From NCBI RefSeq assembly GCF_003287975.1, contig NZ_QMKQ01000030.1, positions 1 through 39,953 on the forward strand: a stretch of 39,953 bases of DNA, given 5' to 3'. The notes below the pieces were generated by a model, which saw only the letters and a program-made list of their open reading frames with translations, made no database searches and was not told the DNA's origin. Every line of letters starts with the position of its first letter. The first letter of the stretch is position 1. Shown here piece after piece: positions 1-39,953 of the stretch. The position numbers and the translations under genes are program-made. This DNA comes from Arthrobacter sp. AQ5-05. GTDB taxonomy: Bacteria; Actinomycetota; Actinomycetes; Actinomycetales; Micrococcaceae.

Positions 1-98
1 GCGGCACGCAGCGCCAGCACCGCGCCGGCAAGCTGCCGGATCGCGGTGTCGGAGGGGGTCGGCCCCCTTGGGGTGCCGGTTGGCGCGGTGATGGTCAT
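1..98 (-). CDS. N-terminal fragment of an unidentified protein (runs off the window)
   Basis: An open minus-strand reading frame begins with ATG at position 98 and stays open to the window edge, giving about 32 residues that start MTITAPTGTPRGPTPSD and continue with an alanine/leucine-rich stretch. Only the N-terminus is visible and I do not recognise the family. It lies downstream of the DUF3817 gene on the same strand but is separated from it by a strong hairpin at 180-221, so it is probably its own transcription unit. No convincing ribosome binding site is seen, so both the start and the reality of the gene are uncertain. Confidence 0.4.
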   Translation of the reverse strand, partial: MTITAPTGTPRGPTPSDTAIRQLAGAVLALRA

Positions 99-179
99 GA
101 ACCCCAGTCTGCGCCGCCCGGGCCCGGGGCGCGGCAGGGGAAACCCGATGTGGGGGGAAGCGGACCGGCAATGCACGAA

Positions 180-221
180 GGGCGGCCAACGGATGCGTCG
201 ATGCGCATGCGTTGGCCGCCC
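180..221 (-). terminator. Strong hairpin, probable terminator of the SURF1-DUF3817 operon
   Basis: A perfect 12-bp inverted repeat (180-191 with 210-221, arm GGGCGGCCAACG) continues inward after one mismatch with 5 more pairs (193-197 with 204-208) around a 6-nt loop. It starts 22 nt past the DUF3817 stop codon. No U-tract follows on the minus strand; such tail-less hairpins are common at actinobacterial operon ends. Confidence 0.7.
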
Positions 222-242
222 CCGAAAGGAAGCACCGGTCCG

Positions 243-707
243 TCAGTACCGCTTGGCGGCCTGTGGGTGCGAGGCCAGTTCGCGGTCCACCTCGCCGTGG
301 ACCTTCTTCTCCATGAAGAAGGACAGCAGCGGCACGACGCCGCCCAGGGCGATGGTGATGAAGCGGCTGAAGGGCCAGCGCATCAGCGACCACAGGCGGA
401 AGTCGGCCAGCAGGTATACGACATACATCCAGCCGTGGATGATCAAGATGGCCAGCGAGACGTTGACGCCGTCGGTGATGTCGGCGCGGTTGACCAGGGA
501 GACGGCGTTGGAGCTGCCGTCGAGCAGGGTGCCGCCGATGAACAGCTCCAGGCCGGCGAAGTACTTGATGATCATTTCGGCGCAGAGCAGCAGCAGCATC
601 ACGCCGGTGGCGTAGGCCAGGACCTTGTAGAAGGTGGCGGCGGAACGGATCTGGGCGGGGGTGCCGGCAAAGCGGCGCACCTTCGGGGCGGAGTTTTCTT
701 CGGTCAC
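243..707 (-). CDS. DUF3817 domain membrane protein
   Basis: This 154-residue integral membrane protein starts with GTG (VTEENSAPKVRRF) and overlaps the stop codon of the SURF1 gene by 4 nt (GTGA, 704-707), so the two are translationally coupled. Hydrophobic segments are seen near residues 25-47 (YKVLAYATGVMLLLLCAEMI), 77-100 (SLAILIIHGWMYVVYLLADF) and 110-130 (ITIALGGVVPLLSFFMEKKV). The HGWMYVVYLL and FFMEKKVHGE stretches are typical of the DUF3817 family, which has no assigned biochemical role. Its constant partnership with SURF1 suggests a link with respiratory-chain assembly, but that is inference. The C-terminus is short and cytoplasmic-looking (VDRELASHPQAAKRY). Confidence 0.85.
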   Translation of the reverse strand: MTEENSAPKVRRFAGTPAQIRSAATFYKVLAYATGVMLLLLCAEMIIKYFAGLELFIGGTLLDGSSNAVSLVNRADITDGVNVSLAILIIHGWMYVVYLLADFRLWSLMRWPFSRFITIALGGVVPLLSFFMEKKVHGEVDRELASHPQAAKRY

Positions 708-1555
708 AACTGGTCCTTGGGTTGGGAATCGAGCAGGTGGTGGTCGTGGTGGATCTGGCGTTGGTACACGGTGGCGGGGTCCAGGCCCGCGGCCAGTGCC
801 GCTGCGTCGGCGATGTCTTCCTGCTGCCGGCGGAAGTCGTCGGCCACCAGCCGGTACCAGAGGAAGACCGCGAAGCCGGCAAAGACCACCCACTCGATGC
901 CGTAGAAGATGTTCAGCCAGTTGATCTGGCGTTCCTGGGGTTGCGGGCCCACGTGCACCGGGACGAGCCCGGTGGCGGCGGCGGAAAGGTCCGCGCCGTC
1001 GGCTCCGGCCACCGTGGAGGCGACGACGAATCCGCTGTAGGAGGGCACGTCCCACACATTGATCAGCTCGGCCACCGACAGCGAGGCGTAGGCCTTCCGA
1101 TCGGCGTCCTGGGAGATCGGGGCCTCGGTGGGCAGCAGGCGTCCGGTGACATCCAGGGTGCCGGTCGGGGCCGGCGCGGGGGCCGTGTCGTCGGGCTGCC
1201 AACCGCGCACCACCGGGATGGTGTTGGAACCGGGCGCGTCGGCGACCTTGAAGGCGGCGACGACCCAGTAGCCGGTCTTCCCGTCCTCGATCCGGTTCTT
1301 CACCAGGACCTGTTTGCCGGGCAGGAAGGTGCCGGTCGCGGAGACCATCTGGTCGGCCTCGCGGGCCATCAATTCGCTGACCGGCTTGATGTGGCTGGTC
1401 AGCGGAACGACCTTCTCGGTGGTGGTCACCGGGGGCGGGGCTTCGGTCTGCGAGCGGTTGAACTGCCACTGGCTCAGCAGGACGAAGCCGGTGGCAACAA
1501 CGAGGGCGCCAACCAAGGCCAGGATCCAACGGGGTTTAAGGGCAGTTTTCAGCAC
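704..1555 (-). CDS. SURF1 family cytochrome oxidase biogenesis protein
   Basis: SURF1 proteins assist assembly or heme insertion of heme-copper oxidases in the cytoplasmic membrane. The product shows the family plan: an N-terminal membrane anchor (WILALVGALVVATGFVLLSQ, followed by WQFNRS), a large extracytoplasmic domain with the GYWVV and VVRGW motifs (around residues 95-122), and a C-terminal anchor containing NWLNIFYGIEWVVFAGFAVF. The stop overlaps the DUF3817 start. I chose the GTG at 1555 (reading VLKTALKPRW) because it places a basic segment directly before the first membrane helix; an in-frame ATG at 1603 would add 16 unusual residues and has no ribosome binding site. The tail has a histidine run (IHHDHHLLD). 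Confidence 0.85.
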   Translation of the reverse strand: MLKTALKPRWILALVGALVVATGFVLLSQWQFNRSQTEAPPPVTTTEKVVPLTSHIKPVSELMAREADQMVSATGTFLPGKQVLVKNRIEDGKTGYWVVAAFKVADAPGSNTIPVVRGWQPDDTAPAPAPTGTLDVTGRLLPTEAPISQDADRKAYASLSVAELINVWDVPSYSGFVVASTVAGADGADLSAAATGLVPVHVGPQPQERQINWLNIFYGIEWVVFAGFAVFLWYRLVADDFRRQQEDIADAAALAAGLDPATVYQRQIHHDHHLLDSQPKDQL

Positions 1556-1825
1556 ACTCCAACCGTACGTCGGTTGGGCATCGAAGAGCCAATGGAACCA
1601 CATGCGACGTTCGGACGTTCGCGCGGGCCCTGCGCCATCCGGGGCACGGCTTGGGGCGGTATCGGGTGCCGCAGGGTGCGGTTGGGCGCGGGTTCCCGCT
1701 TCGGACCGGCCCGCGGGCAGGCGCGGCCCGGTCCGGACGGCGGGGGTGGCGACGTGGCCGGGATTACAACCTTCGCGGCGGGCCCGGGGCCGGAGGCGGC
1801 CGGCGCGGCACGGGATCCGCCGGTC

Positions 1826-2326
1826 TCAGACGGTGGAGAAGTCGACGGTGGAGTTGACCAGTTCGGCGATGACCCCGGTGTCGTTGGCACGGCGCAGGGA
1901 CTCGCGGAACGAGTCCTTGGCCAGCGAGCGGGCCAGCGCGGCGAGCATCATCAGGTGCCCGGAATAGCTCGAGGCCGGGGTGGCCAGCAGCAGCACCACG
2001 TGCGCCGGACCGTCCTTGGCCCCGAAGTCCAGTCCCTTGCCGTAGGCCATCACGCCGACGGCGATGCTGGGTGCGGCAACAAAATCGCTGCGTGCGTGGG
2101 CCAGCCCGATGCCGCCGGGGAGCCCGGTGGCCAGCTGGTGTTCGTGGCGGTGGACATCGGCCAGGAAACCGGGCAGGTCCCCGATCCGGTCGGCGGCCAG
2201 CAGCTTGCCGGCCAGGACCGCGACGGTTTCTTCCCGGGTGGGTGTCGCCATTTCAAGGACCACCAGCTCCTGCGTGGTGATTTCCGGGGCGTCGTCGCTG
2301 GCGGGCGTCGTCTGGGAGAAGGTCAT
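1826..2326 (-). CDS. PTS fructose-type EIIA domain protein
   Basis: This 166-residue protein matches the EIIA(Fru)/nitrogen-PTS fold. EIIA proteins pass phosphate from HPr to a sugar permease or act as regulators. The stretch GLPGGIGLAHARSDFVAAP (about residues 69-87) contains the expected phospho-histidine in the context LAHAR, where classical members have (A/P)PHG. The segment before it (TREETVAVLAGKLLAADRI) is the usual start of the domain, and ATPASSYSGHLMMLAALARSL is the typical later helix. No EI, HPr, EIIB or EIIC gene is nearby, so a stand-alone regulatory EIIA or a partner encoded elsewhere is likely. The ATG at 2326 has no clear ribosome binding site; translation could begin at an internal start. 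Confidence 0.82.
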   Translation of the reverse strand: MTFSQTTPASDDAPEITTQELVVLEMATPTREETVAVLAGKLLAADRIGDLPGFLADVHRHEHQLATGLPGGIGLAHARSDFVAAPSIAVGVMAYGKGLDFGAKDGPAHVVLLLATPASSYSGHLMMLAALARSLAKDSFRESLRRANDTGVIAELVNSTVDFSTV

Positions 2327-2392
2327 GGCATCGATTCGACGGAGGTGGCGTTGGGTGTTCGGGGATGCTGCGCGCCTGGTGTGCGCCTGGTT

Positions 2393-2403
2393 TGTACAGT
2401 ACA
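2393..2403. promoter_or_regulatory. Operator-like palindrome upstream of the EIIA gene
   Basis: TGTACAGTACA is an 11-bp perfect palindrome with one central base, about 70 bp upstream of the EIIA start in the gap after guaB3. It is followed at once by a GC palindrome (GGGCCCGGGCCC). It could bind a dimeric regulator. No consensus is recognised, so this is a weak call. Confidence 0.25.
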
Positions 2404-2490
2404 CGGGCCCGGGCCCGGCGTGCAGCGGGGTTTGGCCCGGTCTCGATCCCCGCCAGGGACTGAACCGCGCCGCGGCGCCCGGACGCAAAA

Positions 2491-2544
2491 CGACCGGGTC
2501 CGCGCCGCCGCCACCGCGGTGGAGAAAGGAAGCGGACCCGGTCG
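2491..2544 (-). terminator. Terminator of guaB3
   Basis: A perfect 13-bp stem pairs 2491-2503 (CGACCGGGTCCGC) with 2532-2544. The long loop itself contains the palindrome CCACCGCGGTGG (2511-2522). On the minus strand the stem is followed by TTTT (2490-2487). It starts 23 nt past the guaB3 stop codon. Confidence 0.8.
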
Positions 2545-2566
2545 CCCCGGCGTGGATCACTTGGTG

Positions 2567-3712
2567 CTAGTCGGCCTCGTAGGGGGAAACCACGACGTCC
2601 ACGCGCTGGAATTCCTTCAGGTCCGAATACCCGGTGGTGGCCATCGAACGGCGCAGTGCACCGATGAGGTTGGAGGTGCCGTTGGTGTGGTGCGAGGGGC
2701 CGAAGAGCAGCTCCTGAAGCGGTGCCACGGTGCCGACCTTCACCCGGTCCCCGCGCGGGTTGTTCTCGTGGGTGGCCTCCATGCCCCAGTGCCAGCCGGC
2801 GCCCGGTGCTTCGGCGGCGCGGGCCAGGGCGGTGCCCAGCATCACGGCGTCGGCACCCATGGCAATGGCCTTGACGATGTCGCCGCTGGTGCCCAGGCCG
2901 CCGTCGGCGATCACGTGCACGTAGCGTCCGCCGGACTCGTCCAGGTAGTCGCGGCGGGCCGCTGCGACGTTGGAGATGGCGGTGGCCATCGGCGCATGGA
3001 TGCCCAGCGCGCGGCGGGTGGTGCCCGAGGCGCCGCCGCCGAAGCCGACCAGCACGCCGGCGGCGCCGGTGCGCATCAGGTGCAGGGCCGGGGTGTAGCC
3101 GGCTGCGCCGCCCACGATGACCGGGACATCGAGCTCGTAGATGAACTGCTTGAGGTTCAGCGGCTCGCGGGTCTTGGACACGTGTTCGGCCGAGACGGTG
3201 GTGCCGCGGATGACGAAGACGTCAACCCCTGCGGCAACGACGGTCTTGTAGTGTTCCTGGGTGCGCTGCGGGGTCAGCGATCCGGCCACGGTCACGCCGG
3301 ATTCGCGGATCTCGGCCAGGCGTGCGGTGATCAGTTCGGGCTGGATGGGAGCTGCGTACAGTTCCTGCAGGCGCGCGGTGATGGCCGGGTCGAAGTGGCC
3401 GCCGTTGGCGGACTTCAGGGCGGCGATTTCCTCGAGGACCTTGGCCGGGTCCTCGTAGCGGGTCCAGAGGCCCTCGAGGTTCAGCACTCCCAGGCCGCCG
3501 AGCTTGCCCAGCGCGATGGCCGTGGCCGGGCTCATGACCGAGTCCATGGGGGCACCCAGGATCGGGGTCTCGAATTTGTAGGCGTCGATCTGCCAGGCCA
3601 CCGACACGTCGTGCGGGTCGCGGGTGCGGCGGTTGGGAACAATCGCCACATCGTCAAGGGAGTACGCCTGGGCTGCGCGCTTGGAACGGCCGATTTCAAT
3701 CTCGTAAGTCAC
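2567..3712 (-). CDS. guaB3: GuaB3 family IMP dehydrogenase-related protein
   Basis: This 381-residue TIM-barrel protein belongs to the actinobacterial GuaB3 branch of the IMP dehydrogenase/GMP reductase superfamily. It opens MTYEIEIGRSKRAAQAYSL, followed by the family-typical IVPNRRTRDPHDVSVAWQID and APMDSVMSP. It has no CBS domains, unlike the true guaB at 18724-20229. The phosphate-binding region is recognisable (VIADGGLGTSGD, then AMGADAVMLGTALARA). The catalytic loop reads GFGGGASGTTRRALG, so the cysteine that IMPDH and GMPR use (GxxSICTTR in GuaB) is a glycine here, as in other actinobacterial GuaB3 proteins. The reaction is therefore uncertain; a role in guanine nucleotide balance is inferred. 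The GTG start lies just after a GGGTGG stretch and a terminator follows the gene. Confidence 0.92.
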   Translation of the reverse strand: MTYEIEIGRSKRAAQAYSLDDVAIVPNRRTRDPHDVSVAWQIDAYKFETPILGAPMDSVMSPATAIALGKLGGLGVLNLEGLWTRYEDPAKVLEEIAALKSANGGHFDPAITARLQELYAAPIQPELITARLAEIRESGVTVAGSLTPQRTQEHYKTVVAAGVDVFVIRGTTVSAEHVSKTREPLNLKQFIYELDVPVIVGGAAGYTPALHLMRTGAAGVLVGFGGGASGTTRRALGIHAPMATAISNVAAARRDYLDESGGRYVHVIADGGLGTSGDIVKAIAMGADAVMLGTALARAAEAPGAGWHWGMEATHENNPRGDRVKVGTVAPLQELLFGPSHHTNGTSNLIGALRRSMATTGYSDLKEFQRVDVVVSPYEAD

Positions 3713-3800
3713 CGCACCACCCTATCAGCACGCCGGCGGGCCGGGCCGCCCATCGGTGTGCCCCGGGCCCGCGGTGCGCCCCGCGGGCCACCGGTGCGGT

Positions 3801-5045
3801 TCAGCCGGCCAGGGTCCCGAGGGTATCGGCCAGCGCCTTCGCGGCACGTTCCTCGGCCGCGGCGATGACCTCCAGCTGGTCGGCGAGCACCGCGAAGTGC
3901 CCGGTGCGGTCCTGCGCCTCGATCTGCGGATCCACCAGGTCGGTGAACACGATCCAGTCCTGGGCCAGGTGCGCATAGTCGGCCGCGTGCGCGCCCAGGG
4001 CCTCGAGGCCCGGCAGCCCGGAGGCCTCGGCGAGGAAGTCGGCGTATTGCCCGCGCAGGGCACCCACGCCGCCGAAGCGGGTGTCGGTGAGGAACCCCAG
4101 GATCTGGTTCAGGCCCGATTCCAGGCGTGCGGGGTCCTCGAAGATCCGCGTCCAGCCCTTCTTGGTGGTGGCGTCGCGCAGGCGCTCGGCCCAGTTGTTC
4201 ATTCCCGCGACGCCGAAGTTCTTGGCGAAGTGCGCCGGGATGCCCTCCAGCTCGGAAGTGCCCAGCAGGCGCCCGGTGGTCTGCGCGACGGCCTCGCGCA
4301 CGGAGGCGGCCAGGGCCGCGGCGTCGGGCCCGGTGCGCTCCGGGATCCAGGCCTGCCAGTGCTTGTCCTTCTTGCGCCGGGAACGGGCCAAGGCCAGGTC
4401 CTCGGGCGAAATCGGGGTCAGCGAGCCGGAGCCGTCGTCGATCAGCAGGTCGTCTCCGTGTTCGCCGACCACGACCAGGTCGATGGAGTCCGATTCCTCC
4501 ACGGCATCGGCGTCGATCCACGGCAGCGCGGCCACGGATGCGCGCACGACCACCGCGCGTCCGGCATCCAGCCCGGCGTCGAGGTAGTCGGCGGCCAGCC
4601 GGGCGCTGCCGGTGGTGCGCTCCATGGCCTTGGCCCCGCAGCGGGCCAAGAGGTTTGCGGTGTACGGCTCGGGGTGCGCCCGGGTGACGATGGTTGCCGT
4701 GGTCACGTCCTCGTAGACGAAGGTGAAAACCATGAATCCGATGCCGCCGGCCAGCCCCGCCAGCAGCGCCTCGCTCATCGGCTCGCCGGTCAGCGGGTGC
4801 TTCACCCCTGCCTGGGTGAGCACCCGGTGCCACAGCCCGGCGTCGTACTGCAGGACGTTCCCGGGTGCCGGGTACTCGGGCAGCTCGGCTTCCTGGGCCG
4901 CGGCGGCGGCGTCGGCGGCATCCTGGGCGCTGGCCGGGCGGTTGGGCTTCGCGGACAGGATCGCCTTGCGGGCGGTGGTGTAGCTCTCACCGGTGCGATC
5001 CATGCGGGCGCGGGTGAGTTTCTTCAGGTTCTTCGGCTGGGCCAC
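3801..5045 (-). CDS. BtrH N-terminal domain / DUF4872-like protein
   Basis: The GTG start at 5045 is set by an AAGGAG ribosome binding site 6 nt upstream, giving 414 residues. A basic N-terminus (MAQPKNLKKLTRARM) and an alanine/glutamate-rich linker precede a domain resembling the BtrH N-terminal (cysteine peptidase-like) fold: YDAGLWHRVLTQAG, then MSEALLAGLAGGIGFMVF and TGSARLAADYLDAGLDAGRA. The C-terminal half, with GWTRIFEDPARLESGLNQIL and DTRFGGVGALRGQYADFL, resembles DUF4872. BtrH is an acyltransferase in butirosin synthesis, but most relatives in actinobacteria are uncharacterised. The position where BtrH-type enzymes carry a cysteine (start of the domain, AGLWH) has none visible, so catalysis by that route is doubtful. 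No partner genes are adjacent. Confidence 0.7.
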   Translation of the reverse strand: MAQPKNLKKLTRARMDRTGESYTTARKAILSAKPNRPASAQDAADAAAAAQEAELPEYPAPGNVLQYDAGLWHRVLTQAGVKHPLTGEPMSEALLAGLAGGIGFMVFTFVYEDVTTATIVTRAHPEPYTANLLARCGAKAMERTTGSARLAADYLDAGLDAGRAVVVRASVAALPWIDADAVEESDSIDLVVVGEHGDDLLIDDGSGSLTPISPEDLALARSRRKKDKHWQAWIPERTGPDAAALAASVREAVAQTTGRLLGTSELEGIPAHFAKNFGVAGMNNWAERLRDATTKKGWTRIFEDPARLESGLNQILGFLTDTRFGGVGALRGQYADFLAEASGLPGLEALGAHAADYAHLAQDWIVFTDLVDPQIEAQDRTGHFAVLADQLEVIAAAEERAAKALADTLGTLAG

Positions 5046-5168
5046 GGTGTGCTCCTTAGGTGTTGCGTGCGCGCATCGGCGCGGGTGGTCCCGCACGCCA
5101 GGGGGGCAGCGCCAGTGAAACATTCTACGTGGGGGCACGCCAGACCCGGGCCGCGCGCGCCGGGCCCC

Positions 5169-5981
5169 TCACGCGCCCGAGCGCACCGAGACCAGCAGGC
5201 GCGGAGCCACGGCACCGGATTTCATCGCCGCGGCCACGTTGCCCAGCCGATCCACCGGGTCGGTGCCCAGCAGGATCGGGGCGCCCAGCGGCGTCGCGGG
5301 GCCCTTGCCGGGCCCCGGCATTGACGCCAGCACCGCCGCGGTGCGGTCCTCGTCGGTCCCGGGCGTGAATCCGGCCACACGCAGGTGCCGGTGGTACGCC
5401 TCGGAGGGTTCCACGTAGGACGAAGAGGCAGCGTCGGCCCACGGCATCGGATAGTCCAGGGCGTTGGTTCCCATCAGGTCGTAGATTGCGAACACTCCCC
5501 CGGGGCGCAGCAGCCGGTACACCTCGGCGAACACCGCGGGCTTGTTCTCCAGGTTCATGCCCACGTGCAGCATGGTCGCCGCGTCGAAGGAGCCCGACGG
5601 CAGGTTGGTGGCCTGTACCGGGGCCAGCAGCATCGTGATGGACCCGGCCATGGAGCAGGCGGCATTCAGCTCCCGGGCCAGCAGCACGAACTCCTCGGTG
5701 ACATCGACCCCGGTGACCACCGCGCCGAGCTGCGCGAAGCGGCGCGCCGGGCCCCCGATGCCGGCCCCCACGTCCAGCACCCGGGTCCCGAGCCCGATGC
5801 CGGCCGCCCGGGCCACCTCCGCCGTGGCGTTGGCACCGCCGGAGTGGAACTGGTCGGCATCGCCCAGGTCGCCAGGAAGCAGCACCTCCGGTTCCTTCCC
5901 GGCGCTGCGCAGCGCCGCGTAGAGCCGCTCGCGCAGGTTCCCGGAGGTGTAGTGCCTGATGGATTGGTCGGTGTCGCTCAT
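5169..5981 (-). CDS. Class I SAM-dependent methyltransferase
   Basis: This is a 270-residue Rossmann-fold methyltransferase. Motif I, VLDVGAGIGGPARRFAQLGA (about residues 69-88), binds S-adenosylmethionine, and VTGVDVTEEFVLLARELN supplies the acidic end of strand 2. FDAATMLHVGMNLENKPAVF (where sterol methyltransferases and UbiE relatives have the post-I motifs) and RLLRPGGVFAIYDLMG (post-III) follow. The GGANAT segment before motif I and GIGGPAR recall sterol, tocopherol and glycine-sarcosine methyltransferases. The substrate cannot be told from sequence. The ATG at 5981 has an AAGGAG ribosome binding site 6 nt upstream; longer in-frame versions lack one. The neighbours on the same strand are unrelated, so it is probably monocistronic. 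Confidence 0.88.
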   Translation of the reverse strand: MSDTDQSIRHYTSGNLRERLYAALRSAGKEPEVLLPGDLGDADQFHSGGANATAEVARAAGIGLGTRVLDVGAGIGGPARRFAQLGAVVTGVDVTEEFVLLARELNAACSMAGSITMLLAPVQATNLPSGSFDAATMLHVGMNLENKPAVFAEVYRLLRPGGVFAIYDLMGTNALDYPMPWADAASSSYVEPSEAYHRHLRVAGFTPGTDEDRTAAVLASMPGPGKGPATPLGAPILLGTDPVDRLGNVAAAMKSGAVAPRLLVSVRSGA

Positions 5982-6125
5982 CGTGGGCTCCTTGGGGCCG
6001 GACGGGGCTCCATCCCGCCTCTCGCGGCATGCTGTGCCCAACGCCTGCCCCCATGATAAACCCGGGACAAAGCGGCCGTCACCGGTGGTTCATACCCGAT
6101 TCCCGCCGAGGCCAAGGAGGGGAAG

Positions 6126-7595
6126 TCATGGGGCACCGAAGTCGTTGACCAGTCGCGTGAGCGCCACCCGGTCCACGATGTGTGCCTGACCGTCGCCGAG
6201 CCAGTCCCCGGCCTCCTGGAGAAACGCGGCCGCCGTAGCCAGCCGCGGATTTGCTCCGGTGGCCCGGTTGTTGGTCAGCACCGCCGCACCGCCCATCGGG
6301 TGGAACACCGACCAGCCGCGCACCTGGAGCTGGGGAAACCGGGCGCGGTATTCCTCCACGGCGCCAGGGAAGGGATGGGACAGGAATACCGGGGCCTCGC
6401 CGGGCAGCTTGCACACCAGCTGGTTTTCCCACCAGTAGTAATGTCCCCCGGGACAGAATCGCGAGTCGATCAGGGCCAACCTGTCCCCGCACAGCACGGC
6501 GTGGCCGATGTGCAGCTCCGGGTTCCCGGGGAAGGACAAACCGGCCAGGGTCCTGGCACCGGGAAGGACGTACAGTGTTTCGAGCAGCTGGCCGGTGAGC
6601 AGCTCCGCGATCTTCCCCGGGTGGATGCCGCCGTTGCCGGCAGCATCCCCACCATCGGAAGCGCCCAGGTCCCAGTGGTTGTAGCCGGTGATTTCCTCGA
6701 GGCCCAGCAACTCCTTGGCCGCCGGGCGACGGGGCCGGGTGGCGCTGGCGCGCAGGATCTCGACGGTCAGCAGATACAGGCCCAGCCAGCCGATGGCCGC
6801 AAGCATTCCCGCGCGCCCGTCGACGAGCGCCGGTACCAGGATCCCTCCGGCGAAGCCAAGGAACAACAGGTAGCGCACCAGACCGCGTCCGCGGGCTCGG
6901 GCCCTGGCCCAGCCGCCGGCCAGTGCCGCCACCGGAACCAACAGCACCAGCAGTGCGATCCTCCACCAGGCCGGCGAGTCGCTGCCGGCCACGATGCCCG
7001 CCACGAAGAGGCCCGCAAGAATGATGTTGAGTTCCAGCAGGAACCAGGCGAGGAACCGCAAGGGGCCTGCCCTCCGGGCGGATCCGTCGCGGATCCCCAA
7101 CGGCGGGTAGTCGCGGGTGTACCAATCCATCGCGGTCGGGTCGATCCGGTTGCGTTCAAAGACGTTGAAACCGGCGAGGCTTGCCGGGTCCCGAGACTCG
7201 AACCATTTCTCCCTGGCCCGGGCCGCCGCCTCGGCACGGGCCCTGGCCTCGGCGCGAACGCGGTCTCGCTCACGGTCTCGCTGTTTCTTGGCCGCAGCAT
7301 CCGCGGCCGCCGCTGCGGCAATCCGGGCTTCCGCTTCCGCACCGGCCCGGGCTTCGGCGGTCCGGCGCGTTTGCTCGGCATTCGCCTGGCCGGCGAGCGC
7401 GGCGTCGTAGGCGGCTCGCAGCCTTTCATCGGCCAACACCCGCAGGGCCTCGTTCAACGACTTGGCCATCGAGTCGGTGGCGCCACCGGCATCCGGGTGG
7501 TGTTCACGCATCAGGGCCCGGTGGGCCGCCCTGATCACCGCCGCCGGTGCCGTGGTGCTCACGCGCAGCACGTCGTAGTGGTTGGCGGCGCTCAT
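6126..7595 (-). CDS. J-domain membrane protein with a NERD-like C-terminal domain
   Basis: This 489-residue protein starts with a DnaJ J-domain (residues about 5-70; HYDVLRVSTTAPAAVIRAAH and the HPD motif in REHHPDAGG), which stimulates DnaK/Hsp70 ATPase. A long charged alanine/arginine coiled coil follows (about 75-140). Four hydrophobic stretches, about residues 180-295, form a membrane region (for example FLAWFLLELNIILAGLFVAG and IALLVLLVPVAALAGGW). The C-terminal 170 residues contain ELHIGHAVLCGDRLALIDSR and GGHYYW, which resemble the core strands of nuclease-related NERD domains, though the usual E/D-x-K lysine is arginine here. There is no zinc finger or client domain of a classic DnaJ. 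It is therefore a specialised co-chaperone of unknown client. The ribosome binding site is weak; the start was chosen directly before the J-domain. Confidence 0.8.
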   Translation of the reverse strand: MSAANHYDVLRVSTTAPAAVIRAAHRALMREHHPDAGGATDSMAKSLNEALRVLADERLRAAYDAALAGQANAEQTRRTAEARAGAEAEARIAAAAAADAAAKKQRDRERDRVRAEARARAEAAARAREKWFESRDPASLAGFNVFERNRIDPTAMDWYTRDYPPLGIRDGSARRAGPLRFLAWFLLELNIILAGLFVAGIVAGSDSPAWWRIALLVLLVPVAALAGGWARARARGRGLVRYLLFLGFAGGILVPALVDGRAGMLAAIGWLGLYLLTVEILRASATRPRRPAAKELLGLEEITGYNHWDLGASDGGDAAGNGGIHPGKIAELLTGQLLETLYVLPGARTLAGLSFPGNPELHIGHAVLCGDRLALIDSRFCPGGHYYWWENQLVCKLPGEAPVFLSHPFPGAVEEYRARFPQLQVRGWSVFHPMGGAAVLTNNRATGANPRLATAAAFLQEAGDWLGDGQAHIVDRVALTRLVNDFGAP

Positions 7596-7773
7596 GTGGC
7601 TGCCCCGCCACGGCCGAAGAATCGCATATCCAACACGACGCCCCCAATCCACCGTTCGTGGTCCCCAAGACCAACGAGCTGCATCCGTGATGTCCACCCG
7701 AACCTACCAACAAGTCGCCGATTTGTTTAGGGTTGCGCCCCCGCAGGCAGCTGGCCCATGAGGGTGCCCAACG

Positions 7774-7884
7774 GCTCCCGCATTTCGCGAGCATTTTCCA
7801 AATGAGGCACGGACCCCATTTCGCGAGCACTTTTCATGAGTCTCGCCGGACCCCATTTCGCGAGCACTTTTCATGAGTCTCGCC
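7774..7884. repeat. Tandem 37-bp repeat, possible IS21-type terminal array
   Basis: Two perfect 37-bp copies lie head to tail (7811-7847 and 7848-7884), each containing CATTTCGCGAGCACTTTTC and ending ATGAGTCTCGCC. A third, degenerate copy of the core (CATTTCGCGAGCATTTTCC) begins at 7781, so the cores sit at 7781, 7817 and 7854, spaced 36 and 37 bp. Serial short repeats of this kind mark the ends of IS21-family transposons, but no transposase gene is near. It may be a solo end or a regulatory array upstream of the DUF427 gene. Confidence 0.6.
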
Positions 7885-7925
7885 GTGCCCTTGACCGCGG
7901 GAAGGGGCGCGCGCATACTGGCGCC

Positions 7926-8726
7926 GTGGCCACCCGTATTTCGCACCTGATCAATGCCGCGCTGCCCGAGTTGCGGTACGAACCCACCGCCAAGCGCGTG
8001 CGGGCAAGCCTCGGTGGCGCCCCGGTCCTTGACTCGGTCTCCGCAGTGCTTTTGTGGGAGCCACGGCCCGTCGTGCCGATCTATGCGGTCCCCGAATCCG
8101 ATGTGCTGGCCCAGCTGTCCGTGTCCACCGCCATCGTCCCCGCGGGCCCCGTCGAGGCCAAGGTCCTTACCCCGGAGGACGCCTTCGCACTGCACACCAC
8201 CAAGGGAACGGTGCTGGATGTCGAGGTTGCCGGGCGCACGCTTTCGGCCGCGGCCTTCCGGCTGTCGGACCCCGGATTGCCGGGCATCGTCGCCTTCGAC
8301 TTCCGCTCATTCGACTGGCTGGAGGAGGATGGGCCCATCGATGCGCACCCGCGCGATCCCTTCAAGCGGGTCGATATCCTCGCCTCGAGCAGGCACGTGC
8401 GCGTGGAGCTTGAGGGCATGTTGCTGGCCGAGTCCAGGCACCCGCGAATGCTCTTTGAGACACACGTGCCCGCGCGCTACTACGTGCAGCCGAGCGAGGT
8501 GGCGTGGGATGCGCTGGTGGCCACCAACAGCTCCAGCAAATGCCCCTACAAGGGCACGGCCAACTACTGGGCTCCGGCCAGCGGCGGCCGGGACGTGGCG
8601 TGGAGCTACGCGAACCCGCTGCCCGAGGCCGCCGCGATCGCCGGGCTGCTGTGCTTCTACAACGAGCGCACGGATTACATCGTCGACGGGCACCGCCTGC
8701 CGCGCCCGCAGACCCCGTTCGGGTAG
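7926..8726 (+). CDS. DUF427 domain protein (two DUF427-like units)
   Basis: This 266-residue protein starts at a GTG (VATRISHLINAALPEL). The C-terminal unit carries the DUF427 signatures RYYVQPSEVAWDALVATNSS, CPYKGTANYWA and VAWSYANPLPEAAAIAGLLC, ending FYNERTDYIVDG. The N-terminal half (RVRASLGGAPVLDSVSAVLL, PIYAVPESDVLAQL) looks like a second, more diverged copy. DUF427 proteins are small beta-rich cytoplasmic proteins of unknown function. No Shine-Dalgarno sequence is seen, and a CATACT hexamer at 7914-7919 lies only 6 nt before the start, so the message may be leaderless. An upstream ATG at 7836 would add 30 residues encoded by the tandem repeat and is unlikely. It sits alone between repeats and a pseudogene. 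Confidence 0.85.
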   Translation: MATRISHLINAALPELRYEPTAKRVRASLGGAPVLDSVSAVLLWEPRPVVPIYAVPESDVLAQLSVSTAIVPAGPVEAKVLTPEDAFALHTTKGTVLDVEVAGRTLSAAAFRLSDPGLPGIVAFDFRSFDWLEEDGPIDAHPRDPFKRVDILASSRHVRVELEGMLLAESRHPRMLFETHVPARYYVQPSEVAWDALVATNSSSKCPYKGTANYWAPASGGRDVAWSYANPLPEAAAIAGLLCFYNERTDYIVDGHRLPRPQTPFG

Positions 8727-8838
8727 GGGTCCGCTCCGTGCCAGGCACCGCTGTTGTCGGGCTGGCGGTGCTCGTGCCACCAGCCGGCCCCGCACCGATG
8801 TCCGAATCCCGGCGGCGAGCTGGGGACCCGACCACGAA

Positions 8839-9290
8839 TGATATTCATCCCGCTGCTTCGCCGCGTTCGAGCCGAAAAAAGAACCGCGCGTCCGCTTCGC
8901 CGCAATCCTCGCTGTCTCCTATTTGGTGGCCTTGGTGCTGGTTGCGGTCTGGCCCACACCCGTGGGCTCGCCATTCGCCTCGGATCTGTCCGGTGCTCTG
9001 GCATGGCTCCACGTCCACGGCCTGCCGTCGACCATTGGCTACAACGCCGTGGAGTTCGGGGCAAACATCGTGCTGTTCATTCCGCTGGACTGCATGGCCG
9101 GTTCACTCGCACGTGGATCGTAGTGGCGTGGCCTCCACTTGCGGCAGGTCCTACGGTCTTCTGCTTCATCGAGCTCGGGTAGGCGCTGCTGCAGCCCGGC
9201 AGCGCCCCTCGGTGCTCGATATCGGGGCCAACACGTTCGGGGCGGCTCTTGGAATCGGGGTGTCCGGGCTCCTGCGTCCGGCGCGCTCGT
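8839..9290 (+). pseudogene. VanZ family membrane protein, multiply disrupted
   Basis: Pieces of a VanZ-like protein can be read across frames. The N-terminus MIFIPLLRRVRAEKRTARP shifts frame near 8890 into FAAILAVSYLVALVLVAVWP, then TIGYNAVEFGANIVLFIPLD (the best conserved VanZ segment), which ends at a premature stop at 9121. A further shift gives VVAWPPLAAGPTVFCFIELG and then TAG at 9180-9182, where VanZ proteins usually have glutamine (ELGQALL); a CAG to TAG change would explain it. After one more shift, RQRPSVLDIGANTFGAALGI closes the domain. At least three frameshifts and one nonsense change make it non-functional. The stretch from 9291 to 9534 holds no gene I can support. Confidence 0.75.
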
Positions 9291-9534
9291 GCCGGAGCGG
9301 GCTCCGGGGTGTCCGGGGCGGGCACCGGCCTCGGCTTGGATCTGGTTCCTGGCACCGGAGTTGCAAACGGCGCGATGGGTTGTGGAATCCAGGAGGGGCA
9401 AAACCATCCGGTCGATCGGGGAGCCATGTTTCTGACCGCCCCCCCGAGACAAGACCAAGCGCAGGCGGCGGACCCATCGGCCCACCGCCCACCTCACGCG
9501 TCCATGGCGAGAGTCCTCCCCTGGTAGGCCGGAG

Positions 9535-9747
9535 CTACAGCGGCCAGTTGTTGTTCTTGGCGATGGAGCTAGTGCCGGTGCTGTCATTGAGCGTCACGTC
9601 GACCAAGGGCCAGTTGTTGTTTCCACCCAAAGTCTTGGAGATGCCGATGCTCTGCACCGATACGCCGTCGGGCTGCACGGCACCGCCAACAACAACCGCA
9701 CCGGCAATCAGCACGGCAGCAAGGGCCGAACCAAGGATCTTCTTCAT
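9535..9747 (-). CDS. Small secreted peptide precursor with two NNNWPL repeats
   Basis: The product is 70 residues. It begins MKKILGSALAAVLIAGAVVV, a clear Sec signal peptide with basic n-region and hydrophobic core, and is likely cut near GGA-VQPDG. The remaining ~40 residues contain NNNWPL twice: once after KTLGG (residues 43-48) and once as the last six residues, after SSIAK. The two copies use different codons for Pro and Leu (CCC TTG versus CCG CTG), so the peptide rather than the DNA appears conserved. A GGAG ribosome binding site sits 5 nt before the ATG. It is divergent from the TPR gene at 9978 with about 230 bp between starts. The arrangement recalls Phr-type pheromone precursors, whose active peptide is a C-terminal 5-6-mer. 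Function is inferred only; a small structural or antimicrobial peptide is possible. Confidence 0.75.
   Translation of the reverse strand: MKKILGSALAAVLIAGAVVVGGAVQPDGVSVQSIGISKTLGGNNNWPLVDVTLNDSTGTSSIAKNNNWPL
9538..9555 (-). repeat. C-terminal copy of the NNNWPL peptide repeat
   Basis: It encodes NNNWPL as AAC AAC AAC TGG CCG CTG directly before the TAG stop, and is preceded by lysine. Confidence 0.85.
9604..9621 (-). repeat. Internal copy of the NNNWPL peptide repeat
   Basis: It encodes NNNWPL as AAC AAC AAC TGG CCC TTG, differing from the C-terminal copy at two synonymous positions, and is preceded by Gly-Gly. Confidence 0.85.
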
Positions 9748-9964
9748 GTGTTCTCCGTCTCATAGAATGTTCGGGCGAGTGAGCGGGGTCGTGCCCATCA
9801 TGCCCGCACCCTGGAACGGGCCGGCAACCCCCCGCTGTCATTCTAACGCTCACCTGTTGTTTTGAGGCGGAATTCATCATCATGTTTCCAGGGAAAAGGA
9901 GTCCGCACGAGTTCCAGGGAGCCGTGCGGAGGAAAACCAGCTACACGGCGTCGGGCCGATGCAG

Positions 9965-9970
9965 CATAAT
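9965..9970 (+). promoter_or_regulatory. Possible -10 element of the TPR gene
   Basis: CATAAT lies 7 nt before the ATG at 9978. With the usual spacing, transcription would start at or next to the ATG, giving a leaderless message as is frequent in actinobacteria. No good -35 box is visible, so this is tentative. Confidence 0.3.
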
Positions 9971-9977
9971 AGAGGGT

Positions 9978-10961
9978 ATGTCCAGCCCTCATTTCGAAGC
10001 ACTGGCCGCGAAGGCGGAAGCGCACCACCGCAGGATCCGGAATTCGGGAGACCAGCAGCAGGTGCTTGAGGCCGCCCGCGAATGTGCCGGTATCTATGCC
10101 GCCATGGGCGACCGGGTGAAGGAATCCGATTTCCTTTACGACATGGGGAAAAGCCAGGTCTTGACCGGTGCCTATGCAGCAGCCTTCGAGACAGCGGGAC
10201 GTCTACTGGCCTTCGCCCGGACGGACGGCGACCCGGTGTTCAAGGCCCAGGTCTTGATCCTGCGTGCAGCAGCCCTTCGCAACCAATCACGACATGAAGA
10301 AGCAGTGGACACCGCCCGACTGGCGCTGGACGTCATGGCAAACGTCCAAGACAGCTACGATGCGCGGGCCGAGGTCTACCAGGGGATCATTGCGTGCTTG
10401 GTCGAGGCTGACCAGATCGTCGAGGCGTGGGTCCTGCACAACCAGTTGTCCGCCACATTGGAACATGTCGAGGACACCTTGCTGGCCGGACAGGGTTTTT
10501 GGACCCTGGGCAACCTCGCGTTCGCGACGGACCAGGTGGATGAGGGAGTCGCCTACCACCAGTTGGCGACCGATCGGCTTCAACAGGTCAACGACATCCA
10601 CATGTGGGCCCGGTTCAACAACGCCAGCGCCGATGTCCAGCTGCAGGCCGGAGTCGCCAGCCAGCGCACCGAGGACTGCATTGCCCGAGCCCAGCTTGCC
10701 TACGACATCATCGGAGGCAGCCCCGTGGAGCTCCTGGGACTGGCCGGCACCCGTGCCAAATGGTATATGGCCAACGGGAGGCTTGAGGAAGCGTCCCGTT
10801 TGTTGCAAAATGCGGTGGCGGAAGCATACGGCACCGGGGCGCCGGAGGACGCGTCCGTGCACGTGCTTTGGTCACAAATCCTCCACGCGTTGGGACGCAC
10901 ACACGCGGCGGAGCGGGAAAGCGAGCGCGCGGTCCGGATCGAAAGGTCAGCAGGCTGCTGA
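9978..10961 (+). CDS. TPR-repeat protein, possible peptide receptor
   Basis: This 327-residue, entirely helical-looking protein consists of about seven TPR-like helix pairs, for example VLILRAAALRNQSRHEEAVD, GFWTLGNLAFATDQVDEGVA and GLAGTRAKWYMANGRLEEAS. It has no signal peptide, membrane helix, or recognisable helix-turn-helix or kinase domain, so it should be a cytoplasmic binding or scaffold protein. Rap proteins of the RRNPP family have a similar plan (helical bundle plus TPRs, no DNA-binding domain) and are inhibited by imported Phr peptides. Sequence identity to Rap is not evident to me. It is divergent from the NNNWPL peptide gene, which suggests a functional pair. The ATG at 9978 is preferred; an earlier in-frame ATG at 9882 would run through the promoter region. 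It converges on the GH18-like gene with 29 bp between stops. Confidence 0.8.
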   Translation: MSSPHFEALAAKAEAHHRRIRNSGDQQQVLEAARECAGIYAAMGDRVKESDFLYDMGKSQVLTGAYAAAFETAGRLLAFARTDGDPVFKAQVLILRAAALRNQSRHEEAVDTARLALDVMANVQDSYDARAEVYQGIIACLVEADQIVEAWVLHNQLSATLEHVEDTLLAGQGFWTLGNLAFATDQVDEGVAYHQLATDRLQQVNDIHMWARFNNASADVQLQAGVASQRTEDCIARAQLAYDIIGGSPVELLGLAGTRAKWYMANGRLEEASRLLQNAVAEAYGTGAPEDASVHVLWSQILHALGRTHAAERESERAVRIERSAGC

Positions 10962-10990
10962 CCCTAGCCGGCACCGGGTCGTCGCGCCGG

Positions 10991-12556
10991 TCAGGAAGCC
11001 TTCTGGGATTCCAGAATGATCGATTTGACCTGTTCGTTGCTCAAACGGGACCATGGCGAATCCGCGGAGCCCTGGATGGCGGCTTCGGGGTTCTCGGTCT
11101 TGTTCCACCATTTGGACTCGAAGATCCTACCGTCGAAAACAATCCGGTCGCCCTTATCGTAGACCTTGTCCGAGGACCACGCCGGATAGATCCCCTGGGG
11201 AATTGCGATGGGTTCCTCGGGCTTGTCCCCGGGAAGCACCGGGCCAATCAGGATCCATGCGGTGGCTCCTGCATCGCTTGCCGGAAGGTCCGGCGCCTCG
11301 CCCTTGCTCCACCACTTGGACTCGTAGACATTGCCGCGCCACACAATGCGCTCAGCTTTCGGGTAGGCCGCTTCGCTGTTCCAAATCGGGTACGGGCTCT
11401 TCGCGGGGTCATCGACAATCGCTGTCTCCATGGGAGCGGCGATGGGCGCGGGGTTGGAATTCAACGCGGTGGCCGGTGAAACCAAATCCGCCGAAAGCGT
11501 CCGGGCAAAGGCCCCATCCTCCTGGGCGGTACCGCTGCAGTTGTTCGACACCCGCTGAAGATCGGGGAAGTTCGGCCCGCAGTCCATGTCCCTGTTGGCC
11601 GACCACATCGAGATCCTGCCGATGCCATTGGCGACGGCAAATGCCTTCAACGCACCGGCATCGTCCAAAGTGAACACCTCTCCAAGGAGGTCGTTCTGCC
11701 CGATCATAGGTGTGAGTCCGATCTTGGCCCACAGCGTCTGGTCTCCGAGTTGCCGACCCTGCTGCTCGTACAGCGCCTTCAATTGCCGATGGGCGCTGCC
11801 TGCCCCCTGCTCGGCGGCCGCCGACATGCTCTGCCCGGTGGCGCGGGTACTTCCGAAGTTCATGGTCATGAGGTTCACGCCTGCCAGGTCGACGCCGCTC
11901 TCGAGAAGCCGCTTGACCTCGCCGAGGCCGGACTCGGTCAATCCCCTTGTGTCCACGGGAAGGGTCACCCACACTTCCAAGGGTTTTCCCTTTTCCGTGG
12001 CGCGGTTCTGGAGTGCTGCCACCGCGGAGCCGCGTCGCAGGGAGGCCGCGGAATCCTCGAGGTCGTTTCCTTCGACATCCAGATCGAGCGTGGTCGAGTC
12101 GTATCGCTCAAGGAACGACTCGTACCCGGCGATGATCTTCTGCTCATCCGTGCAGGCGGTGGCAAGTTCGTCGTTGTTTAACCCACCGCTGGAAATGACG
12201 ATTTCGCCACCTTGTTCGCGCACCCGGGCAACTTTGCGGTCCAGGTCGAACGTTTCGTTGGCGCCATCCATGCTGTAGTAGCCACCCCAGGAGTTTGCGC
12301 AGGAGTTTTTGGGATCGGCCACGGCGAACCCCAGGACCACGCGTTCCCCCGGTGCAATATTCTCGGCGATCGGATAGAACGGCGTTGACGTCGCGTCCAC
12401 GTATGATCCGTACCAGCGACCCGTGTCGGCCGCCGTGGCCGAATCGCGAGTCGTGTTCCAGTAGTACGTTCCGGCTGCCAACAGTCCGGCGATTGTTAAG
12501 GCAAGAACCGTTACACGGAGCCAGGAAAGGCGTTTGCCCTCGGTCAAGGTAGACAC
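10991..12556 (-). CDS. GH18-like glycoside hydrolase with two C-terminal chitin-binding repeats
   Basis: This is a 521-residue exported or membrane-anchored protein. A basic N-terminus and hydrophobic helix (LRVTVLALTIAGLLAAGTYY, residues 13-32) act as signal or anchor. The catalytic domain, about residues 45-345, resembles family 18 chitinases: the strand-4 motif DSTTLDLDVEG matches DxxDxDxE with the catalytic glutamate at the expected place, and GVNLMTMNFGS matches the M-x-Y/F-D/N strand-6 region. Two CBM5/12-like repeats follow, each ending in the aromatic chitin-binding signature: YPKAERIVWRGNVYESKWWS and YDKGDRIVFDGRIFESKWWN. The substrate is probably a GlcNAc-based polymer. It is divergent from the GT2 synthase gene with a shared 259-bp region, so it may trim or release that polymer. 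The start is GTG without a clear ribosome binding site. Confidence 0.83.
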   Translation of the reverse strand: MSTLTEGKRLSWLRVTVLALTIAGLLAAGTYYWNTTRDSATAADTGRWYGSYVDATSTPFYPIAENIAPGERVVLGFAVADPKNSCANSWGGYYSMDGANETFDLDRKVARVREQGGEIVISSGGLNNDELATACTDEQKIIAGYESFLERYDSTTLDLDVEGNDLEDSAASLRRGSAVAALQNRATEKGKPLEVWVTLPVDTRGLTESGLGEVKRLLESGVDLAGVNLMTMNFGSTRATGQSMSAAAEQGAGSAHRQLKALYEQQGRQLGDQTLWAKIGLTPMIGQNDLLGEVFTLDDAGALKAFAVANGIGRISMWSANRDMDCGPNFPDLQRVSNNCSGTAQEDGAFARTLSADLVSPATALNSNPAPIAAPMETAIVDDPAKSPYPIWNSEAAYPKAERIVWRGNVYESKWWSKGEAPDLPASDAGATAWILIGPVLPGDKPEEPIAIPQGIYPAWSSDKVYDKGDRIVFDGRIFESKWWNKTENPEAAIQGSADSPWSRLSNEQVKSIILESQKAS

Positions 12557-12815
12557 ATCAATCTCAATTCATGACAAACATCGGCTCTCGGGGAGCAGCT
12601 GCAACGCTGAGGTGCATTTGTCCCAGAGTAAACCATCAAAGTAAAGCGAATTTCATCGCATGGAAACTGGGGTCCGACCTGCCCCAAGGATTCTAAGTCT
12701 TATCGATAGGCGTAATTAAGATCACGGATGAATCTTACGCTATGCTCAGTTTCGGAATGCATCGGGGGTTTTTGACCCGCTTGGTGCTGATGCAAGCTGC
12801 TGGGGAGCGAATCAT

Positions 12816-15134
12816 TTGAATATCACCGATACAACTGCGCACACGGATCAGCCTGATCTTCGCAAGCGGCAATGGGGAGCGGAAAAACGTTCCGAGCCGC
12901 TGTCGATAGTCCATCCGATTCCATCGCGCGTCAAGCTGGCGTGGGGACGCATAGCCATCGTCACCACCATTCTCGCGTGGATCGGCTACGTCATCAGCAC
13001 CATCATGCGGCAGCTGGTCGACAACCCCGACGCCGGCTTTCGCTTCAGGTTCGAGGCCGCCATGTACCTTGCGGTTGTCACCTTCCTGACGTTCTCCGCG
13101 TTAATGTATCTCGTCGCCAGGCAGGGTGCACTGCTGCGCTTCTCGCGACACCGACGCGTGCCCCGCGGCGAACTGGACCGGCACTTCCGTTCCTACGACA
13201 AATCCATTACGACATTGGTCCCCAGCTATGCAGAGGAACCGACCGTGGTCAGGAAGACCCTGTGGTCCGTTGCCTTGCAGGAGTTCACCAATCTGCAGGT
13301 CGTGTTGCTCGTGGACGACAACCCCTACCCCATGAATCCGGAGGTCCTGGCAAAGCTGCAGGAGACCCGTTCACTGGCCTCGGATATCCAAGCGTCACTG
13401 AAAAAACCCTTGGACGCCGCGCAAGAGTTCCGCACCCTATTCGACCGACAGCGCGAGGCCGGGGCCGCCGAGGCCCAAATGCTCGCCACCACAGCAAGCG
13501 CCTACGAAGCTGCAGCGGCATGGCTCGAAGACATGGCCGCCGCGGAAAAGGTCGAGGACCACGTCGATGAGTTCTTTGTTGATTCGGTCATCATGGGCCT
13601 GGCGCGCGAGCTGCGTCTGACGCTGCTGGCTTTGAACGCGGCTGCTGCTCAGCACACTTCGCCCTCCAGCGACCGGCTGGAGGAATTCCACTTGCGCTTG
13701 GAACGCATCTTCTCCGTGCAGATGCATTCCTTTGAACGCAAGAAGTATGCAAACCTCTCGCAGGCGGTGAACAAGGCAATGAACTTGAACGCCTATATCT
13801 CCCTCATGGGCCAAAAGTGGCTTGTTGACAACCGAGGCGACGTGCAGGTTCTGCGCGCCCTGGACCCGGGACAGGACCTTTCCGACACGGATGAGGTCCT
13901 GGACATCCCGGATTCCGGGTATCTGCTGACCCTCGACGCGGACTCGCTGCTGCTGCGCGACTATTGCCTGCGCTTGGTCTATTTCCTGGAGTCCGAGGAA
14001 AATTCGCGCGTGGCCGTGACCCAAACGCCCTATTCCTCGTTCCGCGGGGCGCCGACTCGCATCGAGCGACTGGCCGGAGCCACTACCGACGTGCAACACA
14101 TCCTGCATCAGGGCAAGACGCATTACAACGCCACCTTCTGGGTGGGTGCCAACGCCGTGATCCGCAAGCAGGCGCTGCTGGACATCTGCCAGAAAGCCAC
14201 CGTGGGCGGGTATGAAATCCATACCTACATCCAAGACCGGACCGTCATCGAGGACACGGAGTCGAGCATCGACCTCGGCACCCAAGGCTGGACCTTGTCC
14301 AACTACCCCGAGCGGCTCAGCTACAGCGCGACGCCCCCGGACTTCGGCTCATTGGTGGTACAACGACGCCGCTGGGCCAACGGCGGCCTGTTGATCCTGT
14401 CGAAGTTCGTCCGCCAGATCAGCGAGCGCAAACGCCGCAACGAACGCGTCGGGTTGCGGGAGGTGCTGCTGCGGGTCAACTACATGGCATCGATTGCCTG
14501 GGCCAGCATTGGCTTGATCTTCCTCCTGGCCTACCCCTATGACGGGCGTTTGCTCAGCCCATTGATCTTTGCCGCGGCACTTCCCTATTTCATCGCCATG
14601 GGAAGCGATCTTCGGGACTGTGGGCATCGCTTCAGCGATATCTTCCGGATCTACGGGTTCAATCTGATCCTCCTGCCGGTCAATATGGCCGGCGTGCTCA
14701 AGTCGACCGAACAGGCCTTCACCGGCGAGAAGATCCCCTTCGTCAGAACCCCCAAGGTCCGCAACCGCACCGCCTCGCCAGGGCTCTACGTGGCCATCCC
14801 CTACCTGATCGTCGTTTTTTCGATCTTCACCATGTGGCGGGATTTCCAGAACAGCAATTGGGGCAACGTGGCCTTCGCGGCACTGAACACCGTGCTGGCC
14901 CTCTACGCCATCCGTGCCTACATCGGTTTCAAGAATTCCATCGTCGACATGACCCTGGGCCTGGTCAATTGGCTGTTTGTCCCGCCGCGGAAGGCCAAGG
15001 CCGCTGCTGTCGCCTATCCCGTGGCCACGCCGGAAAACACCGATTGGTCTACATTGCTGTATCAGGGCGACCGCCGGCTGGACCGCGACCTGCGCGGCGG
15101 CGGCGATCGCCGCAAGAGGATCGGGGTGAAGTAG
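12816..15134 (+). CDS. Membrane-embedded processive GT2 glycosyltransferase (polysaccharide synthase)
   Basis: This 772-residue protein starts with TTG, 8 nt after GGGGAG. Two helices (residues about 45-65 and 79-98) precede the cytoplasmic GT2 domain. The inverting family-2 motifs are all present: VVLLVDD (first Asp pair), LLTLDADS (DxD, about residue 372), IEDTES (catalytic Asp/Glu region, TED-like) and QRRRW (QxxRW, about residue 517), as in cellulose, chitin and hyaluronan synthases. Four to five C-terminal helices (for example AWASIGLIFLLAYPYDG) form the channel half. An insertion of roughly 190 helical residues lies between the first Asp motif and DxD. There is no PilZ domain. The partner GH18/CBM protein and the following c-di-GMP gene suggest a c-di-GMP-linked amino-sugar polymer; the product itself is not shown by sequence. 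The gene is followed after 2 nt by the STAS-like gene. Confidence 0.87.
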   Translation: MNITDTTAHTDQPDLRKRQWGAEKRSEPLSIVHPIPSRVKLAWGRIAIVTTILAWIGYVISTIMRQLVDNPDAGFRFRFEAAMYLAVVTFLTFSALMYLVARQGALLRFSRHRRVPRGELDRHFRSYDKSITTLVPSYAEEPTVVRKTLWSVALQEFTNLQVVLLVDDNPYPMNPEVLAKLQETRSLASDIQASLKKPLDAAQEFRTLFDRQREAGAAEAQMLATTASAYEAAAAWLEDMAAAEKVEDHVDEFFVDSVIMGLARELRLTLLALNAAAAQHTSPSSDRLEEFHLRLERIFSVQMHSFERKKYANLSQAVNKAMNLNAYISLMGQKWLVDNRGDVQVLRALDPGQDLSDTDEVLDIPDSGYLLTLDADSLLLRDYCLRLVYFLESEENSRVAVTQTPYSSFRGAPTRIERLAGATTDVQHILHQGKTHYNATFWVGANAVIRKQALLDICQKATVGGYEIHTYIQDRTVIEDTESSIDLGTQGWTLSNYPERLSYSATPPDFGSLVVQRRRWANGGLLILSKFVRQISERKRRNERVGLREVLLRVNYMASIAWASIGLIFLLAYPYDGRLLSPLIFAAALPYFIAMGSDLRDCGHRFSDIFRIYGFNLILLPVNMAGVLKSTEQAFTGEKIPFVRTPKVRNRTASPGLYVAIPYLIVVFSIFTMWRDFQNSNWGNVAFAALNTVLALYAIRAYIGFKNSIVDMTLGLVNWLFVPPRKAKAAAVAYPVATPENTDWSTLLYQGDRRLDRDLRGGGDRRKRIGVK

Positions 15135-15136
15135 CC

Positions 15137-15598
15137 GTGAGCACCCCTCCGCTTCTCGAAATGGTCTCCGGGCAGGCCGATCCTGCCCGGGACGCTGCCC
15201 CGCCGCCGGAAGCCCCGGGACAGACACCTGTGTGGACCATCGACAACGAACGTGCCGAGCTCACGCTTGTCGGCTCCGAATTACTCGAGGCCAAGTTCCA
15301 TCCGGGCACCGTGCTGACACTCGAAACGGCCCGCGAGCTTTGGGGCCTCGCGGACGCGCATCTCGAGCGGAAGATCAAGTACCTGATCGTTGACCTGTGC
15401 GGCCTGGACGGCGTGAAGGCCGATGCCACGGCCATGCTCGATCCCATGACCGATGGGATACGCGTGGCGCTGCTGGGAACAGGACCTGCGGATCGGGTTC
15501 TGGCCAGGTTCTTCATGCGCAGCTTCAATCCGGCGCGGCAGTTCACCTATGTCGAAAGCCGGCAGGACGCGCTGGCTTTCCTATTCGAACTTGTCTGA
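15137..15598 (+). CDS. STAS/SpoIIAA-like domain protein
   Basis: This 153-residue cytoplasmic protein starts with GTG only 2 nt after the GT2 stop, so it is translationally linked. After a proline-rich N-terminus (about 35 residues) comes an alpha/beta domain: VWTIDNERAELTLVGSELLE, LTLETARELWGLADAHLERK, then KYLIVDLCGLDGVKADATAM, RVALLGTGPADRVLARFFM and FTYVESRQDALAFLFELV. The strand-helix order and the LIVDLCGLDGV position, where anti-anti-sigma factors have their phosphorylation loop, fit the STAS or SpoIIAA-like fold and DUF7793-type proteins of this lineage. The serine or threonine normally phosphorylated is not evident. It lies between a polysaccharide synthase and a GGDEF-EAL protein, so it may tether or regulate one of them. 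The exact family is uncertain. Confidence 0.68.
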   Translation: MSTPPLLEMVSGQADPARDAAPPPEAPGQTPVWTIDNERAELTLVGSELLEAKFHPGTVLTLETARELWGLADAHLERKIKYLIVDLCGLDGVKADATAMLDPMTDGIRVALLGTGPADRVLARFFMRSFNPARQFTYVESRQDALAFLFELV

Positions 15599-15614
15599 CC
15601 GCGGGTCCACGGAT

Positions 15615-17138
15615 ATGGACGACTCCCGCATTCCCCGCATCGTCGATGCCATTCTCCGGATCGCGGACATGGACTTTGACACCCTGCTGCATCCCAGCAG
15701 CAGGCGCGACGAGATCGATGCCATCATCATGGGGATCAATGCAATGGCCTCGGACCTGGAGACGACGTATTCCTCGCTCGATCGCCGGGTGGCCGAACGC
15801 ACCGCACTGCTCGAGGCGGCCCGCGACCAGATGGCGTTGTTGGCCTATACGGACCCGCTGACCGGGTTAGCCAACCGTTCGGCCTTGATGGAAGAACTCG
15901 GGACGACGCTCAAGGAATTCGGCACGGGCACGCCCGCACCCATCCTGATGCTCCTAGACCTGGACGCCTTCAAGAGTATCAACGACACTTATGGTCATGC
16001 GATGGGCGACAAGGTCCTGTGCCAGCTGGCCGAGAGGCTGCGCGGCTGCGTGCGCGCCGACGACATCGTCGCGCGCCTGGGCGGCGACGAATTCGCCATC
16101 ATGGTGCGCGCACCGGAGCACACCGCCCTCACCGTTGGCCGACGCATCGTCGCGGCGATGAACCAGGACATGGTCATCGACGACATCCACCTGAGCCCGG
16201 GGGCCAGCATGGGCATTGCCAGGACCACGGCGGCCCACTCCCCCGACGGCCTAGTCCTCGAGGCGGACACCGCCATGTACGTGGCCAAGCGCTCCGGCAC
16301 CGAAAAGGTCGTCGAATTCGAACCGTTCATGCTTTTTGAGCGACGTGAAAAGGCGGAGATGCTCTCGGACCTTAGGAAGGCGCTGGGCACCAGCGAGTTC
16401 TTCCCCGTCTACCAGCCGGTCGTCTCCCTTCAGGACGAAGGAATCGTCGGGGCCGAGGCCCTGGTGCGGTGGCGTCGCACGGGGCACGGCTTGGTAGTGC
16501 CGGACCAGTTCCTGCCCGCCGCCGAGGAAGCGGGAATGATCGGCAAGCTGACCGAGTACCTGCTCGACCGCACGTTGAGCGACGTGAAAAAGTGGCGTGT
16601 GGCTAGAATCGTGGGCGAGGACTTCAGGGTTCATCTCAATGTCACGTCGCGTGAATTGCATAGCCTGGGCTTTGCCGACGAGGTTCGCAGAGCCTTGCGC
16701 CACCATGCACTACCGGCAACCGTGCTGGCACTGGAAATCACCGAGAACAATTTAATGTCAGACGACAACCTGCACCGCTATACCTTGCTGGCCTTGGCGA
16801 AGATGGGGGTTGAAGTCTTTATCGACGACTTCGGCACCGGTTATTCTTCTATCAGCTATTTGCGACAGTTGCCCGTGGCCGGAGCCAAGATCGACAAGTC
16901 ACTCGTTGACGACATTGCCGTGAACCCGAAGCAGGAATCATTCCTTCGTGCCATCTCCGACCTGATTGCGGCTTGTGAGCTTGAGTGCATCGTCGAAGGC
17001 GTGGAAACTGCCGAGCAGGCGGAAAAGCTCAGGGCCATGGGATTCACCACCGTGCAGGGATTCCACTATGCCTTTCCGATGGACTACACCGCCTTCGAGA
17101 ACCTGTTGGCCGTGCGCCGCCAAGCGCCCACGTCATGA
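15615..17138 (+). CDS. GGDEF-EAL cyclic-di-GMP synthase/phosphodiesterase
   Basis: This 507-residue cytoplasmic protein makes or degrades the second messenger c-di-GMP. An N-terminal helical segment (about 1-75, with DEIDAIIMGINAMASDLETT and a coiled coil before YTDPLTGLANR) resembles a HAMP-like linker without membrane helices. The GGDEF domain (about 75-240) keeps the active LGGDEF motif, and RADD five residues upstream is an intact product-inhibition I-site. The EAL domain (about 255-500) keeps GAEALVRW, NVTSREL, LEITEN, IDDFGTGYSS, AKIDKSL and EGVE followed by QGFHYAFPM, so the metal and substrate ligands appear complete. Both activities may therefore work. It ends the GT2 operon; 16 nt separate it from the STAS-like gene. 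A TTG at 15591 overlapping the previous stop is an alternative start. Confidence 0.92.
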   Translation: MDDSRIPRIVDAILRIADMDFDTLLHPSSRRDEIDAIIMGINAMASDLETTYSSLDRRVAERTALLEAARDQMALLAYTDPLTGLANRSALMEELGTTLKEFGTGTPAPILMLLDLDAFKSINDTYGHAMGDKVLCQLAERLRGCVRADDIVARLGGDEFAIMVRAPEHTALTVGRRIVAAMNQDMVIDDIHLSPGASMGIARTTAAHSPDGLVLEADTAMYVAKRSGTEKVVEFEPFMLFERREKAEMLSDLRKALGTSEFFPVYQPVVSLQDEGIVGAEALVRWRRTGHGLVVPDQFLPAAEEAGMIGKLTEYLLDRTLSDVKKWRVARIVGEDFRVHLNVTSRELHSLGFADEVRRALRHHALPATVLALEITENNLMSDDNLHRYTLLALAKMGVEVFIDDFGTGYSSISYLRQLPVAGAKIDKSLVDDIAVNPKQESFLRAISDLIAACELECIVEGVETAEQAEKLRAMGFTTVQGFHYAFPMDYTAFENLLAVRRQAPTS

Positions 17139-17173
17139 CAGTTCCGCCACAGCACACCATATGCCAGTGCCCC

Positions 17174-17244
17174 GGCCGCCGATGAGTTCCACGTGCGCCG
17201 CGGCAGGGTCCTTCTTCAGGCCCGCGACCATGTCCAGCACGCCC
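17174..17244 (-). pseudogene. 71-bp fragment of an IMP dehydrogenase (guaB-like) gene
   Basis: This stretch aligns without gaps to guaB positions 19380-19450, on the same strand, with 8 mismatches in 71 bases. Read in frame it gives [20 protein letters not shown] versus [20 protein letters not shown] in the intact gene. Homology stops abruptly on both sides. The differences suggest a diverged paralog or foreign donor rather than a fresh duplication. Confidence 0.75.
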
Positions 17245-18267
17245 CGTAGAACCATAGCGGGACCGGCACCAGGGCACTCGCCGCCGGAATCTGGGCACCG
17301 GAGAGACCGTGGACACCACCACAGCCACTTGCAGCAACCGGGCGGAGAGCGAAAATGTCTGGGAACCGAATGTTGCCGAGATGCGTGACCCAGTCGACAC
17401 CATCATGTGCCGGTTGACGGCGACACCGAAAGGTTTCAAAGTCTTCACTCCCCCTCGATGCCGTGCCTATCCAGGGACGGCGTCACCCCGTTTCCTTCCT
17501 TCAAGAGATCGGAATGGGCGGCTTTGGCTCTTTCACCCTCCACATCACCGCGATATTAGAAGGCAGGCCGAGCACCCCAACCAACATCGTCGTCGCTGTG
17601 GCGCATGGGCGGCAGGGCACCGTCAGTTGCACCCCAACGGCCAAAACCGCTTCCCTGCACCAACACCTGTGTCTGGATACGGCACGGCGGCGAGAAGTCG
17701 CCCTTCGATTCATCCCGGTTTCGACATACGAGCTGGCACGCCGTCTGGCCAGTGAGTCGCGGCGATCCTGCGTGCAATGGCATGTTGCAGCTTTCTCTGT
17801 GCGGAAGGCATCGGGCGCGGCCGCCCCGGGGATCCCAACGCCGAACGCATCGTTGCCGGGCCAAAATCTCACATGAAAGTCATTCCCCGGGCTTGCACGG
17901 CGCGTGGGATCAATGGGGAAAGTCAGGGGCGGGGACTCGCGCTACGTCAGCAGGTCCCCGCCCAGAGAACGCGCAGCTTGGGGTCTGCGGCGTATCTCAC
18001 TTGGAAGATCCTGGTACTTGGGGGTGGCCAGACTCTTCCGAAAATGGCCCTGCACTTAGGGGGATGGCAGGACCAACCAACCAAGCCTACCTACCGGGAG
18101 TCATCTTACCCAATCGAAGGAAACCTCTGACTCATTCCATCTTCGTTGTTATCGAGCGCGGTGTTTGACGAGGACGGCGGCACCTTGAATGACGATGGAT
18201 GTAGCGGGTTTGGTCGTCATCGTGACGCCGGTTCCGGGGCACGGCAAAGCACGCTCGCCTCGGATCT
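17245..18267. other. Gene-poor, apparently decayed region
   Basis: About 1 kb shows no reading frame with a credible start, ribosome binding site or recognisable domain on either strand. Base composition is patchier and less GC-rich in places (for example 18085-18170) than in the flanking genes. Short open frames are present but look like chance. With the guaB-like fragment on one side and a DUF6431 relic on the other, it is best read as remains of inserted DNA. Confidence 0.5.
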
Positions 18268-18571
18268 TCAGGTGCGCAGCGGCGGGCCCAGCAGGCGGCC
18301 CCGGGTGAAGTGCCCGATGAGGGTCCAGGACGGCAGCTCGGGTCCACCCGGTGGCGGAGGGCCAATACGGCACCGGCCAAGACACTCAAGCTCCGGCCCA
18401 GCAGGCTCGGCCACCGCTTGGGACGGACCAGGATCTTGGGGTCGAGGCGGAACGCGTGCTGCACGGCCTGACCGTACAGCCAGTGCGCGTGTGTTTCCGG
18501 CACCCGGCGCAGCCAGCGGCGCACCGTCGAAACGGGGCGGCCCAGCCGAGCGGGAATCGCGCGGTGCCCGC
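18268..18571 (-). pseudogene. DUF6431 family protein, truncated and frameshifted
   Basis: The minus strand encodes GHRAIPARLGRPVSTVRRWL, then ETHAHWLYGQAVQHAFRLDP and SLLGRSLSVLAGAVLALRHR, which are typical of the C-terminal part of DUF6431 proteins common in Arthrobacter relatives and often near mobile DNA. A frameshift then moves the frame to ELPSWTLIGHFTRGRLLGPP, ending LRT and TGA at 18268. The N-terminal cysteine-rich part is missing: homology stops where the repeat array at 18572 begins. It is not functional. Confidence 0.7.
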
Positions 18572-18626
18572 TGTCAACGGCAGTTTGAAACTGCCCACTG
18601 GCGGCAACCGAAAGTGACCACTGCTT
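18572..18626 (+). mobile_element. Possible solo terminus of an IS21-type element
   Basis: The segment begins TGTCAACGGCAGTTTG and contains two similar 14-mers, GAAACTGCCCACTG and GAAAGTGACCACTG, about 23 nt apart, plus a near-palindrome GGCAGTTT-G-AAACTGCC. Multiple terminal repeats and a TG start are features of IS21-family ends. It directly truncates the DUF6431 relic. No istA or istB gene is near, so it would be a leftover end. Confidence 0.42.
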
Positions 18627-18664
18627 GAGTTCTAGCATTCAGGGCGCCTTCCCCCTGCTGCAAG

Positions 18665-18709
18665 AAAGGCTCCCGCCACGGCCCATTTGGGGCCGTGGCG
18701 GGAGCCTTT
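18665..18709 (-). terminator. Terminator of guaB
   Basis: A perfect 20-bp stem (18665-18684 with 18690-18709) around the 5-nt loop ATTTG sits 15 nt past the guaB stop codon. The minus-strand arm ends in CCTTTCTT, giving a short U-rich tail. Confidence 0.9.
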
Positions 18710-18723
18710 GTCGTGATGGGTGC

Positions 18724-20277
<1,554 letters not shown>

Positions 20278-20442
20278 TCACCGCGAAGCAACATTCCCGC
20301 ATGCTGGGTGTGGCGAACGCAACTCCCGCCACCGCCCGCGCCTCGGCAGCCGAGCCTACTGCCGGGGAGCGCCGAAGGTCTCCAGCATCCGGGGAACGGT
20401 ACGGCACGATGCTCCATTATGCGGCCGAATGACGGCGGCGGC

Positions 20443-22098
20443 TCACGCCCTGATGAAGATCGCGGTGGCGCGCGAGGAGTCAACGCCGGTCTGGCTGATC
20501 GATTGGATCATATACCAGTAGTAGCGCCCGAGCACCACCCCGGAATCCAGCCAGGACTGGGCGGCGGCGGTGCGCCGGCGCACGGTGCGCAGGTAGGTTC
20601 CGGTGGACTGGATGTACGGGACGATCGATCCGGTGGACTCCCAGCGCCAGATCGCGATGAGCTTGATCGGCTCTCCGCTGGAGCTGGAGGTCCAGCTCAG
20701 CCGCACCCCGGTGCCCTCGCGCACGGCCTTGGTGATCGTGGGCGTATAGGGGCGGGTGGCCAGCAGGTTCGTGTACGGGACCGGAAGGCCGGGACGTGCG
20801 TACTTGGCGGCCTTGAGGATGCCGATGGCGTTGAGCTTGTTCGCCCGGAAAGCTGTGGTGTTGTAGTACGCCTGGCCACGCACGGCCGGGACCGTACGGC
20901 ACTTGGTCACGTGGTCGCGCAGTTCGTTGGGGTCTTGCCAGGCCGGTGTGGCGGGGTCCCCGACCTTGTAGGCGGCTTCCCCGGTATAGAGCTTGACGCT
21001 GGTTCCGGCCACCTGCTTGGCCCACCAGTCGACCAGCACGTTGTAGTTGGCAGGCGTGTACCCCTGGTACCAGTACAACTGCGGGGCGATGTAGTCGACC
21101 CAGCCCTCCTTGACCCAGCGCCGCGTATCCGCATAGAGGTCATAGAAGCTCTCCAGCCCGCTGGTGGCCGAGCCCAGGGAGCTCGAGGAACTGTTGGCCC
21201 AGATGCCGAAGGGACCGATGCCGAACACCACCCGGGGCTTGGCGGCGTGGATCGCGTTGCGGGTGTCGCGGACGAATACGTTGATGTTGTTGCGCCGCCA
21301 GCTGGAGATGGAGGTGAAGGACCCCTTGTAGGTGTTGTAGGTCGAGGAATCCGGGATCGAGGCACCGGCCACCGGGTAGGGGTAGAAGTAGTCGTCGAAG
21401 TGCACCCCGTCCACGTCGTAGCGCTTGACCAGGTCGATGACCACGTTGCGGATGTAGGTGCGCACCGCCGGGATGCCGGGGTTGTAGTAGCGCCGCGGGC
21501 CATAGGCGAAGGACCAACTCGGGTTCAGCCGCGCCGGGTGGCTGGCCACCAATGAATTGAGCGAGGTGTCCATCGAGACGCGGAACGGATTGATCCAGGC
21601 GTGCAGCGCGATCCCGCGCTTGTGCGCCTCGGAGATCGCGTAGGCCAGCGGGTCGTATCCCGGATCCTTGCCCTGGGTGCCGGTGAGGTACCTGGACCAC
21701 GGCTCGCCCAGGGTGGCCTTCCACATCCGGTCCGCTGCGGGGCGGACCTGCAGCAGCACGGCGTTGAGGTTCCTGGACACCGCAAGGTCCAGGATCGAGC
21801 GGAGTTCCGCCTGCTGGGTCGCCACCGACAGCCCGGACTTGGAGGGCCAGTCGATGTTCACCACGCTCGCGGTCCACAGGGCCCGGAACTCGGTCCGCGG
21901 GTAGGTGGTCGAGGTGAAGGCGTTGCGCGACGAGATGGTGTATACGTGGTTTCGAATGACCGCCGCCGCGGCGGGCGCAGCCACCAGCCCCGGGCCCAGC
22001 ACGGCCCCTCCCATCACCGCGACGGCGGCCGAGAGCACCGCCCTCCTGCTCACGGGGCCGGCCAGGGCCAAGGACAATGGTGCCTTTTCCGTTTTCAT
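20443..22098 (-). CDS. Tat-exported GHL10 family glycoside hydrolase-like protein
   Basis: This 551-residue exported protein has a twin-arginine signal (SRRAVLSAAVAVMGGAVLGP, about residues 16-35) ending in APAAAAV. The main domain (about 65-390) matches the GHL10 (family 10-like, PF02638) TIM barrel: EFRALWTASVVNIDWPSKSG, NAVLLQVRPAADRMW, GIALHAWINPFRVSMD, then VDGVHFDDYFYPYPV and VDYIAPQLYWYQGY. The acidic pair in HFDDYFYP is the conserved candidate active site. A C-terminal fibronectin III-like domain (about 455-551, with GVRLSWTSSSSGEPIKLIAI) follows. Relatives are thought to act on cell-wall or surface polysaccharides, though few have been tested. The ATG at 22098 was chosen because it starts the Tat signal; longer versions do not. 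The SGNH acyltransferase gene lies upstream on the same strand. Confidence 0.87.
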   Translation of the reverse strand: MKTEKAPLSLALAGPVSRRAVLSAAVAVMGGAVLGPGLVAAPAAAAVIRNHVYTISSRNAFTSTTYPRTEFRALWTASVVNIDWPSKSGLSVATQQAELRSILDLAVSRNLNAVLLQVRPAADRMWKATLGEPWSRYLTGTQGKDPGYDPLAYAISEAHKRGIALHAWINPFRVSMDTSLNSLVASHPARLNPSWSFAYGPRRYYNPGIPAVRTYIRNVVIDLVKRYDVDGVHFDDYFYPYPVAGASIPDSSTYNTYKGSFTSISSWRRNNINVFVRDTRNAIHAAKPRVVFGIGPFGIWANSSSSSLGSATSGLESFYDLYADTRRWVKEGWVDYIAPQLYWYQGYTPANYNVLVDWWAKQVAGTSVKLYTGEAAYKVGDPATPAWQDPNELRDHVTKCRTVPAVRGQAYYNTTAFRANKLNAIGILKAAKYARPGLPVPYTNLLATRPYTPTITKAVREGTGVRLSWTSSSSGEPIKLIAIWRWESTGSIVPYIQSTGTYLRTVRRRTAAAQSWLDSGVVLGRYYWYMIQSISQTGVDSSRATAIFIRA

Positions 22099-22281
22099 GG
22101 CATTGACTCCGATGGTGCGCAAGTGGGCACGGTCGGCCTGGATGGTTCGGCCGCTTGGAGGCAACCTTACGCCGCTCCGCGATGCCGCGAAAGGCCTCGG
22201 CGTCACGCTTGCGCGGCACTTTGGCCACGACCACCCGGCGAGCCCCAACGGTTCTTTTCGGCCCGGGCCCGGCGCCTGGAA

Positions 22282-24384
22282 TCAGTGCGATCCGGCCAGT
22301 GCCGACTTGAAGCGCTGTTCAAAGACCGCGGCGGTGGTGCGCGCATAGGTCGCGGTCAGGTGGGACTGGTCCATGTAGACCAGCACGTTTCCGATGACCG
22401 GGCGGCAGGTGCCATCGGGACAGAGCTGGTCGGTCATGTCCATGGTGGAGAAGTTCTCCCCCAGGGTTCCTCCGGCTGCCAGATCGTCCAGCGGATTGTT
22501 CGCGGCCATGAGCTCGGACACCGGGACGGTGCATTTCTCCGATTCCGCCCCGAACCTGTCCACGCATTCGGGGGCCGGGGTGGTGAAGCGCGGGGTGTCG
22601 CGCAGCGCCACCACCGGGATGCCGGCCTCGAGCAGCGGGCGGATTCCGGCCTCGTAGCCGGGCACGATCCGTTCCTGCTGCGCCGGGGAACGGCCTTCGG
22701 GGTCTTCGCCCAGGGCGGTGAAGGTGCCCAGGGTGAGCACCGCGTCGGGGTCGTGCTCCAGCACGTAGTTGCCTGCGGCCTCGTTGAACGCCCCGCATTC
22801 CTCACCGCGGGTATCCGAGGGGCCGCCGAAGCGGCACGACGGCTTGGTCAGCAGGATCCAGCGCCAGCCGTGCTTTTGCGCCATCACATCCACCGCGCCG
22901 CTCCAGTGCTGGGCGTGCGAGTCCCCCAGGACCACGATGGTCTTTTCCGCGTCTTCGCTACCGCCCTGCTGGCAGTATTCGACCTCGGGCGCCTCAGGCG
23001 CCCAGGTGCCGGTGCAGTCGGCCCCGAAGTTCGACCATTCCGCCTCAAGCTTGCTGGTCAGCGGGATCGTGACGGCCTCGGAGCTTGGCTCGTGTCCGAA
23101 TCCGGGGTCCAGGATTGCTGCACCGGGGTTGTCGATCTCGGCCTGGGAGGCCGCACGCAGTTCCTCGGCGGCTACCCGGTGTTCCCAGCCGGACAGCGGC
23201 AGCAGCACCAGGGACAGCAGCACCGCGATGCCCAGGCCCGCGCGCCGGCGCTTGGCCGAGAGCCAATGCCAGGATCGCATCGGGGATTCGACGACGCGGG
23301 TGGTGGCCCAGGCCAGCAACAGGGAAATCATCATCAGGCCCAAACCCGTGGCGAAGGAGATCTCCGCGTTTCCCGTTTCGACGAGGAAGAAGATCATCAC
23401 CGGCCAGTGCCACAGGTACAGCGCATAGGACACGTCCCCCAGCTTCACCAGCGGGCCCAGGGCCAGCACCCGCTGCACCCCGAAGCGGTTGTTCGGGGCC
23501 ATGACGATGACGGCCGCGGCCAGGGTCGGCCACAGGGCCAGGTACCCGGGGAACTCGTGCTCCACCTGCAACAGCATGCCGCAGGCCAGGATCGCGGCCA
23601 GGCCCACCCATCCCAGCGGCACCGTCAGGGCCTTGGGCAGCCTTTGCAGCTGCGGAAGGTAGACGGCCAGCAAGGAACCGAGCGCGAACTCCCAGAGCCT
23701 GGCTCCGGTGTCGAAGTAGGCCCATTCCTGGGCGGTTGCGGTGATGCGGATCGAGTAGGCCAGGGAGATGATGAACACGGTGCCGAAGAGCAGGCCCATG
23801 GTGTTCCGGTAGCCCAGCGAGGGGAACCTGCCGGACAGGGCCTTGAACAGGACCAGGCCCGCGGCGAGCAGCAGCGGCCACAGGATGAAGACCTGGCCCT
23901 GGATGGACAGCGACCAGAAGTGCTGCAGCGGGCTGGCCGTGGCGTGGTCTGCGGCGTAGTAGTCCACCGAGTCCGCCGCAAGTTGCCAGTTCTGCCGGTA
24001 GAAGAGGCTGGCGGTGGTTTGCTCCATGATCGAGCTCCAGCGCGCCTTGGGCAGCAGCACGATACTGGCGGCGATGACGGACAGCAGGACCAGCACCGCG
24101 GCGGGAAGCAGCCGGCGAAAGACGCCCAGCCAGTAGGAAAGCAGCGCCAGGGGCCGCGAGGTCTCGACCTTGCGGATGAAGGCGCCGGCGAGGAAGAACG
24201 CGGAGAGCAGCAAAAAGACGTCCACGCCTCCGGAAACCCGGCCAAACCAGACGTGGTAGACCATTACCAGCACGACCGCCAGCGCCCGCAGGCCCTGGAG
24301 TTCGGGCCTGAAGCGTTCGGCGGGGTTCGTGACCGGTGCGTTGCTCCGCACTGCCGAAACCGGGGCAGGTGTGGGGATAGGCAT
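22282..24384 (-). CDS. Acyltransferase-3 / SGNH fusion O-acyltransferase (OafA-like)
   Basis: This 700-residue membrane protein likely transfers acyl groups to surface polysaccharide or peptidoglycan. The N-terminal acyltransferase-3 domain (about 25-385) has around ten helices and the motifs RPELQGLRALAVVLVMVYHV and GGVDVFLLLSAFFLAG; the histidine of VYHVW is the conserved catalytic residue. After the last helix (IAVLLSLVLLPLSGWEHRV) comes an extracellular SGNH domain (about 490-700) with VVLGDSHAQHWSGAVD (serine nucleophile) and a closing DQSHLTATYA, the Asp-x-x-His pair. This is the classical OafA/OatA layout. The ATG at 24384 has AGGA 8 nt upstream; a longer version would have an odd N-terminus. 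The substrate is unknown, but the GHL10 gene follows after 183 bp. Confidence 0.9.
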   Translation of the reverse strand: MPIPTPAPVSAVRSNAPVTNPAERFRPELQGLRALAVVLVMVYHVWFGRVSGGVDVFLLLSAFFLAGAFIRKVETSRPLALLSYWLGVFRRLLPAAVLVLLSVIAASIVLLPKARWSSIMEQTTASLFYRQNWQLAADSVDYYAADHATASPLQHFWSLSIQGQVFILWPLLLAAGLVLFKALSGRFPSLGYRNTMGLLFGTVFIISLAYSIRITATAQEWAYFDTGARLWEFALGSLLAVYLPQLQRLPKALTVPLGWVGLAAILACGMLLQVEHEFPGYLALWPTLAAAVIVMAPNNRFGVQRVLALGPLVKLGDVSYALYLWHWPVMIFFLVETGNAEISFATGLGLMMISLLLAWATTRVVESPMRSWHWLSAKRRRAGLGIAVLLSLVLLPLSGWEHRVAAEELRAASQAEIDNPGAAILDPGFGHEPSSEAVTIPLTSKLEAEWSNFGADCTGTWAPEAPEVEYCQQGGSEDAEKTIVVLGDSHAQHWSGAVDVMAQKHGWRWILLTKPSCRFGGPSDTRGEECGAFNEAAGNYVLEHDPDAVLTLGTFTALGEDPEGRSPAQQERIVPGYEAGIRPLLEAGIPVVALRDTPRFTTPAPECVDRFGAESEKCTVPVSELMAANNPLDDLAAGGTLGENFSTMDMTDQLCPDGTCRPVIGNVLVYMDQSHLTATYARTTAAVFEQRFKSALAGSH

Positions 24385-24499
24385 CAGTACATCCTGTAAA
24401 AACTTGCGGAGTGTCCAGGCCCGGAACGTTGGGCATGGACATCCCACCCTAGCAAAGCTCGTTATGGTTTCGTTACCGAAGTGGTCTTGCCGGCACCCG

Positions 24500-24533
24500 G
24501 GGCCGGACGCCAAACGCCGCCGGCGTCCGGCCC
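24500..24533 (-). terminator. Terminator of groESL
   Basis: A perfect 12-bp stem (24500-24511, GGGCCGGACGCC, with 24522-24533) around a 10-nt loop lies about 67 nt past the groEL stop. There is no U-tract. Confidence 0.65.
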
Positions 24534-24600
24534 TGCCGCCCGGTGTGGGCGCCAGTGCTGGATGCCGGCGGCGCGTGGACGCACTGCCGTGTGGGCGGTG

Positions 24601-26266
<1,666 letters not shown>

Positions 26267-26274
26267 CAGGAAAA

Positions 26275-26571
26275 CTACTTTACGACGATGGCCAGGACGT
26301 CGCGTGCCGAGAGCACCAGGTACTCTGCACCGCCGACCTTGACTTCGGTTCCGCCGTACTTGGAGTAGATCACGACGTCGCCCTCGGCTACGTCTACCGG
26401 AACGCGGTTGCCGTTGTCATCGACACGGCCCGGTCCAACTGCTACGACCTTGCCTTCCTGCGGCTTTTCCTTGGCGGAATCAGGGATGACCAGACCGGAA
26501 GCAGTGGTGGTTTCTGCTTCGAGCGGCTGGACGACAATGCGGTCCTCGAGAGGCTTAATGGAGACGGACAT
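26275..26571 (-). CDS. groES: Co-chaperonin GroES
   Basis: This 98-residue GroES forms the heptameric lid of the GroEL chamber. It begins [20 protein letters not shown], carries the mobile loop [20 protein letters not shown] (residues about 21-40), and continues with [13 protein letters not shown] and [16 protein letters not shown]. Length and motifs are standard. An AGGAGA ribosome binding site precedes the ATG at 26571. Transcription is controlled by a promoter overlapping a perfect CIRCE element upstream, and the gene leads directly into groEL. csrA, last of the flagellar block, is the next gene upstream on the same strand. Confidence 0.97.
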
Positions 26572-26700
26572 CGTCTCTCCTTTGCGTGAGTTACCAATGG
26601 TTTACGGGCCGTTAGGGTGGTACCAACCGTCGTCGCGGTGCCAGCTGGTGAATTACCTCAGGCTTTCAGCACTTGCCGGGAACGACAAGCACCATGAATG

Positions 26701-26729
26701 ACTCTAGGCAACCATTAGCACTCGGTCAA
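26701..26729 (-). promoter_or_regulatory. groESL promoter
   Basis: On the minus strand, TTGACC (26729-26724) and TAGAGT (26706-26701) are separated by exactly 17 nt, a good housekeeping-sigma promoter. The -35 box falls inside the spacer of the CIRCE element, so bound HrcA would block it. The predicted start near 26694 gives a leader of about 120 nt before groES. Confidence 0.72.
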
Positions 26730-26741
26730 GGCGAGTGCTAA
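26715..26741. promoter_or_regulatory. CIRCE element (HrcA operator)
   Basis: TTAGCACTC - 9 nt - GAGTGCTAA is an exact match to the CIRCE consensus, the binding site of the heat-shock repressor HrcA. It lies between csrA and groES, 12 nt past the csrA stop, and overlaps the groESL promoter. Confidence 0.96.
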
Positions 26742-26753
26742 TTGCGTCGTTTT

Positions 26754-27020
26754 TTAAGCGCTCGGCGCATCGGGAGCGGACGGCTTGGGAGACGCCGGGA
26801 AGAGGGCCTTCAGCCGGGCTTCGGCGGCTTCGGTGGCTCCGGCAGCTGCCTGCTGGTTGGCCTCGGTGACGGCGGCGAGCATCTCGGCCCGCTGGATCTT
26901 GATGCCGCGGGGGGCGTCGAATCCGATCTTGATCGAATCGCCCTTGACATCGAGAATCGTCACCACGATGTCCTCGCCAATCAGGACCTGTTCTCCGACC
27001 TTCCGAGTAAGTACCAGCAC
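26754..27020 (-). CDS. csrA: Carbon storage regulator CsrA
   Basis: CsrA is a small dimeric RNA-binding protein that represses translation at GGA-containing leaders; in many flagellated bacteria it controls flagellin and is titrated by FliW. The 88-residue product starts with GTG (reading MLVLTRKVGEQVLIGEDIVV) and continues TILDVKGDSIKIGFDAPRGI and KIQRAEML, covering the whole conserved core in its first ~55 residues, including the RNA-binding N-terminus and the IGFDAP/IxRAE region. A C-terminal extension of about 30 alanine/proline-rich residues (ending SPKPSAPDAPSA) exceeds the usual 60-70 residues. No clear ribosome binding site is seen. It closes the flagellar gene run; no fliW gene is in the window. 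CsrA is uncommon in actinobacteria. Confidence 0.93.
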   Translation of the reverse strand: MLVLTRKVGEQVLIGEDIVVTILDVKGDSIKIGFDAPRGIKIQRAEMLAAVTEANQQAAAGATEAAEARLKALFPASPKPSAPDAPSA

Positions 27021-27063
27021 CGCACAATCATAGCCCAGCACCCGCCCGCATTTGCCGAACGAC

Positions 27064-28167
27064 CTAGGTCTTTGGCCCCGTGGCCTCAAGCACAGGGAGC
27101 CCCAGCTCCCACACCGATTCCGGCGAAAGGGTCTCATCTGCATGCAGGGACACCACCGCGTAGAGCCGGTGGCCCGAGGCCACGTGCTTGACCCAGGCCG
27201 CGGTGTCTTCCACTTTCCGCCCGGCGTCGACCGCTGCCCAGAGCTGGTCTGCTTCCAGGACCTCGAGCAGACCCAATTGCGGCAGCAGCGCTTGTTGCGG
27301 ATTGATGGCCACCGCCACGAGCAACGGAACGCCTTCGGCAACCGCGGCGGCGCGCGCCCGAAGGATGCCGCGCCTGTCGGCCAGCGGCCTGCGGGACAGG
27401 GAGTCCACGTCGAACTTCTGCGCCAGCTCCCCGGCATTGCGGCGCAAAGCGGTGCCGTCGTGGAGCTCCTCCGCGGCCATCCCGGCATCCCCCCACAACC
27501 CGACGACGACCACCAGGTCCCCGGGACCGGCCAGCGCCGAGGGAACGATGTGGTGGTCCCGTCCCGGTCGGAGTCCGGATGCAGTGGCCGCGGGGCCGGT
27601 GCCCGGAGCGAGGATTCCCCGGTGTGCGGCATTCGCGGTTTCGGTTGCCGCCGGCGGGCCCTGGGCGGCCCGGGCTCCCGAAGACGGTTCAAGGGCAAAG
27701 GACTGCCCGTCGAGCAGCCGGGCGAAGTCCGGGGCACCGGGAACCGCCGGCCGGGAGCCTGCCCGCGCCTGCCGCGGCGGTGCCGGGGCCAGCTGCAGCT
27801 CCGCGGCATCGGCCCGTTCCAGCAATCCGTCGATGCCCCCGCCGGTGCCCCGCGGCCCGGCGTCCGCGGCTTCCGGAGCCGGAGCCGGAGCCACGGATGG
27901 GCGGCCAACGGCGGGACTTCCGGCGAGCACCCGGAGGTCCCGCTCGTCGGTGGGCTCGTCCCCCGGATGGATGACCCGCCCGTCGGGGGCGTGATCGTCG
28001 GGCACCTCGATGATCGCCTCGTAGTGTTCCCTGGCCAGGAACCGGCCGAGGCCGCCGGTGGTGACCTTCTCCGCCGAGACGATGCGCGCGGACGGCCCGT
28101 GCTCGGCGACCGCCTGGGCGTGGATGGATTCGAGGCTCGGGCCCTCAAGCTGAAATCGCATCGGCAC
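27064..28167 (-). CDS. FlhF-like flagellar protein lacking a visible GTPase P-loop
   Basis: This 367-residue protein directly follows flhA (overlapping its end by 23 nt), the usual place of flhF. The N-terminus MRFQLEGPSLESIHAQAVAE, then HGPSARIVSAEKVTTGG, resembles the FlhF N-domain (xxGPxAxIxSxRKVxxGG). A proline/alanine-rich linker (about 80-200) follows. The C-terminal domain has an SRP-GTPase-like outline: LVVVVGLWGDAGMAAEEL sits where the P-loop would be, but there is no GxxxxGK(T/S); LEADQLWAAVDAGRKVEDTA and VSLHADETLSPESVWELGLP match the later part of such domains. It may be an FlhF homolog that no longer binds GTP, acting as a structural factor for flagellar placement. ATG 28167 or the second ATG at 28161 may be the start. 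Confidence 0.7.
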   Translation of the reverse strand: MPMRFQLEGPSLESIHAQAVAEHGPSARIVSAEKVTTGGLGRFLAREHYEAIIEVPDDHAPDGRVIHPGDEPTDERDLRVLAGSPAVGRPSVAPAPAPEAADAGPRGTGGGIDGLLERADAAELQLAPAPPRQARAGSRPAVPGAPDFARLLDGQSFALEPSSGARAAQGPPAATETANAAHRGILAPGTGPAATASGLRPGRDHHIVPSALAGPGDLVVVVGLWGDAGMAAEELHDGTALRRNAGELAQKFDVDSLSRRPLADRRGILRARAAAVAEGVPLLVAVAINPQQALLPQLGLLEVLEADQLWAAVDAGRKVEDTAAWVKHVASGHRLYAVVSLHADETLSPESVWELGLPVLEATGPKT

Positions 28168-30199
28168 CGCGCACCACCCCCACGGTCTCGATGTCGGCGC
28201 CTCCCGCGGTGGCCTCCTGGTAGGAGAGCACCGGGATGGATCCGGGCGCGGTGCCCAGCAGGCGGCGCACCGCAGGGCGCAGTGCCGGGGCGCAGACCAG
28301 CACCGCGGAGTAGCCGCGGGTTTCCAAATCGGCGGCGATCTGCTTCACCGAGGCCAGCACCGCCTCGAGACGGGCGGCATCGAGCATGATCTGGCTTCCG
28401 GCCTCGGAGGGGCGCAATCCCTCGAGCATGCCCTGTTCCAGGACGGGGTCGACCATCACGACCCGCAGCAAGGTGCCTTCCAGGTAGCCGGCGGCGATGG
28501 CCGGACCCAGTGCGGTGCGGGCGGCCTCGATGAGGCCCTCCGGGTCGGTGCCGGCCTTGGCCCGCAGGGCCAGGGCCTCGTAGATGCGTCCCAGGTCGTT
28601 GATCGGCACCGATTCGGCCAGCAGGCCCTGAAGCACCCGCTGGACTTCGGCCAGCGACAGCATCGAGGGCACCAGTTCCTCCACGGCCGAGGGGTTGGCC
28701 TCGCGCACCGCATCGGTGAGCACGCGCACGTCCTCCCGGGTCAGCAGCCTCGCGGCCTGGTCCTTGACGATCGAGGACAGGTGGGTGACGATCACCGAGA
28801 CCCGGTCGATGGTGGTGGCCCCGGCCATTTCGGCGTTGTGCCGCAGCTCGGCCGGGACCCACTTGCCCGCCAGCCCGAAGACCGGTTCCACGACCATGGC
28901 CCCGGGCAGCGAATCCAGGTGGTCGCCCAGGGCCAGGATCTTCCCGCGCGGCGCGGTGCCGCGCCCGGCCTCCACCCCGGCGATCCTGATCGCGTAGGTG
29001 GCCGGGGGCAGGTCGACCGAATCGCGGGTGCGCACCGGGGGCAGCACGATTCCCAGCTCCATGGCCACGCGGCGGCGCAGCGCGCGCACCCGGGCCAGCA
29101 GGTCGTCCCCTCCCCCGTTGACCACGTCCACCAGATCCGGGGCCAGCTGGATCTCCAGTGCGTGCACCTTCATCTTCTCGATCAAATCCTCGGTGGTCTC
29201 GGCCGGGACCACCGCTGCCTCGTTCTGCAGCGCCACCGCCGCCCGGGTCTCCTCCTTGGCCGCGTTGGCCTTGATGCGCTGGGCCGCGAAGATGAGCAGG
29301 GAGCCGATGAGCACGAAGGGCAGCTTCGGCATCCCCGGCACCAACGCCAGGGCGATGGCAGCGGACCCGGCGATCAGCAACGCGGTGCGCGACTGGGCCA
29401 GCTGCGCCGAGGCGGTGGAACCCATGTCGGAGGACGCATTGGAGCGGGTGACGATCATGCCGGTGGACACGGCCATCAGCAGCGCCGGGATCTGCGTGGC
29501 CAGGCCGTCGCCGATGGTCAGCAGCGCATAGGTGTTCAGCGCCTCGCCCACGCCCATGCCGCGCTGCACCATGCCGATGGCGATGCCGCCGACCAGGTTG
29601 ATGATGATGATGATCAGTCCGGCGATGGCGTCGCCCTTGACGAACTTGGAGGCGCCGTCCATGGCCCCGTAGAAGTCGGCCTCCGCGGCGACCTCGGCAC
29701 GGCGCTCGCGCGCCTGGGTGTCGGTGATCAGCCCGGCGTTCAAGTCCGCGTCGATGGCCATCTGCTTGCCCGGCATGGCATCGAGGGTGAAGCGCGCACC
29801 GACCTCGGCGACGCGTTCGGCGCCCTTGGTGACCACCACGAACTGGATGACCACCAGGATCAGGAAGATCACGCAGCCGATGATCAGCGAGCCGCCCACC
29901 GCGATGTTCCCGAACGCGGCAATGACCTCCCCGGCGTAGGCGTCCCCGAGCACCAGGCGCGTGGAGGCGACGTTCAGTCCCAGGCGCAGCAACGTGGCCA
30001 CCAGCAGCAGCGAGGGGAAGACCGAGAAGTCCAGCGGCCGCTTGGCGAACATGGTGGTCAGCAGGATCACCAGGGCCAAAAGGATGGACACGGCGATCAG
30101 CACGTCCAGCAGGGATGCCGGGACCGGGACCACCAGCAGCATGATGATGCCCACCACGCCCAGCGGCACGGCGATCTTGGCCAGGGATGCGAATTTCAT
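28145..30199 (-). CDS. flhA: Flagellar type III export gate protein FlhA
   Basis: FlhA is the large export-gate subunit, forming a nonameric cytoplasmic ring that docks chaperone-substrate complexes. The 684-residue length is standard. The N-terminal ~320 residues hold about eight membrane helices (for example VPLGVVGIIMLLVVPVPASL) and the conserved cytoplasmic loop with RVAEVGARFTLDAMPGKQMA, the FHIPEP-family signature DADLNAGLITDTQARERRAE, and EADFYGAMDGASKFVKGDAI. The C-terminal cytoplasmic domain (about 330-684) has LGDHLDSLPGAMVVEPVFGL and the DLGRIYEALA segment near its middle. It lies 121 bp after flhB on the same strand, a gap with no visible gene or terminator, and overlaps the FlhF-like gene. 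Confidence 0.97.
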   Translation of the reverse strand: MKFASLAKIAVPLGVVGIIMLLVVPVPASLLDVLIAVSILLALVILLTTMFAKRPLDFSVFPSLLLVATLLRLGLNVASTRLVLGDAYAGEVIAAFGNIAVGGSLIIGCVIFLILVVIQFVVVTKGAERVAEVGARFTLDAMPGKQMAIDADLNAGLITDTQARERRAEVAAEADFYGAMDGASKFVKGDAIAGLIIIIINLVGGIAIGMVQRGMGVGEALNTYALLTIGDGLATQIPALLMAVSTGMIVTRSNASSDMGSTASAQLAQSRTALLIAGSAAIALALVPGMPKLPFVLIGSLLIFAAQRIKANAAKEETRAAVALQNEAAVVPAETTEDLIEKMKVHALEIQLAPDLVDVVNGGGDDLLARVRALRRRVAMELGIVLPPVRTRDSVDLPPATYAIRIAGVEAGRGTAPRGKILALGDHLDSLPGAMVVEPVFGLAGKWVPAELRHNAEMAGATTIDRVSVIVTHLSSIVKDQAARLLTREDVRVLTDAVREANPSAVEELVPSMLSLAEVQRVLQGLLAESVPINDLGRIYEALALRAKAGTDPEGLIEAARTALGPAIAAGYLEGTLLRVVMVDPVLEQGMLEGLRPSEAGSQIMLDAARLEAVLASVKQIAADLETRGYSAVLVCAPALRPAVRRLLGTAPGSIPVLSYQEATAGGADIETVGVVRGADAISA

Positions 30200-30320
30200 G
30201 CGGTCGTGCTCCTTGGGGCTCGGCGGTCGGCCGTCGGCTGGGTCTGGGGCTGGCTACATGGCATGGGAGGCCAGTGGTTCTTTGGGGGTTGGCGCGTCGG
30301 TGGCGCGTCTTGCGATTTTC

Positions 30321-31436
30321 TCATGGCGTGCCCGCCCGTCGTCCGGGGCTTGGCGGCACTGCGGTGGGCACGGTGTGGACGCCGTCGGGGCGCCCGCGGG
30401 CCTTGAGCGTCATGACAAAGGCCAGCACGCGGGCCACCTCGTTGTAGGTCCCGGCGGGGATCTCGTCCCCGATGCTGCACACCTCGTGCAGGCTCCGCGC
30501 CAGCGGCACGTCGCGGACCATGGGCACCCGCTTGGCCACTGCCTCCTCGCGGATGCGCGTGGCGATGTTCCCGGCGCCCTTGGCCACCAGCCTGGGTGCG
30601 GAGACCCCGGGCTCGTACTTCAGGGCCACGGCCACGTGGGTGGGGTTCACGATGACCACGTCGGCGTCGGCGATCGCCGCGATCATGCGGTTGCGGCTCA
30701 TCGCCATCTGCCGGGACCTGCGCTGGGACTTGATCAGCGGGTCCCCGTCGGTGCGCTTGTTCTCGTCGGTGACTTCCTTGCGGGTCATCCGGGTGTGCTT
30801 GCGGTTCCGGCGCATGACCACCAGCACGTCGGCGGCGGCCAACACCAGCCCGGCGATGACCGAAGCCCGGATCAGCGAGGCCGCCCCGGAGCCGCCGGCG
30901 GCCAGCAGCGAGGCCAGCGGCAGGGAGCCGGACTGCAGCAGCAGCGGCATCAGCGAGGAGACCACGAACCAGAGCACGAAGCCGATGACGGCGACCTTGA
31001 GCAGGGCCTTGAGCCCCTGCCAGAGCGCCTGGAACCCGAAGACCCGTTTCATGCCCGAGAGCAGGTTCAGGTTGGCCGGGTCCAGCTTGAACTTCTTGAA
31101 CCGGATTCCGCCCTGCAGCGCCGCGGTGGCGATCACGACGACGAGCACCACGGCGAAGAGGGGCAGCATGGTGCCGGAGAGCGACCCCAGGCCCTCGCCG
31201 AGGGCGGTGACGGCGGCCTGCGGGTCGGGATCGGCAATGACCAGGCGCACGGCCTGAAGCTGGCTGCGGCCGGCCGCCTCGGCCAATGTGAGCAGTCCCG
31301 GTATCATCACCGCCGCAGCGCCGATGCCCAGCCAGGCGGCCAGGTCCTGCGAGCGGGTCATCTTGCCCTTCTCGCGGTTCTCCTTCATGCGCTGCGCGGT
31401 GGCCTTTTCGCTGCGTTCCCCCGAATCCTGGCTCAC
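30321..31436 (-). CDS. flhB: Flagellar export switch protein FlhB
   Basis: FlhB sets substrate specificity of the flagellar export gate by self-cleavage in its cytoplasmic domain. This 371-residue protein starts with GTG overlapping the fliR stop (GTGA). It shows the family start EKATAQRMKENREKGKMTRS, four membrane helices (about residues 33-52, 85-110, 138-162, 183-205), the linker RMTRKEVTDENKRTDGDPLI, and the autocleavage motif NPTH in DADVVIVNPTHVAVALKYEP (cut expected between N and P). The segment APRLVAKGAGNIATRIREEA follows. The C-terminal ~35 residues are extra and arginine/proline-rich. Confidence 0.96.
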   Translation of the reverse strand: MSQDSGERSEKATAQRMKENREKGKMTRSQDLAAWLGIGAAAVMIPGLLTLAEAAGRSQLQAVRLVIADPDPQAAVTALGEGLGSLSGTMLPLFAVVLVVVIATAALQGGIRFKKFKLDPANLNLLSGMKRVFGFQALWQGLKALLKVAVIGFVLWFVVSSLMPLLLQSGSLPLASLLAAGGSGAASLIRASVIAGLVLAAADVLVVMRRNRKHTRMTRKEVTDENKRTDGDPLIKSQRRSRQMAMSRNRMIAAIADADVVIVNPTHVAVALKYEPGVSAPRLVAKGAGNIATRIREEAVAKRVPMVRDVPLARSLHEVCSIGDEIPAGTYNEVARVLAFVMTLKARGRPDGVHTVPTAVPPSPGRRAGTP

Positions 31437-32197
31437 TGGCCCGTCACCGCCCCCAGCAGTGACAGGGCGCTGCGCACCAGCGAGGAGACCAGCGCCGGCA
31501 GCACCACGAACACGGTTCCGACCAGCATCAGGGTCAGCATGATCTTCAGCGGGAAGCCCATGGCAAAGGCGTTCAGTGCCGGGGCGGCGCGGGTGAGCAG
31601 TCCCAGCCCGATGTCCGCGAGCACCAGCACCACCAGCAGCGGGCCGGCGATCTGCACCGCGGCCAGGAACATGGACCCCACCGCCGAGACCAGGGATTCG
31701 GAGAGCCCCGGCAGCCCGATGCCGCCGCCCAGCGGGATCGCGTCGAAGGAGCGGAACAGCCCGGCGAGCACCAGCTGGTAGCCGTCGGAGGAAACCAGCA
31801 GGGCCAGGGCGGCAAAGTGGAAGAAGCGGGTGAACTGGGCGCCGTTGACCATCGATTGGGGGTCGAAGCCCTGGGCCATGGCGAAGCCGCCGAAGAGGTC
31901 GATCAGGCCGCCGGCGGCCTGGATGGCGGCGAAGAGCAGCATGACCAGGAAACCCATGGCCGCCCCGGCCAGCAGTTCGGCGACGATTGCGGCCAGGAAG
32001 GGGCCCGTGTCCAGGGACTCGTAGCCTGCGGACATGCGCGGGGTGACGGCCAGGGCCAGCCCGATTCCGAGCATGCCCTTGATCCGCAGCGGGATGGCGT
32101 TGTGCGAGAACGGCGGGGCAATCACCAGGAAGGCGGTGACGCGGACGGCGGCCAGCATCATCACCTCCAGCGAGGCCAGTGGCAAGGTCGCCAGCAC
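31433..32197 (-). CDS. fliR: Flagellar export gate protein FliR
   Basis: FliR is one of three small membrane proteins (FliP5-Q4-R1) that form the export pore in the basal body. The 254-residue product has about six hydrophobic helices: VTAFLVIAPPFSHNAIPLRI near the start, AAMGFLVMLLFAAIQAAGGL (the most conserved helix) and LFGGFAMAQGFDPQSMVNGA after it, then LALLVSSDGYQLVLAGLFRS. The C-terminal part LALNAFAMGFPLKIMLTLM-type sequence (here APALNAFAMGFPLKI) is also typical. Its stop overlaps flhB and its start is 2 nt from the fliQ stop, indicating a tightly packed operon. Confidence 0.95.
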   Translation of the reverse strand: MLATLPLASLEVMMLAAVRVTAFLVIAPPFSHNAIPLRIKGMLGIGLALAVTPRMSAGYESLDTGPFLAAIVAELLAGAAMGFLVMLLFAAIQAAGGLIDLFGGFAMAQGFDPQSMVNGAQFTRFFHFAALALLVSSDGYQLVLAGLFRSFDAIPLGGGIGLPGLSESLVSAVGSMFLAAVQIAGPLLVVLVLADIGLGLLTRAAPALNAFAMGFPLKIMLTLMLVGTVFVVLPALVSSLVRSALSLLGAVTGQ

Positions 32198-32199
32198 TG

Positions 32200-32475
32200 T
32201 TACGTGCCTCCCAGCAGGGCCGGGATCTTCTCGAAGAGCTCGTGGGTGAACAGCACCATTTCGGCGATCATCCAGTGCCCGCAGACCAGCAGCGCGATCG
32301 CGACCGCGGTGGCCTTGGGCACGAAGGAGAGGGTGATTTCCTGGATCTGGGTCATGGACTGGAACAGCGAAATCGCAAATCCCACCACCAGCGAGGTGAT
32401 GAGCACCGGGGCGGCGAGCTTTGCCGCGACCAGCAGGCCGGAGAAGCCGATGTCCAGGACGGCGTTGGAGTCCAT
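32200..32475 (-). CDS. fliQ: Flagellar export gate protein FliQ
   Basis: This 91-residue protein with two helices is the FliQ subunit of the FliPQR pore. It starts MDSNAVLDIGFSGLLVAAKL, followed by APVLITSLVVGFAISLFQSM and the family signature TQIQEITLSFVPKATAVAIA. The ATG at 32475 is preferred because FliQ proteins begin this way; a GTG at 32487 would overlap fliP and add four residues. It lies 4 nt after the fliP stop. Confidence 0.95.
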   Translation of the reverse strand: MDSNAVLDIGFSGLLVAAKLAAPVLITSLVVGFAISLFQSMTQIQEITLSFVPKATAVAIALLVCGHWMIAEMVLFTHELFEKIPALLGGT

Positions 32476-32479
32476 GTAC

Positions 32480-33301
32480 CTAGCCACCCCCGACGTTGTA
32501 GGAGCCGATGAGCGCGGTGAGGATCAGCGCCCATCCGTCCACCAGCACAAAGAGCAGGATCTTGAACGGCAGGGAGATCATCACCGGCGGGAGCATCATC
32601 ATGCCCATGGACATCAGGGCCGAGGCGACCACCAGGTCGATGACCAGGAAAGGCACGAAGATCACAAACCCGATGATGAACGCGGCACGCAGCTCGGAGA
32701 TCATGAACGCCGGGATCAGCGTGGTCAGCGGGACGTCGGCCGGGGTCGCGGGGTTGGGCAGTTCCGCCGCGCGGGTCATCAGGGCGATGTCGGCCTCTCG
32801 GGTGTGGGCCAGCATGAAGTCCCGCAGCGGGCCCACCCCGACCTCGAGCGCCTGGGTCAGGTCGATGGAACCGTCCAGGTAGGGCTGCACACCGAGATCA
32901 TTCATGGCGGTGAGCACCGGGGACATGATGAACAACGAGAGGAAGAGCGCCAGGCCGGCGAGCACCTGGTTCGGCGGGATGGTGGGCAGGGCCAGTGCGT
33001 TGCGCGTGAAGGCCAGGACCACGAAGATCTTGGTGAAGGAGCTCATCATCAGCAGCAGGGCCGGGGCTACAGAGAGCAGCGTGATGGCGATGAGGGTGAC
33101 GATGGCCGAGCTGGGGGTGCCGTTGGGTCCGTTGATTTCCACGGAAAGCCCGCCGTTGTCCCCGGGGGCCGAAGGGTCGACGGGGGCGGCGAACGCTGCG
33201 GAGGGTGCCAGGAGGGCGAATGAGGCCAGCAGCACCAGCAGCAGCGCGAGCAGCCAGGGCGTCCGGGCGCGCAGGGACAGGGAACGGCCGGTGGTGCTCA
33301 T
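32480..33301 (-). CDS. fliP: Flagellar export gate protein FliP
   Basis: FliP forms most of the export pore of the flagellar basal body. The 273-residue precursor starts with a cleavable signal peptide (PWLLALLLVLLASFALLAPS, ending AFAAPVD), as usual for FliP. Conserved parts are LLMMSSFTKIFVVLAFTRNA, IPPNQVLAGLALFLSLFIMS, PVLTAMNDLGVQPYLDG, TTLIPAFMISELRAAFIIGF and PFLVIDLVVASALMSMGMMM, ending in PFKILLFVLVDGWALI. The start codon overlaps the fliO stop (ATGA). Confidence 0.97.
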   Translation of the reverse strand: MSTTGRSLSLRARTPWLLALLLVLLASFALLAPSAAFAAPVDPSAPGDNGGLSVEINGPNGTPSSAIVTLIAITLLSVAPALLLMMSSFTKIFVVLAFTRNALALPTIPPNQVLAGLALFLSLFIMSPVLTAMNDLGVQPYLDGSIDLTQALEVGVGPLRDFMLAHTREADIALMTRAAELPNPATPADVPLTTLIPAFMISELRAAFIIGFVIFVPFLVIDLVVASALMSMGMMMLPPVMISLPFKILLFVLVDGWALILTALIGSYNVGGG

Positions 33302-33810
33302 GCGCCGCGACCGGTCCTCAGTGCGGCGACGGCACGGCGCCAGGTTTCCGGGGAGAGGATCGAGCCGGCCAGTGGGGATGCCGACGGACCCGGGCTCCCG
33401 GCGGCGGGTTCCCGTTCCGGGCCGTGGTTCGGGATGTCCTGGTGGTCGGCGGCCGGTGGCAGTGCGGGCTGCACGGCGGCGGGTGCCAGCAGGGACTCCA
33501 GCACAGCGGCGAAGGAACGCGGGGTCTCGGCCACGGGGTCCGGGATCTGGGAGGCGGCAGGTTCGGGGGCTTCGAAGGAGTCAAGGACGCTGATCGAGGC
33601 CTCTGCCACGCCCAGCAGGTAGCGCCGGCCCTGGACATCCAGCAGTACCACCGAGGACTTCGGACCCAGACCCTGGCGCTCAACGACGTTCAGTTGAGAG
33701 GCGCGCGGGGTCCCGAAGCGCGGGAGCAGCCGCTTGCGCAGGTAGAACAACAGGCCGAAGACCGCCGCCAGCGAGACGAGCACCCGCAGCAGCAAGAAGA
33801 AAGATTCCAC
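33298..33810 (-). CDS. fliO: Flagellar biosynthesis protein FliO
   Basis: This 170-residue protein has one N-terminal membrane helix (LLLRVLVSLAAVFGLLFYLR) followed by a cytoplasmic FliO domain: NVVERQGLGPKSSVVLLDVQ, then GRRYLLGVAEASISVLDSF. FliO helps assemble the FliP ring. The C-terminal ~90 residues are low-complexity alanine/proline-rich. The assignment rests on this pattern and on the position between fliN and fliP. The start is GTG, 2 nt after the fliN stop; the stop overlaps fliP. Confidence 0.9.
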   Translation of the reverse strand: MESFFLLLRVLVSLAAVFGLLFYLRKRLLPRFGTPRASQLNVVERQGLGPKSSVVLLDVQGRRYLLGVAEASISVLDSFEAPEPAASQIPDPVAETPRSFAAVLESLLAPAAVQPALPPAADHQDIPNHGPEREPAAGSPGPSASPLAGSILSPETWRRAVAALRTGRGA

Positions 33811-33812
33811 GC

Positions 33813-34559
33813 CTAGGACAAGCCCTCGTTCACGTCGAGGATCTGGGTGATGCGCACCCCGTAGTCCTGGTCCATGACCACGACCTCGCCCAGTGCGATG
33901 AGCCGGCCGTTGAGCAGGATGTCCGCGGGGGCCCCGGCGGAGCGGTCAAGCTCCACCACGGCGCCGGGCTCCAGGCCCAGCACGTCGCGCACCGACATGC
34001 GGGTGCGCCCGATCTCCACGGTCAGGGCCATTTCCACGTTGTTGATCCGGCCCAGCTTGCTGGACATGTCCTGGCGCACCCCGGCATCCGGTGCCTGCGG
34101 GGCGGGAGCCGGGTCGTTTTCGCGGATGCGGATGGCAAAGAACCCGATCTTTTCCCCGGCACTGCGCAGCTCGAAGCACACGGTCTCGGAATCCCCCAGC
34201 AACGCATCCGGGCGCACCGCTGCCTCGGTGGACAGCACCCCGGCACCCAGCACACCGGTGGCCGCCTCGAGCGCGGGACGCAGCACGTCGGAAGCGGCGA
34301 CCAGCGAACCGGGCCCTCCCGGGGCCCCGCCCAGCAGCGGTGCGGCGACCTGCAGCAACACGTCGGCGGAGTGCTGGCCCACGAAGCCGGCGGACACCAG
34401 TTCGCCGGGCCCGGCAAGCAACGAGGCGTCGCGGGCCCCGTGCTGCAGCACGGTTTCCACCGCGGAACCGGTGGGCAGCATTCCGGCCAGGGCCTCGGCC
34501 GCGGCGGTGTACAGCGCGGTCGAGTGCAGGACCGGGATGGCGGATGGTTCGGGAATCAT
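33813..34559 (-). CDS. fliN: Flagellar motor switch protein FliN with an N-terminal CheC/FliM-like region
   Basis: FliN is part of the C-ring that switches motor rotation. The 248-residue product is much longer than enterobacterial FliN (about 137). The last ~85 residues are the SpoA domain: INNVEMALTVEIGRTRMSVR, DVLGLEPGAVVELDRSAGAP, ADILLNGRLIALGEVVVMDQ and DYGVRITQILD. The first ~160 residues (TALYTAAAEALAGMLPTGSA and FELRSAGEKIGFFAIRI) look like a degenerate CheC/FliM-type middle domain, as in FliY-like proteins, but without clear phosphatase E-xx-N motifs. The start codon overlaps the fliM stop (ATGA), so the two switch proteins are translationally coupled. Confidence 0.92.
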   Translation of the reverse strand: MIPEPSAIPVLHSTALYTAAAEALAGMLPTGSAVETVLQHGARDASLLAGPGELVSAGFVGQHSADVLLQVAAPLLGGAPGGPGSLVAASDVLRPALEAATGVLGAGVLSTEAAVRPDALLGDSETVCFELRSAGEKIGFFAIRIRENDPAPAPQAPDAGVRQDMSSKLGRINNVEMALTVEIGRTRMSVRDVLGLEPGAVVELDRSAGAPADILLNGRLIALGEVVVMDQDYGVRITQILDVNEGLS

Positions 34560-35479
34560 GCGGGAGTCTCCTCGGTAGAAACGACGACGGCGGCGATCCG
34601 GCCGCTGCGGGTTCCGGCCGCGGCCGTGCCCAGGCGGCGCCCGCCGACGGACAGCTCGAAGGGCCGGTGGACCGGGTGCGGCAGCGGCAGCACATCTCCC
34701 ACCGCCAGGTGCAGGATGGTGCCCGGCAGCACCTTGGCCGGGACCAGCGACATGGACAGGTCCACCGGCACCCCGGCGACGGCCTCGGCCAGCAGCCCCG
34801 GGGCGTCCTCGACCGCCGAGCGCGGGTTGGTTTCCCCCAGCTGCGGCAACAACATGTCCGCGGGCACCGCGACGGTGGCCAGGGCGCTGCGTTCGCCCAC
34901 GCGCACGCGCAGGGATGCGGTGATGACGATCTCGGATTTCGTGGCGGCCTGCGCAAACTGGGAGTTGTGCCCGATGGTGGCCACCGACAACTGGTGCTGC
35001 AGCAGGGCACCGAGGGAATAGTGCAGGTCCTCGAGCGCCTCGTCCATCAGCCCGCGCACCAGGGTGGCCTCGATGCGGGTGAACTTGCGTTCGGGCACGT
35101 CGGTGGCGACGGGGCTGCCGAGCATGTGGGAGATCCAGTTCAGCGCGTCGGCGGCCGGGAACTGGATCACGGTGCGGGCCTCGTGGCCCGCGGCCTCGGC
35201 CAGCACCATGGTGGTGGCCGCCGGCAACCCGGCGACGTAGTCGTCGTAGGAGGCCATGGACACCGATTCCAGGGACACCTGTGACATCACGCGGATCTTC
35301 GCGGTCAGCTGGGTGCCCCACTGCCGGGCGAAGGTCTCAAAGGCCAGCTCGAGCACGCGCGCGTGCTCGCGGGCCAGGGTCGTGGGCCGGCGGAAGTCGT
35401 AGGGCACGGCAATGGCCGGGTCCTCGGGGTTCGGGGGCGGTCCACCCATACCGGGGTGTCCCGCAGGCAAGAGCGTCAC
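34556..35479 (-). CDS. fliM: Flagellar motor switch protein FliM
   Basis: FliM links the C-ring to phosphorylated CheY and FliG. With the GTG at 35479 the product has about 307 residues. The core begins YDFRRPTTLAREHARVLELA, then FETFARQWGTQLTAKIRVMS, and has AEAAGHEARTVIQFPAADAL, FTRIEATLVRGLMDEALEDL and a C-terminal SpoA domain (SLVPAKVLPGTILHLAVGDV). The N-terminus is short and proline-rich, and the LSQxEIDxLL CheY-binding motif of many FliM proteins is not seen. The start is uncertain: an in-frame TTG at 35527 and an ATG at 35449 are alternatives, none with a good ribosome binding site. The stop overlaps fliN. Confidence 0.92.
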   Translation of the reverse strand: MTLLPAGHPGMGGPPPNPEDPAIAVPYDFRRPTTLAREHARVLELAFETFARQWGTQLTAKIRVMSQVSLESVSMASYDDYVAGLPAATTMVLAEAAGHEARTVIQFPAADALNWISHMLGSPVATDVPERKFTRIEATLVRGLMDEALEDLHYSLGALLQHQLSVATIGHNSQFAQAATKSEIVITASLRVRVGERSALATVAVPADMLLPQLGETNPRSAVEDAPGLLAEAVAGVPVDLSMSLVPAKVLPGTILHLAVGDVLPLPHPVHRPFELSVGGRRLGTAAAGTRSGRIAAVVVSTEETPA

Positions 35480-35571
35480 TGGCACCACTATCGGCAGGAT
35501 CGGGGCATGCGTTAGCCGGGGCGGCAACCTTTTCGCCCCGTCTCGGGCCGGATCGCCGGTTCAGGCACCCG

Positions 35572-36393
35572 CTAGGGCGTTTGCTGCAGCAGGTTGCGCA
35601 CGGACTCGGGCTGGCTGGAGAGCACCACGATGTCCACGCGGCGGTTCAGCGACAGGTCCTTGGTGCCTTGCAGGGGCCGGGCGTCGCCGTAGCCGACCGA
35701 GGAGATCCTCGTCGGGTCCACTCCCCCGTCCTCGACCAGGGAGCGCAGCACCCCGGTGGCCCGCGAGGCCGAGAGCTCCCAGTTGGTGGGATAGGGATCG
35801 ACCGGCCGGCGCACGTCGGCAAAGCCCTCGACCTCGAAGTAGCGTTTGGTGGGGGCGAGCACCGGGGCGATGGCGTCGATGATCTCCCGGGCGTTGTCGG
35901 TGAGCTTGGCACTGTTGGGCACGAAGAAGGTCTCGGCACTGACCAGCCGCACCGTCAGCCCGCGGTTGTCGATGGAGAATTCCGCCGCGCCCGCATGGCC
36001 CGAGTCCTTCAGGCGCCTCTGGATGCGTTCCTTGAGCTGCAGCAGGTCGCTTTGCTCCCCTTGGGCCAGGGCGAGCAGCGCTTCCTTGGTCTGCCCGTCG
36101 ATCTTGGTGCTGGCCAGCAGCCCCTCGGTGCCCACCAGTTCCGGCGGGACCACGATTCCCTCGGCGGTGTCTGCCGTGATGCTTTGCTCCACGCCGAACC
36201 CGGTGGCCAGGGAGTTCTTCAGCGCCTCGAACTTGTCCTGGTCCACCGTGGACATGGCGTAGAGCACGATGAACAGGCACATCAGCACCGTGACCATGTC
36301 CATGTAGGAGGCCATCCAGCGCTCGTCCGGGCCCTCGTGCCCGGATTCGGCTCCCCCGCGACCCTTCCGGCCCCCGCGCCTGGACCTGCTCAC
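35572..36393 (-). CDS. motB: Flagellar stator protein MotB
   Basis: MotB forms, with MotA, the proton channel that powers rotation and anchors it to peptidoglycan. The 273-residue product starts with GTG overlapping the motA stop (GTGA). A very basic N-terminus (RSRRGGRKGRGG) precedes the single helix YMDMVTVLMCLFIVLYAMST, which contains the proton-binding aspartate. A C-terminal OmpA-like domain (about 130-265) has YFEVEGFADVRRPVDPYPTN, WELSASRATGVLRSLVEDG and RISSVGYGDARPLQGTKDLS, then LNRRVDIVVL, the standard peptidoglycan-binding set. Confidence 0.95.
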   Translation of the reverse strand: MSRSRRGGRKGRGGAESGHEGPDERWMASYMDMVTVLMCLFIVLYAMSTVDQDKFEALKNSLATGFGVEQSITADTAEGIVVPPELVGTEGLLASTKIDGQTKEALLALAQGEQSDLLQLKERIQRRLKDSGHAGAAEFSIDNRGLTVRLVSAETFFVPNSAKLTDNAREIIDAIAPVLAPTKRYFEVEGFADVRRPVDPYPTNWELSASRATGVLRSLVEDGGVDPTRISSVGYGDARPLQGTKDLSLNRRVDIVVLSSQPESVRNLLQQTP

Positions 36394-37211
36394 GCGGCTT
36401 CCTTGAAGTCGTCGAGCATGGCCTTGGCGTCGGAACCCTTCTCTTGCGCCGGTTCCTTGCCCAACACGTGGGCAGGGACCATGGCCTGGAGCTTCTCCTC
36501 GAGCAGGATCGGCTGGCTGCCGCCCTGGATGGCGAGCACGCCCTCCATCACCAGGGTCATCGAGTCGATTTCCAGCTCGGAAAGCCGGCGCAGGCGGGAG
36601 CCGATGGGCAGCCAGATGAAGTTGGCCGAGACCAGGCCCCAGAGGGTCGCCACGAAGGCCGCGGCGATCATGTGGCCCAGTTCGTCGGGCTTGGAGAGGT
36701 TTTCGAGCACGTGGGTCAGCGAGACCACGGTGCCGATGATGCCCACGGTGGGTGCGTAGCCGCCCAGGGTGGAGAACCACTTGTGCGCGATCGCGTTGGT
36801 GCCCTCGCGCGTGGTGATCTCGTCCTCGAGGGTCTCGCGCAGCTCGTCCCCGTCCATGCCGTCGGCCAGGGACTGCAGCGCCCGGCCCAGGAAGGGGTCC
36901 TTGGCCTCGCGGGCCTCGGATTCCAGGGCCAGCAGCCCGTCCTTGCGGGCCACCTCGGCGAGTTCGACCAGCTTGCCGATGGTCGCACGTGCCGCCGGAA
37001 GCTTGCCGCGGAAGGCCGAGGGCAGCGCCTTGACGGCCAGGATCGTGTCCCCGATGGTTCCGCTGGCGATGCCCACGGCAATGGTCCCGAAAAACACGAT
37101 GATCATGGGGGCCGGCAAAAGGATCGAGGAGACCGATGCGCCCTCCATGTACAACATGGTGAACATGGCGCCGAAGGCAAGCAGCAGGCCTATGAGTGTT
37201 GCGGGATCCAA
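36390..37211 (-). CDS. motA: Flagellar stator protein MotA
   Basis: This 273-residue stator protein has four membrane helices (about residues 3-22, 31-52, 148-172, 182-205). The cytoplasmic loop holds LGRALQSLADGMDGDELRET, the region whose charged residues contact FliG, and helix 3 GGYAPTVGIIGTVVSLTHVL has the functional proline. The later helix MIAAAFVATLWGLVSANFIW is also typical. The start is TTG (MDPATLIGLLLAFG) with AGAGGA about 8 nt upstream; no ATG fits. It overlaps motB and follows flbD by 15 nt. Confidence 0.95.
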   Translation of the reverse strand: MDPATLIGLLLAFGAMFTMLYMEGASVSSILLPAPMIIVFFGTIAVGIASGTIGDTILAVKALPSAFRGKLPAARATIGKLVELAEVARKDGLLALESEAREAKDPFLGRALQSLADGMDGDELRETLEDEITTREGTNAIAHKWFSTLGGYAPTVGIIGTVVSLTHVLENLSKPDELGHMIAAAFVATLWGLVSANFIWLPIGSRLRRLSELEIDSMTLVMEGVLAIQGGSQPILLEEKLQAMVPAHVLGKEPAQEKGSDAKAMLDDFKEAA

Positions 37212-37226
37212 TGTGGCGTCCTCTTA

Positions 37227-37451
37227 TCAGTGCGGCAGCGGCGGGTCGGACGGCACAAGTTGGCGGGCCAGCGAGATGACGCGGGCGCGGTGCCCGGCCA
37301 CCAGGGAGATGACCTCTTCCATGGTTTCGCGCACCACGTACTTGGCACCGTTGACCATGACCACGACGGTGTCGGGGTTTTCCTGGATCCGTTCGATGAG
37401 GTCGGCATTGATCGCAAAGCGTGTGGCATTGAGCCTGGTGACTACGATCAT
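37227..37451 (-). CDS. FlbD family flagellar protein
   Basis: This small 74-residue cytoplasmic protein begins MIVVTRLNATRFAINADLIE and continues RIQENPDTVVVMVNGAKYVV and RETMEEVISLVAGHRARVIS, the standard FlbD-family (PF06289) pattern. The family is found in Gram-positive and spirochete flagellar operons, usually beside motA, and its role is not settled; some members are reported in motility regulation. The ATG at 37451 has an AAAGGA upstream. It is the first recognisable gene of the flagellar block on this side; the hook genes that usually precede flbD (such as flgE) are absent. Confidence 0.92.
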   Translation of the reverse strand: MIVVTRLNATRFAINADLIERIQENPDTVVVMVNGAKYVVRETMEEVISLVAGHRARVISLARQLVPSDPPLPH

Positions 37452-38581
37452 GAATGCGCCCGTCCTTTCACAGGTGCACTCTCGGCAGGAAGGGCGTCTC
37501 CGTTAGCCAACGGCGCCGCCCTTCCACGTTCCCTGGCGAGCAGTGCCCGTTCACCCCGGGTTCTCGGGAAGCCTTCAACCGATGCCCCGTTGGTCGGCCG
37601 CGGCCAGTCGTCGGGGGCCATCCATTCGGCGTTGACGAATGGATGGTGCTGCCACCGTGGGCGATGTTCACGCCCGGAGCCCGTCCCAAGCGTGGCGTCC
37701 GCCGATCAGGGAGCCCCGGGCGCCGATGTCGCCTTGTCGCGGCTGCCGGTCCATGACGGCCAGGTCCTTGCCGGTCGTTTCGCCCACGGTGACCACTGTC
37801 GCGATGCACATCGCCAACAGTGCCATCGGGCAAACGCGAAGAAGTTGACCGACGCCGAGGTCTGGGCATAGGGGGTCGGTGCCGCAGAACGCGACAACCG
37901 CGAAGGCGTACGGGAACCCGATGCCGGCGGTCCGGCCCTCCGACGGGAACGGCCAGGAGAACCGTGCCGGCTTGATGGCCAGTGCTCCGGCCAGGCGGGC
38001 CGTCCTGGTCGAGACGCCCAAACAGCGGCACCATGGTGCGCGGTCGCCCGCGCTTTCCGGTTGGCGGCGGGGCCGGTTCGCAGGGGGCTGCATCGCGGCG
38101 CATCAGCGAGGCGGGCTCGGTGCGGAGCAGGTTGGCGAACCAGCCTACGAGTACGATCATCATCGCCGCCGCATGGTCGACGTGGTGATCTGCTCCTTCT
38201 TGCGATGGACGCGGACGTTGAAGGGGATGCGATCGGGCGCCAGCCCCGTGGCGGGTCCGCCTTCACCGTGATGGCAACCGGGAACAGGTCCTCGGGTGTA
38301 GACGATCCTGCGGATCGGGGAGCGGACCGCATCGCGGAAGGTCCCGAATCCCTCCACGGCAGGACCTTGATGGCGGAAAACCTGTCGTCGCAGGCCGGCA
38401 AAAGCGCGAAAGTCCACCATGAACCGGTTCCGGATTATTACGCTCGCGAACAACCATGCAGGTCAATCCGAGATTCGCTGTCCAGTTTCGACTAAAATCC
38501 TGTTCATGGAGGACGCCGGATACCCGGATCCGCCCACCGGATACCCGCTGTTTGCCCCAATGTTGAAGGAAGAAGCCCTCC
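37452..38581. other. Gene-poor, probably decayed region upstream of flbD
   Basis: I find no credible intact gene in these 1.1 kb. On the minus strand, short protein-like stretches occur in different frames, such as GFPYAFAVVAFCGTDPLCP, MALLAMCIATVVTVGETTGK and MMIVLVGWFANLLRTE, as if a membrane protein of about 200-250 residues had been broken by frameshifts between about 37680 and 38400. I cannot name its family. The promoter of the flagellar block should lie in the first 100-200 bases but was not recognised. Confidence 0.4.
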
Positions 38582-39784
38582 ATGCGCATTCGAATCCTCC
38601 CGCTCGTCCTGGCCCTGGCCCTCACGGTCGTGGTTCCTGCCCCGGCCCTGGGCGCCGGCCAGGCCCCCGGGCCCACATCTTCCCTAATGATCCGGGCCCA
38701 ACCCGTCGCCACGGCCAAGAAGGTCCCGGCCCGGCCCCCGGTGCTGTACCAGGCCCTGAAAACCCAATCCATGCATTCCTCGGCGTCCACCGCATCCAAG
38801 AAGCTCGTCACGGCCAAGAAGGGCAGCCACCTGGTCCACCGGAAGTCCAAGGGCTCCTGGGTGCAGGTCGCCCACAAGGGCAAAACCGGTTGGCTGAAGC
38901 GGGCGTCGGTAAGGAAGCTTGCCCAACCGGTGTACGAGGCCAAGGCGAAGCTGTCCCTTCGGGCCAGGCCGGGAAGCGGCAAGACCGTCGCGACGCTGCC
39001 CATGGGCAAGAGCGGCCAAGCCACCGGGCGGACCTCGGGAAGTTACATCCAGCTGTACGTCGCCGGCAAAACCGGGTGGGCTTCCTCCTCGAAGCTCCAA
39101 CGCCCGATGACCGCCAAGTACCAGACCGGCGGCGCCACGGCGTTCTACCCGAGTGCCACTTCAAAAAAGAGGTCGGCAACCATCCCGGCCGACTACACGA
39201 TGGGCACCCGCACGGGCAGGAAGTCCGGCGGCCGGCTCGAGGCCGAATACAAGGGCAAGACCGGATGGGTGGCCGCCAACAAGGTCACCAAGGTGGCCCT
39301 GGGCCTCAAGCTGGGCAAACTGGGGTTCGGGCAATCCGCCGCCAAGAACATCGCCAAATGGTGCAAGGGCGTGCCGATCACCGCGGGCCGGAACCTCGGG
39401 GACTACGCAGAGGCCAGCGGCTGGAGCGGAAACATGAAGGAATCGATCACCCTGGGCACATCCGACTTCTTCGGGGGCGCCCTCGATCCCAACCATCCGC
39501 TGGCGATCGCCACCCAGTACCACGAATGCGCCCACATCCTGCAGTATCGGGCCTACGACTATGATTTCACCCGGATGGCCAAGGACATGAACAGGGTCTA
39601 TGGCAAGCCGCGGACCGCTAGCGGAACCGAACACATGGCCGATTGCATGGCGGACGCCATGGGTGCCACGCGCACCGGATTCGATGCGGCCGGGGGCTAC
39701 TTCTGGACCTCGGGGTACGGCGGAAAATGCACCTCGACACACCTGAAGAAGGCCAAGTTGATCATCGCCGGCAAGCGGGCCTAG
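38582..39784 (+). CDS. Secreted SH3-repeat protein with an HExxH putative metallopeptidase domain
   Basis: This 400-residue exported protein has a Sec signal peptide (LPLVLALALTVVVPAPALGA). Three bacterial SH3-like repeats follow (about 45-112, 113-175, 176-240), each closing with the same GKTGW motif (KGKTGWLKRASV, AGKTGWASSSKL, KGKTGWVAANKV); such repeats often bind cell wall. The C-terminal domain (about 245-400) contains YHECAHILQYRAYDYDF, an HExxH zinc site, and about 35 residues later GTEHMADCMADAMGA, similar to the third-ligand region (ELQADC) of YpfJ-type neutral zinc metallopeptidases (PF04228). This suggests a wall-bound protease or amidase-like enzyme, but activity is inferred. The protein is unusually lysine-rich. 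The ribosome binding site is weak (AAGGA, about 13 nt upstream). Confidence 0.83.
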   Translation: MRIRILPLVLALALTVVVPAPALGAGQAPGPTSSLMIRAQPVATAKKVPARPPVLYQALKTQSMHSSASTASKKLVTAKKGSHLVHRKSKGSWVQVAHKGKTGWLKRASVRKLAQPVYEAKAKLSLRARPGSGKTVATLPMGKSGQATGRTSGSYIQLYVAGKTGWASSSKLQRPMTAKYQTGGATAFYPSATSKKRSATIPADYTMGTRTGRKSGGRLEAEYKGKTGWVAANKVTKVALGLKLGKLGFGQSAAKNIAKWCKGVPITAGRNLGDYAEASGWSGNMKESITLGTSDFFGGALDPNHPLAIATQYHECAHILQYRAYDYDFTRMAKDMNRVYGKPRTASGTEHMADCMADAMGATRTGFDAAGGYFWTSGYGGKCTSTHLKKAKLIIAGKRA

Positions 39785-39834
39785 GCAGGACGCCGGAGGG
39801 ACCGCCGGCCGCTTCACAACCAGCTTTGAATATT

Positions 39835-39953
39835 TGACTCTTTGAGAGCCACCAATATTGCCGTTCAGAGCCACCCCGCCAAAATGCGAATATTCTCCTT
39901 CAGAGCCACCCGTAGCGCCCTTGGGAGCCATGAAATAAGCTCCTCCCACCATG
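39835..39953 (+). mobile_element. Probable terminus of an IS21-family element (cut by the window end)
   Basis: Starting with TGACTCTTTGAG, the sequence holds four short direct repeats: GAGAGCCACC at 39844, CAGAGCCACC at 39866 and 39901, and GGGAGCCA at 39923, spaced 22, 35 and 22 nt. The DNA is less GC-rich than the surroundings. Serial terminal repeats and a 5' TG are hallmarks of IS21 ends. A CCTCCCACC-ATG at the very edge (39951-39953) could begin the transposase gene istA, which would lie outside the window. Confidence 0.5.

Follow-up and report, generated by a model that had tools for sequence, protein, structure and literature searches.

Comparative analysis of a locus of Arthrobacter sp. 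AQ5-05 makes it likely that Actinobacteria employ RRNPP-type peptide signalling, and that the branch of the family whose receptors lack a helix-turn-helix (HTH) domain controls c-di-GMP and exopolysaccharide. RRNPP (or RRNPPA) systems are recognized by a cytoplasmic TPR-fold receptor of 250-500 amino acids and an adjacent exported propeptide; the pheromone is short, lies at or near the C-terminus of the propeptide, is sometimes repeated, and is re-imported and bound by the receptor. Such cytoplasmic peptide pheromone receptors have been described for Firmicutes. The first-pass annotation of the window (i.e. the whole stretch of 39,953 nucleotides that was analysed) had proposed an actinobacterial analogue of Phr-Rap, and this proposal is supported by the pairing of the two genes, by the conservation of that pairing and by selection on the hexapeptide. 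The pair comprises the following features:

9535..9747, minus strand: putative secreted peptide-signal precursor, 70 amino acids (translation and orthologs of the same layout)
9604..9621, minus strand: internal NNNWPL copy, residues 43-48 (translation, genome pattern scan, codons)
9538..9555, minus strand: C-terminal NNNWPL copy, residues 65-70 (translation, genome pattern scan, codons)
9461..9492, minus strand: terminator-like stem-loop 3' of the precursor, with a 14-bp stem (weak)
9978..10961, plus strand: HTH-less TPR receptor, 327 amino acids (translation, Pfam, AlphaFold2 model)
9965..9970, plus strand: CATAAT, a -10-like hexamer 7 nt 5' of the TPR start codon (aligned sequences)

Translation bears out the earlier description of a 70-residue secreted precursor with two NNNWPL copies: a Lys-rich start is followed by a hydrophobic stretch and by the two copies, the second of which forms the exact C-terminus. 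The Sec-type N-terminus was judged from hydropathy and not by a signal-peptide program. The codons of the copies (AACAACAACTGGCCCTTG versus AACAACAACTGGCCGCTG) differ in the Pro and Leu codons alone, and thus, as had been noted before, at synonymous positions only. Across the 4.65-Mb genome the pattern NNNWP has no further match (the reversed control gave 0). That the small ORF is a chance or non-coding frame was ruled out by this genome pattern scan together with the pairing controls, residue pattern and codon counts given below. The terminator is weak evidence, since the scan returned 3 sites in the region versus 1.2 expected from shuffles.

The TPR gene is divergent from the precursor gene; its ORF was listed from 9882, and the ATG at 9978 was adopted as start. 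In agreement with the first description of the protein as lacking a DNA-binding domain, a Pfam search returned TPR models and no HTH at E-values up to 1. The AlphaFold2 model is all-helical (pLDDT 96.2) and the protein is predicted, from sequence, to be cytoplasmic; its closest named relatives occur in two Paeniglutamicibacter strains and in Arthrobacter sp. C2. Because CATAAT precedes the start codon by 6-7 nt, as it does in 6/6 aligned sequences, the TPR transcript may be leaderless; a sigma-70 scan of the region found no promoter.

TPR relatives were found in 34 of the 99 relatives covered by a first search and, with a profile of 23 rows, in at least 115 of 245 Micrococcaceae genomes and at least 17 of 32 genera (weaker family matches, e.g. 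in genus g23, fall outside the examined set). A class-wide draw of 197 genomes yielded eight with a TPR relative, two of these Micrococcaceae. After retrieval of 120 further stretches, receptors were scored for a divergent small ORF at most 700 bp upstream that has a Sec-like N-terminus and a W-P beyond residue 22 or, for the leaderless class, for an ORF of at most 35 residues with the motif at its end. TTG starts were allowed, and the precursors of L021 (in which no ATG start is present), L022 and L072 are counted only on that basis. Collapsing those identical in the first 250 TPR residues gave 142 distinct Micrococcaceae receptors; the count omits duplicates (L001, L002, L033-L037, L044) and loci outside the family (L038-L043, L163, L164). 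A secreted W-P precursor accompanies 104 of them, a leaderless peptide only 8, and neither 30, so that the peptide gene, whose regular presence the first-pass annotation had made decisive, stands beside 112/142. Twelve other dipeptides, with W-P precursors excluded, gave 0-5/142, and 991 other long ORFs gave 20 secreted and 39 leaderless hits upstream; given the latter number, single leaderless cases prove little. Judged by these counts the pairing of receptor and precursor is near certain to be real; no probability is attached to it, since related loci are not independent. One of the 30 negatives, L101, has an 8-copy precursor longer than the limit of the test. A wider limit gained this true precursor along with nine conserved frames without a W-P repeat, and for that reason the original limit was kept. 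Two loci, L083 and L097, hold two tandem pairs each, every receptor having its own peptide. The peptide called for L162 is doubtful, and the tree label of L142 denotes a wrong ORF, a likelier one being present. Thirteen HTH receptors (L107, L113-L115, L119-L122, L124, L126, L127, L129, L159) form a clade; no W-P peptide turned up when this clade and the g7 extra copies were searched, and the clade has a different conserved frame upstream of the receptor.

The leaderless peptides (16-35 amino acids, beside L082, L079, L085, L139, L143, L148, L150 and L152) end in RVNWPF, IGDWPHA(A/D), VGNWPD or VGDWPD, and chance may account for some of them; VG[ND]WPD is the ending of five of the eight, which cluster together on the tree. 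Two other frames without visible signal peptide contain IGNWPDPM, namely L222:5028-5480 with four copies and L223:4955-5185 with two. No receptor was found beside either frame, both genomes also have a receptor-linked precursor, and the frames are possibly unexported or second-source signals. The peptides beside the eight receptors and the two GNWPDPM repeat ORFs away from receptors would fit a system in which peptide and receptor act within one cell without export, the small ORF encoding a cytoplasmically cleaved timer or inhibitor. We consider this reading very improbable, as a Sec-like N-terminus (by hydropathy) is present in 104 of 112 precursors, the window's included, and as some leaderless calls may be chance (39/991 controls).

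Among the 104 secreted precursors the residues around W are sharp from -3 to +2, being mainly V/I (or N), G (or N), N/W/D, W, P and then D/N/H/L/Y/F, and the family-wide core is mostly [VI]-G-x-W-P-x. When conservation of the window's own hexapeptide in orthologs was tested, NNNWPL proved to be retained in six close relatives (L004-L009), with NNNWPF in L010. Codons were compared between adjacent copies within multi-copy precursors, W and P being excluded as motif-defining. Core positions (-3, -2, -1, +2) show 171 synonymous versus 6 nonsynonymous differences and linker positions (-6, -5, +5, +6, +7) 78 versus 342; positions -4, +3 and +4, neither core nor linker, give 39:49, 43:29 and 8:44. 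On these codon counts for core and linkers, selection holds the hexapeptide frame from -3 to +2 around W, and the selection that had been proposed from the two window copies is thereby upheld. The protein ends one residue past the last WP in 44 of 56 HTH-less precursors versus 1 of 48 HTH precursors, 21 of the latter ending three residues past it, and 58 of the 61 HTH-less pairs, counting leaderless ones, have 1-2 copies per precursor, HTH pairs having as many as 8.

The receptors come in two layouts: 72 of the 142 carry an N-terminal XRE-type HTH by sequence motif, which Pfam confirms in 3/3 motif-positive family members scanned, and the other 70 lack one. In a FastTree phylogeny peptide type tracks receptor clade, with few independent changes of type, and 4 changes are required to explain the distribution of the HTH label. 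Neither the HTH in half of the family nor the tie of the HTH-less branch to a c-di-GMP/exopolysaccharide module had been anticipated by the first-pass annotation. In the window this module consists of:

10991..12556, minus strand: GH18-like protein with CBM5_12 (CBM_5_12 at 4.7e-10; Glyco_hydro_18 at 1.4e-4, below Pfam's cut-off; relatives beside TPR genes)
12816..15134, plus strand: GT2 polysaccharide synthase-like protein (Glyco_trans_2_3 at 7.3e-33)
15230..15598, plus strand: small protein, its gene between those for GT2 and GGDEF-EAL (STAS-like on visual inspection only; start provisional)
15552..17138, plus strand: HAMP-GGDEF-EAL protein, the proposed receptor target (domain searches; start uncertain)

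An ORF similar to the small protein occupies the same place in 10 of 23 other loci listed. A DUF427 protein and a methyltransferase, at 7836-8726 (plus strand) and 5169-6041 (minus strand), are ordinary neighbours.

GGDEF-EAL, GT2 or GH18-like relatives accompany 56/56 HTH-less receptors with a secreted precursor, 0/14 HTH-less receptors without one and 0/70 HTH receptors, a count made over unequal flank lengths and over 140 of the 142 (the HTH loci L027 and L031 lack long flanks). Because flank lengths differed, longer flanks of 7 kb on both sides were retrieved, and in these a GGDEF-EAL gene was found for 15/15, 0/14 and 0/32 receptors of the three groups, respectively; a GH18-like relative (41% over 319 residues) is present at one of those 14, L239, which is the L141 locus. 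Within the same genus, 8 of 15 genomes have both the TPR and the GT2 gene and 6 neither, and one has GT2 alone on a contig that stops at the GH18-like gene. Gene order within the module varies by clade, and in L202 the module lies on the opposite side of the precursor. The GGDEF-EAL gene is on the receptor's strand in 49/49 cases placed, 42 of them downstream. Of these 49 proteins, 46 have the GGDEF motif, 45 an EAL or EVL motif and 41 an RxxD before GGDEF, and none has a transmembrane-like stretch. Gene neighbourhood thus indicates a strong functional linkage of the HTH-less pair to the module, although the 56 rows represent two clades (9 + 47), and it suggests what the output of this branch is; we think it reasonably probable that this output is c-di-GMP and exopolysaccharide.

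The module also bears on two other ways in which a genuine pair might work. RapF, and the Rap of pLS20, act by binding a transcription factor, and the HTH-less receptor could do the same, the GGDEF-EAL and GT2 genes being merely changed in transcription. The ancestral layout may have had an HTH (72/142 receptors have one) and the structures matched include a complex of RapF with the DNA-binding domain of ComA, both of which would suit this explanation; we nevertheless hold it to be unlikely, as no further conserved regulator gene was noticed in a casual rather than systematic look at the loci, and the constant partner, on the receptor's strand in 49/49, is the GGDEF-EAL gene. Alternatively, the W-P peptide could act extracellularly, as matrix or wall ligand or as small antimicrobial, with the TPR protein only regulating its production or giving immunity. 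An export signal, repeated units and window neighbours that resemble polysaccharide genes would all fit such a role, which is nonetheless decidedly unlikely in view of the peptide type changing along with the receptor clade and of the same core occurring with HTH receptors that have no module relatives nearby (0/70).

In the reading that we prefer, RRNPP-type signalling, the precursor would be exported via the Sec route and cut to a short Trp-Pro peptide, NNNWPL (the presumed mature form) or slightly longer, which would be re-imported by an oligopeptide permease and lodge in the concave groove of the TPR receptor in the cytoplasm, near the conserved W175/N179 and W210/N214. With 11 SBP_bac_5 proteins in the genome, peptide import is possible. 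In the HTH-bearing branch the peptide-receptor complex would then act on DNA, and in the HTH-less branch of the window the receptor would act on the soluble GGDEF-EAL enzyme of the same locus, which would set c-di-GMP and thereby the output of the exopolysaccharide genes (GT2/GH18-like) next to it. Sequence shows the pairing and its conservation, the selective constraint on the hexapeptide, a predicted TPR fold and the module linkage, whereas export, maturation, (re-)import and binding of the peptide, and the coupling of receptor to c-di-GMP, are inferred; direct contact between receptor and GGDEF-EAL protein is a step to which we give slightly less than an even chance.

An N-terminal HTH is present in all RRNPP subfamilies but Rap, an N-terminal three-helix bundle characterizes Rap and NprR, and Pfam has models named for RRNPP. 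The window pair shares with these systems a 327-residue receptor with a predicted all-helical TPR fold, an adjacent small propeptide with an export signal by hydropathy (as in 104/142 relatives) and a short C-terminal unit, the putative pheromone, whose repeats are under purifying selection. The window protein has no N-terminal HTH (Pfam, E up to 1), and no RRNPP-named model in Pfam or NCBIfam matched at E up to 1, where TPR and unrelated models did. Among the matches listed of a PDB profile search (60 of 82) there was no RRNPP chain; designed PPR/TPR proteins, LGN, AfsR and other TPR proteins were returned. Membership in a named RRNPP family was therefore rejected, and because the structure match is moreover common to TPR proteins at large, the pair is described as working like an RRNPP system, by analogy, and is not filed as a member. 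The likeness to Rap-Phr of Bacillus lies in a TPR receptor that lacks an HTH and neighbours a small Sec-like precursor with an exact C-terminal hexapeptide and an identical internal copy, the phage phi105 Rap system being described with two ERPVGT copies (PMC11343458), and in HTH loss inside an HTH-bearing family, as one account proposes for Rap (PMC9765709). Differences are the phylum, the Trp-Pro core, the divergent orientation, the GGDEF-EAL neighbours, the lack of an RRNPP-named model match and, by eye only, that no N-terminal three-helix bundle is conspicuous among the helices of the window model. The HTH-bearing relatives resemble PlcR-PapR and NprR-NprX in combining an N-terminal HTH, TPRs and a secreted precursor encoded alongside (an HTH-receptor model has PlcR-PapR-DNA as its third Foldseek match, at 14% identity), but belong to another phylum and have up to 8 peptide copies per precursor. 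The DSF receptor RpfR is a GGDEF-EAL protein. It is described as tying a quorum signal to c-di-GMP turnover (PMC6361424), as is proposed here; its signal is a fatty acid, whereas in the window the signal would be a peptide and its receptor a TPR protein distinct from the GGDEF-EAL enzyme.

Outside the family, tiny secreted neighbours also occur beside distant HTH-TPR proteins of the class, with xWPxMCC (L041-L043), DIGWP (L039) or EWP (L169). On Streptomyces plasmids, 4 of 8 relatives (a raw, uncontrolled count) have an upstream divergent ORF bearing I-[GD]-W-P, the receptors being HTH-TPR proteins and the peptide core D-I-[GD]-W-P (DIGWP or IDWP):

L225-L228: Streptomyces plasmid loci on NZ_CP106799.1, NZ_CP107797.1, NZ_CP108163.1 and NZ_CP016083.1

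An annotated plasmid ORF, WP_331719352.1, has a Sec-like start and three IDWP copies; the peptide frame of L225 is doubtful. Two of the loci have a condensation-domain gene, or genes for an NRPS and a ketosynthase, as neighbours. Of 30 distant XRE-HTH and TPR loci from other actinobacterial families, 18 (again a raw, uncontrolled count) have a divergent secreted ORF of ~40-50 amino acids ending in CC upstream of the XRE-TPR gene (L178-L189, L192-L194, L198, L199, L201), e.g. PGDFCC, PGMYCC, HPPTCC, GPPVCC or GTWCC; these ORFs may represent a second class of peptide signals, of Cys-Cys type. A phage-borne form was sought in two pattern-led scans of viral contigs, which returned no relative.

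In the open-access literature we found no description of such a system in Actinobacteria; a 2023 survey describes a scan of complete genomes of Firmicutes and viruses and calls actinobacterial signals typically small molecules (PMC10075063). That Actinobacteria own a widespread Trp-Pro pheromone class with cytoplasmic TPR receptors, of separate origin from the Firmicutes RRNPP family or diverged from it, with an HTH-less branch acting on GGDEF-EAL by protein contact and no transcription factor, is a tentative proposal that we rate somewhat below even; if true, peptide quorum sensing would be joined to c-di-GMP and exopolysaccharide by protein contact. The HTH-less branch offers a directly testable route from a six-residue peptide, whose sequence can be read from the genome, to c-di-GMP and matrix polysaccharide. 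The Streptomyces plasmid pairs may bear on the control of antibiotic clusters, because two of the loci adjoin condensation-domain, NRPS or ketosynthase genes, and a conserved peptide-receptor class in Micrococcaceae, together with these plasmid pairs, would open up a phylum of major ecological and pharmaceutical importance to the study of peptide quorum sensing.
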